Assembly (NCBI RefSeq): GCF_023806625.1
Contig: NZ_JAMTDX010000111.1
Location: 1-56,140 of the forward strand
DNA from: Accumulibacter sp.
GTDB lineage: Bacteria > Pseudomonadota > Gammaproteobacteria > Burkholderiales > Rhodocyclaceae
Reading direction: 5' to 3'
Length of the DNA: 56,140 nucleotides
Below are positions 1 to 56,140 of this stretch, piece by piece; position 1 is the first letter of the stretch; each line of letters opens with the position of its first letter. The notes below the pieces were generated by a model. The model made no database searches. It saw only the letters and a program-made list of their open reading frames with translations, and had not been told where the DNA came from. The translations under genes and the position numbers were made by a program.

Positions 1-397
1 CACCCCGGCAGGCTCGCCACGTGAGCTTGCTGAACATTGTGGCTAATCAAGAAACACCATGCCTCGTGGCGTCCATTTTTCGGGTACCCGATCACGCTTG
101 ACAGCGGACGCTTGCCCCTTACAATCTCCATGGCTGAGCCATGTCACGATCAGCGCGATCGTCGGGGGGAGCGGTGTCGACCGCTCGGCCGTCTACGGCC
201 TGTCATGGGTCGCGCACCCGGCGCCGGGCGCTCGCACGATGCCGCGCTGGTAGCCGGTTACCCAGAGGTTCCTGTCTCGTCGACGAAGCGATCCGCGAGT
301 TCGCCGTCGCGCACAGCGACGAGAAGCATCGCGGCCAGCAGGCGCTGGTCAAGGGGGCCTGGGAAGGACGAGGCGAAGTGCAGGTGGAAGGTAATCC
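1..397. other. Upstream region of the SulP gene, no confident gene
   Basis: I find no convincing gene in this stretch. It holds one good sigma70 promoter (98-125) and would give the transporter a 5' leader of about 265 bases. One short reading frame on the plus strand (about 283-446, ending inside the transporter start) looks faintly like the C-terminus of a DUF2252-type protein, with an FAVAHSDEKHRGQQALVKG stretch. This resemblance is weak and I do not call it a gene. Confidence 0.4.
98..125 (+). promoter_or_regulatory. Sigma70 promoter upstream of the SulP gene
   Basis: A perfect TTGACA -35 hexamer (98-103) is followed after a 16-base spacer by a TACAAT -10 hexamer (120-125). It is the best sigma70 match I saw in the window. 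The next gene on this strand is the SulP transporter at 398. Confidence 0.65.
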
Positions 398-2158
398 GTG
401 GGTTCGACCACAGATACGGAAAACGCTCGACCCGCCCGCGCGCTGAGGCGCCAAGGCCCGGTGGACGGCTGGCGTGCAGTTTTTCCGCCGGCACGGTGGC
501 TCGCCTCGTATCAGAAGGAGTGGTTGGCGAACGACGCGATCGCCGGCGTCACGCTGGCGGCCTACGGCATTCCGGTGTCGCTCGCCTACGCCTCGCTCGC
601 CGGGCTGCCGCCGCAGTGCGGCATCTACTGCTATCTGGTCGGCGGCCTTTTCTACGCGCTATTCGGCTCGTCGTGCCAGCTGGCGATCGGTCCCACTTCA
701 GCGATCTCGATGCTGGTCGGCGTCACGATCGCTGGCATGGCACAGGGTGATCCGGGACGCTGGGCGTCGATTGCGGCGCTGGCAGCGCTGGTCGTCGCCG
801 CGATGTGCGTGCTGGCGTGGCTGTTTCGCCTGAGTTCGCTGGTCAACTTCATCAGCGAAACCATCCTCCTCGGTTTCAAGGCCGGTGCAGCACTGACGAT
901 CGCAATGACGCAGTTGCCCAAGCTGTTCGGCGTCGAGGGTGGTGGGCACGGCTTCTTCGGATCCATCGTCACCCTGGCCGGCCAGTTCCCCGATACCAAC
1001 TTTGCGGTGCTCGCTTTCGGTCTTGCCGCGATGGTCGTGCTCCTGCTGGGAGAGAAATTCCTGCCCGGACGCCCAATCGCACTCTTCGTGGTGGTGATCT
1101 CGATTCTCGTGATGTCGGTGACCCCGCTCGGCGAACTCGGATTCAGGATAGTCGGCGCGTTGCCGCAGGGCCTGCCCGATTTCAAACTACCGGACTTGCG
1201 GGTACGCGACGTGGACGGGGTGATCCCGCTGGCGTTCGCGTGCCTGTTGCTGGCCTACGTGGAAAGCGTTTCCGCCGCCCGCGCGCTGGCGCAGGCGCGC
1301 GGCTACGAGATCGATGCGCGCCAGGAACTTCTCGGTCTGGGCGCCGCAAATCTGGCGGCGGCGCTATTCCAGGCCTACCCGGTGGCCGGAGGCCTTTCGC
1401 AGTCGTCGGTGAACGATAAGGCTGGCGCCAGGACGCCGCTCGCGCTCGTTTTCGCCTCGGTGACGATAGGCCTTTGCCTGCTGTATCTGACCGGGATGCT
1501 GCACAACCTGCCAAACGTGGTTCTCGCGGCGATCGTGCTGGTTGCCGTCAAGGGATTGATCAGTATCGGCGAACTGCGCCACCTGTGGTGGGTGAGCCGT
1601 TTCGAATTCGGCGTCTCGATGGTCGCTTTCGCCGGCGTGCTGGTGCTTGGCATTCTTAAGGGCGTGATCGTGTCGGTCCTGGTGTCACTCCTGTTGCTCA
1701 TCCGGCGCGCTGCGCATCCGCATGTGGCCTTCCTTGGCCAGATCCCCGGCAGCCGGCTTTACTCCGACATCGAGCGCAACCCGGACAACGCGCCCGTCCC
1801 GGGTGCACTGTTGTTCCGCGTCGAGTCCTCCCTGTTTTACTTCAACGCCGAGCACGTGCGTGAGGCGGTCTGGCAGAGGATCCGCTCAACATCGGAATCG
1901 CTGACCCTGGCGGTCTGCGATCTGTCCAGTTCACCCGCTGTGGATCTGGCCGGCGCGAGAATGCTGGCGACGTTGCACGCGGAGCTTGAGGCGGGTGGCA
2001 TTCGCCTGCGGCTGGTGGCGGCACATGCGGCAGTGCGCGACATCCTGCGCGCCGAAGGACTCGATAAAAGCATCGGCCACTTCGGTCGCCAGAACACCAT
2101 GGCGGATATCATCGACGAGTTCCAGGGGAGGACGGGGAAAACAGCCCCCGCGACCTGA
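398..2158 (+). CDS. SulP family anion transporter with C-terminal STAS domain
   Basis: This is an inner-membrane SLC26/SulP anion transporter of 586 residues, a normal length for the family. The substrate could be sulfate, bicarbonate or a dicarboxylate and cannot be decided from sequence alone. The N-terminal two thirds is a series of hydrophobic segments, including the conserved early block around GIPVSLAYASLAGLPPQCG. A cytoplasmic STAS domain occupies about residues 465-570. I take the GTG at 398 as the start because a GGAAGG ribosome-binding site lies 7 bases upstream and the protein begins with a short hydrophilic tail, as expected. It stands alone, with a transposase remnant downstream. 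Bicarbonate uptake would fit the Calvin-cycle genes at the far end of the window, but that is speculation. Confidence 0.9.
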   Translation: MGSTTDTENARPARALRRQGPVDGWRAVFPPARWLASYQKEWLANDAIAGVTLAAYGIPVSLAYASLAGLPPQCGIYCYLVGGLFYALFGSSCQLAIGPTSAISMLVGVTIAGMAQGDPGRWASIAALAALVVAAMCVLAWLFRLSSLVNFISETILLGFKAGAALTIAMTQLPKLFGVEGGGHGFFGSIVTLAGQFPDTNFAVLAFGLAAMVVLLLGEKFLPGRPIALFVVVISILVMSVTPLGELGFRIVGALPQGLPDFKLPDLRVRDVDGVIPLAFACLLLAYVESVSAARALAQARGYEIDARQELLGLGAANLAAALFQAYPVAGGLSQSSVNDKAGARTPLALVFASVTIGLCLLYLTGMLHNLPNVVLAAIVLVAVKGLISIGELRHLWWVSRFEFGVSMVAFAGVLVLGILKGVIVSVLVSLLLLIRRAAHPHVAFLGQIPGSRLYSDIERNPDNAPVPGALLFRVESSLFYFNAEHVREAVWQRIRSTSESLTLAVCDLSSSPAVDLAGARMLATLHAELEAGGIRLRLVAAHAAVRDILRAEGLDKSIGHFGRQNTMADIIDEFQGRTGKTAPAT

Positions 2159-2267
2159 CAGCGTTGGCTTGGCCCATCTTTGGCGCCCCCCACAGAACCT
2201 ATCGCTGAATCAGGCACTTGAGAGCCAATGAAGCATCGAGTGGCACGACAGGGGCGTCGGTTCGGAT

Positions 2268-2983
2268 TCAGGTGATCAGTTTCTTCGTTCCTCCTGGTGT
2301 GGGGCTGATGCGGAGCGCGCGATAGGTCGCCATGAGATCGGGTTTGGCGACAGTGGCTTTGCGGACAGGCAGCGAGCGGCCGTCGCGCTGGCTGAAGGCT
2401 CCTTCGACCGTCCGCGCCTGGCCTGGCGATTCGCGCCGGCGGCGCCTGCGAAGCAGGTGTTGATCAGATCGGTGACCGTCTCCTGCAGGTCAAAGAGCGT
2501 CCGGACGCGACTGAACAAGCGTGTCTCGATCGCCTCGCGATGCTTCATCAGCACATCCGATGCGCGGTACAGACGCCGGTGCGACCTCGACAGAAAGTCC
2601 AGCTCCAGCAATTCCCCGAGGGCGCTGCATGGCTGCAGCCAGTTCCAGGTGGCCAGCTCCGAGCCCGGATGGCCCATTCGCCCAATCACATTGCCGATGA
2701 TCGTCGCCCGCAGGACGCCATTGACTCCCAGGTCCTTCAACGTCTCGATCAAGCCCAGCTCGGTCAACGCATGCAGACCGACGTGCTCCACACCGACCGA
2801 CCGAGGTTGCGTCATTTGCAGCGAGTCGACATCGACGTCCCGAAAGTCCGCCGGTGGGCCAGGCTCGCCCGCTGCACTCCCCACCGGACCCATCGCCGCC
2901 GCGCCCTCCGCCGGCACCCGCGCGACGAGTTGGGCGTGGTCACGCTGGGCCGCGCCCTCGATCGCCTCTTCTCCGAAGAGCAC
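2268..2983 (-). pseudogene. Internally deleted transposase remnant (IS1634-like)
   Basis: The minus strand encodes a recognisable N-terminal part of an IS1634/IS4-type transposase: PRSVGVEHVGLHALTELG, VIGRMGHPGSELATWNWL and a decayed form (TDLINTCFAG) of the family's usual DLTNTYFEG. After RRGRSKE the frame changes. The other frame then shows the C-terminal end of the same kind of protein, KPDLMATYRALRISPTPGG followed by TKKLIT and a stop at 2268. The central catalytic part, usually around 300 residues, is missing. The two ends are therefore joined by a deletion, and no active transposase can be made. I could not identify clear terminal inverted repeats. Confidence 0.8.
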
Positions 2984-3210
2984 CCAACATGCGGATCTGG
3001 TGTTAAGGATCAGCGAGAGCTTCGACCGAGAAAGCGGATCGAGGAATCCGTCATGGCAGGGTCACCTGTCCACGCCGCAATCACATCGCCAGGCACTGCT
3101 GGAAGCGCCGGGGTTGACGCTGGAATGCCCTTCCGGAGAGGAGGAGTGCTTGCTGGCCCCACCCTTTCCCGGCTGGCCCTCGTTGCGCACCAGACGGAGT
3201 AAGCCCCAGA

Positions 3211-3380
3211 GAAAGCGCGGAACTCATCGGGGCGGTGTGCCAGCGCGAGAAAGACGTTGGGGACGAACCCGGCCTTCTCCTGCACCTCGATGTTGCGGCT
3301 GCGCACAGCCTCGGGCATGTCTTCGAGCGCGGGAGCGGGAAGCGACTGATCGGCGAGTCTATTGCCATCTCCGTGGTCAT
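3211..3380 (-). pseudogene. Truncated, frameshifted AhpD/carboxymuconolactone decarboxylase-like fragment
   Basis: On the minus strand a start at 3380 reads MTTEMAIDSPISRFPLP, and a second frame continues ALEDMPEAVRSRN and GFVPNVFLALAHRPDEFRAF. Together these match the first 60 or so residues of a peroxidase-related AhpD-like enzyme. The two halves lie in different frames: one G is missing at about 3329-3333 (CCGCGCTC where CCGGCGCTC is expected). Homology stops at 3211, before the CxxC active-site region, and runs into unrelated sequence beside the transposase remnant. The gene is dead. The decay is probably tied to the neighbouring insertion and deletion event. Confidence 0.75.
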
Positions 3381-3524
3381 CGGGGTTCGGATCGTGGCAT
3401 GACACACAAAGCCCGCAGCCGGCAAAGCGGACTGCCACCGGAGAATGGCAGTTTCACGGGTGCGAAACGGGGTAGACTAGAAATTTAGACGACCCGCCCG
3501 GCCAAACCAAAGACGCCACCGTCC

Positions 3525-4979
3525 ATGCGAACCCTGATCGTGCTTTTCCTGCTGCTCTTCCTCGGCGGTTGCGCCAGCCGCCCGGTCAATCCGCCAATCA
3601 CCGAGGCCGACCCGAAAGCGGGTTATCGTTTCCAGGTACGACAAGCGCATGCCAAGGAGAAGGAAAACCTGGTCGTTCTCGCCTTCTCGGGCGGCGGCAC
3701 GCGCGCCGCAGCATTTTCTTACGGCGTCCTCGAGTTCCTCCGCCGTACCGAAGTGGTGGGACAGCAGGGCCAGACTGTCCGCCTGCTCGATGCCGTCGAC
3801 GTCATCACCGGCGTCTCGGGTGGCAGCTTCACTGCGCTCGCCTACGGCCTCTACGGCGACCGGTTGTTTGCCGAGTACGAACAACGTTTTCTGAAGCGCG
3901 ACGTGCAGGGCGAGATCATCGCCCGTACCTTCAGTCCGAGAAACTGGGGCAACCTCTGGTCGCTGGGCTGGGGTCGTTCCGAACTGGCAGCCGAACTGTA
4001 CGACGAGATCCTCTTCAACGGTGCCACCTTCGGCGATCTGGATCGTGGTGCTGGGCCGTTGATCCTGGCGTCAGCGACCGATATTTCGAGCGGTGCCCGT
4101 TTCGTCTTCCAGCAGAACACCTTTGATGTCATCTGCTCGGACCTCAATGCAGTCCGCTTGTCGCGGGCCGCCGCCGCGTCTTCCGCGGTGCCGGTGGTGC
4201 TCTCGCCGGTGACGATCAACAACTACGGCGGCACCTGCCATACGCAGTTGCCCGAGTGGATGAAAGTGTTCCTCGACACTGCCGATCCGCCGCGACCGGC
4301 GGCGCGGGCGATCCGTTCGCTGCGCGACCTGCAGGCCTTCGGCGACAGTGTCCGTCGACCCTACCTGCATCTCGTCGACGGCGGTGTCTCGGACAACGTT
4401 GGCATGCGCGCAGCGCTCGATGCGCTCGAGATCTCGCAGGCCCTGCACGAGGTGGGTCTACCAACGCCGCTCGATGGTGTGCGCCGGGTGATCGTCTTCA
4501 TCGTCAACTCGCTTTCCTCGCCGCCGACCGACTGGGACGAATCCGAGAGCCCGCCGGGGACCCTCAGCATCCTGCTGAAATCGGCGGGAGTGCCGATCGA
4601 CCGCTATTCGTATGAAGCAGTCGAACTGCTACGGGACATGGCGGCGCGCTGGCAGACCTTTCGCCTGATCGGCAATTCGGCGGCCATGGCCACCAACAAG
4701 GATCCGGCAGTGGCCGCGGCACTGCGCGTTCCGGACGCCGAGATCTATGCCATCGACGTGTCGTTTTCGGCGCTGAGGGACAAGGAGGAATTCGCCTATC
4801 TCAACGAACAGCCGACTTCATTCGTGCTGCCCGCCGAAGCCGTCGATCGCCTGCGCGCGGCGGCCGGACAGATCATCATGGACTCGGCGGAATTCCAGCG
4901 GTTGCTGCGCGACATCGGCGCGAGAATCGTCGCGGAGCCGCAGCGCCCGCCGACGGCAGCAGAGGTGAGATCGAAGTAG
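3525..4979 (+). CDS. Patatin-like phospholipase, predicted lipoprotein
   Basis: The 484-residue protein starts with a lipoprotein signal (hydrophobic stretch, then LGGC with Cys16), so it should be exported and lipid-anchored. The patatin elements are complete and in order: oxyanion-hole glycines GGGTR at residues 56-60, the nucleophile elbow GVSGG with Ser98, and the catalytic dyad partner in DGG at residues 285-287. The predicted activity is acyl-ester hydrolysis of phospholipids or lysophospholipids in the envelope. A TAGACT -10-like hexamer lies at 3473-3478, giving a short leader, but there is no good -35. It faces comEC convergently and has no operon partner, so its physiological substrate is unknown. 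Confidence 0.85.
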   Translation: MRTLIVLFLLLFLGGCASRPVNPPITEADPKAGYRFQVRQAHAKEKENLVVLAFSGGGTRAAAFSYGVLEFLRRTEVVGQQGQTVRLLDAVDVITGVSGGSFTALAYGLYGDRLFAEYEQRFLKRDVQGEIIARTFSPRNWGNLWSLGWGRSELAAELYDEILFNGATFGDLDRGAGPLILASATDISSGARFVFQQNTFDVICSDLNAVRLSRAAAASSAVPVVLSPVTINNYGGTCHTQLPEWMKVFLDTADPPRPAARAIRSLRDLQAFGDSVRRPYLHLVDGGVSDNVGMRAALDALEISQALHEVGLPTPLDGVRRVIVFIVNSLSSPPTDWDESESPPGTLSILLKSAGVPIDRYSYEAVELLRDMAARWQTFRLIGNSAAMATNKDPAVAAALRVPDAEIYAIDVSFSALRDKEEFAYLNEQPTSFVLPAEAVDRLRAAAGQIIMDSAEFQRLLRDIGARIVAEPQRPPTAAEVRSK

Positions 4980-5042
4980 GACGGCCGCTCGCGGGCGAGC
5001 CGTCGGCGGTCCCGCCGCAGCGCCGAGGAGTACGAACGCGCC

Positions 5043-5070
5043 GGGGGTCAGGGTCAGGTCTTGAGTTTTG
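5043..5070. repeat. Short GGTCA-type intergenic repeat
   Basis: The 156-base gap between the convergent patatin-like gene and comEC contains two GGTCA units followed by GGTCTTGAGTTTTG. I remember this motif (in reverse, AAAACTCAAGACCTGACC) as a frequent dispersed repeat in environmental proteobacteria, often near REP-associated tyrosine transposases. Only one copy is visible in this window, so the repeat nature rests on memory. A short GC hairpin (GCTCGC/GCGAGC, 4987-5000) follows the patatin stop and could help termination. Confidence 0.35.
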
Positions 5071-5135
5071 CCTCCGGCCCGCGGCACGCCCTTCGCTGCC
5101 TTTGCCGAGCGGCGCCTGGCGCGGCATCGCTTGGC

Positions 5136-7472
5136 TCACTGGCCGTGCCAATATCGCCGATACTCGCTGCGGTGGGACGACAGCGCCGGTCCTTCGGCGC
5201 CCAGTCTGATGCGCACCGCGCCGTCGCGATCGGTCCGCCAGACGCGGCTGGTGGCGTAGCGTTCGACGACGTCGGCTCGCGGATGCTGGAAGCGGTTGAG
5301 GTAACCGACCGGGATGACCGCCTCGCGGGCACTGACGGCGGCGACGAAGTCGGGGGTCGATGAGGTTCCGCTGCCGTGATGCGGCACGAGCAGCACGTCG
5401 CTCTTCAGCTGCGGTCGCGCCCGGGCGAGCAGGGCCTGCTCGTCCCGTGCCTCGATGTCGGAGGTCAACAGGATGCTGCCGGCGGCGATGGCGATGCGCA
5501 GCACGCAACTCATGTTGTTGGTCTTGGCGGCGTCGCGCTCGTAATCGCCGGCAGCCGGATGGAGAACGGCGAAGTGGACGCCATCCCACAGCCACTCCTG
5601 CCCGGCGAAGCAGCGCTCGGGCTGCAGCTCGGGAACCGAGGATAGCCTGCGCGCGACGGGCAGGGTTTCCTCGATGGCCATCGTCCCGCCCGAGTGGTCC
5701 TTGTCGCGATGCGTGACGAGCAGGGTGTCGATCGCCCTGACGCCGTGTGCGCGCAGGTAGGGAACGATGATCCGCTGTCCGGCGTCCGACTCGGCGCTGT
5801 ACAGCGGGCCGGTGTCGTAGAGCAGCGTGTGTCGCGCGGTGCGCACGACGACCGCGAGGCCCTGCCCAACGTCGAGGACATCGACCCAGGCCTCGTCCGG
5901 CGCCGGGCGGGCCGCGGGCCAGGACAGGGCCGGGAGCAGCATGCAAAGGCCGAGCCAGCGGGCCGGGAAACCGCGCGGCAGCAGCAGCCAGATCACCCCG
6001 ACGACGGCCAGCAAGGTGGCCAGATCTGGCGGTGCCGGCTGTTCCCAGATCGGCCAGACGGCGAGCCATTCAAGGAAGGCCATCAGCCCGCTGACCAGCC
6101 AGTGATCGAGATGCAGCAGCGGCGGCCAGGGGATGGCCACGAAGATCAGCGCGATCGGCGCGACGAGCAGGCTGACCAGCGGAATGGCCACGGCATTGGC
6201 CAGTGGCGAGACCAGCGAAAACTGCTGGAAGAGCAGCAGCAGCAGCGGTAGCGTGCCGATCGTTACGGCCCACTGTGTCGAGCCCCAACTGGCCAGCATC
6301 GCTCGCCAGCCGCGTGCGGCACCGATCTGCGGCGTACCGACGAAGAAGAGGACGCCGACGGCGGTAAACGAAAGCCAGAAGCCTGGCGAGAGCACCGCCC
6401 AGGGATCGATCAGCAGGACCAGCAGCAGCGCGAGCAGCAGGCTGCGGCTGACGCCGAAGTTGCGGCCGGACCAAAGGGCGAGTGCGACGACGCTGAGCAT
6501 GTACAGCGTACGCTGCGTCGGTACGGCAAAGCCGGCGAGCAACGAGTAGGCGAGGGCCGCCAGCCAGCCGGCCGCGACTGCGGCTTTCGGTGCGGGAAGG
6601 TAGAGCATCGCCCGTTCGCTGCGCCGCCAGATCCACCCGGCCAGGCTGGCGAAGAGCGCGGCGACCATGGTCACGTGCAGCCCGGAGATGCTCATCAGGT
6701 GGGTGACGCCGGTTTGCCGGAAGAGCCGCCACTGGTCGCCGGGGATCGACTGCTGGTCGCCGACGGCGAGCGCGACGAGAATCCCGGTGTAGGGCGAGTC
6801 GCCAAGCACCTCGTAGAACGACTGACGGAAGTGGTCGCGCAGGCGCTCGATCAGATAGGCCGGCGCCGGAACCAGGTCGTCGAGGCGTTCGGCGATCGCC
6901 TGTGGCCGGACGTAGCCGGTCGCTCGCAATCCGCGTTCGAACAGCCAGGCTTCGTAGTCGAATCCATAAGGGTTGGCGTTGCCGTGCGGGCGCTTGAGGC
7001 GGACGGTGAATCGCCAGCGCTCGGCCGGGCGGATCTTGAGTCCGTCGCGCCACTCGTCGTCGAGCGATCCCCGGTACCAGGAGAGCATGATCCGCCGCGG
7101 GAGTCGGGCGCCCGGCGTGTCGACGCGTTCGACGGTGAATTCGAAGCGCTCGCCGCGCTCGAAGACGTGCGGCAGCGCCGCAACGACGCCGACGATCTGC
7201 ACGTCGCGACTCTCCCAGGCGGCTTCGAGTCGATCGTCGAGGCGCTGTTCCGCGCGCAGCACCGCCCAGGCAAAACCGAGCAGCGCGCAGCCGGCCAGCG
7301 ACAGCGCCAGACAGCCGACCGACTGCACGCGTCCGGCAGTCGGTCGCTGCCGCACCAGCCAGAGCAGACCGGCAGCGGCGAGCAGGACGACAAGCGGCGG
7401 CCAGTCGGGTAGCGCCGGCTGCATCTGCAGCGCACCGATGCCGAGGGAAAAAGCGATGATCCGACTGCGCAA
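5136..7472 (-). CDS. comEC: DNA internalization competence protein ComEC/Rec2
   Basis: The 778-residue protein has the standard three-part ComEC layout. An N-terminal region with membrane segments and an OB-like domain covers residues 1-200. A polytopic competence domain covers about 200-480, including the LMSISGLHVTMVAALFASL block. A metallo-beta-lactamase-like domain completes it, with THRDKDHSGG near residue 586. It forms the inner-membrane channel through which single-stranded DNA enters during natural transformation. The start is TTG at 7472, with a GGGAAGGG purine run about 9-16 bases upstream; no better ATG is seen. It lies downstream of the split chemoreceptor on the same strand, separated by 129 bases with a small hairpin. 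No other competence gene is present here. Confidence 0.95.
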   Translation of the reverse strand: MRSRIIAFSLGIGALQMQPALPDWPPLVVLLAAAGLLWLVRQRPTAGRVQSVGCLALSLAGCALLGFAWAVLRAEQRLDDRLEAAWESRDVQIVGVVAALPHVFERGERFEFTVERVDTPGARLPRRIMLSWYRGSLDDEWRDGLKIRPAERWRFTVRLKRPHGNANPYGFDYEAWLFERGLRATGYVRPQAIAERLDDLVPAPAYLIERLRDHFRQSFYEVLGDSPYTGILVALAVGDQQSIPGDQWRLFRQTGVTHLMSISGLHVTMVAALFASLAGWIWRRSERAMLYLPAPKAAVAAGWLAALAYSLLAGFAVPTQRTLYMLSVVALALWSGRNFGVSRSLLLALLLVLLIDPWAVLSPGFWLSFTAVGVLFFVGTPQIGAARGWRAMLASWGSTQWAVTIGTLPLLLLLFQQFSLVSPLANAVAIPLVSLLVAPIALIFVAIPWPPLLHLDHWLVSGLMAFLEWLAVWPIWEQPAPPDLATLLAVVGVIWLLLPRGFPARWLGLCMLLPALSWPAARPAPDEAWVDVLDVGQGLAVVVRTARHTLLYDTGPLYSAESDAGQRIIVPYLRAHGVRAIDTLLVTHRDKDHSGGTMAIEETLPVARRLSSVPELQPERCFAGQEWLWDGVHFAVLHPAAGDYERDAAKTNNMSCVLRIAIAAGSILLTSDIEARDEQALLARARPQLKSDVLLVPHHGSGTSSTPDFVAAVSAREAVIPVGYLNRFQHPRADVVERYATSRVWRTDRDGAVRIRLGAEGPALSSHRSEYRRYWHGQ

Positions 7473-7506
7473 GCTGACTTACCCTTCCCGATCCGCGTCG
7501 CCCGGC

Positions 7507-7529
7507 GCGACAAAGCGACGATTTGTCGC
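7507..7529. other. Hairpin between chemoreceptor and comEC
   Basis: GCGACAAA (7507-7514) and TTTGTCGC (7522-7529) form a perfect 8-bp stem with a 7-base loop. It sits in the 129-base gap after the chemoreceptor stop and before the comEC start (minus strand). It lacks a T-run, so it could be a weak terminator or an mRNA-stability element. Confidence 0.4.
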
Positions 7530-7601
7530 CCGGAGGTGCCGTTCTGTGCCCGGAGGCCGTCGACCCGTGAAGTAACGGGCAGGGCGCTTCCTGTCAAGCC
7601 C

Positions 7602-8945
7602 TCAGCGGAGCCGAAAGCGGCGGACTTCGGCCTCGAGGCTCTCGGAAAGGTGCTGCAGCTGCGCGGCCGTCGCGGCATTCTCGGCGACCGCCCCGCGGTT
7701 GTCTTCGGCCATCCGGGCGACGGTCTCGACGTTGCGCGCGATTTCGGCGCTGGCCACGCTGTGCGCGTGCAGCGCAGCGGTGATCTGGGCGACCCGGTCG
7801 ACGACCTGGGCTGCGTTGCCGCCGATCTCGCCGATCGCCCGTCCGGCCTGGGTGGCCAGCGCGACCCCGTCGGCCACGCGGCTGACGCCGAGGGTCATGC
7901 TCGCCACCGCTTCACGCGTCCCGTCCTGAATCGCATCGATCATCGCGGCGATCTCCCTCGTCGAGCGCGTGGTCCGCTCGGCCAGCTTGCGTACTTCATC
8001 GGCGACGACGGCGAAGCCTCTTCCCGACTCGCCGGCGCGCGCTGCCTCGATGGCCGCATTGAGCGCCAGCAGGCCGGTCTGGTCGGCAATGTCCTTGATC
8101 ACGTTGACGATCGCCGAGATCTTGTCCGAGCGCGCGCCGAGGTCGGCGATGATCCTCGCCGAGCCGTTGACGACGTCGGCGATGCGCTCGATCTCGCCGA
8201 CGACGTCGCCGACGACCCGGCCACCGTCGGTCGACAGGGTGCCGGCACGGATCGCGATCTGGTTGGCGTCCTGCGCGCTGCCCGACAGGCGCTCGACGGC
8301 CGTGCGCATCTCGTCGATCGCCGTGGCCATGGTCGCTGCCGAGTCGCTCTGCCGCTCGCTGCCGCTGCGGATGTTCGCCGCCGATCCGGCGAGCGCCCTG
8401 GTCGCTTCGAGGACCTCGCGTGCTCCCCGATGGACGTTCTCGATCAGCCCGCGGAAAGCGAGGACCATCTCGTTGAGGCCGTCGCCGACGAGTTTCAGTT
8501 CGTCACGCGTGCCAAGATCGACATGCACGTTGAGATCGCCGGTGGCAATGGTCCGCGTGTTTTCGGCGAGGCGATTGATGCTGCCGATGGTCGCGTAGTA
8601 GAGCCCGACCGATACGTAGGCATAGAGCAGGAGGATTCCCGCGGAAAGCGCAAAGCTCAGCACGAGCTTGCGCGTCGCGTTGTCGATCCGCTGCTGGAGG
8701 AGCTGTCCGAGCGTCGGGAAGAGCGTCTCGAACATTTCCTGGTACCCTTTCTCGAGCGACGCGGTGGTCAGCGCGAAGTACTCGCCCGGCGGCGTCGCGT
8801 AGGTTCCCGAAAGGATGTCCTGGTTGACCAGCGCGGTCATCCTTGCGGTCGCCGAGCCCATGTCACCGATCGACGCTTCGAGCCGAGTGCGCAGATCGGG
8901 GTTGTGGTGCGATGTCCGCTCGAGATTGCGCCGCAGACTATCCAC
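7602..8945 (-). pseudogene. Methyl-accepting chemotaxis protein, C-terminal part of a frameshifted gene
   Basis: This frame carries the second half of a methyl-accepting chemotaxis protein: end of the sensor region, a second membrane segment (about residues 93-116), a HAMP linker, and the full cytoplasmic signalling domain. The conserved tip [20 protein letters not shown] lies near residue 285. The first half is in another frame (8938-9618). The two frames overlap by eight bases, GTGGATAG, where the GTG could start this part and the TAG ends the other. A single extra base near 8946 would restore one continuous receptor of about 670 residues. The signalling domain looks intact, so the lesion is recent, a sequencing error, or bridged by reinitiation. 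Confidence 0.8.
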
Positions 8946-9618
8946 TGCGACGTTCGGCGAGAAGGACGGTGAACTCGACCTGCTGATCGAGCACGAGCGG
9001 CTGCTTGCGGTTCAGCACGCCGGTGCCGAGGGCGCGCAGCTGGCCCATGCGCTCGATCGCCGTCGGCGACTTGTCGACCGCCGTGTCGATCAGGTAGGTG
9101 GTGTCGATGTCGGGGTCGTTGGTCAGCGCGTAGGCGTCGGCGACCTCGCCCTGGAGGGCGAGCAGGTCATCGATCAGCTGCGTGTGGGCGCGGAAGTTCT
9201 CGCGGGCGATCAGGTCGAGTCCGTCCTTCTGGATCGACGCCCAGCTCTCCCTGGCCCTCTTCCAGTTTGTCGATTCCTGCAGTCCCTCGCCGAGCAGCGA
9301 CTCGACTACGGCGAACGATTCGCTCACCTGGTGCTCGCGGGCTGCGCGCTGTCCCTTCATCTCTTCGTTGCCGCTGAGCACGCCCGACGAGAGGCCGCGA
9401 TGGATCTGCAGGTTCTGGACGAGACGGGCGATCGGCTTGATCGCCTCGACTCCGGACAGCTCGCGCTGCGAGCTGTCGATCACCCGATGCAGGCTCTGGT
9501 AGAGACTCAGCAGCAGGATGGCGATGGCCACCAGCGCCAGGACGCCCATGATCGCGAACTTCCTCGGGTAGGTAACGCGATTGAGCAGGGTGATCGCCGG
9601 CGTAAACACGGCTTTCAT
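8938..9618 (-). pseudogene. Methyl-accepting chemotaxis protein, N-terminal sensor part of a frameshifted gene
   Basis: This frame encodes the N-terminal membrane segment (about residues 23-45) and most of a long, mainly helical periplasmic sensor region. It ends at TAG (8938-8940) after LLAERRSG. Related receptors continue without a break into a NLEKTGRYNP-like segment. Here that segment ([10 protein letters not shown]) is found in the neighbouring frame, so the gene is split by a one-base indel. Without the second membrane helix and the signalling domain this fragment cannot signal on its own. The ligand is unknown. It is located downstream of lolD on the same strand with an 82-base gap. 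Confidence 0.75.
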
Positions 9619-9700
9619 GTGCGGAGTCCTCCGGTGGGTTCGGCAGTGCCCTTATCGGCTGGCTGGTCGGCGACTTGAGCATGCCCGTCGCCCTCGGGTG

Positions 9701-10387
9701 TCAGTCGCGCTGGGCATGAAGGCGCCCGTCGCGCAGGGTCAGCAGCCTTTCCGCACGGCCGGCGAGGTCCGGATCGTGGGTCACGAAAACCAGACTCGTC
9801 CGCCGCGTTCGGTTGAGTTCGAGCATCAGGTCGAAGACGGCGGCGGCGGTCTGCCGGTCGAGGTTGCCGGTTGGTTCGTCGGCGAGCACGCAGGCGGGTC
9901 CGGTGACCAGCGCGCGGGCGATCGCCGCCCGCTGCCGCTCGCCACCGGAGAGTTCTCCCGGCCGATGCTGCAGCCGGTGCCCAAGGCCGACCTCGGCGAG
10001 GATCGTCGACGCGCACTCTACGGCTTCGGCCCTGTTCATCCGCCGGATGAACAGCGGCATCGCCACGTTCTCGAGCGCGGTGAATTCGGCGAGCAGGTGG
10101 TGGAACTGATAGACGAAGCCCAGATGCCGGTTGCGCAGTTGGCCACGCTCTCGGTCGTCGATCGTCGCCAGGTCCTGTCCGAGCAACTGCACGCGTCCGC
10201 CACTCGCCTCGTCGAGCCCGCCGAGCAGGTGCAGCAGCGTGCTCTTGCCCGAACCGGAAGAGCCGACGATGGCGATGCGCTCGCCGACGCCGACTTCGAG
10301 GTCGACGCCGAGCAGGACCGGAACTTCGCTGTCGCCCTGCCGGAAGGTCTTGCGCAGATCCTGGCAGGCGAGGACCGGCTCACTCAT
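9701..10387 (-). CDS. lolD: Lipoprotein-releasing system ATPase LolD
   Basis: The 228-residue ABC ATPase has Walker [10 protein letters not shown], signature LSGGERQR, Walker B VLADEPT and the D-loop NLDRQT, with the compact size of LolD. It powers release of outer-membrane lipoproteins from the inner membrane to the LolA chaperone. It overlaps the end of the permease gene by 8 bases, so the two are translationally coupled. That pairing, and the permease family, make LolD more likely than the related MacB or FtsE ATPases. Confidence 0.93.
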
Positions 10388-11627
10388 AGCGCAAGGCCTC
10401 CGCCGGGTTGACGCGGGCCGCCCGCCAGCTCGGGTAGAGCGTCGCGACCAGCGCCAGCACGAGGGCGACGCCGGTGATCGTCGTCACGTCCCGCCATTGC
10501 AGCTCGGACGGCAGGCTGGAGATGTAATAGACCTCCTTGGCCAGGAACTGCGTGCCGAGCAGGCGCTCGATGAACGGCACGACGACGTCGACGTTCAGCG
10601 CCAGCGCCACGCCGCCGGCGACGCCAAGAGCGAGTCCGATGACCCCGATCAGCGCTCCCTGGACGATGAACACGGTCATGATGCTCGCCGGGCTGGCGCC
10701 GAGCGTGCGCAGGATGGCGATGTCCGACTGCTTGTCGGTGACTGCCATGACCAGCGTCGAGACGATGTTGAACGCGGCCACCGCGACGATCAACGAGAGG
10801 ATGATGAACATCATGTTCTTCTCGATCTGCACGGCGCGAAAGAAGTTGGCGTGACTCCTCGTCCAGTCGCTGATGAAGGCGTTGACCTCGAGCCTCGAAG
10901 CGAGCAGCCGCGCGACACGCGGTGCGGTGAACAGGTCGTCGAGCTTCAGGCGCACTCCCGAGACGCGATCGTCCAGGCGGTAGAGCCGTTGCGCATCGGC
11001 GAGGTGGATCAGCGCGAGGCCGCTGTCGTATTCGTACATGCCCACCTCGAAGACACCGGCGACGCGGAAAGTCTTCAGGCGCGGGACGACGCCGGCGGGG
11101 GTGACGACTCCCTGCGGAGCGATCAGCGTGACCGGATCACCGGTCGATACGCCCAGTGCGCGGGCCAGTTCGGAGCCGAGGACGATGGCGAAGCTGTCCG
11201 GCAGCAGGGCATCGAGTCGGCCATTCTTCATGTGCGGCCGGAAATCGGCGACCTTGTCCTCCTGATCCGGGAGGACGCCACGGATCAGCGCGCCGCGAAC
11301 CGTTTCGCCGTTGGCGAGCATGCCCTGCGCCTGGACGAAGGGCGCGGCGGCGATCACTCCCGGCTGGCCCATCGCGATCGCGGCGACCCTTTCCCAGCCG
11401 GTCATCTCGCCGCCGGCACCGGTGATCTGGATGTGCGAAACGACGGCGAGAATCCGCGCCCGGAGTTCGGTCTGGAAGCCGTTCATCACCGACAGAACGA
11501 CGATCAGCGCGGCGACGCCGAGGGCGATGCCGAGCATCGAGATCAGCGAGATGAACGAAATGAAATGATTGTGCTTCTTGGCGCGCGTGTAGCGCAGGCC
11601 GATCAGCAACTCGTAGGGTAGGGCCAT
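10380..11627 (-). CDS. lolC: Lipoprotein-releasing system permease LolC/LolE
   Basis: The 415-residue permease has one N-terminal membrane helix, a large periplasmic MacB-like domain and three C-terminal helices. It starts with the family signature [13 protein letters not shown], then [21 protein letters not shown] choose the ATG at 11627, which places this signature at the N-terminus. An upstream in-frame start at 11684 would add 19 unlikely residues. With LolD it extracts lipoproteins from the inner membrane. Only one permease gene is present. Many betaproteobacteria use a single LolC/E-like subunit as a dimer, and whether a second copy exists elsewhere cannot be seen. Confidence 0.93.
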
Positions 11628-11690
11628 CAGCGGCGGAAACCTCTCCCGGGTAGCGCGGCGCCCGGGCGCAGGACGGAGCGGCAAAGGCGC

Positions 11691-11701
11691 TATGCTACAC
11701 T
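11691..11701 (+). promoter_or_regulatory. Extended -10 element immediately before the RpfE-like gene
   Basis: TATGCTACACT contains an extended -10 (TG, one base, TACACT at 11696-11701) only six bases before the ATG at 11708. Transcription would begin at or next to the start codon, giving a leaderless mRNA. No Shine-Dalgarno sequence is present, and the -35 is poor, as expected for an extended -10 promoter. Confidence 0.45.
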
Positions 11702-11707
11702 CTTCCG

Positions 11708-12763
11708 ATGCCGCTCACCCTGGTTGTTCCCGAACTGATCTGGCCCGAACCCGACGATCGGGCGACACTCGACGATCTCTCCTGCCCGGGGCTGACCGCG
11801 CTGCTCGCCCGCAGCCGGTTGACGCAGCGTCCGCCGCAGTCCTTCGAGGCAACGCTAACCGACCTCTTCGGCATCGCCGGGAGTGCGGCCTACGCCGCTT
11901 TTCGCGCCCTCGGCGAGGAACACGGCCCGCCCGAGGCGCGGGCTTGCTGGGTTTGCGCCGATCCGGTGCATCTGCGTCTTCACCAGGAGCGGCTGATCCT
12001 CGCCGAGGGAAGCAGGCTGGCGATCGAGCGGGCGGAAGCCGAGGCGATCGTCGGCGATCTGAACAGGCATTTCGCGAATGTCGGCCGTTTCCATGCGGTA
12101 ACCCCCGAGCGCTGGTATCTGGAACTCGACGATCAGGTCGATCTCGGTCATTTCGACGTCCTGCCGCTGTCCGCTGCCGCCGGCCGCCGCGTCACCCGGC
12201 AGCTGCCCGAGACGCCCGAGGCGCGCTGGCTTCGGCAACTGCTCGTCGAGGCGCAGATGATCCTCCACCGGCATCCGGCCAACGAAGCGCGCGAAGCCGC
12301 GGGGCAGTCGACGATCAACAGCCTGTGGTTCTGGGGCGCCGGCGTGCTGCCGGCGGCGACGGTCGGGCCTTTCTCGACGGTCTGTTGCCGCGATCCGCTG
12401 ACCCGCGGTTTGGCTCGGGCATCGGGGCGACCGACTCGCCGACCGCCCGAGACCGCCGAGGAACTGCTCGTCGGGGCGAGCGATCGTGAGCATCCGCTCG
12501 TCGTTCTCGACGATCTGCAGCGAGCGGTGCAGTACGAGGACGGGGCGGCCTGGCGGGACAGTCTCGCCGACCTCGAACGCCGCTGGTTTGCGCCGCTGCG
12601 CGCGGCGCTGACGCAGCGACGCATCCGCTGCCTGCGTCTCGAGTCGTCGACGGCCTACGCGGCGCTGGCCTGGGAGAGCCGCTACTTCGACCAGTGGAAG
12701 CTCTGGTGCCGGGCGCGATCGGTCGCCGCGCTGGCCGAGTCGCTTGGCCGGGGCGAACGATGA
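11708..12763 (+). CDS. RpfE-like protein, often annotated phosphoglycerate mutase, upstream of recJ
   Basis: The 351-residue protein belongs to a family that sits directly before recJ in many beta- and gammaproteobacteria. It is variously annotated as RpfE-like regulator or cofactor-independent phosphoglycerate mutase-related. It has no signal peptide and no membrane segment. I see an alkaline-phosphatase-superfamily flavour only in the overall family assignment; I cannot point to a complete metal site, so enzymatic activity is doubtful. Its stop overlaps the recJ start (ATGA), so the two are translated as a coupled pair. The function is essentially unknown. Confidence 0.75.
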   Translation: MPLTLVVPELIWPEPDDRATLDDLSCPGLTALLARSRLTQRPPQSFEATLTDLFGIAGSAAYAAFRALGEEHGPPEARACWVCADPVHLRLHQERLILAEGSRLAIERAEAEAIVGDLNRHFANVGRFHAVTPERWYLELDDQVDLGHFDVLPLSAAAGRRVTRQLPETPEARWLRQLLVEAQMILHRHPANEAREAAGQSTINSLWFWGAGVLPAATVGPFSTVCCRDPLTRGLARASGRPTRRPPETAEELLVGASDREHPLVVLDDLQRAVQYEDGAAWRDSLADLERRWFAPLRAALTQRRIRCLRLESSTAYAALAWESRYFDQWKLWCRARSVAALAESLGRGER

Positions 12764-14490
12764 CCCGTCTGCAGCAGCGGAGCGTCTCACCACGGGTCCA
12801 GTGGCAGCTCGAGCAGCAGGGCCTGCCTTCGCTGCTCGCGCGCATCTATGCCGGACGCGGCATCGTCGCACGCCGCGAACTCGATCATCAGTTCGGCGCG
12901 CTGGTTTCGCCGGAGAGCCTGACGCGCGCTGGCGAAGCCGCCGTGTTGCTGGCCGACGTGATCGCGCGAGGCGAGCGGATCCTCGTCGTTGCCGATTACG
13001 ATTGCGATGGAGCGACGGCGTGCGCGGTGGCCATCCGCGCCTTGCGCGCGTTCGGCGCCGATGTCGACTACCTCGTCCCGAACCGGTTCACCAGTGGCTA
13101 CGGCCTGTCGCCGGACATCGTCGAACTGGCCGCCGTCCGCAAGCCGCGGCTGATCGTCACCGTCGACAACGGCATCAGCAGTCACGAGGGCGTGCTGCGC
13201 GCACGGCAGCTGAACATCGCGACGCTGATCACTGATCATCATCTGGCCGGCAGCGAGCTGCCGCTCGCCGACTGCATCGTCAACCCGAACCTGCCCGAGT
13301 GCACCTTTCCGAGCAAGTGCCTCGCCGGCGTCGGGGTGATCTTCTACGTAATGCTCGCGCTGCGCGCCGAGCTGCGCGCACGCGGCTGGTTTTCTGCGGG
13401 CAGCGGGCGCGACGAGCCGCGGCTGGCTGCGCTGCTCGACCTCGTCGCTCTCGGTACGGTCGCCGACGTCGTCCGCCTCGACCAGAACAACCGTGTCCTG
13501 GTCAGCCAGGGATTGCAGAGAATCCGCCGGGGTAACGGAGCGAGCCCCGGTGTCCGCGCGCTGTTCCACGCTGCCGGGCGCGACCCGGCGCGCGCCTCGA
13601 GTGCCGACCTCGGATTCATCGTCGGTCCGCGGCTCAACGCGGCTGGCCGTCTGTCCGACATGTCGCTGGGCATCGAGTGCCTGATCACCGACGACGAAGC
13701 CCGCGCGCTGAACATCGCGCGTCAGCTCGACGCGCTCAACCGCGAGCGACGCGAGATCGAGTCGGGGATGCAGGAGCAGGCCTTGCAGCAGCTCGCCGGA
13801 CTGCTTGCGGGTGGCGACGGCGAAGACCCGGGCGGTTGGTCGCTGTTCGACGCCGACTGGCATCAGGGCGTGATCGGCATCGTCGCTGCCCGGCTCAAGG
13901 AGAAACTCCACCGCCCCGTGTTCGCCTTCGCGCGCGGCGACGACGGGCAGATCAAGGGTTCGGGGCGATCGATCGCCGGCTTCCACCTGCGCGACGCGCT
14001 CGATCTGCTGGCGCGCCGGGCGCCGGGTCTGCTGCTGCGCTTCGGTGGTCACGCGATGGCCGCCGGAGTGACGATCAGGGAGAGCGACTTCCCGGTCTTT
14101 CGCGAGCTATTCGCGGCGATCGCCGGCGAGTTGCTCTCGTCCGCCGACCGCACGCGGACGATCGAAACCGATGGCGGTCTCGAGGCCGCCCATTTCTCGA
14201 TCGCGACGGCGCGGCTTCTCGAAGGCGAAGTCTGGGGTCAGGGTTTTCCGGCGCCTCTCTTCGAGGATGAATTCGCGGTCGAAAGCCAGCGCGTTCTCCG
14301 CGACCGACATCTGAAGCTTCGCCTGCGCAAAGGCATGCAGACGATCGAGGCGCTGCACTTCAACTTCGCCGAGTCCCCCGGCGGAGTCATCCGCGCGGCC
14401 TATCGGCTGGCCGTCAATGACTACAACGGTGTGCAGACGCCGCAACTGATGATCGAGCACCTCGAGCGGGCGGCACCCCGGGCGAACTGA
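12760..14490 (+). CDS. recJ: Single-stranded-DNA-specific exonuclease RecJ
   Basis: The 576-residue 5'-3' single-strand exonuclease acts in mismatch repair and RecF-pathway recombination. All main motifs are visible: DYDCDG at residues 79-84, DHH at 159-161, and the DHHA1 signature GGHAMAAG at 429-436, followed by an OB-type C-terminal domain. I use the ATG at 12760, which overlaps the stop of the preceding gene as ATGA and puts MTRLQQR at the N-terminus. An upstream in-frame start at 12694 would lie inside the neighbouring gene. The 3' end overlaps, convergently, the reading frame of a decayed PEP-CTERM gene. Confidence 0.95.
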   Translation: MTRLQQRSVSPRVQWQLEQQGLPSLLARIYAGRGIVARRELDHQFGALVSPESLTRAGEAAVLLADVIARGERILVVADYDCDGATACAVAIRALRAFGADVDYLVPNRFTSGYGLSPDIVELAAVRKPRLIVTVDNGISSHEGVLRARQLNIATLITDHHLAGSELPLADCIVNPNLPECTFPSKCLAGVGVIFYVMLALRAELRARGWFSAGSGRDEPRLAALLDLVALGTVADVVRLDQNNRVLVSQGLQRIRRGNGASPGVRALFHAAGRDPARASSADLGFIVGPRLNAAGRLSDMSLGIECLITDDEARALNIARQLDALNRERREIESGMQEQALQQLAGLLAGGDGEDPGGWSLFDADWHQGVIGIVAARLKEKLHRPVFAFARGDDGQIKGSGRSIAGFHLRDALDLLARRAPGLLLRFGGHAMAAGVTIRESDFPVFRELFAAIAGELLSSADRTRTIETDGGLEAAHFSIATARLLEGEVWGQGFPAPLFEDEFAVESQRVLRDRHLKLRLRKGMQTIEALHFNFAESPGGVIRAAYRLAVNDYNGVQTPQLMIEHLERAAPRAN

Positions 14491-15073
14491 TCGCTGCCCC
14501 CGCCAGTTCGGCCAGGGTTGGCGCTCTGCCGCCGAGCAGCTGACGCTCCGTCCGCCGTGCGGCTGCCGTTGATCCCGCGGCGTGCGCTCCGCACTGTCGA
14601 CTTCCTTTACATGTTCTGCCTCGGACGCTGACTTTTGCAGACGGGCGACGCCGGCGGCCGACCATTCGCGCGGCGAGGACGACGATCAGGAACAGGCTCA
14701 GGGCGTCGGGTTCGCTGACCGACAGGCCAGCCAGGTCCCAGCCGATCACGTCGAGTGCCCGAATGTCCGTCGGGCTGATCACCAGCGATTCGCCCGGGGA
14801 TTCGGTCGGGTCCATGATTCCGATGCCGAAGTCGTCCTTCCAGTGGCTGGCCTGACGGCCATCGCCCGAATGGACGCCGGTGGCGAAGCGGGCGATACGG
14901 GTGATGCCGCCATCGATCGAGAAATACTTGTCGCGCGCGTTGGCCATGGCGAAGGCCGCATCGGCCCGTGGGTCACCGGTCGAGGTGAAGTTGAAGACCA
15001 GTCCACCGTGCGCGACTCCGGCGGCGAGTTGCAGCAAGGCCGCGGCGACCACCGACAGGATGCGTACGGGCAT
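14414..15073 (-). pseudogene. Decayed PEP-CTERM metalloprotease (internal deletion)
   Basis: The start at 15073 gives a signal peptide ending near GVAHG, followed by GLVFNFTSTG, the normal mature N-terminus of a family of secreted PEP-CTERM metalloproteases (I believe NF038122). It then jumps to the family's C-terminal block: KYFSIDGG, TGVHSGDGRQASHWKD, GIGIMDPT and ALDVIGWDL. The roughly 200 residues between, which should hold the zinc-binding HExxH motif, are absent, with a junction near 14940-14950. The sorting signal is degraded: SEPDALSLFLIVVLAARMVG then RRRR, with Ser where the first Pro of PEP belongs. The frame then runs on into recJ instead of stopping. No protease can be made. Confidence 0.7.
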
Positions 15074-15168
15074 CGTCAATTCTTCAACAGAAGGTCGCCA
15101 GCCAGCCACGCCTGCCCACCGGCTGCTTCCTGCAGCCACCGGTCGGCCTCGCGCCTGCTGGCCGGCTC

Positions 15169-17518
15169 TCAGGACATGCAGCACTTCTTGAATTTCCTGC
15201 CGCTGCCGCAGGGGCACAAGTCGTTTCGTCCGACCTTGGTCAGGTCGGCATGGGCCGCTGCCGTCTGGCTCGAAGCCTGTGCCACGCCCAGCTGTCTGCT
15301 CAGTGAGTCGGGCAGGCCGATGAATTCGCCACGTGCCTCGGCCATGTTTCCGGAAAGCGTGTGCCAGCGCCGGCTGTGCGCCTGTGGTCCGTCGAGGACG
15401 TCGAACGCTTCGGTCTGGTGTCCCGCTTCGCTCAATTCCTGGGCGAAGCCAACCACCACCTCGAGGCATAGGGGGTTGATCGCGTAGGCTTTGCGCAGGC
15501 TGGTCAGCGCCGCAGCCGGCCGGTAGATGTGGTACTGGAGCTTGCCGAGGCGTAACCACGATCGCCAGTCTTGGATATTCCGGGCGACCTTCTGCTCCAG
15601 GCTGGCGTAGTACGGCGGGATCGTCTGCACCTTTCCGTCCGGCTGGCGTACGCGCTCGGCGATGATCACCTGCGCCGTTCCCGCTCTCTGCCAGTCTCCG
15701 CTAGCTCGCTGGGCAAGCATCTGCGCGGCGACGGTCATCCTCGCCTGCGGCTCGAAGTCCAGATTTCCACTTTTCCCGCACGACGGGCAGCTCGGTTCGT
15801 CGGCGATCAGCATGTCGTCGGTGGTCAGGCCCCCCACCGTCACTGCCCGGACGTCGTAGCGGTTCACTGCCGCGCACGGACGACAACGCAACGGGAGGTA
15901 GAGGCGTTCGGGATTGCGCAACGGCGTGTCGCTGGCGAGCAATTCCGTCCGGGCGATCCTCCGCTGGCGCTCCTTGATGACCCGGCTGCGCACTTCCTCG
16001 AGCTCGGTCGGCTCGACGGAGAGCACTAGGCACAGGCAGTAGAAGGTCTCGTCGAGCAGCGGCTGACGGCGCCGCATTTCCGGTCGCAGGCGTTCGAGCA
16101 GGCGCGGGTCGGGCTCGGCCAGCGCCAGACTGCACCAGCGTTCGAGGTCGTCGCGCAGCAGTTCGTCGGCCCGGGCGAGCGCGAATTCTGCGACCGCAGG
16201 GCCTCCGGTGGTGGCGAGGACCGCAGCGCCATCGATGCGCCGTGAAGCGTCGAGCGCGTCCCACTGTGCGAGCACTGCGGCGCAAGCCGGTGGGCCGATC
16301 GAGATCAGCGCCCGCGTCGCCGCCTCACTGAGATGGGCATCGATGTCCGAGCACAGACAGTCGACGAGACTCGGGGTTGGCTCCCCCTAGCCGAGTTCGG
16401 CGATGGCTTCGACGATGTGCGTCGCGCCGTGGTGGCCCTTGGTTTCAGCGAGTCTCCGGGCGATCGCGCTGCGCCTGGTCGCGGGGAAAGCTGCGCAGGC
16501 GGTCGGTGAGCCCGGGACTGCACGGGTTCGTCGAGACGTCGAGCGCGAGCAGAGCGAGGACGTCGTCGAGCGGGAGGGAACTCGTGTCGAGTTCCTGGAG
16601 CTGGAAAGCGCAGGCGATCGCCGCCAGCGCGAATGCCGCCAGACACTCGGGCCGCCGCTTGTCGCGGCCGGTGAGGCCCTGCTCGATGATCGTCCAGGCC
16701 AGCGACGCTTCCCGTCTGCGTGCGTGGCAACGGCTGAGCAGCTGCATTGCGGGCGCCAGCGGGTTTTCGCCGTGCAGGACTTCGTCCATTTCGCGGAGCG
16801 GCGCGTGCCTCTCGAAGAGCGATGCCAGTTCAGCGAAGCCCGGGGACTCGTGGCCCTCGCGGTGAGCGAGGAATAGATCGACGAAGGCTGCGTGGCCGAA
16901 GAGGCAACTGCTCACCGCTTGCAGTCCGCTCTCGACGCTGGCGTCGCTGCCACCGAACAGCCGATCGAACAAGGCCGGCAGGACCTGGCGCTCGTTCGAT
17001 GGCGACGCCGGCCCTGAAGGCCGGTATGCCGAGGAGATACGCGCCCGTCGTGTTGGCGCCGGTGACCAGCGGCAGGATCTGCCCGAACGGCTGGTGTGCC
17101 GTTTCGCGCGGGAGTCTTTCGAGGTTTTCGAGGATCGCCGCGATCCTGCCAGTCGAAGGGGTGCGGACGTTTCGAGGAAGGCGGCGAAGGTCTGACCGGC
17201 GAGTTCAGGCGCGATCGCTGCGAGAAGCGGCGCGCTGACCACGGCGCCGGATTCCGGCGATCGACTCCAGCGTTCGGCGATCGCCGGCGTGCAAGCGGCG
17301 AAGCGCTCCTTGGGAAGGCAGCCGAAGAGCTTGTTGAGGATGGGCGCCTGATCCACTTCGAACCAGCGGGCGATCGTCGAATCGTTGAACCAGAGGTCGG
17401 CCAGTCGGGTCTTCTCCCCCGAGAGATCCGGCCGATCCTCGGTGTAGGGGAGCGCTCAGTCAGCGATGATCGGGTCGTCGAGGAACTCGCCTACACGCTC
17501 GATACAGGCCTCTTTCAA
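15169..17518 (-). pseudogene. SEC-C domain protein with HEAT-like N-terminus, multiple lesions
   Basis: One ancestral gene of about 780 codons can be followed from a TTG at 17518 to 15169. The TTG has a strong GGAGGA site six bases upstream, just after the GGDEF-EAL gene. The C-terminus is a SEC-C zinc motif, [18 protein letters not shown]. Before it come two CxxC pairs (CRPC, CPSC) and a TPR-like stretch. The N-terminal half is helical, repeat-like sequence. Lesions: in-frame TGA at 17456-17458, in-frame TAG at 16388-16390, and frame changes near 17149, 17000 and 16488. Codons after each stop continue the same protein. The 15169-16387 part is still open and could be expressed from the GTG at 16275 as about 368 residues. 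Confidence 0.75.
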
Positions 17519-17534
17519 TTCGCTTCCTCCAGGT

Positions 17535-19736
17535 TCAGCGTTGCCTGGCCGCGCGGGGTGCGGGGAAGGCGCCGGAGCGCAGGAACGCTTCGAGCCCGTC
17601 CGCGGCCTGCGGCCGGCAGAACAGGAAGCCCTGCATCTCGTCGCAGCCAAGGTCGCCGAGTGCCTGTCGCTGCGTGTCGGACTCCACGCCTTCGGCGACG
17701 ACGCGCAGCCCGAAACTGCGGGCGATCCCGGTGATCGCCTGGATGATCGAGGCCGAGCTGCGGTTCTGCGGGTTGAGGTCGCGAACGAACGACTGGTCGA
17801 CCTTGATTGCATTGACCGGCAGGCGTCGCAGGTAATTGAGCGACGAGTAACGCGTTCCGAAGTCGTCGATCGAGACGCCGAGTCCGTGGTTGCGCAGCTG
17901 CTTGACCAGGTCGATGTTCCTTTCGGCGTCCTTGAGCAGTACATTCTCGGTGATTTCGAGCTCCACGGCCTCGGCCGGGATCGCCCGTTCGTGGAGCTGG
18001 CGAAGCAGTCGCCCGGGCAGATCGCCGCGGTCGAAATCCCTCGGCGAAAGGTTGATCGCCAGGCGCAGCCCGGTGAATCCCCTGGCCCGCCACGAAGCCA
18101 GCTGGGCCAGAGCGCGCCTGAAGACCCAGTCGCTGATCTCGCAGATCAGTCCGGCTTCCTCGGCGAGCAGGATGAACGCGTCGGGAGCCATCAGGCCATG
18201 CTCCGGATGGCGCCAGCGGATCAGCGCTTCGACGCCGATCGTCCGCTGGTCGCTGACGCGGATCTGCGGCTGATAATGCAGCTCGAACTGCTCGCCATCT
18301 CCGAGCGCCTGGCGCAGCTCGTTTTCGAGCGTCAGGCGCATGCAGTGCCCGCCGTGCATTTCCGGGGAGTACTGAAGGTAGCCGTTCTTGCCTCGGCCCT
18401 TGATCTGGTACATGGCGATGTCCGCGTTGCGCAACAGGGCTTCAGGCGTGTCGCCGTTGTCGGGGTAGAGCGCGATCCCGATGCTCGCGGTGGTGAAGAA
18501 GTCGAGGCCGGCGATCCTGAATGGTCGCTGGAGTTCGCCGAGCATCTTCCGGGCGATCACCGCAGCGTCCTCTCCACTGCCGAGGTCGGGCAGCATCACC
18601 GTAAACTCGTCGCCGCCCTGCCGGGCCAGCGTGTCGCCCGAGCGCAGGCAGCCGCGGGCCCGCTGGGCGAAGGACTTGAGCAGCTCGTCCCCCTCCTGGT
18701 GACCGTAGGTGTCGTTGACCAGCTTGAAGCGGTCGATGTCGATGAACATCACGCCCACCCGCTTCCCTTTGCGGCGTGCCTGCGTCAGCGCGAGGCCGAG
18801 ACGATCCTTGAACAGGATCCGGTTTGGCAGACCAGTCAGCAGGTCGTGGAAAGCCTGGAAGGCGATCGTCTCCTCGGCTTTCTTGCGGTCGGTGATGTCC
18901 CTGGCGACACCCGATGTGCCCATGAAGTGCAGGCCGGCCGGTCCTTCCTGGGTAGCGTAAATCCCCTGCGCGCTGAGAATCGTGACGATCGTCCGGTTCT
19001 CGAAATGGCGGACACCCTGGGTCCTGCTCTGCAGCCTGATCTCGACGTTGGTGCTCGCCCGGTCGCCGATCCGCCGCTCGTTGAACGCGTAGCGCGCGTG
19101 CTCGAGGTCGTCGGGATGCACGATCACCGTGTAGTGCTGGCCGATCAGCTCGTCGCGCGTGTAGCCGAGCAACGGCTCGACACGACCGTTCACGAAGATG
19201 AAGCACCCGTTCCTGTCGAGCGTGTAGATGATGTCCGGCGAGTTTTCGACGAGGAAGCGGTGGAGGCGCTCCGAGTGTTCGAGCCGGACGCCCATCAGCG
19301 CGTGCTCGCGCTCGATTCTGCGCCTGTGCAGCGCGCGGTCGACCGTGTCGATCAGCTCCTGGGGGTCGCCGTGCTTGCGGATGAACTCGAAGGCTCCGTG
19401 ACGCAGCGCGCGGATCGCCGAGTCGATCGATTCGTCGCCGCTGAAGACGACGACGGCAGTCGGGATGTGCGTGTGGACCATCCATTCCATGACTTCGAGG
19501 CCGTTGCGGTCCGGCAGGTTGAGATCGAGGACGAGGACGTCGACGTCGCGGCGATCGAGGCGACGGATGGCTTCGCCGGCGGTGCCGCATTCGTCGATGA
19601 CCCGCCCATCGCCGGCCAGCAACTGCCGGTAAGCGGCGCGGATCCGCTCCTCGTCGTCGACGATCAGTATGCTGTTCGTCGCCTGCTGGAGGTCCGGAAG
19701 CTGTGGCGAAAAATCGACATCGGTTAGCGCTATCAT
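17535..19736 (-). CDS. Response regulator with PAS, GGDEF and EAL domains
   Basis: This is a c-di-GMP signalling protein of about 733 residues. Counting from the ATG at 19736, a receiver domain (acidic pair 27-28, phosphoacceptor Asp71, Lys121) is followed by a PAS domain, a GGDEF domain with an intact RQGGDEF site near residue 374, and an EAL domain with VEALIRW near 500. Both catalytic signatures look complete, so it could make and degrade c-di-GMP. A TTG 15 bases upstream (19751) is an alternative start. It follows the HDOD-kinase gene by fewer than 40 bases on the same strand. This suggests that the kinase phosphorylates its receiver domain. Confidence 0.93.
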   Translation of the reverse strand: MIALTDVDFSPQLPDLQQATNSILIVDDEERIRAAYRQLLAGDGRVIDECGTAGEAIRRLDRRDVDVLVLDLNLPDRNGLEVMEWMVHTHIPTAVVVFSGDESIDSAIRALRHGAFEFIRKHGDPQELIDTVDRALHRRRIEREHALMGVRLEHSERLHRFLVENSPDIIYTLDRNGCFIFVNGRVEPLLGYTRDELIGQHYTVIVHPDDLEHARYAFNERRIGDRASTNVEIRLQSRTQGVRHFENRTIVTILSAQGIYATQEGPAGLHFMGTSGVARDITDRKKAEETIAFQAFHDLLTGLPNRILFKDRLGLALTQARRKGKRVGVMFIDIDRFKLVNDTYGHQEGDELLKSFAQRARGCLRSGDTLARQGGDEFTVMLPDLGSGEDAAVIARKMLGELQRPFRIAGLDFFTTASIGIALYPDNGDTPEALLRNADIAMYQIKGRGKNGYLQYSPEMHGGHCMRLTLENELRQALGDGEQFELHYQPQIRVSDQRTIGVEALIRWRHPEHGLMAPDAFILLAEEAGLICEISDWVFRRALAQLASWRARGFTGLRLAINLSPRDFDRGDLPGRLLRQLHERAIPAEAVELEITENVLLKDAERNIDLVKQLRNHGLGVSIDDFGTRYSSLNYLRRLPVNAIKVDQSFVRDLNPQNRSSASIIQAITGIARSFGLRVVAEGVESDTQRQALGDLGCDEMQGFLFCRPQAADGLEAFLRSGAFPAPRAARQR

Positions 19737-19773
19737 CGTGTGTCCAGGCAATGATCGATCGACGGGCTGGCAC

Positions 19774-21945
19774 TCAGCGTGGCGCGATTTCAGTGCTGTC
19801 CCGTGTTTCGGCGAAGGTGGCGGTCGGTAGCAGGAAACTCATCATCGTTCCGACGCCCGGCTTGCTCCGGCAACTGACCGGGACGCCAAGCCGCTGGGCG
19901 AGCGAACCGACGATCGACAGTCCCATCCCGCGCGGGCCACCGATTCGCGCGCTTCCCGGGCGGTGCAGCGCGCTGATCGTCTCCTCGCTCATTCCCGGGC
20001 CATTGTCCTCGAGTCTGAGTTCGGCGAAGCGTTGTCCCTGGTGCAGAATGTCGTCGGTAATCGTCAGGCGAAGGCGGTGGCCCGAAGAGAGGGCTTCCGA
20101 CGCGTTCTTCCAGAGGTTGACGAGAATCTGCTTCAGGCTGTCGCGATCGCAGTTGATGCGGATCGCCTCAGCGGGCATGACCGTCTCGAGCGCGATTCCG
20201 CGTCCGTCGAAAAGCGCCGCTCGGTAGAGGAGAAGCAGTTCGCGAACCAGTTCGCAGATGTCTACGGCGTGTGCGTCGGCAGAAAGATCGGGCAGTTCGC
20301 TGAGGCGCCGCAGGATGCTCGCGACGCGCTCTATTTCCTCGGAGAGGATGGCCAGTTCCTGACGAGCACCGGTTTCCGGCGGCAGTTTGCCGTCGAGTAT
20401 CTTCAGGTAACCCTTGATGATCGTCAGCGGATTGCCGGCTTCGTGGGCGATGCGGCGGGAGCGGCGCGTGAAACGGGCGGAGGCGCTCTCCTCGGCTTGC
20501 GCTCCGACCGATCGAGCTTCCTGCCAGCTCTCGAGGCTGATCCCGGCAATCCGCCCGAAGTTGGCCAGGCATGGCCAGCGCCGATGGAGTCGCGCGTGCT
20601 GGCCCGCACTGAGTCCGGCGACGATCACGCCGGTGGTTCGCGAACGTCCGCTCATCGGAATGCACAACAGACCGCTGCTGTTCAGCGCCCGCGCGAACTG
20701 CACGTCGAGCAGCGAATTCGCCGACGCGTCTTCGAATGACGAGCAGACCCGATCGCTGACGATTGCTGCGACGGCGACGCTTCGCTGCACCTCCGGTACG
20801 AGGCTGAGCTGACCGAAAAGTGGCGGCTGACCTGGAATACCCTTTCCCGTCAGACGGCCGTCGCCCGGTTCGAGGCGCAGGAAGGCGACGTGGTTGAGCT
20901 CGAAGAGGATGCGCGCCGACTCGCGCAACGCGAGAAGCAGTTCGGTGTCGCTGTCGATGGCGAATAGATTTTCCTGCAGCGGTTGCAGCAGCGCCTTGTC
21001 GCCGATGATCGTGGCCAGCCGGACGCCGGCTTCGGGCACGGGTCGATCAACCCTGGCGAGTACGCGGGGCAGTCCGGCCGCGCTGCCGCCGTCCGGACGC
21101 TCATCCGGAGTCATGCCGATGGCGTCGGCAATGACGCACATGCGCTGTGCAGCCTGGTCACGAATGGCGCCGAGACGCTGGCTCAGCGGATTGCCGAAGA
21201 TCTCGCCGGCGATCTCGATCAGCTCCTCGGGGACGGTATCGGCGCAGGCCAACTCGTGAGCGATCCACACGACCTGGGCGAGTTGTCCCGCGGTGATGAT
21301 TTGCTCTCCGGGCAGGTGATGAAAGAGGATCCCGTAGGCGAACGACGAGTCGAGATGCCACTGGTCGGCAAGCCAGGTCCCGATCTCGCCGTGGTGGGCA
21401 CCGAAGCGGCCGCTCTCCAGTTCGGCGAGCGCCTTCTCGTCGCCCGCCATGGCGAGCATCTGCAGGTACGGCTCGCCGATTGCCGACAGCAGGATCAGCT
21501 CGCCAACGTCGTGGAGCAGCCCGGCGAGATAGGCTTCATCGGGTCTGGCGTAGCCGGTCGCCGCGGCCAAGCTGCGCGACAGCTCTGCGGCAAGCAGTGA
21601 ATGGGTCCAGAAACCCGCGAGATCGACGACGCGGTTCGCCGAGCGCTCGTCGAACAGGCTCTGCACCGACAGACAGGTGGCGATCGAACGGACCAGCCGG
21701 GTGCCCAGCGCGACGAGGCAGCTTTCGATGCTCCGCAACTGGCCGCCGCGCCGGATGGCCGGGGAGTTGGCAGCGGTCAGGACGCGGGTGCACAGACCGG
21801 GATCCTGTTCGACGAGTCGCGCGAGCTCGGCGATCGTCGTGCAGTCGTCGTCGACCATCTGGAGCAGGCGCAGGAGGACCTGCGGTGGCGACGGGGCACG
21901 CCCCGCCTCGATCGCCTGACGAATCGGTTCCGGCAGCCTATACAT
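19774..21945 (-). CDS. HDOD domain-containing sensor histidine kinase
   Basis: The protein of about 723 residues fuses three parts. An N-terminal HDOD domain (residues 15-210; LPEPIRQAIEAG, PSPPQVLLRLLQMV, LLHDVGELILLS) comes first. A GAF-like middle part (about 325-460) follows. The C-terminal kinase core has the H-box IAHEAGNPLTIIKGY (His near 501), N-box VNLWKNASEAL, DNGPGMS and RGMGLSIVGSLAQ. It has no membrane segment, so it senses an intracellular signal. I prefer the ATG at 21945; a GTG at 21954 is possible. It probably signals to the adjacent REC-PAS-GGDEF-EAL protein. The ligand is unknown. Confidence 0.9.
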   Translation of the reverse strand: MYRLPEPIRQAIEAGRAPSPPQVLLRLLQMVDDDCTTIAELARLVEQDPGLCTRVLTAANSPAIRRGGQLRSIESCLVALGTRLVRSIATCLSVQSLFDERSANRVVDLAGFWTHSLLAAELSRSLAAATGYARPDEAYLAGLLHDVGELILLSAIGEPYLQMLAMAGDEKALAELESGRFGAHHGEIGTWLADQWHLDSSFAYGILFHHLPGEQIITAGQLAQVVWIAHELACADTVPEELIEIAGEIFGNPLSQRLGAIRDQAAQRMCVIADAIGMTPDERPDGGSAAGLPRVLARVDRPVPEAGVRLATIIGDKALLQPLQENLFAIDSDTELLLALRESARILFELNHVAFLRLEPGDGRLTGKGIPGQPPLFGQLSLVPEVQRSVAVAAIVSDRVCSSFEDASANSLLDVQFARALNSSGLLCIPMSGRSRTTGVIVAGLSAGQHARLHRRWPCLANFGRIAGISLESWQEARSVGAQAEESASARFTRRSRRIAHEAGNPLTIIKGYLKILDGKLPPETGARQELAILSEEIERVASILRRLSELPDLSADAHAVDICELVRELLLLYRAALFDGRGIALETVMPAEAIRINCDRDSLKQILVNLWKNASEALSSGHRLRLTITDDILHQGQRFAELRLEDNGPGMSEETISALHRPGSARIGGPRGMGLSIVGSLAQRLGVPVSCRSKPGVGTMMSFLLPTATFAETRDSTEIAPR

Positions 21946-22005
21946 CGTCACCACTGCTGCGACTGCGCCGGGCGCTGTCGACGGCGGTCGGTAAGAAGGT
22001 GCGGC

Positions 22006-22812
22006 TCATCGGCTTCTGGCGATCAGAACGCCGGGGGCGTGACTCGCGCGAATCGCCTGCTCGCCGGCCGCCTCGATTCCCGTGCGGACTTCGCTGGCGA
22101 TGACCTCGAAGAGGGCGCGAAGCAGGAAGTTCATTCCGCCGATGATCTCGTCGACCGACATCATCGAGGGGAAACGCAGGCCCCGATGGTCCACCCCGGC
22201 GCCGACCCGCTCGATGCGCACGCCGAGTCGGGCAAGGTTCACCGCCAGGCGTGGCTCGGTCAGCACGAAGAGCGTGTCGATCCCGTACTGGCGGGCGAGT
22301 GCGATCAGACCGAGGTACACCGCCAGAGCGAGGTAGGGCTGACGCGGCCGGCTCTCGGTGCCGAAATCCTCCTCGGAGAGCGAGATCGGCTTGTCCTGTT
22401 CGCCGCGGCGACGCCGGTAGCTGCCGATCACCGCCAGCCGAGAGATTTCGGCGATCCGCTGGCGATCAACGGTCACCGGATCGAGCATCGACCGGTCGAG
22501 AGCGCCGCTGCAGGTGATTTCGAAGGGTAGCCGAGTACCAGCCAGCGCAGGATCGTCGAGCACGAGGCGTGCGCAGCCGACATAGGCGCCGGTCGACACC
22601 GACTGGACGAGGCAATGGACCGAGCGCGTGTCGAACTCGTCGCTCTCCAGCCCGTCAGGCCGGAGCGGCTCGTAACCGAGTTCCCGGCAATAGACTTCGT
22701 GGCGAATCCGGTAGTTCTCGGCGCGCAACCCGTCGGTGAGCGCAGGCACGACCCGGAAGAACTTCCGGTAGCCATGGCTCATCGTCAGTTCCGTCAGATT
22801 GGAAAGAAACAT
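22006..22812 (-). CDS. PEP-CTERM/exosortase system-associated acyltransferase
   Basis: The 268-residue protein matches the N-acyl amino acid synthase-like family found with exosortase/PEP-CTERM loci (GNAT fold, resembling autoinducer synthases). Family marks include FFRVVPALTDGLRAENYRIR, HEVYCRELGYEP and RIAEISRLAVIGSYRRR. I choose the ATG at 22812, which has a GGAGG site five bases upstream; a longer in-frame start at 22872 has none. The likely role is to acylate an amine-bearing substrate tied to surface glycan or PEP-CTERM biology. No exosortase gene is present in this window. The only PEP-CTERM relic nearby is the decayed protease 7 kb downstream. Confidence 0.85.
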   Translation of the reverse strand: MFLSNLTELTMSHGYRKFFRVVPALTDGLRAENYRIRHEVYCRELGYEPLRPDGLESDEFDTRSVHCLVQSVSTGAYVGCARLVLDDPALAGTRLPFEITCSGALDRSMLDPVTVDRQRIAEISRLAVIGSYRRRRGEQDKPISLSEEDFGTESRPRQPYLALAVYLGLIALARQYGIDTLFVLTEPRLAVNLARLGVRIERVGAGVDHRGLRFPSMMSVDEIIGGMNFLLRALFEVIASEVRTGIEAAGEQAIRASHAPGVLIARSR

Positions 22813-22966
22813 GACTGCCTCCTGCCGCGGAAAAGACCTCGAGCCGGGATGAGAAGCTCCGCTGAGCGTCACGCGAAGGCAAGCATGGTACTACGAAGGG
22901 CGCTTGCTTTTGCCGTTCGCCCGGTGCCCGACCCCGCGTACTCCGGCGTGCTCGTGCACAGCGCAG

Positions 22967-23764
22967 CTAGTCGAGCTTCTTCAGATAGTCCTTGGTGAAG
23001 ATCTTGTCCGGCAGATCACGAAGGTTCATTCCCGAATACTCGAGCACCGACTGCTCGCCACCGCGCAGGGCGTCCTCCATGACCAGGCGGGTCGGCCGCT
23101 TGCGCCCCTCGACGGTCCTGAAGTTCTCATAGCGGCAGGTCTTGAGCAGGCGATTGGATAGCGAGTAGAACTCGGCCCGGTATGGCCAGAAGTCCTTCTC
23201 GCGCACCCAGTAGATCACGCGCTGGTAAGTGACACCGCGGTCGATGCCGGTCAGTTCGAGCACGTGATAGTCCTCGCCGCCGATCCGTTCGCTGCGCAGT
23301 AGCCGCGCGTTGTAGTCGCCCGAAAAATTGGCTCGCGCGAGGTCGCCGTTGGCGACCTGCCCGGTCAGGCGTTGCGACAGCGACAGCCTGATCGGCTGTG
23401 ACACGTCGGGCATGAAAATCCACAGGTCGCGATTCTTCATCAGCAGGATCTGCCCGCGTTCGGAGGCCGGTTCGGTGATCATCACGACGCTGTTCGCGTT
23501 GCCTTTCGACAGGACGCGATACTTGCGCACTTCGGCGGTTTGCCCGCTTCCGGTCGTGGTAATCGTCACGTCGACCTGAAAGCCCTCGGCCGGGAAGCGG
23601 ACGAGATCGGCCTTTTCGACGATCTGCCTGGCTTCGCCCTCGTCGTCTGCGGTCTGCACAGGAGCCTCGGCGGCGTGCAGCGCCGAGGGCAGCGCGAACA
23701 GCGTCGCCAGCAGCAGGTTTCGCACGCTGTTGACAGCATGATGACGGATAGTCATGATTTCCAT
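22967..23764 (-). CDS. Outer membrane lipoprotein-sorting protein (LolA-like)
   Basis: The 265-residue exported protein has a signal peptide ending near SALHAAEAP and the LolA-like fold family usually called outer membrane lipoprotein-sorting protein. Marks are VITEPASERGQILLMKN-type wording (here VMITEPASERGQILLMKN), DLWIFMPD and YWVREKDFWPYRAEFYS. Such proteins shuttle lipophilic cargo across the periplasm and usually travel with an FtsX-like permease, an ABC ATPase and a DUF1302 protein. The start at 23764 has GGAG eight bases upstream. It diverges from the ATPase gene with only 54 bases between them. Confidence 0.85.
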   Translation of the reverse strand: MEIMTIRHHAVNSVRNLLLATLFALPSALHAAEAPVQTADDEGEARQIVEKADLVRFPAEGFQVDVTITTTGSGQTAEVRKYRVLSKGNANSVVMITEPASERGQILLMKNRDLWIFMPDVSQPIRLSLSQRLTGQVANGDLARANFSGDYNARLLRSERIGGEDYHVLELTGIDRGVTYQRVIYWVREKDFWPYRAEFYSLSNRLLKTCRYENFRTVEGRKRPTRLVMEDALRGGEQSVLEYSGMNLRDLPDKIFTKDYLKKLD

Positions 23765-23818
23765 AGTTTTCACTCCAGAGTGCTGACCGTTTGCGCGGTT
23801 GGCCGGTCGCGCCGTCGC

Positions 23819-24628
23819 ATGAAGGTCGTTCGCATCGAAAACGTCTCGAAGGATTATCTGCTCGGCGAGCAGAAAGTCCAAGCCCTCAAGGACATCACGC
23901 TGTCGTTCGACCCGGGCGTATTTCTGGCCATCGCCGGCCCTTCGGGCAGCGGCAAGACGACGCTGCTCAACCTGATCGGCTGCATCGACACGCCGACCCG
24001 CGGCAGGATTTTCATCAACGACGAGGATGTCAGTGGTCGCACGCCCGACCAGCTCGCCGATCTGCGCAGCCGGACGATCGGCTTCATTTTCCAGACGTTC
24101 AACCTCTTGCCAGTTCTCTCGGCCGCCGAGAACGTCGAGTATCCGCTGTTGCACCGTCGCGACGTTTCGGCCGACGAGCGCCGCAAACGTGTAGCCTATT
24201 TCCTGGACATCGTCGGTCTGTCGCGCTTCGCTCGGCACCGCCCGAACCAGCTCAGCGGCGGTCAGCGCCAGCGCGTGGCGATCGCCCGTGCGCTGGCGAT
24301 CAAGCCATCGATCGTCTTGGCCGACGAGCCGACGGCCAACCTCGACCACCAGACCGGCGAGGAGATCCTCCTGCTGATGAAGCGGATCAACCGGAAATTC
24401 AAGACGACCTTCATTTTTTCGACCCACGACAAGCGGGTGCTTGCCAAGGCCGACCGGCTCGTCCGTGTCGAGGATGGCGAGATCGTCCTTCTCGGCGTGC
24501 GCTCGCACACCCGGTGGTCGTTTGCTCGCCATCGTTTGCCGACCGAAGACGGCGGGGACGAGGCGGGCACCGCGTCGGCCACCGTGCCGGCGGCGCCCGC
24601 GGGAGACGTCGATGTCGCTCAGCCATAG
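23819..24628 (+). CDS. ABC transporter ATP-binding protein (LolD/MacB type)
   Basis: The 269-residue ATPase has Walker A GPSGSGKTT (near residue 39), Q-loop FIFQTFNLLP, signature LSGGQRQRV, Walker B IVLADEPT and the ANLDHQTG loop, all typical of the LolD/MacB export class. About 45 extra residues at the C-terminus are Ala/Gly/Asp-rich, longer than in usual family members. I start at the ATG at 23819. Its 3' end overlaps the DUF1302 gene by 17 bases. No permease gene is adjacent, which is odd for this class. Confidence 0.9.
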   Translation: MKVVRIENVSKDYLLGEQKVQALKDITLSFDPGVFLAIAGPSGSGKTTLLNLIGCIDTPTRGRIFINDEDVSGRTPDQLADLRSRTIGFIFQTFNLLPVLSAAENVEYPLLHRRDVSADERRKRVAYFLDIVGLSRFARHRPNQLSGGQRQRVAIARALAIKPSIVLADEPTANLDHQTGEEILLLMKRINRKFKTTFIFSTHDKRVLAKADRLVRVEDGEIVLLGVRSHTRWSFARHRLPTEDGGDEAGTASATVPAAPAGDVDVAQP

Positions 24629-26192
24629 CCTTCCGATTCTCGGCGGCGCGATGCTCCTGGTCGCTGCGACCGATGGCGCTCTGGCCCATGATGCCGATCC
24701 GGCCGCTTGGCTCGTTCCGGTCGCGAGCGCTTCACCGGCGATTCCGGGCCTGTTGCTTGCGGCGCAGTCGGGTCGCAGCCTGCCGGGGAGCCGCGACGCG
24801 CTGTTCGGCGACGACGAGGAATTGCCCGACGCGGGTGATTCCGGAGGTCGCGAGTCGCCGGCGGCGGAAGAGGAACCGGGGCAGCCGGAGGTGCGCGTTC
24901 CGGCGAGCCGCGACGCACTGTTCGGTGATGGCGACGAGACGGCGGCGAGTGTGGCGACTGCCGGTTCGTCGGCTGCCCGCTTCGCCGGAGTCAGAGGCTT
25001 CTTCCAGAACGTGATGGCCTACACTTGGCCAGAGCCGCGCCACTGGTCCGAGATGATGAACCGCGTCGACCTCGCTGCTCAGGGGGAACTCGCTCCGAAC
25101 GTCCGCTGGAAACTCGGCGCGCGTGTCGATTACGATGCAACCTACACGTTCACCAACTTCTACCCGCAGGCCGTCGCTGACGATCAGCGTTTCAACGTGC
25201 TGCTGCGCGAGAACTACCTCGACATCGGCGCGGGTGACTGGGATTTCCGCCTTGGCCGGCAGCAGATCGTCTGGGGGGAAATGGTCGGATTGCTCTTTGG
25301 CGACGTGGTTTCAGCGAAGGACATGCGCCAGTTCATCCTTCCGAGGTTCGAAATCCTGCGCATCCCGCAATGGGCCGCGAGGGCCGAGTATTTCAAGGAT
25401 GACGTTCATGCCGAACTGGTCTGGATTCCGGTCGCCAGCTATGACAACATCGGCAAGCCTGGGTCGGAGTTCTATGCCTATACCCCGCCGCCGCCACCCG
25501 GCGTGAACGCGGTCATTCTCTCGGAGAAGTTCCCGGCGCGCACTCTGTCGAACACGAATTACGGCCTGCGCCTCTCGGTCCTCCGTGATGGCTGGGACGT
25601 CGCCGGTTTCGCTTACAGCAGCATGAGCGTCGCTCCGAGTTTCTACCGGGAGATCATTGTCGCTCCGCAGCCGACGATCATCTACCAGGCACGGCACGAT
25701 CGCATCAATCAGTTCGGCAGCACCGTGGCCAAGGATTTCGGCTCGGTCGTCCTCAAGGGTGAGGCCGTCTACACGCGCGGTCGGCGCTACGAGGTGACCA
25801 ACCCGACTGACAGCGACGGGGTCGTGGCGCAGAACGCCTTCACCTGGGTCGTCGGACTCGACTTCAACCCGACGGCGGATACGCGGATCAACACGCAGGT
25901 CTTCCAGAATCACATTTTCGACCGCGATCCGTACATCATTCCGTCGGCCAACGAGTACGGTTTCAGTCTCCTGGTCAATCAGAAGATCGGTGACAAGGTC
26001 GAAGTACAGGCGCTGTGGATTGCCAGTCTGAACCGGACCGACTGGATGCTCAGGCCGAGAGTGAGCTGGAATTTCGAGAAGAACTGGGGCTTCGCGTTCG
26101 GCGTCGACATCTTCGAGGGGCAGCCACTGGGCTATTTCGGTCGCTACGACGCCAAGGACCGGGTGTACACCGAACTCCAGTACAACTTCTGA
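24612..26192 (+). CDS. DUF1302-type outer membrane protein
   Basis: The 526-residue protein has a signal peptide (cut near ALAHD) and an alternating beta-strand pattern ending in a terminal Phe (VYTELQYNF), so it is a predicted outer-membrane barrel. It resembles the DUF1302 family through FRLGRQQIVWGEMVGLLFGD and later aromatic strands. Between the signal and the barrel is an acidic linker with two near copies of SRDALFGD (at about 24788-24824 and 24905-24941). It has a GGGAG site and starts at 24612 inside the end of the ATPase gene, so the two are co-translated. With the LolA-like protein it suggests delivery of a lipid-like cargo to or through the outer membrane. Confidence 0.85.
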   Translation: MSLSHSLPILGGAMLLVAATDGALAHDADPAAWLVPVASASPAIPGLLLAAQSGRSLPGSRDALFGDDEELPDAGDSGGRESPAAEEEPGQPEVRVPASRDALFGDGDETAASVATAGSSAARFAGVRGFFQNVMAYTWPEPRHWSEMMNRVDLAAQGELAPNVRWKLGARVDYDATYTFTNFYPQAVADDQRFNVLLRENYLDIGAGDWDFRLGRQQIVWGEMVGLLFGDVVSAKDMRQFILPRFEILRIPQWAARAEYFKDDVHAELVWIPVASYDNIGKPGSEFYAYTPPPPPGVNAVILSEKFPARTLSNTNYGLRLSVLRDGWDVAGFAYSSMSVAPSFYREIIVAPQPTIIYQARHDRINQFGSTVAKDFGSVVLKGEAVYTRGRRYEVTNPTDSDGVVAQNAFTWVVGLDFNPTADTRINTQVFQNHIFDRDPYIIPSANEYGFSLLVNQKIGDKVEVQALWIASLNRTDWMLRPRVSWNFEKNWGFAFGVDIFEGQPLGYFGRYDAKDRVYTELQYNF

Positions 26193-26321
26193 TCCTGCCA
26201 CGGCGGTCGATCGCCGACCTCGCGGGAGATCATCGATCCCACGTTCGGCACGCTCCATGCGGCTCGTGCCGGGTCACCGACCGGCGAAGCGGCAGGTCGA
26301 TCGTTGCCGAAGCGGATCTGC

Positions 26322-27308
26322 TCAGCGGTTGACCAGGACAGCGGCGCCGCGGACGCGGCCCGCGCGCAGTTGATCGAGGGCCTCGTTGGCCGCTTCGAGA
26401 GGGAAGCAGCTGACTTCGGTGCGTACGCCGGCCTGCGGGGCGACAGCAAAGAACTCCTCCCCGTCGCGCCGGGTGAGGTTGGCGATCGAGCGCACGCTGC
26501 GCTCGCCCCAGAGAATCGCATAAGGGAAGGTCGGGATGTCGCTCATGTGGATCCCGGCGCAGACGACGGTTCCCCCCTTGACCGTGTGGCGCAATGCCTG
26601 CGGGACGAGCTGTCCGACCGGGGCGAAAAGGATCGCCGCGTCCATGTCCTGCGGCGGGGTTTCGTTCGCGCCGCCAGCCCAGTTGGCGCCGATCTGGCGG
26701 GCAAAGTCCTGGCCCTCGAGGTCGCCCGGCTTGGTGAAGGCGAAGACGTCGCGCCCCTGCCAGCGGGCGACCTGAGCGATGATGTGAGCAGCGGCGCCGA
26801 AGCCGTAGATCCCCAGACGTCGGGCGTTTCCCGCGGCGATCAGCGAGCGGTAGCCGATCAGCCCGGCGCAGAGCAGTGGCGCGGCCTCGGCGTCGGTATA
26901 TGCCTCAGGCAACGCAAAGCAGTAACGCTGATCGGCGAGCGCGAATTCGGCGTAGCCGCCATCGAGCGTGTAACCGGTGAACTCCGCCGCATCGCAGAGA
27001 TTCTCGGAGCCTCCCGTACAGTACCGGCAATGGCCGCAGGTGCGACCGAGCCAGGGGACACCTATGCGCTGCCCGACGGAGAAGCGCTCGACGGCCGAAC
27101 CCTTGTCGAGGACGATTCCGACGATCTCGTGGCCAAGAATCAGCGGCAGCCGCGGATTCTCAAGGTCTCCGTCGAGCACGTGCAGATCGGTACGGCAGAC
27201 GCCGCAGGCGCGCACCTCGAGCACGATCTGCTGTGGGTCGGGAATCGGTCGAGGCACTTCGGCGAGGCGCAGCGGCTCACCCTGAGCCTGAAGCAGCATG
27301 GCCCTCAT
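26322..27308 (-). CDS. Zinc-dependent alcohol dehydrogenase family protein
   Basis: The 328-residue medium-chain dehydrogenase has the catalytic-zinc region CGVCRTDLHVLDGDL (Cys near residue 38) and GHEIVG. The four-cysteine structural zinc site CGHCRYCTGGSENLC follows, then a Rossmann segment with LGIYGFGAAAHIIAQVA. It likely interconverts an alcohol and aldehyde with NAD(P)H. The start at 27308 has GGAG six bases upstream; a further in-frame start at 27356 is less likely. It diverges from the potABCD operon and converges on the DUF1302 gene. Substrate is unknown. Confidence 0.92.
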   Translation of the reverse strand: MRAMLLQAQGEPLRLAEVPRPIPDPQQIVLEVRACGVCRTDLHVLDGDLENPRLPLILGHEIVGIVLDKGSAVERFSVGQRIGVPWLGRTCGHCRYCTGGSENLCDAAEFTGYTLDGGYAEFALADQRYCFALPEAYTDAEAAPLLCAGLIGYRSLIAAGNARRLGIYGFGAAAHIIAQVARWQGRDVFAFTKPGDLEGQDFARQIGANWAGGANETPPQDMDAAILFAPVGQLVPQALRHTVKGGTVVCAGIHMSDIPTFPYAILWGERSVRSIANLTRRDGEEFFAVAPQAGVRTEVSCFPLEAANEALDQLRAGRVRGAAVLVNR

Positions 27309-27520
27309 GGACGTCTCCGGCAATCGTCTGTTTCGCGGGGCGCCTCCGCCGATCATCCTGCGCAGGAGGTCGGGTTGTCTGGCTCGCGGGTCAGGCGCAG
27401 CTTCATTCTAGGCGAAGCCGGTCGGGCGATGCAAAGCCACAGGGCTCGACGGCATGCCTGCAGCGGGCTTCGCGACGACGGTACGCGGAGCGGCGCCAAC
27501 TGAGCTAGACTAGTCGGGCC

Positions 27521-28598
<1,078 letters not shown>

Positions 28599-28606
<8 letters not shown>

Positions 28607-29453
28607 CGACCAGGCGAACCGCCGTCCGGCCGGGATGGCGCCGAGACCTGGCCAGTGGCTCGTCGCACTGCCCCCGACGGCATTCCTGCTCGTTTTCTTC
28701 GCCGGTCCGGTGCTGCTGCTGTTCGCTGCCTCGTTCCTGGCGCCCGGCGATTTCGGCGGGCTGGCGCCGGTCCGTCAGGAAGGGCGCTGGGCACTGACCC
28801 TCGACGCCTACGGCTTCTTCTTCAGCGACTGGATTTACGCCGAGATCTTCCTGCGCTCGTTCGTCGTCGCGGCGCTGACGACGGTGCTCTGCCTCGTTCT
28901 CGGCTACCCGCTCGCTCTGGCAATCGCGCAGAGTCCGCGGCGTCGCCGTGAGCTGCTGATCCTGCTCGTCGTCCTGCCGTTCGCGAGCAACTTTCTGATC
29001 CGCACCTACGCCTGGATCATCGTCCTCGGCCCGATGGATCTGCTGTACAGTCCGGTCGCGGTAATCGTCGGGCTCGTCTACGTGCATCTTCCGTTCATGA
29101 TCCTGCCGCTGTGCATCAACCTCGAAAAGCACGATCCCGCGTTGCTCGAAGCCGCTCAGGATCTCGGTGCGGGCGTCTGGACGCGGTTCGTGCGCATCAC
29201 CCTGCCGCTCTCGATGCCGGGGATCCGCGCCGGATCGGCGTTGGTGTTCATTCCCGTGCTCGGCATGTTCGCGGTTCCCGAACTGCTCGGCGGCACGCGC
29301 GACATCCTGATCGGGAATCTCATCAAGGAGCAGTTCCTCGACAACCGCGACTGGCCGCTGGGTTCGACGCTGTCAGTGTTGCTGACCGTTGCCGTGTTGC
29401 TCCTCGTCGGCATCGCCGCCTGGGCCGGACGGCCGCGCGAGAGTATTTCCTGA
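28599..29453 (+). CDS. potB: Polyamine ABC transporter permease PotB
   Basis: The 284-residue inner-membrane permease begins inside the end of potA (8-base overlap). It has about six hydrophobic helices and the binding-protein-dependent transport (EAA) loop EAAQDLGAGVWTRFVRITLP that contacts the ATPase. The neighbour order A-B-C-D fits the PotABCD family. It shares the sequence TGATG with the next gene, so stop and start overlap. Confidence 0.92.
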
Positions 29454-30247
29454 TGGTCGGGCGAAGGCGGCCGGGTTGGCTATGGGTGGCGGCGGTCGGG
29501 GTTTACGCCTTCCTCTACCTGCCGCTGGCCATCGTGGTGATCCTCTCGTTCAACGACTCGCTGCTCAACGCCGAGTGGGTCGGCTTCACGACGCGCTGGT
29601 ACGTCATGCTCTTCGAGGATCGGGCGTTGCTCGGCGCGGCGGCGAATTCACTGTTCATCGCGCTCGTCTCGGCGACCGGCGCGACGCTTCTCGGCACGAT
29701 GGCCGGGCTGGCCATGCAGCGCTGCCGGTCGGGCCTCCTGCGCGGCCTGCCGGTCCTCGTGTTCGCGCCGGTGGCGATGCCCGAGATCCTGCTCGGCGTT
29801 TCTCTGCTCCTTTTCTTCCGGCAGGTGCTCGACCTGACGCTGGGCCTGCTCTCGATCCTGATCGCGCACGTCACCTTCTCGATCGGCTTCGTCGCCATCG
29901 TCGTCCGCACGAGTCTGGCGGCGATGGACGAGAGTCTCTTCGAGGCGGCTCGCGATCTCGGGGCGAGCGCCTGGCAGACGTTCAGGCATGTGACGCTGCC
30001 ATTGATCGCGCCGAGCGTCGTCGCCGGTTTCCTGATGAGCTTCGCGCTGTCGATCGACGATTTCGTGATCACCTTCTTCGTCGCCGGCGTCGGGGTCACG
30101 ACACTGCCGCTGCAGATCTATTCGATGATCAAGGTCGCCGTCAGCCCGGAGGTCAATGCCGTGTCGACGCTGCTCATGGCGCTGACACTGACGCTGATCA
30201 CCGTGGCTTCGCGCCTGGCCCCGGCGGCGCTGAGGCTGAGGATGTGA
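29453..30247 (+). CDS. potC: Polyamine ABC transporter permease PotC
   Basis: The 264-residue second permease subunit has about six hydrophobic helices, an EAA loop EAARDLGASAWQTFRHVTLP and the family block SFALSIDDFVITFFVAGVG. Its ATG (29453) lies in the TGATG that ends potB. Its TGA overlaps the GTG of potD. These overlaps indicate translational coupling and balanced subunit levels. Confidence 0.93.
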   Translation: MVGRRRPGWLWVAAVGVYAFLYLPLAIVVILSFNDSLLNAEWVGFTTRWYVMLFEDRALLGAAANSLFIALVSATGATLLGTMAGLAMQRCRSGLLRGLPVLVFAPVAMPEILLGVSLLLFFRQVLDLTLGLLSILIAHVTFSIGFVAIVVRTSLAAMDESLFEAARDLGASAWQTFRHVTLPLIAPSVVAGFLMSFALSIDDFVITFFVAGVGVTTLPLQIYSMIKVAVSPEVNAVSTLLMALTLTLITVASRLAPAALRLRM

Positions 30248-31314
30248 GCGGCGTTCGCCTCGCCCTGCTCGCCGTGCTGCTCGCCGCGGTCGTCCTCCCA
30301 GCCGTAGCCGAGGACGTCCTCTACCTGTACATCTGGAATACCTACCTTTCGGACGAAACCGTCCACCGTTTCGAGGCAGAGTGCCGGTGCCGCCTGAACC
30401 AGGACTTCTATTCCGACAACGAGGAGATGCTCGCCAAACTCGAGGCTGGGGCGGTAGGCTACGACCTGCTTGTTCCGACGGGGAACGCGGTCGAGACGCT
30501 GCTGCGCAGGAACGCCTTGCGTCCGCTCGACAAGGCACGCTTGCCGAACCTCGGGAATGTCCGGGCGGAGTTTCGAGATCCGTGGTACGACCCGGGGATG
30601 CGTTATTCGGTGCCCTATGCGACGTCGGTGACGCTGCTCGGCTACAACGCGACGCGTCTTGCCGAACTCGGGCTGCCGACCGACACCTGGGCGCTGATCT
30701 TCGAGCCGCGTCACCTCGAGAAGCTGAAGGGCAAGGTGACCGTTCTCAACAGCCAGCGCGAGCTGATGGCCGCGGCGATGAAGTACCTCGGCTACTCCGT
30801 GCAGGAGACGGACCCGGCGCGCTGGGATCAGGCGAAGCGCCTGATCCTCAGGGCCAAGCCTTACTGGGCGACGTTCTCGAACAGCACGTACATCAAGGAT
30901 CTGGCGATCGGCAACATCTGGGTCGCCCACGGCTACTCGAGCGACATGTACCGCGCACAGCTGGACGCGCGCGACGCGAAGCGGCCGTTCGTGATCGACT
31001 TCCGTACGCCGAAGGAGGGCGCCGTGCTCGCGGTCGACAGCTTCGTGCTGCACCGCTCTGGTGGTCGGCCGGACCTCGCGCACCAGTTCATCAACTTCAT
31101 GCTCGACGGACGCAACGCAGGCGACGTTTCCAACCTGATCGGAGCCGGCAACCCGAACGCGGCCGCGACGCCGTACATCCGCCCCGAGATTGCCGCCAAC
31201 CCGGGGATCTTCCCGAGCGAGGCGGAGAGCCGGCGACTCGAGATGCTCCGCGACTTCGATCCGCAGACGCGGCGGCTGCTCTCGCGAATGTGGACCGAGA
31301 TCAAGGTCCGCTGA
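30244..31314 (+). CDS. potD: Polyamine ABC transporter substrate-binding protein PotD
   Basis: The 356-residue periplasmic binding protein has a signal peptide ending near VAEDVLYLYIWNTY, and blocks such as MRYSVPYATSVTLLGYN and GYSSDMYRAQ. The start is GTG at 30244, sharing the four bases GTGA with the potC stop. It captures spermidine or putrescine for PotABC. The 162-base gap to the convergent gamma-glutamyltranspeptidase holds nothing I can recognise. Confidence 0.92.
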   Translation: MSGVRLALLAVLLAAVVLPAVAEDVLYLYIWNTYLSDETVHRFEAECRCRLNQDFYSDNEEMLAKLEAGAVGYDLLVPTGNAVETLLRRNALRPLDKARLPNLGNVRAEFRDPWYDPGMRYSVPYATSVTLLGYNATRLAELGLPTDTWALIFEPRHLEKLKGKVTVLNSQRELMAAAMKYLGYSVQETDPARWDQAKRLILRAKPYWATFSNSTYIKDLAIGNIWVAHGYSSDMYRAQLDARDAKRPFVIDFRTPKEGAVLAVDSFVLHRSGGRPDLAHQFINFMLDGRNAGDVSNLIGAGNPNAAATPYIRPEIAANPGIFPSEAESRRLEMLRDFDPQTRRLLSRMWTEIKVR

Positions 31315-31476
31315 ACCGCTCCGGGTTTCGCTATCGGTTCGCGTACGCAGCGGCCGCCCAAGGTCGGCGATCGGCCGATCCGTTCGCGCGCCGGACACCC
31401 CGCTCCGCGGCATCCTCGCAACGCGCCAGAGTCGGCCCCCGGAGCAGCGAAATCCGGGCCGGGCGGTTGCCGCTTG

Positions 31477-33042
31477 TCAGGTCTCGGCAACGACGACCAC
31501 GCCGCCTCGCCGACGGTCGCCGGCGCCTTGCAGGCGTCCGTCGATGTTCGCTACGCAGTTGACGCCACCGAAGAACATGCTTGGTGTGTCGAAAACGGTT
31601 GCGTCGGGCCACGACCGACATAGCGCGTCGGTCGCTCCTGCGCCAAGCCCGGTCCTTTCGAACCACAACCGCTTGCCTTCGACGTGCAGGCGCGCAGCAT
31701 TGACTGCTTCGTCGAGCGGCCTCCGATAGAGCAGCAGATTGACCAGAGCCTGGAGGATTGCGCTGCGAATCCGGTTCGAGCCGCCGCTGCCCAAGGCCAG
31801 AAAGGGCTGATCGCCGGTGAGTACGATCGTCGGGGACATCATCGTGCTCATCCATGTCCCCGGCGCCAGCCGATGAAAGCCCGCCGGGTTGATGTCGTCC
31901 TCGCCGAGGAAGTTGTTCACATGGATGCCAAGCCCAGGCAGCGCGTGGCCGCAGCCTTCGCCGTTGCTGCTGGTGATTGCGGCCGCCATGCCTCTGGCGT
32001 CGATGACCGAGATGTGCGTCGTCGCCCCGAGGGCATTCTCGCCGCTTGCGCCACCGAGGCTTCGAGTCCAGCCGGGAAGCCCGCTGCCGCCGACGAGTTC
32101 GCGGATCGAATCCGGGTCCGCGTGCAGTCGTGCGTCGTATCCGGCCTCGCGGATGCCCGAGACCCTTGCCAGTACGCCGGCAACGGCCAGCAGATGTTCC
32201 GCAGAAAGAAATTGCTCGTCGCCGATCTGCAACTGCTCGGCAGCACGCAGTCCGGTACCGATCAAACCGCCTCCGGCCGACGGGGGAGGGTTGGTCAGGA
32301 CCGCGAACTCGCCGAAAGGGATGCGCAGGGGCTGGCGAATGACCGGGGCGTACGCCGCGACGTCGGCGGCGGTGATCAGCCCGCCGTCTCGCGGGCCGAA
32401 GTGCTCGACGAGCGAAGTCCAGTAGCGCGCGATCTGGCGATCGGAACCGCTTCCACCGAGACCGTCCAGAAAACCGGCGAGTTCCGGGTTGGCCAGGCGG
32501 TCGCCGGCTTTCGGAAGCCTTCCATCGGGAAAGAACAGACTCGCGACCGGCGCTGACCGGCTGGCAATCGGGGCGACGAGCCCGGCGATCATCGCAATCT
32601 GCGGACTGACCGTGAAACCTTCGCGCGCCCAGGCCGCGGCTGGGGCGACGACTTCGCGGAGCGGCAGGCGGCCAGCACGGCGATGCAGCTCGAGCAGCCC
32701 GACGAGCTCGCCGGGAACGGCTGCCGCTGCTTTCCCGACATGGAAGATCTGCGTCGTCTGTCCGAAATCGACGGTGACCGGAGCGAAATCGAGAGCCGGT
32801 GGCTCGTCGAGGCCGATCCCGGGCGCGGTGGCGAAGAAGTCGAGCAGCGCGTAGCCGCTGATCGCGTCGCCCCAGATGCACGCTCCGCCGCCACCCAGAG
32901 AGGTCAGCGGCCACTCGGTGACCGTCGCGGTCAGTTTGGCCGCAACGAGCGCATCGACGGCATTACCACCACGACGCAGCAGGCGCGCGCCGGTCACGGC
33001 GGTATGCGGTTCCGACGCGGCGATGACTCCGCGAATGCTCAT
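31477..33042 (-). CDS. Gamma-glutamyltransferase family protein (no signal peptide)
   Basis: The 521-residue Ntn-hydrolase has the autoprocessing nucleophile motif TTHISVID with Thr341-Thr342. The substrate glycine-rich turn is GSGGSNRIRSAI. It lacks a signal peptide, so it would act in the cytoplasm, unlike the second family member at 36076. A TATGCT -10 (33049-33054) with TTGCCG 16 bases further upstream sits only six bases before the ATG, so the mRNA may be leaderless. It may hydrolyse gamma-glutamyl compounds such as glutathione. It could also be an acylase-like relative, since substrate residues cannot be settled by eye. Confidence 0.85.
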   Translation of the reverse strand: MSIRGVIAASEPHTAVTGARLLRRGGNAVDALVAAKLTATVTEWPLTSLGGGGACIWGDAISGYALLDFFATAPGIGLDEPPALDFAPVTVDFGQTTQIFHVGKAAAAVPGELVGLLELHRRAGRLPLREVVAPAAAWAREGFTVSPQIAMIAGLVAPIASRSAPVASLFFPDGRLPKAGDRLANPELAGFLDGLGGSGSDRQIARYWTSLVEHFGPRDGGLITAADVAAYAPVIRQPLRIPFGEFAVLTNPPPSAGGGLIGTGLRAAEQLQIGDEQFLSAEHLLAVAGVLARVSGIREAGYDARLHADPDSIRELVGGSGLPGWTRSLGGASGENALGATTHISVIDARGMAAAITSSNGEGCGHALPGLGIHVNNFLGEDDINPAGFHRLAPGTWMSTMMSPTIVLTGDQPFLALGSGGSNRIRSAILQALVNLLLYRRPLDEAVNAARLHVEGKRLWFERTGLGAGATDALCRSWPDATVFDTPSMFFGGVNCVANIDGRLQGAGDRRRGGVVVVAET

Positions 33043-33172
33043 CAGACAAGCATACGCGATGGCCGGGCAGCGGCAAAGCTTCCCGGCTGTCGGCGGCGGC
33101 AGGCGCCCTCCACAGGGACCAGGCGCGAGACCAGATTGCCTCGAGCTGCAGGCTTGCCGAATCGCTTCCTGG

Positions 33173-33201
33173 TTGCCGACGACCTGAGACCTGCGTATGA
33201 T
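33173..33201 (+). promoter_or_regulatory. Sigma70 promoter for satP
   Basis: TTGCCG (33173-33178), a 17-base spacer and TATGAT (33196-33201) form a sigma70 promoter with four and five matches to consensus. It would give satP a leader of about 115 bases. The rest of the 280-base gap between the two divergent genes shows no further gene. Confidence 0.55.
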
Positions 33202-33322
33202 TTGCGCCCTGCCGGCAGACGGCGGGAAGCAGTCGAACGCGGGTGGCGCTTCCGCCAGTCACGTTCGTCCTCGTGGTGTCGTCACGCGTGGCAGCGACTT
33301 CACTCAATTATGGGAGCTAGGC

Positions 33323-33886
33323 ATGGCTGAACAAAAGCTGGGGAATCCGGCTGTGGTAGGACTGGCAGGTTTCGGTCTGACCACGATGGTGTTGCAGTTC
33401 CACAACGTCGGATGGATGGGCCTTGGCCCTGTCGTCTGGCTGGGTCTGATCTTCGGCGGACTGGCGCAAATGATCGCCGGTCTGCAGGAGATGAAGACCG
33501 GGAACAACTTCGGTTACTGTGCGTTCACTGCCTATGGCTGTTTCTGGATCGCTCTGGCGTTGCTGCTGATCGGCAACCACTACAATCTATACACTTCGAG
33601 CAAGACCGACGTGGGTTGGTTCCTGGTCGCCTGGACGGTGTTCACGGTGATCCTGTGGATCGGTTCATTGCGCGTCCACGGCGCTCTGGCCCTAACCTTC
33701 ACGCTGCTCTTGATCGGCTTCATCCTGCTCGATCTCGCTCATTTCGGCTACCCTGACCTGACCGTCGTCGCGGGCTACGAACTGATGGTCACCGCGGCGA
33801 TGGCCTGGTACATCATGGCCCACATCATCTACGCCGACGTCTTTGGCCGGGACGTGCTGCCGGTCGGCAAGCCGTGGATCAGCTAG
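33323..33886 (+). CDS. satP: Acetate/succinate uptake transporter (GPR1/FUN34/YaaH family)
   Basis: The 187-residue inner-membrane protein has six hydrophobic segments and begins with the AceTr-type motif GNPAVVGLAGFGLTTMV. Family members are acetate or succinate proton symporters or channels. The start at 33323 has a GGGAG site. Acetate uptake would suit an organism living on volatile fatty acids. It is followed after 92 bases by a secreted cache-domain protein on the same strand. Confidence 0.9.
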   Translation: MAEQKLGNPAVVGLAGFGLTTMVLQFHNVGWMGLGPVVWLGLIFGGLAQMIAGLQEMKTGNNFGYCAFTAYGCFWIALALLLIGNHYNLYTSSKTDVGWFLVAWTVFTVILWIGSLRVHGALALTFTLLLIGFILLDLAHFGYPDLTVVAGYELMVTAAMAWYIMAHIIYADVFGRDVLPVGKPWIS

Positions 33887-33978
33887 GCGCATCGCGCCAC
33901 GGGCCGGGAGCAGCGCGGACTGGCCGAGGCCCGGCGCAGGATACGATCAGCAAGGACCTTTACGGGGAGATCAATGTC

Positions 33979-34536
33979 ATGAGAACAGCAAAGGCAATCG
34001 GGGTTTTGAGCGCGAGTCTGATCGGCTGCGCGGTGTTGGGCGCGAATGCCGCGGCAGGAGGCGACGCGGCCACTGCCGAGGAGACCATAACCAAGGTCCG
34101 CTCGGCTGCGAGGTACCTGCACGAGAAAGGCAATTCGGGCTTCGCCGACTTCAACAACAAGGACGGCCGCTGGGTCTGGAAGGACAGTTACGTCTTCGTC
34201 TATGACTGCCGGAAGGACCGGATGATCGCCCACCCGATGCGGCCCGATCTGGTCGGTAGACCGATCATGCAGATCACCGACAACAACGGGAAGTACATCT
34301 TCAGGGAACTCTGCAAGGCCGGTGCCCAGCCGCGCGGCGGCTGGGTCGAGTACATGTGGCCGAAGCCGGGGGCCGGTCAGCTCTCCAGAAAACTGTCGTA
34401 CGCGCTCGCCGCCGACGTCTCGTTTGCCACCGGGATCCAGGTCAGTGCCGGAATCTACGACGACAAGCTGACTCTCGAGGAACTCGAAAAGGTCACCGAG
34501 AAAGCTTCCGATCCGGCGAAGTACCCGGCGCTGTAG
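33979..34536 (+). CDS. Secreted single-cache-domain protein
   Basis: The 185-residue protein has a signal peptide ending near ANAAAGGDAA and one sCache_2-like domain: NSGFADFNNKDGRWVWKDSY, MIAHPMRPDLVGRP and GGWVEYMWPKPGAG. It has no membrane anchor or signalling domain, so it is a free periplasmic ligand-binding protein. Cache domains bind small carboxylates and amino acids. Placement after satP suggests a link to acetate or another organic acid. A GGGGAGA site lies upstream of the ATG at 33979. Confidence 0.85.
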   Translation: MRTAKAIGVLSASLIGCAVLGANAAAGGDAATAEETITKVRSAARYLHEKGNSGFADFNNKDGRWVWKDSYVFVYDCRKDRMIAHPMRPDLVGRPIMQITDNNGKYIFRELCKAGAQPRGGWVEYMWPKPGAGQLSRKLSYALAADVSFATGIQVSAGIYDDKLTLEELEKVTEKASDPAKYPAL

Positions 34537-34543
34537 ACCCGTC

Positions 34544-34566
34544 CGGCTCGTCGAGGCAACGAGCCG
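34544..34566 (+). terminator. Hairpin after the cache-domain gene
   Basis: CGGCTCGT (34544-34551) and ACGAGCCG (34559-34566) form a perfect 8-bp stem with a 7-base loop, eight bases after the stop codon. There is no T-run, so it may end transcription imperfectly or protect the 3' end. Confidence 0.45.
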
Positions 34567-34737
34567 CCGGAACCCCGTGCGATCGCTTGATCGTTTCCCG
34601 TCCGGCGTGCTCTTCGGAACCGGCCTGAGTACTGCTCGGGACTGGGCGGCGATCGTCGGAGTCTTTCGTCCAGCGACGCTGCCTCCTGGAATGAGCCGTC
34701 GATAAGGCGGTCCTTCCGAAGATCGCTCCGTATCGGG

Positions 34738-35746
34738 GATAAAGGGGTCGTTTTCAGCCACCAGAATTTTCCCGGCCAGTTCCGGCACCTCGCTCCGGCA
34801 CTGGCCGCTCGCGGACACGAGGTGATCGGACTTGCCGTCAATCAGCCGGCTCTGGCAACACCCGGCGTCCGGGTCATCCGCCATCGACCGGTGCTCAGGG
34901 ACGAGGAGAGTCTCCGGGCGGCTCGGAGTGAAGTTCGGGAGGCGCAGGCCAAGGTCGCGCGCGGTCATTCGGTCGCCGACTGCCTGGCCCGGCTTCGCGA
35001 ACAGGGCTTCGTTCCGGACCTGATTGTTGCCCATTCGGGCTGGCGTGAAGCGTACTTCGTCAAGGACGTCTTCCCCGAAGTGCCGCTGATCGTCTATGCC
35101 GAGTACTCCTATCAGGGGGACGACGGAGACGCTTTTTTCGATGGAGAGTTCACCACCCCGAGCCTCGAAGCTCGCGAGCGGCTGCGCCTCAAGAACCCCC
35201 ATTTGCTGCACGCCTTGCTGGCTGCCGACCGAGGACTCTCGCCAACGGCATTCCAGCGCAGTCGGCATCCCGAAGTGCTGCAGGAGCGCATCGTCGTGAT
35301 CCACGATGGCATCGACAGCGCGCTGCTCAAGCCCGACCCGGCGGCGGTCGTCAGTCTGAAGACCGCGGGCCTGAAGCTGACTCCGAGCGACGAAGTGATT
35401 ACCTTCGTCGCCCGTCAGCTGGAGCCCTATCGTGGCTACCATATCCTCATGAGGGCGCTTCCTGAACTGCTCGCGTTGCGGCCAAGAGCCCAGGTCGCGA
35501 TCGGCGGGTCGCGAACCGCCCCGGTCGAGGAAGTCATCGAGCATGGCAGGACGGGGCTGCTCGTCGATTTCTTCGATGCGCATCAGCTAGCCCTGACCGT
35601 CGCCACTGCGCTCGAACGGCGCACCGAGTTCAGCCAGCTGCGTCAGGCCGCGCGGGAACACGTGGTCGGGCACTACGACCTGAAGACACGCTGCCTGCCC
35701 GCGCAACTTGAACTCGTGCGCACCTTTGCCGACCGGGCGGGTAGCT
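34738..35746 (+). pseudogene. Decayed family-4-type glycosyltransferase
   Basis: The frame starts with the family N-terminus VVFSHQNFPGQFRHLAPALA, but no start codon precedes it. Where MRI is expected, the sequence reads GATAAAGGG. Sequence is then collinear through LEPYRGYHILMRALPELLAL. It then jumps from RAQVAIGG to SRTAPVEEVIEHGRTGLLVDFF, losing roughly 75 residues with the donor-binding LSWSMLEAM-type region (junction near 35505). The C-terminus after about 35746 is unrelated. The gene is dead by loss of start, internal deletion and loss of the end. The 34567-34737 stretch before it holds nothing recognisable. Confidence 0.75.
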
Positions 35747-36075
35747 CAAGCCAAGCGCATGGTTCGTTGCCGGTGCGTCGCCGGAAACCGGCAGCGCAGC
35801 GACGGCACGACCGAGGTCTTCGTGTCCATCGGCTGTCCGTACCTGCCTATGGCGTATACGGGTCTTTCGTTGGCGGTCAAACCGGTTTTTCGACCTGCTG
35901 ACCGATTGCCGGTGCTCAAGCGGGCTGCATCGGAGCTGTCGGATTGGCTCCTTGGCGCAGGCCGGTTTCTGCCAATCGACATCTGCATGAATTCGTGGTC
36001 GTGTACAATCGCCGGCAGGCCAGGAGGCGTGTGACTTCGTCGTTCCGGCGTTGGAGCGAATATTCGGGTGAGGTC
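35747..36075. other. Gap between glycosyltransferase remnant and ggt, no gene seen
   Basis: The plus frame of the glycosyltransferase remnant continues to 35901 without recognisable homology. No other convincing gene lies here. A TACAAT hexamer at 36004-36009 may be the -10 of the following ggt gene, but no suitable -35 is visible. Confidence 0.35.
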
Positions 36076-37866
36076 ATGCAGCGTGCCGCTTTTCTGCTGA
36101 GCGTCGTCGTCCTCGTTGGCGGGTGCGCCAGCGGGCCACGGCCGTACTCTGCAGTCCTCGCCGAAAGCCTCCGTCAACCCGAGCAAGGCAGCGTCTCGAC
36201 CAGCCAGGCGGGCTGGCAGGGGCAGAAGTTTGCAGTGGCGACGGCGCACCCACTGGCCAGTGAGGCAGGGCTCGAGATGCTCGCTGCCGGAGGCAGTGCG
36301 ATCGACGCGGCTGTCGCGGTCCAGATGGTGCTGACGCTCGTCGAGCCGCAGTCGAGCGGCATCGGTGGGGGAGCCTTCCTGCTCTACCACGACGGGCGCG
36401 ACACGGTGGCCTTCGATGGGCGCGAGACGGCACCGGCAGCGGTCCAGGAAACGCTGTTCGTCGCTGCCGACGGCCAGGCGATGCCGTTTCACGAAGCGAT
36501 CGTCGGCGGCCGGGCGGTCGGCGTTCCGGGCACGGTCCGGATGCTCGAGATGGCGCACGCCGAGTACGGCCGCCTGCCCTGGAAGAGCCTGTTCGCGCCG
36601 GCGATCCGCCTGGCCGAGCAGGGGTTCCCGGTCAGCGACCGCCTGCATGCGCTGGTCGCCGCCGACCAGCACCTGAAGAAGGATCCGCAGGCGGCGGCGT
36701 ACTTCTACGACGCTGCCGGGCAGCCCAGGGCGGCCGGCAGCCTGCTGCGCAACCCGGAACTCGCCGACGTCCTGCGCCGGATTGCCGAACAGGGGTCGGC
36801 AGCTCTTCATCAGGGCGAGGTCGCCCGGGCGATCGTCGACAAGGTCAGCGGACACGCGACCAACCCCGGCCTGCTGAGCCTCGGCGACATGGCCGGTTAT
36901 CGGGCGATACGCCGCGAGCCGCTGTGCGTCCGCTACGCGTCGCAGGGGGCCCCCGTACCGCGCCGCTATCGCCTGTGTGGCTTCCCGCCGCCGAGCTCGG
37001 GGGCGATCGCGATCGCTCAGATCCTCGGCATCATCCTGGACACGGGCGCCGCCACGCTGGCCTTCGACGATCCGTCATGGATGCACGCGTATACCGAGGC
37101 TTCACGGCTGGCTTTCGCCGACCGGGCGCAGTACGTCGCCGATCCCGCTTTCGTCGCCGCGCCTGGCGGCAACTGGCATTCGCTGCTGCAGGCGGACTAT
37201 CTGGCCAGTCGGGCAAGGCTGATCGGTGCGCAGAGCATGAGGGTCGCCACGCCCGGTTCGCCGGTGAATGCGGCGCGGAGTCATTCGCCGATGGCCTTCC
37301 AGGTCGAGTACGGCACCTCGCACCTGAGCATCGTCGATGGTCGCGGCCACGCGCTGGCGATGACCACGACGATCGAGGATGCTTTCGGCTCCCGGCAGAT
37401 GGTCCGGGGCTTCCTGCTGAACAACGAGCTCAGCGACTTCTCGTTCATGCCGGCGGACGCGAGTGGCTCTCCGGTGGCCAACCGCGTCGAGCCGGGCAAG
37501 CGGCCGCGTTCGTCGATGAGTCCGACGCTCGTTTTCGACGACGATTCGGGCGAATTCGTGCTCAGCGGGGGATCGCCGGGCGGGGCGATGATCATCCACT
37601 ACACCGCCAAGCTGCTCTACGCGACGCTCAACTGGGGGCTGTCGCCGCAACAGGCGATCGACCTGCCGAATTTCGGTTCGTTGAACGGCCCGACGATCCT
37701 CGAAGAGGGGCGCTTCCCGGCGGCGTTCGTCGAGGCACTTCGGGCGCGCGCTCACGAGGTCAGGGAAACCGCTCTGACCAGCGGCATTCAGGCGATCGGG
37801 CGCGTGCCGGCGGGGCTTGCCGGCGGTGCCGATCCCCGGCGTGAGGGACGCGTCGTCGGTGAGTGA
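36076..37866 (+). CDS. ggt: Gamma-glutamyltransferase, predicted lipoprotein
   Basis: The 596-residue enzyme has a lipoprotein signal (VLVGGC, Cys16) and a complete gamma-glutamyltranspeptidase core. Marks are GGSAIDAAVAVQMVLTLVEP, GIGGGAFLLYHDG, the nucleophile region GTSHLSIVD with Thr414, and SGGSPGG. The precursor should self-cleave before Thr414 into large and small subunits. It hydrolyses or transfers gamma-glutamyl groups (for example from glutathione) at the envelope, releasing amino acids. The start at 36076 follows a GGGTGAGG stretch. Seven bases separate it from the DUF1615 gene, so they are likely co-transcribed. Confidence 0.92.
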   Translation: MQRAAFLLSVVVLVGGCASGPRPYSAVLAESLRQPEQGSVSTSQAGWQGQKFAVATAHPLASEAGLEMLAAGGSAIDAAVAVQMVLTLVEPQSSGIGGGAFLLYHDGRDTVAFDGRETAPAAVQETLFVAADGQAMPFHEAIVGGRAVGVPGTVRMLEMAHAEYGRLPWKSLFAPAIRLAEQGFPVSDRLHALVAADQHLKKDPQAAAYFYDAAGQPRAAGSLLRNPELADVLRRIAEQGSAALHQGEVARAIVDKVSGHATNPGLLSLGDMAGYRAIRREPLCVRYASQGAPVPRRYRLCGFPPPSSGAIAIAQILGIILDTGAATLAFDDPSWMHAYTEASRLAFADRAQYVADPAFVAAPGGNWHSLLQADYLASRARLIGAQSMRVATPGSPVNAARSHSPMAFQVEYGTSHLSIVDGRGHALAMTTTIEDAFGSRQMVRGFLLNNELSDFSFMPADASGSPVANRVEPGKRPRSSMSPTLVFDDDSGEFVLSGGSPGGAMIIHYTAKLLYATLNWGLSPQQAIDLPNFGSLNGPTILEEGRFPAAFVEALRARAHEVRETALTSGIQAIGRVPAGLAGGADPRREGRVVGE

Positions 37867-37873
37867 GCCGGCG

Positions 37874-39106
37874 ATGCCGGTTCGCTGGCTGTTCGCCGTG
37901 CCCGCGCAGCTGTTGCTCTGTGCGGCGGTGATCGGCTGTTCGACGATCCGCGTCGACGACCGGAGGTCGCCTGAGGGGACGACGCCCGGGACGAGCGCCT
38001 CTGCGCGGTCCGTTGATCAGACGGCGAGGGCGCCGGCGGTCAGCGCGCAAGGCGTTACGGTGCCACCCGTCACTCGCCGCGCGGACGATGCCCGTGCGCT
38101 GCTGGATCGCCTCTTGCCGCGCGGCGTCGACGAGCGCGACGGCTGGGCGGTGGACATCCTGACCGCTTTCGGGGCGCTGCAGATCCCGCCGGACGCCGAG
38201 AGGCTCTGTGCGGTCATCGCGGTGATCGAGCAGGAATCGAGCTTCGTCGCCGATCCGCCGGTACCGGGGTTGGCGCGGATCGCCTGGCAGGAGATCGACC
38301 GGCGGCGCGAGCGGTACGGGATACCCAAGCTCGTCCTCGACCTCGCGCTCGGCAGGTCTTCACCGGACGGGCGAAGCTACCGCGAGCGAGTCGACGCGCT
38401 GCGCACCGAGAAACAGATGAGCCTGCTCTATGAAGAGATGATCGCCGAGCTTCCCGGAGGGAGGACGCTCTTCGCCGGCTACAACCCGGTGCGCACCGGT
38501 GGTCCGATGCAGGTCGGTATCGAGTTTGCCGAAGAGCAGGTTCGCCGGAAGCCCTATCCGTATCCGCGCTCGGGGGGCGTTCGCGCCGAGCTATTCACGC
38601 GCCGCGGCGGGGTCTACTTCGGGGTCGCTTCGCTGCTCGATTACCCGGTGAACTATGGCGAGATGATCTACCGCTTCGCCGATTTCAACGCCGGCCGCTA
38701 CAGCAGCCGTAACGCCGCGTTTCAGGACGCCGTCGTCCGTCTGAGCGGACGACAGCTCGCGCTCGACGGTGACCTGCTGCGTTATCGCGAGGGGGTTGCA
38801 CTGTCCGAGGTCAGCGACAGCCAGCGTGCAGTGATCGCGCTGCAAGGCCGGCTGCAGATGGCCCCCGGGGAGATCGGGCGCGATCTGCGCCTCGAGAAGT
38901 CGGCGGCTTTCGAGAAGACACCACTCTACCTGAGGCTGTACGCGCTTGCCGATGCAGCGAGCGGCGGGCGCCGGCCTCGGGAAACGCTGCCGCAGATCGC
39001 TCTGAGTAGTCCGAAGATTTCTCGTCGGCTGACCACCGAATGGTTCGCCCGGCGCGTCGATGGCCGTTACCGGTCATGTCTCGCGAGAAGTCGGCAGGAA
39101 GGCTGA
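37874..39106 (+). CDS. DUF1615 family lipoprotein
   Basis: The 410-residue protein has a lipoprotein signal (hydrophobic segment then VIGC, Cys22), a disordered linker, and a DUF1615-like domain. The domain includes CAVIAVIEQESSFVADPPVPG, then GPMQVGIEFAEE and GVYFGVASLLDYP. The E-S and GPMQV pattern recalls lytic-transglycosylase-like folds, but I would not claim activity. The ATG at 37874 is seven bases after the ggt stop. Function is unknown. Confidence 0.8.
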   Translation: MPVRWLFAVPAQLLLCAAVIGCSTIRVDDRRSPEGTTPGTSASARSVDQTARAPAVSAQGVTVPPVTRRADDARALLDRLLPRGVDERDGWAVDILTAFGALQIPPDAERLCAVIAVIEQESSFVADPPVPGLARIAWQEIDRRRERYGIPKLVLDLALGRSSPDGRSYRERVDALRTEKQMSLLYEEMIAELPGGRTLFAGYNPVRTGGPMQVGIEFAEEQVRRKPYPYPRSGGVRAELFTRRGGVYFGVASLLDYPVNYGEMIYRFADFNAGRYSSRNAAFQDAVVRLSGRQLALDGDLLRYREGVALSEVSDSQRAVIALQGRLQMAPGEIGRDLRLEKSAAFEKTPLYLRLYALADAASGGRRPRETLPQIALSSPKISRRLTTEWFARRVDGRYRSCLARSRQEG

Positions 39107-39150
39107 GCGCTGCTCGCCGGGGCCGCCGTCGAGGAGTGGCCGTACGGAAA

Positions 39151-40350
39151 CTAGACGACGATGCAGTTTTCCCTGAGAAAGTCGAGCGCCTCGTTGAGGC
39201 TCGTGTCCTCGTCGTCGAGCAGCGTCGCTTCGATTTCAGGAAAGAACTCATTCCACAGCGCTTCGAGGTCGTCCTGCATTTCATGCGGTGCGCTGTCGCG
39301 GATGAACGCCGTCACCAGGGGGCTCGCCAGGCCTTCGGCTCGCGCCTTGCGGACCAGTGTGCGCGCGGCCGACCGGCTCAGCGAAGATCGGGCCGGAACG
39401 CCGGCGGCGAGGCAGACGAACACGGTCAGTAGCGAATGGTCGTCGGTCTTGCCTCCGGTCAGCTTCTTCCAGTTGTTCGACAGAGTCGCGTCGGCGACGC
39501 TGGCATCGTCGATGTCGAACTCGCGCAGGAAGTAGAACGGTTCGATCCGCTGGATGACCTCGTTCAATGGGCGTGAACCGTCGAGTATCTTCGGGATGTC
39601 CTCGGCTTCGACCTTCCTGAGATTGTTCTTGGCGATTGTGGCGCAGGCGGGCGGAAGAGTTTTCATGACTTCGTCGAGCTGCCTCCGTCCGGCGCCCGGA
39701 ACGCCCTTCCCGCGCAATCCCGCGACGATCGCCGCCAGACCGGCACGGGTCGGGATGGCCGGCGGCTTCGAGCCGCTCAGATAGACGAGCACCGCGCTGC
39801 GGATGAGCGACTCCGAGGCGACGGTCGAAATCTCGCTACGTTTGAGCCCGAGGCGCCCGGCGAGTTCGAGCGCGGTGCTGACGACGGCCTGCTGTACCTG
39901 GCGATGCTCGAGCATCCGTCGGTACTCGGCGAGGCTGCGCAAGGACCAGAGGGCGAGGAACTCCTTCTGCGACTGCCGGCCGTCGATTCCGATCGAGCTG
40001 TCTTCGGGCATCGCCCAGAGCCGCTTGAGCATTTCCGAGCCGCCGCGCGAGTGCGAGAGGAACGTGTTCTCGCGCAGCGACCGCGCAGCGGCGTCGAGGT
40101 CGCCGCCGCTCGTTTCCTCGAGATGCAGGCTGACCAGATTGACCATCCGCACCAGCGCCTGCTCGATGTTCGGCCGCAGGTACTGGGTTCCGAAGTACTC
40201 GGCGATCTGCACGATGCCCTTCGGTCCGTCGTCGAGAATCCGCTGTAGCCTCTCCCGGTCGAGAATGCCGGCGCGCACTCCGTGGGCCAGCGCCTTCGCG
40301 AAGAACGGCCGGTCATCGAATACGGCGACCTGACGGCTGCTCGGAGGCAT
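39151..40350 (-). CDS. Conserved hypothetical protein, last gene of the J-domain cluster
   Basis: The 399-residue protein is not recognised. It is soluble, without signal peptide or membrane segment, largely helical, with blocks such as GIVQIAEYFGTQYLRPNIEQ and KTLPPACATIAKNNLRKVEA. The arrangement is vaguely reminiscent of HDOD-type helical domains, but no HD metal motif is visible. It lies 48 bases after the preceding gene of the cluster on the same strand. Codon use resembles its neighbours and gives no sign of recent transfer. Confidence 0.7.
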   Translation of the reverse strand: MPPSSRQVAVFDDRPFFAKALAHGVRAGILDRERLQRILDDGPKGIVQIAEYFGTQYLRPNIEQALVRMVNLVSLHLEETSGGDLDAAARSLRENTFLSHSRGGSEMLKRLWAMPEDSSIGIDGRQSQKEFLALWSLRSLAEYRRMLEHRQVQQAVVSTALELAGRLGLKRSEISTVASESLIRSAVLVYLSGSKPPAIPTRAGLAAIVAGLRGKGVPGAGRRQLDEVMKTLPPACATIAKNNLRKVEAEDIPKILDGSRPLNEVIQRIEPFYFLREFDIDDASVADATLSNNWKKLTGGKTDDHSLLTVFVCLAAGVPARSSLSRSAARTLVRKARAEGLASPLVTAFIRDSAPHEMQDDLEALWNEFFPEIEATLLDDEDTSLNEALDFLRENCIVV

Positions 40351-40398
40351 GTTGGCGCTTTCCCTGGCGCTGGCTCGTTCGACCGATTTGCGCCTGAT

Positions 40399-41124
40399 CT
40401 AGAGCGCGGACTCCTCTTCGGGTTCGGGCGGCCGGACCCGGCCGGGCGCCTGCAGCAACTCGCTCGCTGCGTGGCGGCGCTGTTCCTCCCGCTCTCTCGC
40501 CCGAAGGATCAGCAGGACGTCTCGGAAGATCTCGGGATGTTCGTAGCGCAGCGTCCAGGCGAGTTCCATCCAGTCATGATCGTTGACTTCGGTGTGGTCG
40601 AGAAACGGACGGTTGATCTCCGGGTCCGAGAGGGCGTCGAGTCGCTCCTCGTCGCTCAGTTCGCCAGCCGAACGGTCAGGCTCGCCAAAGAAGTCGAAGG
40701 TGCCGGTGCGGAAGAAATGCTCGACGCTCTCGGCTCGTTCCGAGAGGTAATCGGCGAGTACCTCACAGCCGCCGTCACGTTCGCCGATCGCAGCGAGGAA
40801 CTCGCCTGGATCGCCGTCAGGGCGAAAGACGACCGAGTTGATCATCCCGTGCAGGTGCTGATGAGTCTCGTCGCCGTAGCGCCTTTCGAGAAGCAGGGCA
40901 TCGGCGAATTGCTCGGGGGTGACCAGCAGGCTGACCACGGATTCCCGCGAGGCGTCGAAATCGCGCAGAACGGCGAGCAGGTCCTTGGCCGGGAAGTCGT
41001 CGAGAGCGGCGACCAGTGCCCGGTCACCCTCGCTGTCCACGAGCGAGGCCAGCGCGGCTTCGGCACCGACGATGTCGCCCGCACGGATCAGCCTTTCGGC
41101 CTTGACGAGCACTGGATGACTCAT
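40399..41124 (-). CDS. Hypothetical protein, J-domain cluster
   Basis: The 241-residue protein is acidic, soluble and unrecognised. It begins with a helical repeat-like stretch (LVKAERLIRAGDIVGAEAAL) and ends with a charged Pro/Glu tail. Its ATG overlaps the stop of the upstream gene as ATGA, so translation is coupled. No catalytic motif is visible. Co-translation with a 178-residue protein and a J-domain protein suggests a physical partnership. Confidence 0.7.
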   Translation of the reverse strand: MSHPVLVKAERLIRAGDIVGAEAALASLVDSEGDRALVAALDDFPAKDLLAVLRDFDASRESVVSLLVTPEQFADALLLERRYGDETHQHLHGMINSVVFRPDGDPGEFLAAIGERDGGCEVLADYLSERAESVEHFFRTGTFDFFGEPDRSAGELSDEERLDALSDPEINRPFLDHTEVNDHDWMELAWTLRYEHPEIFRDVLLILRAREREEQRRHAASELLQAPGRVRPPEPEEESAL

Positions 41125-41657
41125 TGCCTGTCCTCCGGGAATCCGCTCCGGCGATCGAAGCCCTGTTCGGCAAGCCAGTCGGCCCCGGCTTCCTCGAGGT
41201 CCTGGCCGGCATCGTCCCGGTCATCCTGAGGAACCTCATCCACGTCGCGCGGTGCGCCCGCTTGCCCTTCCACGGCCGACTGAAGGTACTCGAGACAGGC
41301 GGTGACGACCAGGAAACGATCGCCACCCGGATCATCGAGGACGATTCGCGCGAGCTCTTCGGCCCATGGCTCGAGCTCTACCGACCCGCGCAGTTCGGAC
41401 CACGACGGCAGGGCTTCCGGTTCGAGCCCGGCGAGCCCGCCGATCACTTCGGGCCGTGCGAAGCGCAGGCCACCGTGAAAGACGACGGCGACCATTTCGG
41501 GGCTGTACTCGATCATCGGCAGGATCTCGGCAAGCTGCCGCCGTTTGATCTGCAGGCGCGCACGAAGGACGTCGTGTCCGGCTGAATCGGTCGTCAGGTC
41601 CTCGAGTTCGGCGTCGTATGCCGCCTTGAGGTCTTCGAAAAAGGGGGATAACCTCAC
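41121..41657 (-). CDS. Hypothetical protein, J-domain cluster
   Basis: The 178-residue protein is soluble, strongly acidic towards its C-terminus (EVPQDDRDDAGQDLEEAG), and unrecognised. It starts with GTG at 41657, sharing GTGA with the stop of the J-domain gene. It ends in an ATGA shared with the next gene. This tight two-sided coupling indicates that its product is needed in fixed ratio with its neighbours. Confidence 0.7.
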   Translation of the reverse strand: MRLSPFFEDLKAAYDAELEDLTTDSAGHDVLRARLQIKRRQLAEILPMIEYSPEMVAVVFHGGLRFARPEVIGGLAGLEPEALPSWSELRGSVELEPWAEELARIVLDDPGGDRFLVVTACLEYLQSAVEGQAGAPRDVDEVPQDDRDDAGQDLEEAGADWLAEQGFDRRSGFPEDRQ

Positions 41658-41932
41658 TGCACGATCCCTTCGATGTAGTGTTTCCAGATTTCGCGTGCCG
41701 TCTCGAGAGGCTTGTCGAGCAGGTTGCGCCGCCGGTTCTCGTCGTAGGTGTGGCGGCGTCCCGCGTCGGACAGCGCCTCGTAAGCTTCCTGGACGTCGCG
41801 GAACTGTTCGGTTGCCTCGGGCGCCGCATTGCGATCAGGATGCAGGCGCAGCGCCTTCCGCCGGTAAGCCGCGCGGATCGCTTCGGCAGAGGCATCGCTG
41901 GCCAGACCCAGCACGGCGTAGTAGTCCTTCAT
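41654..41932 (-). CDS. Small J-domain (DnaJ-like) protein
   Basis: The 92-residue protein is a J-domain (DYYAVLGLASDASAEAIRAA, with the Hsp70-activating HPD at residues 31-33) plus a 25-residue tail. It lacks the Gly/Phe, zinc-finger and substrate domains of DnaJ, so it is a class C co-chaperone that would recruit DnaK to a specific client. Its start lies nine bases after the metF stop, and its stop overlaps the next gene. The downstream unknown proteins are the most likely partners or clients. Confidence 0.88.
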   Translation of the reverse strand: MKDYYAVLGLASDASAEAIRAAYRRKALRLHPDRNAAPEATEQFRDVQEAYEALSDAGRRHTYDENRRRNLLDKPLETAREIWKHYIEGIVQ

Positions 41933-41941
41933 GCCACTCCG

Positions 41942-42847
41942 TCATGCCGGTCGGGAGCCATCGCCCGTCGCCCCGTCGCCGTGGACGGCCGTAGTCCCGG
42001 CGGCCCTCTGGTGCAAGCCGAGCCGTAGCCACAACGTGCTGATCAGCGCCACCTGGTTGAGGGTGTAGAAGTGCAGGCCTGGCGCCCCGCTGGCCAGCAA
42101 CTTTTCGCAGAGCGCCGTCACCACGTCGAGCCCGAAGGCGCGGATCGACGTACTGTCGTCACCATAGCTTTCGAGTCGCTTGCGAATCCAGCGCGGAATC
42201 TCGGCGCCGCAGTTGTCGGAAAAACGGGCCAGGCTGCTGAAGCTCGAGATCGGCATGATTCCCGGAACGATCGGTACGCGGATGCCCATCGCCTGGCACT
42301 CGCCGACGAAATGGTCGTAAGCGTCGAAGTTGTAGAAGTACTGCGTGATCGCCGAATTGGCGCCGGCATCGAGTTTGCGCTTGAGAGCCAGCAGGTCGTC
42401 GAGCGGGCTCTTCGCCTGCGGGTGATACTCGGGGTACGCGGCGACCTCGATGTGGAACCAGGCGCCGGTTTCCGCGCGAATGAACTCGACGAGCTCGTTG
42501 GCGTAGCGGAAGGTTCCCGGTCTGGCCATCCCCGAAGGCAGGTCGCCGCGCAAGGCTACGATCCGGTGGATGCCGTGTGCGCGATACTGATCGAGGATCT
42601 TGCGGATGCTCTCGCGCGTCGAGCCGATGCACGACAGGTGCGGTGCGGCGACGTGCCCCTCGCTCTGGATTTCGAGCACGGTGTCGAGCGTCCGGTCGCG
42701 CGTCGAGCCACCTGCACCAAAAGTCACCGAAAAGAAGTCCGGCCCGAGCAGGGCCAGGCGCGCCCGCGCTTCACGAAGCTTCTCTGCGCCTTCGGGCGTC
42801 TGGGGGGGAAACAGCTCGAGGCTGAACGTGTCGGCTGGCTGGGACAT
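41942..42847 (-). CDS. metF: Methylenetetrahydrofolate reductase
   Basis: The 301-residue flavoprotein reduces 5,10-methylene- to 5-methyl-tetrahydrofolate for methionine synthesis. Family marks are SLELFPPQTPEGAEKL, FFSVTFGAGGSTRDRT, RGDLPSG, ITQYFYN and PGIMPISSF. Length is standard. It follows the small membrane protein by nine bases and ahcY further upstream, which places it in the SAM/homocysteine cycle operon under the SAH riboswitch. Confidence 0.96.
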   Translation of the reverse strand: MSQPADTFSLELFPPQTPEGAEKLREARARLALLGPDFFSVTFGAGGSTRDRTLDTVLEIQSEGHVAAPHLSCIGSTRESIRKILDQYRAHGIHRIVALRGDLPSGMARPGTFRYANELVEFIRAETGAWFHIEVAAYPEYHPQAKSPLDDLLALKRKLDAGANSAITQYFYNFDAYDHFVGECQAMGIRVPIVPGIMPISSFSSLARFSDNCGAEIPRWIRKRLESYGDDSTSIRAFGLDVVTALCEKLLASGAPGLHFYTLNQVALISTLWLRLGLHQRAAGTTAVHGDGATGDGSRPA

Positions 42848-42856
42848 GGGCGAAAC

Positions 42857-43210
42857 TCATTGCCGGCTCCTGCCGAAGGGCAGGAGCGCGGCGAAGATCG
42901 ACGAGAAAACGCTGTACAGGATCGCGCCAAACAAGCCTGGCCAGAATCCGCTGACGACGAAGCCTTCAAGTAGCGAGCCCGCCAGCCAGAACATCAGGCC
43001 ATTGACGACAAGAACGAACAGTCCGAGAGTGAGCAGCGTGACGGGTAGCGTCAGGACGATCAGGATTGGCCGGAGCAGGGCATTGACCAGCCCGAGGACG
43101 ACTGCCGCGAGCAGCGCCGACCCGAACGACGCGATCTCGATCCACGGCATCAGATAGGCGACGCCCATCAGCGCCAGTGCATTGAGCACCCAGAGAAGGA
43201 TCAGTCGCAT
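42857..43210 (-). CDS. Small four-helix membrane protein (phage holin family IV type)
   Basis: The 117-residue protein has four hydrophobic segments and matches the family labelled phage holin family 4 superfamily IV. In betaproteobacteria it is regularly found between ahcY and metF, so it is a chromosomal housekeeping neighbour, not a phage gene. The ATG at 43210 gives MRLILLWVLNALALMGVAY, the usual N-terminus. It is 24 bases after ahcY. Its role in the methyl cycle, if any, is unknown. Confidence 0.85.
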   Translation of the reverse strand: MRLILLWVLNALALMGVAYLMPWIEIASFGSALLAAVVLGLVNALLRPILIVLTLPVTLLTLGLFVLVVNGLMFWLAGSLLEGFVVSGFWPGLFGAILYSVFSSIFAALLPFGRSRQ

Positions 43211-43234
43211 CGCCGCTGCGCGTCCCGGCAACTC

Positions 43235-44647
<1,413 letters not shown>

Positions 44648-44757
44648 AGCAAGGCTCCTTCAGCGAGGTGCCCGGAATGGAACGCCGTAGCGTGCGCTTG
44701 GCTGACGACTGGCGCATGCGCCCACCCAGCTTCCCATGCCCGGCACGGGGTTGGTTG

Positions 44758-44824
44758 GATGAGCGCCGTTGGTGAAATCCGAGCCTGAGACTGTCGGCAG
44801 ACAGCCCTGCAGCGCTCCTCAGAT
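44758..44824 (-). promoter_or_regulatory. S-adenosylhomocysteine (SAH) riboswitch
   Basis: The minus strand reads GAGGAGCGCTGCA, a hairpin (GCTGTC...GACAGT), CAGGCTCG and AACGGCGCTCATCC in order. This matches the SAH riboswitch (ahcY motif): P1 forms between GAGCGC and GCGCTC, and CAGGCTCG supplies the binding core and pseudoknot. It begins a few bases after the predicted transcription start. The 110 bases to the GTG contain GC-rich inverted repeats that could serve as expression platform. SAH binding normally switches ahcY on. Confidence 0.9.
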
Positions 44825-44831
44825 CAACTCG

Positions 44832-44860
44832 ATTATAACGGCTGGCCAGCGGACTGGCCA
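44832..44860 (-). promoter_or_regulatory. Sigma70 promoter of the ahcY operon
   Basis: On the minus strand TGGCCA (44855-44860) is followed, after 17 bases, by a perfect TATAAT (44832-44837). Transcription would start near 44825, directly at the edge of the riboswitch. The -35 overlaps the hairpin that follows the previous gene. Confidence 0.7.
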
Positions 44861-44862
44861 GC
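44841..44862 (-). terminator. Perfect 9-bp hairpin between NusG-II gene and ahcY promoter
   Basis: GCTGGCCAG, a TCCG tetraloop and CTGGCCAGC make a perfect 9-bp stem, three bases after the stop of the NusG-domain gene. It lacks a T-run and overlaps the -35 of the ahcY promoter. It may terminate rapZ-operon transcripts. Because GCTGGCCAGC is itself a palindrome present twice, it could also be an operator. Confidence 0.5.
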
Positions 44863-44864
44863 GG

Positions 44865-45242
44865 TCAGTAGGCCAGCGAATCGTAGGCCGAGCGGTACCC
44901 GCGTACCTCGATGCTGACCTGATTCGGGGCGCAGATGGTCATCTCTCCAGGGCGTGCGAGCCATCCCTGGCGCACGCAATACTGGCGCGGGCCGGGGTCG
45001 GCAGCCACGCGGACCCGCCGCCGATCGACGACGACCGAGGTGACGCCCAGTGGTCCGGGGACCTCGATCGTCCTGTTTCTCGACAGGTCGAGCTCGGCGT
45101 ACACCTCGCCGCCGCGTCTGACGACGGCCTTTTCGGCGACTCCGGCCTGCCAGGCGAGCGGGAACGAGAGAAGACATCCAGTCAGCACCAGGCCGGCGAC
45201 GAGCCAGTCACCGGGCCGGAACAGATCCAGCCAGCCAATCAC
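44865..45242 (-). CDS. NusG domain II-containing protein
   Basis: The 125-residue protein has one N-terminal hydrophobic segment (LVAGLVLTGCLLSFPLAW) and a small domain of the NusG_II family. Marks are VTSVVVDRRRVRVAADPGP, YCVRQGWLARPGEMTICAPN and VSIEVRG. It is probably membrane-anchored and periplasmic. It starts with GTG at 45242, sharing GTGA with the rapZ stop, so the two are coupled. In bacteria this family often neighbours redox or FMN-linked genes; here the role is unknown. Confidence 0.8.
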   Translation of the reverse strand: MIGWLDLFRPGDWLVAGLVLTGCLLSFPLAWQAGVAEKAVVRRGGEVYAELDLSRNRTIEVPGPLGVTSVVVDRRRVRVAADPGPRQYCVRQGWLARPGEMTICAPNQVSIEVRGYRSAYDSLAY

Positions 45243-46120
45243 GCCGCGCTGCCGGACAAGGCCGGATCCGCTCGCATGTCGCGATGGCGAATCAGCACTC
45301 GGGCACAGTCGTGAAACTGCCGCGCGAGCCATTCGGCGAAATACACCGAACGATGCTGCCCGCCCGTACAACCGATGGCCACGGTCAGATAGCTGCGGCT
45401 GTCCTGGACGTAAGCGGGCAGCCAGGCGCGAACGAAGGCGCAGATGTCGGCGCGCATGCGCAGCACCTCGCTCTCGGCCTCGAGGAATTCGACCACCGGC
45501 TGATCGCAGCCGGTCATCGGGCGCAGGCCGGGATCGTAATGGGGGTTTGGCAGACAGCGCACGTCGAAGACCAGATCGGCGTCGAGAGGGAGCCCGTTCT
45601 TGAACCCGAACGACTCGAAGAGCAGCGTCAGGCCCTGACAGGGATCCGGATTCTGATCGAGCCTGACGAACTGGCGAACCCACTCGCGCAGGACGTTCGG
45701 CTTGATCCCGCTGGTGTCGATATGGTGTCCGAGGTGGACCAGCTCACCCAGGCGCCGCCGTTCTTCGGCAATCGCCTCGGTCAGCGTCAGGCGGTCGCTG
45801 GCCAGCGGGTGTCGGCGTCTCGTCTCCGAGTAGCGCTTGATCAGCGTCGCGTCCTGCGCGTCGAGAAACAGGAACTGCAGGCGCAGATCGTTGGTGCGCA
45901 GCGCATCCAGCTGCAGCGGCAGCATCGCGACACTGTCACCGCCACGGATGTCGATGACCACGCCGACCTTGTCGTATCCCTGGAGATCGAGCTGCCCGAC
46001 CAGAGGCTGCAACAACTGCGAAGGCAGGTTGTCCACACAATAGTAGTCGGCATCCTCGAGCACCTTGAGGGCGATGGATTTGCCGGAGCCGGACAGGCCG
46101 CTGATGAGCACCAGATGCAT
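45239..46120 (-). CDS. rapZ: RNase adapter protein RapZ
   Basis: The protein of about 293 residues has Walker A GLSGSGKS (residues 8-15), YYCVDNLPSQLL, a Walker-B-like VVIDIRG and the C-terminal CTGGQHRSVYFAEWLA. In E. coli RapZ adapts RNase E to the GlmZ small RNA and senses glucosamine-6-phosphate; elsewhere it is a nucleotide-binding regulator. I choose the ATG at 46120 (MHLVLISG). One twelve bases upstream (46132) is possible. No Shine-Dalgarno is visible, and a TATGCT hexamer lies seven bases before the ATG. Confidence 0.93.
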   Translation of the reverse strand: MHLVLISGLSGSGKSIALKVLEDADYYCVDNLPSQLLQPLVGQLDLQGYDKVGVVIDIRGGDSVAMLPLQLDALRTNDLRLQFLFLDAQDATLIKRYSETRRRHPLASDRLTLTEAIAEERRRLGELVHLGHHIDTSGIKPNVLREWVRQFVRLDQNPDPCQGLTLLFESFGFKNGLPLDADLVFDVRCLPNPHYDPGLRPMTGCDQPVVEFLEAESEVLRMRADICAFVRAWLPAYVQDSRSYLTVAIGCTGGQHRSVYFAEWLARQFHDCARVLIRHRDMRADPALSGSAA

Positions 46121-46204
46121 GGCGTCAAGCATAATCGATGCCCGGGATCAGTGGAAGATTCTGTGCGGCATAATTGCACGCGACCAGCTTTCGGAGCAAG
46201 GCTC

Positions 46205-47383
46205 ATGAACATCCTCGAAATACCCTTTCTGTCCGATCTGACGGCCATCAGACGTGATCTGCACGCGCATCCCGAACTCGCTTTCGGTGAGCAGAGGACC
46301 TCGGAAGTCGTGGTGCGCGAACTGAGCGCCTGTGGTCTTGAGGTGCATCGGGGGCTGGCCCGAACCGGAGTCGTCGGCGTCCTGCGCCGGGGTACCGGAT
46401 CGCGTGCTGTCGGGCTCCGCGCAGACATGGACGCGCTCCCGCTCGACGAGAAGAACGACTGTCCGCACCGTTCGAAGATCGAGGGCCGGATGCACGCCTG
46501 CGGGCACGACGGGCATACCGCAATGCTCCTCGGAGCCGCACGCTATCTCGCGCAGCACGACGTCGCCTTCGATGGCACCGTTTACTTCATCTTTCAGCCA
46601 GCCGAGGAGTCCGAAGGCGGCGCCGCGGTGATGATCGCGGACGGTCTCTTCGAGCGCTTCCGGATGGACGCGATTTTCGGCCTGCACAACTGGCCCGGTC
46701 TGGCGGTCGGCGAGATGGTCGTGATGCCCGGCCCGGTGATGGCCGGCACCTGCAGCTTCGAGATCGCCATCCGCGGTCACGGGTGTCACGCCGCCATGCC
46801 CCATCAGGGCGTCGATACGCTCGTCGTCGCCAGCCAGCTCGTTCTCGCGTTGCAGACCGTGGTTGCGCGCAATCTGCATCCCTGCGAGGCCGCGGTGCTC
46901 AGCGTGACCCAGATTCACGGTGGTCAGGCGTGGAACATCGTTCCTGACGATGCCGTCCTGCGCGGGACGATCCGCAGTTTCACCGCGGCCACCCAGGACC
47001 TCGTCGAGCGGGCCGTCGAGAGGCTCTGCACCGGCATCGCCAGCTCATTTGGTGCCCAGATAGCGGTTCGCTTCGATCACCATTATCCCCCGACGGTCAA
47101 CAGTACTGCCGAGAGCGAAATCTGCCGCCGCGTCGCTAAACGGCTGCTCGGCGCCGAGCGGGTTCGCGGCGATGAACTGCCGTCGATGGGCGCCGAAGAC
47201 TTTGCCTACATGCTTCGCGAGAAACCCGGCTGTTATGTCTGGCTGGGCAATGGTCCCGGCACCGGTGGCTGCACACTGCACAACCCGCACTACGACTTCA
47301 ACGACGAAGTCCTGCCACTCGGCGTGAGCTACTGGGTCAACCTGGTTGAGGAGGTGCTGCCGGCCGCTCCGCCACAGCAATGA
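46205..47383 (+). CDS. M20 family amidohydrolase (hippurate hydrolase-like)
   Basis: The 392-residue metallopeptidase has DLHAHPELAFGEQRTS, the metal-binding HACGHDGHTAM, AEESEGGAAVMI, and SMGAEDFAYML near the C-terminus, in the order of the M20D amidohydrolases. It likely removes acyl groups from N-acyl amino acids. Start at 46205 with GGAG ten bases upstream. It diverges from rapZ with 84 bases between, including a CATAAT -10-like hexamer at 46169-46174. Confidence 0.9.
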   Translation: MNILEIPFLSDLTAIRRDLHAHPELAFGEQRTSEVVVRELSACGLEVHRGLARTGVVGVLRRGTGSRAVGLRADMDALPLDEKNDCPHRSKIEGRMHACGHDGHTAMLLGAARYLAQHDVAFDGTVYFIFQPAEESEGGAAVMIADGLFERFRMDAIFGLHNWPGLAVGEMVVMPGPVMAGTCSFEIAIRGHGCHAAMPHQGVDTLVVASQLVLALQTVVARNLHPCEAAVLSVTQIHGGQAWNIVPDDAVLRGTIRSFTAATQDLVERAVERLCTGIASSFGAQIAVRFDHHYPPTVNSTAESEICRRVAKRLLGAERVRGDELPSMGAEDFAYMLREKPGCYVWLGNGPGTGGCTLHNPHYDFNDEVLPLGVSYWVNLVEEVLPAAPPQQ

Positions 47384-47756
47384 GCGGCTAGCGTGCCGGG
47401 GGCGGCGAGCCCGATGAACCGGCTGGCCGACGTCACGGGCGCCGGCCTCCGGCCTCCTCTCGTCGAGCCGACAGGTTCGCGGAGTCGGTCGAGGAATCGC
47501 GCCGTACGCGTTGGCCAGGCCCTTTTTTTGCTACACTCGCCAGGTGGACGGCCGGTTGCGTTCGGCCGGGGCGGCGACCGCAAAAAAATGGCGGGGAGCG
47601 CCCGGTGCAGTATTTTCAGGCGCTCCCCGAGTTCCGGCCTGAGCCTGAACTCCGAAGACCATAAAAAGGAGAACAGCGTGCGCAGCTTAAGAGAGGGGAC
47701 TTACAGACAACTTACGCCGCGGGATCTGTCGTGCGCCGGGCCACGGATCACCAGTC
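47384..47756 (+). other. Structured 5' leader region of tctD
   Basis: This 373-base gap has a TACACT -10-like element near 47532-47537, then a perfect 11-bp hairpin CGGGGAGCGCC/GGCGCTCCCCG (47592-47602 with 47619-47629, 16-base loop). Directly after it comes a second hairpin, GAGTTC/GAACTC (47629-47634 with 47647-47652), with an inner GGC/GCC pair. A clear AAGGAG site and a small reading frame follow. There is no T-run after either hairpin, so they look like regulatory leader structures more than a simple terminator. Confidence 0.5.
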
Positions 47757-47776
47757 ATGCGCATTCTGCTTGCTGA
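47678..47776 (+). CDS. Possible small leader ORF overlapping tctD
   Basis: A GTG at 47678 is preceded by a good AAGGAG site (spacing about 9) and encodes 32 residues (VRSLREGTYRQLTPRDL and so on), ending at TGA 47774-47776. This is 20 bases inside tctD. The tctD start itself has no good ribosome-binding site, so translation of the small frame may feed ribosomes to tctD. I recognise no family, and the peptide may matter only as a leader. Confidence 0.35.
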   Translation: MRSLREGTYRQLTPRDLSCAGPRITSHAHSAC

Positions 47777-48437
47777 AGACGACCGGATCATCGCCGACGG
47801 TCTGTGCCGGTCACTGCGCCAGGGAGGCTACGCCATCGACTGCGCGTACAACGGCGTCGATGCCGATACGGCATTGATGACCAACGCCTACGACCTGCTG
47901 ATCCTCGATCTGGGTCTCCCGCGCCTGTCGGGTCTCGATGTCCTCCGCCGCCTGCGGGCCCGAAAGGCGGCGACGCCGGTGCTCATCCTCACTGCCCTCG
48001 ACGGGCTCGAAGATCGCGTCAAGGGCCTCGACCTCGGCGCCGACGACTACATGGCCAAGCCCTTCGAACTCGCCGAACTCGAAGCGCGAGTCAGGGCGCT
48101 CAGCCGTCGCTCTTCAGGCACCTCGCGAATGATCGAATGCGGGGCGCTGACTTTCGACCAGACCGATCGCTGTGCGCTGGTCAACGGCGAGATGCTCGAA
48201 CTGTCGGCACGCGAGCTTGGCTTGCTGGAAATCCTGCTGCTCAGGGCGAGGAGGCTGGTCAGCAAGGACCAGCTCGTCGACCACCTCTGCGGCTGGGGTG
48301 AGGAAGTCAGCCACAACGCGATCGAAGTCTACATCCACCGCCTGCGCAAGAAGCTCGAATCGACCGGGGTCAATATCATCACCGTCCGCGGGCTCGGCTA
48401 CTATCTTGATAAACCTGCGGAAGAAAGAAAGTCCTGA
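47757..48437 (+). CDS. tctD: Response regulator, OmpR family, TctD-like
   Basis: The 226-residue regulator has a receiver domain (acidic LLAEDDR at 5-10, phosphoacceptor Asp51 in LDLGLPRLSG, Lys in DDYMAKPFEL) and a C-terminal winged helix (LSARELGLLEILLLR, SHNAIEVYIHRLRKKLE). The ATG at 47757 lacks a strong Shine-Dalgarno. The sensor kinase gene begins inside its 3' end. TctD-type regulators often control tricarboxylate or other organic-acid uptake, but no such transporter lies here. Confidence 0.88.
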   Translation: MRILLAEDDRIIADGLCRSLRQGGYAIDCAYNGVDADTALMTNAYDLLILDLGLPRLSGLDVLRRLRARKAATPVLILTALDGLEDRVKGLDLGADDYMAKPFELAELEARVRALSRRSSGTSRMIECGALTFDQTDRCALVNGEMLELSARELGLLEILLLRARRLVSKDQLVDHLCGWGEEVSHNAIEVYIHRLRKKLESTGVNIITVRGLGYYLDKPAEERKS

Positions 48438-49899
48438 GACTCGCCGATCGCTGTTCGGCGAGATTCTCGACTGGATGCTGGCACCGCTTCTCTTCGTCTG
48501 GCCGATCAGCATCGCGCTGACCCACTACTTCGCCAGCAGCGTGGCCAGCTTCCCCTACGATCAGTCGCTGCGCGAGCGGGCGCTGGCCATTGCGCGCCAG
48601 ATCCGCTTCAGCGACGGCCGGCCGGAGCTGCCGATGTCACGGATGGCCCAGGCCTTCCTGCGTTCGGACGAGACCGACAGCGTTTATTTCCACCTGCTGG
48701 CCGACGATGGCCGCTTGCTCGCCGGCGACGAGGAGCTTCCCGTGCCCGTGGCGTTGCGCTCGCTGCCCAAGGGGGATCCCGGAGACGTGCTGTTTCGCGA
48801 CGACGATTATCGCGGCCAGGCGCTGCGGGTTGCCTACACGTACCTGTACCCGGAAGGTGACCCGGGCGGTACGGGCGCACTGATCGAGGTGGGCGAGACG
48901 ACCGAGAAGCGTTCCCAGTTGGCCAACAGGATCATCGCCAGCGTGATCCTGCCGCAGTTCGTGATCATCCCGCTGGCCGTCGTCCTCGTCTGGCTCGGCC
49001 TGTCGCAGGGCTTGCGGCCGTTGACCCGGCTTCGCGAACGAATCGAGGCGCGGCCTGCTGAAGATCTGTCGCCGATCGCCCTGCGCCGTGTTCCGGAAGA
49101 GTTGCAGCCGCTGACCGAAGCCTTCAACTCGATGCTCGAGCGTCTGCAGCACAGTGTCGCCGCGCAAAGGCGGTTCATCGCCGACGCCGCGCACCAGATG
49201 CGTACCCCGCTGACCGGCCTGAAGACACAGGCGCAGCTGGCCATGCGTGAAACCGATCCAGTCGAGCTTCGGCATGCACTGAGGCAGATCCTCAGCGGTG
49301 TCGACCGTGCCTCTCACCTCGTCGACCAGCTGCTCGCACTGGCTCGTGCCGAGGCCAGCGGGCGCGCCCAGCAGGCCCTCGTTCCCGTCGATCTCGATCA
49401 AATCCTGCGGGAAGTGGTCGAGGGCTGGTTCTCCCGTGCGCTCGAAAAGTCGATCGATCTCGGCTACGAGGAGGCAGGCGGCGTGTGCATCCGCGGCAAT
49501 GCCTTCCTGCTTCGCGAGATGATCAGCAACCTGCTCGACAACGCGCTGCGCTACACGCCGGCCGGCGGGCGGGTCACCGCACGGGCCATCGCCCAGGGGG
49601 ACTTCGCGTTGCTCGAGATCGAGGACAACGGCCCGGGAATTTCGGAGGACGAGTCGCAGAAGGTCTTCGAGCGTTTCTATCGCGTCGATGGAAGTGATGC
49701 CGAGGGTAGTGGGCTGGGTCTGGCGATCGTTCGCGAGATCGCCGAGGTCCATAAGGCGGCGGCAAGCCTGCGGCCCTGCGCGCGCAGCGGCGACGGCGGC
49801 CGGCAATCGGGTTGCGTTGCCCGGGTGGTGTTTCCCGCCCATCGCGTCGAGCCTGTCCGCCCGCAGATCCGCGAACCCGTACAGACGGGCTTTGCCTGA
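48406..49899 (+). CDS. tctE: Sensor histidine kinase, TctE-like
   Basis: The kinase of about 497 residues has an N-terminal membrane helix (near MLAPLLFVWPISIALTHYFA), a periplasmic 2CSK-type sensor domain, a second helix and a HAMP-like linker. The H-box FIADAAHQMRTPLTGLK, N-box NLLDNALRYTPAGG, DNGPGIS and GSGLGLAIVREIAEVH follow. I use the TTG at 48406, which puts LRKKESPETRRSLFGEILDW before the first helix as in relatives. This overlaps tctD by 32 bases. A CTG or another start nearby is not excluded. Confidence 0.85.
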   Translation: MINLRKKESPETRRSLFGEILDWMLAPLLFVWPISIALTHYFASSVASFPYDQSLRERALAIARQIRFSDGRPELPMSRMAQAFLRSDETDSVYFHLLADDGRLLAGDEELPVPVALRSLPKGDPGDVLFRDDDYRGQALRVAYTYLYPEGDPGGTGALIEVGETTEKRSQLANRIIASVILPQFVIIPLAVVLVWLGLSQGLRPLTRLRERIEARPAEDLSPIALRRVPEELQPLTEAFNSMLERLQHSVAAQRRFIADAAHQMRTPLTGLKTQAQLAMRETDPVELRHALRQILSGVDRASHLVDQLLALARAEASGRAQQALVPVDLDQILREVVEGWFSRALEKSIDLGYEEAGGVCIRGNAFLLREMISNLLDNALRYTPAGGRVTARAIAQGDFALLEIEDNGPGISEDESQKVFERFYRVDGSDAEGSGLGLAIVREIAEVHKAAASLRPCARSGDGGRQSGCVARVVFPAHRVEPVRPQIREPVQTGFA

Positions 49900-49929
49900 C
49901 CTGGGCGAAAGTACAGCAGCCTTGGCTCA

Positions 49930-50102
49930 GAGGCTGTGAATGAATCTGCTGCGAAGCCAGTCTGCGCTGTTGCGCGCTCGCTCACTTCTCGCCCATCCAT
50001 CTGATATGTCTCGTCGTTCGCTCGAGGAGGGAAAGGAAGGAACCCTCCCCCTTCCTGGCGCCTGGCCTATCGGCCTGCTCGAGACGATTTCTTCACAACC
50101 TC
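49930..50102. mobile_element. MITE-like element, 173 bp
   Basis: Imperfect inverted repeats bound this gap: AGAGGCTGTGAATGAATC (49929-49946) and, reversed, AGAGGTTGTGAAGAAATC (50086-50103), 15 of 18 identical. A TCA trinucleotide flanks both ends (49927-49929 and 50103-50105), as expected for a target-site duplication. There is no coding capacity. The right-hand TCA is, on the minus strand, the TGA stop of cbbR. The parent transposase is not present here. Confidence 0.6.
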
Positions 50103-51014
50103 TCAGACGAGCCTACTGAGGTAGGCCGGAGCGGACTCGACGACAAAGCTCCAGAACGCGGCCAGTACCGGACTGAGGTGCTTGTTCCGGTGGCGGACGA
50201 TGTGCCAGCGCCGGATTACCGGTGTGCCCTCGACTTTCAGGATGCTCAGCCTACCGGCGCTCAGTTCAAGCCCGAGGGTGTGCTGGGAGATGAAGCTGAT
50301 CCCCAGCCCGGCGATGACCGCCTGCTTGATCGCTTCGTTGCTGCCCATTTCCATGCCGATTCGCGGCTTGATCGAGTGCTCGTGAAAGAATTCCTCCATC
50401 GCCGAGCGGGTTCCCGACCCCATTTCACGAACGATCAGCGTCTCGTTCGCCAGGTCTTCGACACTCACGCGGGCAAGGCTGCTCAACGGGTGCCCTGTGC
50501 TGGCGACGATCACCAGCGGATGCGGTGCGAAAGCGACGGCGATGGCATCGAGCTCTGCAGGCGGCCGGCCCATGATCGCCAGATCGACCTCGTTGCCAGC
50601 GAGGAGGCGGATGACCGTGTCGCGGTTGTCGATGAGTAGGCGGATTCGCACCTCGGAGTGGGTCTCGCGGAACGCGGCGAGCAGCCCCGGGGCGAAGTAC
50701 TCGGCCGTGCTCGCCACGGCGATGGCGATTCTCCCTCCCTTCAGGCCTTTCAGAGCCAGCAGCGCCTCGTCGGCCTCCTTCAGCGACTGCAGGATCTGGC
50801 GGGTGTGGTCGAGGAGGATTTCTCCGGCCTCGGTGAGGAATACACGTTTGCCGATGCGCTCGAAGAGCCGGGTTCCGCAGACCTCCTCGAGTTGCTTGAT
50901 CTGCAGCGAGATCGCCGCATGGGTCAGGTGGAGCCTCTCCGCTGCGCGCGCGAACGAGAGATGGTTGGCGGCAACCGAGAAGATCTGCAGCTGCCGGATC
51001 GTCGCGTTTCTCAT
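50103..51014 (-). CDS. cbbR: LysR-type regulator CbbR
   Basis: The 303-residue LysR-type regulator has an N-terminal helix-turn-helix (FARAAERLHLTHAAISLQIK) and a C-terminal effector domain. It is divergent from fbp-prk-tkt, the classic CbbR position, and would activate them in response to Calvin-cycle metabolites. Its stop codon lies in the flank of the MITE-like element. The related RuBisCO operon is not in this window. Confidence 0.88.
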   Translation of the reverse strand: MRNATIRQLQIFSVAANHLSFARAAERLHLTHAAISLQIKQLEEVCGTRLFERIGKRVFLTEAGEILLDHTRQILQSLKEADEALLALKGLKGGRIAIAVASTAEYFAPGLLAAFRETHSEVRIRLLIDNRDTVIRLLAGNEVDLAIMGRPPAELDAIAVAFAPHPLVIVASTGHPLSSLARVSVEDLANETLIVREMGSGTRSAMEEFFHEHSIKPRIGMEMGSNEAIKQAVIAGLGISFISQHTLGLELSAGRLSILKVEGTPVIRRWHIVRHRNKHLSPVLAAFWSFVVESAPAYLSRLV

Positions 51015-51126
51015 ACATTAGCGAAAGGTTAACTAAACAAACAATAGCATTAACTGGAGTTTTTGCATCAGCTCGCTAGAATCCAGGCCATCCCTAACCG
51101 ACCATCACAGTGTGTGGAGTATCGCC
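51015..51126. promoter_or_regulatory. cbbR/fbp divergent control region
   Basis: This AT-rich 112-base gap contains GGTTAACTAA and ATTAACTGG motifs, with TNA-N7-TNA-type spacing (TTAGCGAAAGGTTAAC) as in CbbR sites. A TAGAAT -10-like hexamer at 51077-51082 points at fbp. It has no good -35, which fits a promoter that needs an activator. The low GC content contrasts strongly with the surrounding coding DNA. Confidence 0.55.
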
Positions 51127-52209
51127 ATGTTAAGCGGACGTACGAACGTCAACAAGTTCCTGATCGAGGAGCAGCGCCGCAACCCGGCTCTCGGAGGCGA
51201 GTTCTGCATGCTGATGAGCGACGTCGTGCGCTCGTGCAAGGCCATTGCCCAGGGTGTCTCCCGGGGGGCCCTGGCTGGCGTCCTCGGTGACGCCGGCAGC
51301 GAGAACGTCCAGGGTGAGGCGCAGAAGAGGCTCGACGTGCTGGCCAACGAGGCGTTCATCAATCACTGCGATTGGGGCGGGCACCTCGCGGCGATGGCCT
51401 CCGAGGAACTGGACGACATCTACCGGATTCCGCCCGAATATCCGCGCGGCCGGTATCTGCTCGTCTTCGACCCGCTCGACGGTTCGTCGAACATCGACGT
51501 CAACCTCTCGGTCGGCAGCATCTTTTCCGTACTCCGCTGCCCCGAGAGCGCTGTCGTTGAGCAGCCGACGGCCGCCGACTTCCTGCAGCCGGGCAGCCGG
51601 CAGGTTGCCGCCGGTTATGCGCTTTACGGTCCGTCGACGATGCTCGTCCTGACCGTCGGCAACGGCACGCACGGCTTCACGCTCAAGCGCGACATCGGCG
51701 AGTTCGTGCTGACTCATCCCAATCTGACCATCTCGCCGGAGACGCGCGAGTTCGCGATCAACGCCTCGAACGAACGCTTCTGGGAAAAGCCGATCCAGCG
51801 CTACGTCAGCGAGTGTCTGGCTGGGCAGACCGGAGTCAGGGAGAAGGACTTCAACATGCGCTGGGTGGCTTCTCTGGTTGCCGAGGTGCACCGCATACTG
51901 ATGCGCGGCGGCGTGTTCATGTATCCGCGCGATACCAAGGACATCAGCAGGCCGGGGCGTCTGCGTCTGCTGTATGAAGCGAGCCCGATGGCGATGATCG
52001 TCGCCCAGGCGGGCGGCCTGGCATCAACCGGCCGGGAAAGGATTCTCGATGTCCAGCCGACCAGCCTGCATCAGCGCGTGCCGGTGATCCTCGGCTCGCG
52101 AGACGAGGTCGAACGGATCGAACGCTACCATCGCGAGCACGAGACCGGCGAGGATCAGCCCTTCAGGTCGCCACTTTTCGCGACGCGCACACTGTTCAGG
52201 GACTACTGA
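51127..52209 (+). CDS. fbp: Class 1 fructose-1,6-bisphosphatase
   Basis: The 360-residue enzyme removes phosphate from fructose-1,6-bisphosphate in the Calvin cycle and gluconeogenesis. The metal site [16 protein letters not shown] and active-site region [13 protein letters not shown], with [13 protein letters not shown], are intact. I start at the ATG at 51127, which has GGAG eight bases upstream; an earlier in-frame ATG at 51112 has none. It is the first gene of the CbbR-controlled cluster. Confidence 0.95.
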
Positions 52210-52254
52210 ACAATCACCTGCCGCCCACTTCCCTTCCCGCCACGGAGACAGAGC

Positions 52255-53130
52255 ATGTCAGTCAAGAACCCGGTCATCGCCATCACCGGTTCCTCGGGCG
52301 CCGGTACGACCTCGGTGACCAGAGCCTTTCAACACATCTTCCGACGCGAGGGCCTCAACGCGGCGATCATCGAGGGCGACAGCTTCCACCGCTACGATCG
52401 GCAGCAGATGCGCGAACAGATGGCCCAGAGGAGCCTCGCGGGGGACCATCACTTCAGCCATTTCGGGCCGGAGGCCAATCTGCTCGTCGAACTGGAGGGC
52501 CTTTTCCGCGAATACGGCGAGACGGGCAGAGGCAAGTGTCGGCATTACGTCCACGACGAGGCCGAGGCGGAACTCTACGGTTCGCCGCCGGGAACGTTCA
52601 CCGGCTGGGAAGACCTGCCGGCAAGTACCGATCTGCTCTTCTACGAAGGGTTGCACGGTGCCGTGCGGACCGAGGTGGTCGACGTCGGTCGCCATGTCGA
52701 TCTGTGCATCGGCGTCGTGCCGATCATCAATCTCGAATGGATCCAGAAATTGCAGCGCGACAAGGCGCAGCGTGGCTACTCGACCGAGGCCGTCGTCGAC
52801 ACGATCCTCCGCCGCATGCCCGACTACATCAACTACATCTGCCCCCAGTTCTCCCGGACGCATGTCAACTTTCAGCGCGTGCCGACCGTCGACACCTCGA
52901 ACCCATTCATCGCCCGGGACATTCCCACGGCCGACGAGAGCATGGTCGTGATCCGTTTCGCGGATCCCAAGGGTATCGACTTTCCATACCTGCTGAGCAT
53001 GCTCCACGACTCGTTCATGTCGAGACCGAACATCGTCGTCTGCCCCGGAGGAAAGATGGGCCTGGCCATGCAGATCATCTTCACGCCGATGATCCTGCAA
53101 CTCGTCGACCGGAAACGCCGTTCGCGCTGA
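52255..53130 (+). CDS. prk: Phosphoribulokinase
   Basis: The 291-residue class I (proteobacterial) phosphoribulokinase makes ribulose-1,5-bisphosphate for RuBisCO. The P-loop is GSSGAGTTSVTRAFQ. EGDSFHRYDR, HHFSHFGPEANL and YYEGLHG-type blocks (here FYEGLHGAVRTE) follow. It is diagnostic of the Calvin cycle. It lies 45 bases after fbp with a CGGAGA site. Confidence 0.96.
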   Translation: MSVKNPVIAITGSSGAGTTSVTRAFQHIFRREGLNAAIIEGDSFHRYDRQQMREQMAQRSLAGDHHFSHFGPEANLLVELEGLFREYGETGRGKCRHYVHDEAEAELYGSPPGTFTGWEDLPASTDLLFYEGLHGAVRTEVVDVGRHVDLCIGVVPIINLEWIQKLQRDKAQRGYSTEAVVDTILRRMPDYINYICPQFSRTHVNFQRVPTVDTSNPFIARDIPTADESMVVIRFADPKGIDFPYLLSMLHDSFMSRPNIVVCPGGKMGLAMQIIFTPMILQLVDRKRRSR

Positions 53131-53192
53131 TTGTGCAGCGAGGCCCGCCTCTTCGCGCGCCCGCCTCCATACCCTGACTCAAGGAGCCATTC

Positions 53193-55247
53193 GTGCCCAC
53201 CGAATCACGCAAGTTCCGCCGACGCTGTGCCAACGCGCTGCGCTTCCTGTCCATCGACGCCGTGGAGGCGGCGAACTCCGGCCATCCGGGAATGCCGATG
53301 GGCATGGCCGACATCGCCGAAGTGCTCTGGCGTCGCCATCTGAAGCACAACCCGGGCAATCCGCAGTGGGTAGACCGGGACCGCTTCGTCCTGTCGAACG
53401 GCCACGGGTCGATGCTGCTCTACGCGCTTCTCCATCTGACTGGCTATGACCTGCCGATCGGCGAGATCAGGCGTTTTCGCCAGTTGCACTCGAAGACTCC
53501 GGGGCATCCCGAACACGGCGTGACGCCGGGAGTGGAGACGACGACCGGCCCGCTCGGGCAGGGCCTGGCCAACGCAGTCGGCATGGCGCTGGCCGAACGC
53601 CTTCTCGCCGAGACCTTCAATCGTCGGGACCACCGGATCGTCGACCACTACACTTACGCCTTCGTCGGCGACGGTTGCCTGATGGAAGGCATCTCGCACG
53701 AAGCCTGTTCGCTTGCCGGGCGACTGTCACTCTCGAAGCTGATCGTCTTCTACGACGACAACGACGTCTCGATCGACGGCCACGTCCAGCCGTGGTTCGC
53801 CGACGATACACCGAAGCGCTTCGAAGCCTACGGCTGGCGGGTCATCCCGCACTGCGACGGCCACGACGTGGACTCGATCGAAGCGGCGATCAGGATCGCC
53901 AGGACGTCGACGGGCCGGCCGACGCTGATCTGCTGCAAGACGATGATCGGCTTCGGCTCACCGAACAAGGGGGGGACCCACGACGTGCACGGTGCACCGC
54001 TCGGCTCGGCCGAGATCGTCAATACGCGGCGGCAGCTGGAATGGCCGTATCCGCCGTTCGAGGTTCCGGCGGACGTGCGCACCGGCTGGGACGCCCGACC
54101 TCGCGGCGAAGCCGCCGAGTACGCCTGGGAGGCGGCTTTCGCGGCGTATCGCGCGGCTCACCCCGAACTGGCCGCCGAGTTCGAGCGGCGGATGCGCGGC
54201 GAGTTGCCCGTTGACTGGCCGGAGCGAGTCGTGCAACTACTCGACCGGCTGGCCGGCGAGAACGCTCCGGTGGCCACGCGCAAGGCCTCGCAGAACACGA
54301 TCGAAGCGCTCGCCCCTTGTCTGCCCGAGCTGCTCGGCGGTTCGGCCGACCTGACTGGATCGAACCTGACCAACTGGAGCGGGACGCGTCCGGCGAACCG
54401 TGAGGCCGGGGGCAACTATGTCAACTATGGCGTGCGCGAGTTCGCGATGATCGCGATCGCCAACGGCATCGCCCTGCACGGGGGCTTCATCCCTTATACC
54501 GCGACCTTTCTCGTCTTCTCCGACTATGCCCGCAACGCGATCCGCCTCGCGGCGCTGATGAAGCAGCGGCAGCTGATGGTCCTGACCCATGATTCGATCG
54601 GCCTCGGCGAAGACGGTCCGACGCATCAGCCGATCGAGCAGGCGGCGTCCTTGCGGCTGATTCCGGGACTCGACGTCTGGCGCCCGGCCGACGCCCTGGA
54701 AACGGCGGTTGCCTGGGTCGCGGCGCTCGAGCGCCGCGACGGTCCCTCGTGTTTTCTTCTTTCGCGGCAGAACCTGCCGGCTGTGCAGCGCGACTCCGCG
54801 CAGATCGCCAGCATCAGACGCGGTGCCTACATTCTGCGTGAGCCTGAAGACGGATCGCCGCGAATCGTGCTGCTGGGAACCGGATCGGAGCTCAGCCTCG
54901 CGCTCGAGGCGCAGGCGGCGCTCGGCCAGGAAGGAATCCCTGCCCGTGTCGTGTCCATGCCCTGCTCGAGGCGCTTCGATCAGCAATCGCCAGACTATCG
55001 TCAGCAGGTCCTGCCTGCCGGTGTGCCCGTGCTGGCCATCGAAGCCGGTCACCCGGATCTCTGGTGGAAGTACGTCGGTTCCAGCGGTGCAGTCGTCGGT
55101 ATCGACCGCTTCGGCGAGTCGGCCCCGGCCGGCGAACTCTACGAGCATTTCGGACTGACCGCCGCAGAGATCGTCAGCCGCGTGTGGGCACTGCTGCGTG
55201 GCGACACCGAGGCGCCGACCGATCGGCAGGCTGCAAAGCGAAGCTGA
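53193..55247 (+). CDS. tkt: Transketolase
   Basis: The 684-residue thiamine-diphosphate enzyme has [20 protein letters not shown], the cofactor motif [18 protein letters not shown], and pyrimidine-domain marks [18 protein letters not shown]. The start is GTG at 53193 with a clear AAGGAG site. It regenerates pentose phosphates for the Calvin cycle and closes this three-gene operon. The usual next genes (gap, pgk, pyk, fba) are not here; a LysE-family gene converges instead. Confidence 0.96.
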
Positions 55248-55313
55248 CCGCCCGGCCCGGTCTCCGTCAGGAACAGTCTTCAGCGCGGCCGTTGCCGGCG
55301 ACTGCGGATCAGC

Positions 55314-55976
55314 TCAGCCCGGGACGCGGACCGGCGCTCCCGACGGGATTCGCGGCGCCGGGGCCTCGGCGGGCCCATCGGCCACGGTGGCCAGGAGGGC
55401 GAGGCCGATCAGCACGCCGGCACCGAGGTGGCGCGCACGGCGCTGGATGCCCGGGTTGCTCGCCAATGCTCGCCATACCGGGCTCGCTGCCAGCACGTAG
55501 AGGCAGTCGGTGATCAGGGCGATCAGGACGAAGAGCAGGCCGAGGAGAGCGCCCTGGAGCAGTGGGGATGCCTCCGGATCGACGAATTGCGGGAGGAACG
55601 CCGTGAAGAACAGCGCAGTCTTCGGATTGAGGGCGGCGACCACCCAGCCGTCCCGAACGATCGTCGACGGACCGGCCGGCAGGGGTATGTGCGTCGGCGA
55701 AGAGCCGCGGTTGCGCAAGGTGCTGATCGCCAGGCCAGCGAGATAGAGCGCTCCGCCGTAGCGCAGCGTCGCAAAGGCCGGCGGCCAGGCCGAAAGAACG
55801 GCGGCGAGTCCGGCCGAGGTGGCGATCGCACTGCTCAGGTTGCCGAGAGCGACTCCGGCAACCGAGCACAGGCCGGCGCTGCGCCCTTGCGCGATCGTCC
55901 GGGCCAGGATGTAGAGGAGCCCTGGGCCGGGGGTTGCGGCGAGAAGGAGGCTGGCGGCGAAGAAGGTGTGCGACAT
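55314..55976 (-). CDS. LysE/RhtB family amino acid exporter
   Basis: The 220-residue inner-membrane protein has about six hydrophobic helices and the family marks AATPGPGLLYILARTIAQGR, GVALGNL and LNPKTALFF. Family members export amino acids such as lysine, threonine or homoserine lactones. Substrate is unknown. It is the last gene and converges on tkt. The remaining 164 bases upstream show no gene. Confidence 0.9.
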   Translation of the reverse strand: MSHTFFAASLLLAATPGPGLLYILARTIAQGRSAGLCSVAGVALGNLSSAIATSAGLAAVLSAWPPAFATLRYGGALYLAGLAISTLRNRGSSPTHIPLPAGPSTIVRDGWVVAALNPKTALFFTAFLPQFVDPEASPLLQGALLGLLFVLIALITDCLYVLAASPVWRALASNPGIQRRARHLGAGVLIGLALLATVADGPAEAPAPRIPSGAPVRVPG

Positions 55977-56140
55977 TGCCGGGAGGACGTGAAAGCCTCG
56001 CCTTCGACCGGGTCGATCGCGCGATCGTCTGCGGGGCGCCGTGAGGTGTCCAGTCTAGCTCAACTTGGTCCGCCGGCCGAGCTGCCAGGGCGATCGCATG
56101 AATGCCATTGTCGTAGACCCTCGAAGATAATCGTTTACGC

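Follow-up and report, generated by a model that had tools for sequence, protein, structure and literature searches.

The window analysed here is a stretch of 56,140 nucleotides from Accumulibacter sp., and four closely spaced genes lie on its minus strand. We call them atcJ, atcA, atcB and atcC, after the Shewanella operon with which they are compared below. atcJ (41654..41932; coordinates of all four genes include the stop codon) starts with ATG and encodes a J-only co-chaperone of 92 amino acids, and atcA (41121..41657) starts with GTG and encodes 178 residues. atcB (40399..41124) and atcC (39151..40350) both start with ATG and encode 241 and 399 residues, respectively. A GTGA is common to atcJ and atcA (41654-41657), an ATGA is common to atcA and atcB (41121-41124), and 48 bases separate atcB from atcC. 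An earlier reading of the same DNA (the original prediction) had given these four frames, their lengths, the overlaps and the spacing, and all of them are correct on the minus strand.

Upstream of atcJ and outside the module, the same strand carries a metF-like gene (41942..42847), a gene for a membrane-like protein of 124 amino acids (42857-43231) and an ahcY-like gene (43235-44647) that runs in the same direction as atcJABC; we take the first and the last to be metF and ahcY from their translations. The gap between the stop of the metF-like gene and the start of atcJ (41932-41942) is 9 bases long and contains a GGAG. The metF-like gene is possibly a co-transcribed neighbour of atcJ. A scan of positions 38900-45000 returned 2 promoter-like sites (0.5 expected) and 2 terminator-like sites (3.2 expected). 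A minus-strand sigma-70-like site was placed at 44832-44860, upstream of ahcY; neither of the terminator-like sites lies where atcC ends.

The J protein matches Pfam DnaJ at 1.7e-23 and carries its HPD at residues 31-33, in agreement with the J-only protein of 92 residues that had been predicted. It shares with AtcJ a make-up of a J domain with an HPD and little else (92 versus about 94 residues). The NCBIfam model for the cold adaptation J protein, NF050028, matches nearly the whole protein at 7.8e-13; its 48.7 bits fall short of the cut-off of 150, and several other DnaJ models score higher. The C-terminal tail reads PLETAREIW, a proline and a tryptophan spaced by seven residues (PX7W). We found this spacing in 30 of 33 J proteins, the one in the window included, and in all four Shewanella AtcJ proteins compared, whose tails read PNGAMRELW and similar. 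Both the name PX7W and the importance of this AtcJ tail motif are reportedly due to Weber et al. 2023.

The tail tryptophan is missing from three of the 33 J proteins (L074, L076 and L079). In L074 and L076 it is replaced by alanine (PLEVAQEIA) and the whole operon is retained; these two tails would make a natural experiment on the docking of AtcJ to AtcC. The source genome encodes a DnaK that is 72% identical to E. coli DnaK. Besides atcJ, it holds four J-domain places, one of them under the cut-off.

Conservation and distribution of the four genes

Matches to the 399-residue AtcC were found in 26 of 41 genomes (the source genome, the same genus and the same order). Outside the source genome this gave 25 AtcC matches; 20 of these loci were analysed by tblastn and the other 5 were left out. 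In all 20, the genes follow one another as J-A-B-C in the same order and on the same strand. With start codons picked by script, the first two genes overlap by 4 bases in 19 loci and by 1 base in the remaining one. In a set of 15 more distant stretches, 12 also contain all four profiles in order; among the other three, L077 and L078 are the two parts of a single operon interrupted by contig ends, and L080 is a divergent copy. Because the order is kept in 20/20 relative loci and in 12/15 further stretches, the four-gene arrangement is not due to chance. The original prediction had proposed gene order in relatives as a check, and the outcome bears it out.

The metF neighbourhood is more restricted. 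Of 18 loci of the same genus, 16 have a metF relative upstream of atcJ; of the two exceptions, L041 is cut off by a contig edge. Among the 16 stretches counted from other genera, none has one there. This count includes L067, whose contig begins inside atcJ, and leaves out L077, which holds no atcJ. The genes J-A-B-C thus keep together as a unit, and metF is not part of it.

A profile search of 399 genomes of the order gave 17 positive genomes, including the source genome, in 12 of 159 genera. Across 369 genomes of the class, the AtcB profile had a single match, the source genome itself. The AtcC family model at E 0.001 matched none of 274 class genomes, with the source genome among them, and none of 14 controls; because it was silent even in the controls, the 0/274 says nothing about absence. 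Thus, the distribution of the operon is patchy, and it is so within Shewanella as well. Of eight Shewanella genomes searched, those of L101, L102, L083 and L089 among them, four gave no AtcC match and the other four are above the cut-off.

Identity of the AtcA, AtcB and AtcC families

Taken singly, the window proteins AtcA, AtcB and AtcC had no significant family in Pfam and NCBIfam, and a PDB sequence search with them gave nothing better than E 1. Window AtcA and AtcB did not match the NCBIfam Atc models, and window AtcC matched NF047890 (AtcC) at E 0.01, with 15.3 bits against a cut-off of 370 bits. None of the window proteins reached the curated cut-offs of NF050028, NF047888, NF047889 and NF047890. 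The families gave a clearer picture. When 17 members of each were scored, all 17 AtcC proteins matched NF047890 (best 3e-4, with E values of up to 1 allowed), 6/17 AtcA proteins matched NF047888 (AtcA; best 2.1e-4), and 1/17 AtcB proteins matched NF047889 (AtcB; 0.0016). AtcA, AtcB and AtcC are the NCBIfam families with the lowest E-values for the three sets, and they come in gene order; no other NCBIfam family matched more than two members, and none did better than 0.0014. The original prediction had recognised no family for any of the three proteins.

Pfam matched the same sets weakly, with a best value of 0.0049. One helix of AtcB matched the Pfam model ScsC_N in 9 of 17 members (best 0.0093), more than the single member matched by NF047889. 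The ScsC_N model has 34 positions, and this is presumably a chance helix match.

We compared the families with Shewanella proteins directly. Shewanella genomes were reached by a 16S pattern, 8 of them were searched, and the four operons whose AtcC was above the curated cut-off were used. All sixteen pairs of profiles were aligned with hhalign, with 33 rows per family on our side and 4, 3, 4 and 4 rows for J, A, B and C on the Shewanella side. The four matched pairs gave probabilities of 99.27% for J-J (over 87 columns), 94.07% for A-A (89 columns), 48.60% for B-B (62 columns) and 93.09% for C-C (258 columns), versus at most 0.59% for the 12 mismatched pairs. Identities in these profile alignments between the window families and Shewanella ranged from 20 to 31%. 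A profile search had been suggested for the three unknown proteins, and it paired each of them with its Shewanella counterpart; AtcB is the weakest single link in the identity.

A divergent Atc-like operon from another family of the order (L080:2444-4905) encodes an AtcC of 286 residues and a J protein with the tail PNEEALSLW, and resembles the Shewanella operon in size. The J, B and C profiles were scored on it, and its second gene (A) was left unscored in the profile scan. With L080 added to the Shewanella side, the hhalign probability went up to 96.31% for B and 97.24% for C and down to 93.02% for A; the gain is partly circular because L080 was found with the profile of the window family itself. 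On its own, L080 was linked to the window families through J (99.7%), B (97.2%) and C (95.0%) but not through A (1.2%). Compared with Shewanella, L080 alone was linked through J only (A 0.2%, B 10%, C 0.8%).

Taken together, these comparisons indicate that the four genes are very probably homologues of atcJABC and make up a remote copy of that operon. It must be called remote because no window protein reaches an NCBI Atc cut-off, and for the same reason the proteins are not filed under the four narrow NCBIfam equivalogs. Besides these low scores, several points speak against the identity: the weak B-B link, with more ScsC_N than NF047889 matches in the AtcB family, an AtcC one third longer than that of Shewanella, the three J tails that lack the tryptophan, the poor links of L080 to Shewanella and the patchy distribution. 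A new J-protein module, unrelated to atcJABC and resembling it in gene order only, would be in keeping with the failure of the window A and B proteins to match Atc models and with the weakness of the Pfam matches. We consider it highly improbable, because the profile comparison gave four matches on the diagonal and none off it; in addition, the curated Atc models match the family members in the right order.

AtcB and AtcC each have features of their own. The single-sequence structure model of AtcB is helical with a pLDDT of 71, and Foldseek found no match to it at E 0.001 or better. MgtE- and FliG-like rows came up with values that the tool describes as common, and the Pfam matches of the 17 AtcB family members include no model for MgtE; we make no claim to such a fold. 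The corresponding model of AtcC had a pLDDT of 38 and was unusable. Structure prediction was another check that had been proposed. The C-terminal tail of AtcB (gene end, 40399-40420) is near-invariant, ending in ESAL in 28 and ESAI in 3 of 33 rows, and to judge from its sequence it looks like a short docking motif.

Residues 11-287 of AtcC align with Shewanella AtcC, which leaves about 110 residues at the C-terminus unmatched in that alignment. This extra part is as conserved as the remainder (mean 0.59 in both). AtcC measures 398-416 residues in the other 32 rows, and many columns are invariant between residues 44 and 115.

A putative bridge from DnaK to a cellular target

In Shewanella oneidensis, AtcJ has 94 residues with the HPD at 31-33 and stimulates DnaK 3.3-fold; it is needed at 7 °C, and so are its last 21 residues (PMC6715715). 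Deletion of atcB or atcC causes the same cold defect, and deletion of atcA causes none. AtcJ binds AtcC with an affinity of 7 nM, mainly through the AtcJ tail, and AtcC binds AtcB; AtcC is the only protein found to bind AtcJ, and no contacts were seen for AtcA (PMC6715715). The idea of the original prediction that the J protein connects DnaK with a partner from the same operon has thus been demonstrated in Shewanella. The prediction had also taken the tight coupling to mean one complex. The coupling is real and the neighbourhood is conserved, but a complex of all four proteins is unsupported in Shewanella because only AtcC binds AtcJ and contacts of AtcA went unseen.

By analogy, we infer the following steps in this organism. 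The J domain of AtcJ would engage DnaK and stimulate it through the HPD, and the short tail with PX7W would dock on AtcC. AtcC would bind AtcB, and AtcB would contact a cellular target, which according to one sentence in the report of a 2020 meeting is RNA polymerase. DnaK would in this way be brought to the transcription machinery and would keep it running, especially at low temperature; AtcA would be an accessory protein. Given the Shewanella biochemistry, the HPD and PX7W tail of the window AtcJ and the DnaK encoded in the genome, we think it likely that AtcJ, AtcC and AtcB form such a bridge and recruit DnaK here. We lean towards a role in cold growth in this organism. The RNA polymerase step is conjectural in general, and we give RNA polymerase as the target in this organism slightly less than an even chance.

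If the genes are atcJABC, the same complex may still serve a purpose other than growth in the cold, acting through the extra part of AtcC on a different target. The conservation of the extra C-terminal residues of AtcC, equal to that of the remainder, and the ahcY-metF neighbourhood in this genus would suit this reading, as would the expression of the S. oneidensis operon from 7 to 37 °C, for which the authors allow other roles (PMC6715715). Yet metF was upstream in none of the 16 stretches counted from other genera, and nothing here points to any particular alternative function; we regard a different purpose as tentative and rather doubtful. The original prediction had seen the unknown proteins as a possible client and its partners. 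On this view, and again if the genes are atcJABC, AtcC, AtcB or both would be clients presented to DnaK by AtcJ, much as IscU is presented to HscA by HscB. Maillot et al. 2019 discuss this as one model, but according to the same authors an affinity of 7 nM between AtcJ and AtcC is unfit for a transient client contact (PMC6715715), and we find a hand-over of this kind unlikely.

The genes may also represent a distinct Atc subtype, marked by the C-terminal domain of AtcC and the ESAL tail of AtcB, with a DnaK target or conditions that differ from those in Shewanella. We hold this to be conceivable but on the whole improbable. As part of such a reading, the AtcC domain of about 110 residues would have been either gained here or lost in Shewanella. 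The AtcC extension, the AtcB tail, the missing tryptophans and the patchy distribution make a subtype possible; they do not prove a different function.

Relation to known co-chaperone systems

The locus had been put forward as a candidate new module. It is not a new system: it is a remote member of the atcJABC cold-adaptation co-chaperone network, known from Shewanella since 2019. With this identity, three genes that have no Pfam match above the cut-off gain names and a testable role, and a cold co-chaperone system is traced in an order other than that of Shewanella. The 2023 study by Weber et al. in Environ Microbiol (doi 10.1111/1462-2920.16478) may already cover this: it is said to describe a short AtcJ subfamily with a PX7W tail in environmental proteobacteria, with atcABC neighbours in beta- and gammaproteobacteria, and its set may include the present case. 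The NCBI Atc models miss these genes or reach them far below the cut-off. The deep divergence also yields an alignment from which conserved contact residues can be picked, for instance in the AtcJ tail or the N-terminal half of AtcC.

HscB/HscA-IscU is another system in which a dedicated J protein is encoded beside its partner (PMC6715715), as atcJ is beside its partner gene here. HscB models give the window AtcJ only weak matches (0.036 and 0.056), which are confined to its J domain.

The closest known system is atcJABC of S. oneidensis MR-1 (SO_1850, SO_1849, SO_1848 and SO_1846; Maillot et al. 2019, PMC6715715), also treated in PMC7871303 and PMC10939069. The window operon differs from it in lying downstream of a metF-like gene, and in that atcJ overlaps atcA, whereas S. 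oneidensis atcJ is reported 120 bp upstream (PMC6715715). AtcC has 399 residues in the window versus 297-299 in the four Shewanella genomes, and AtcB has 241 versus 252 in S. oneidensis; the ESAL/ESAI tail of the window AtcB family contrasts with DDMF(S/T)FLD in the four Shewanella proteins. On the other hand, the window shares with S. oneidensis the gene content and order, the J-only protein with its HPD at 31-33, the atcA-atcB overlap and similar sizes of J, A and B (in S. oneidensis 94 aa for AtcJ, 540 bp for atcA and 759 bp for atcB; in the window 92, 178 and 241 aa). In the comparison with the four other Shewanella genomes, all four products are homologous and the PX7W tail recurs.
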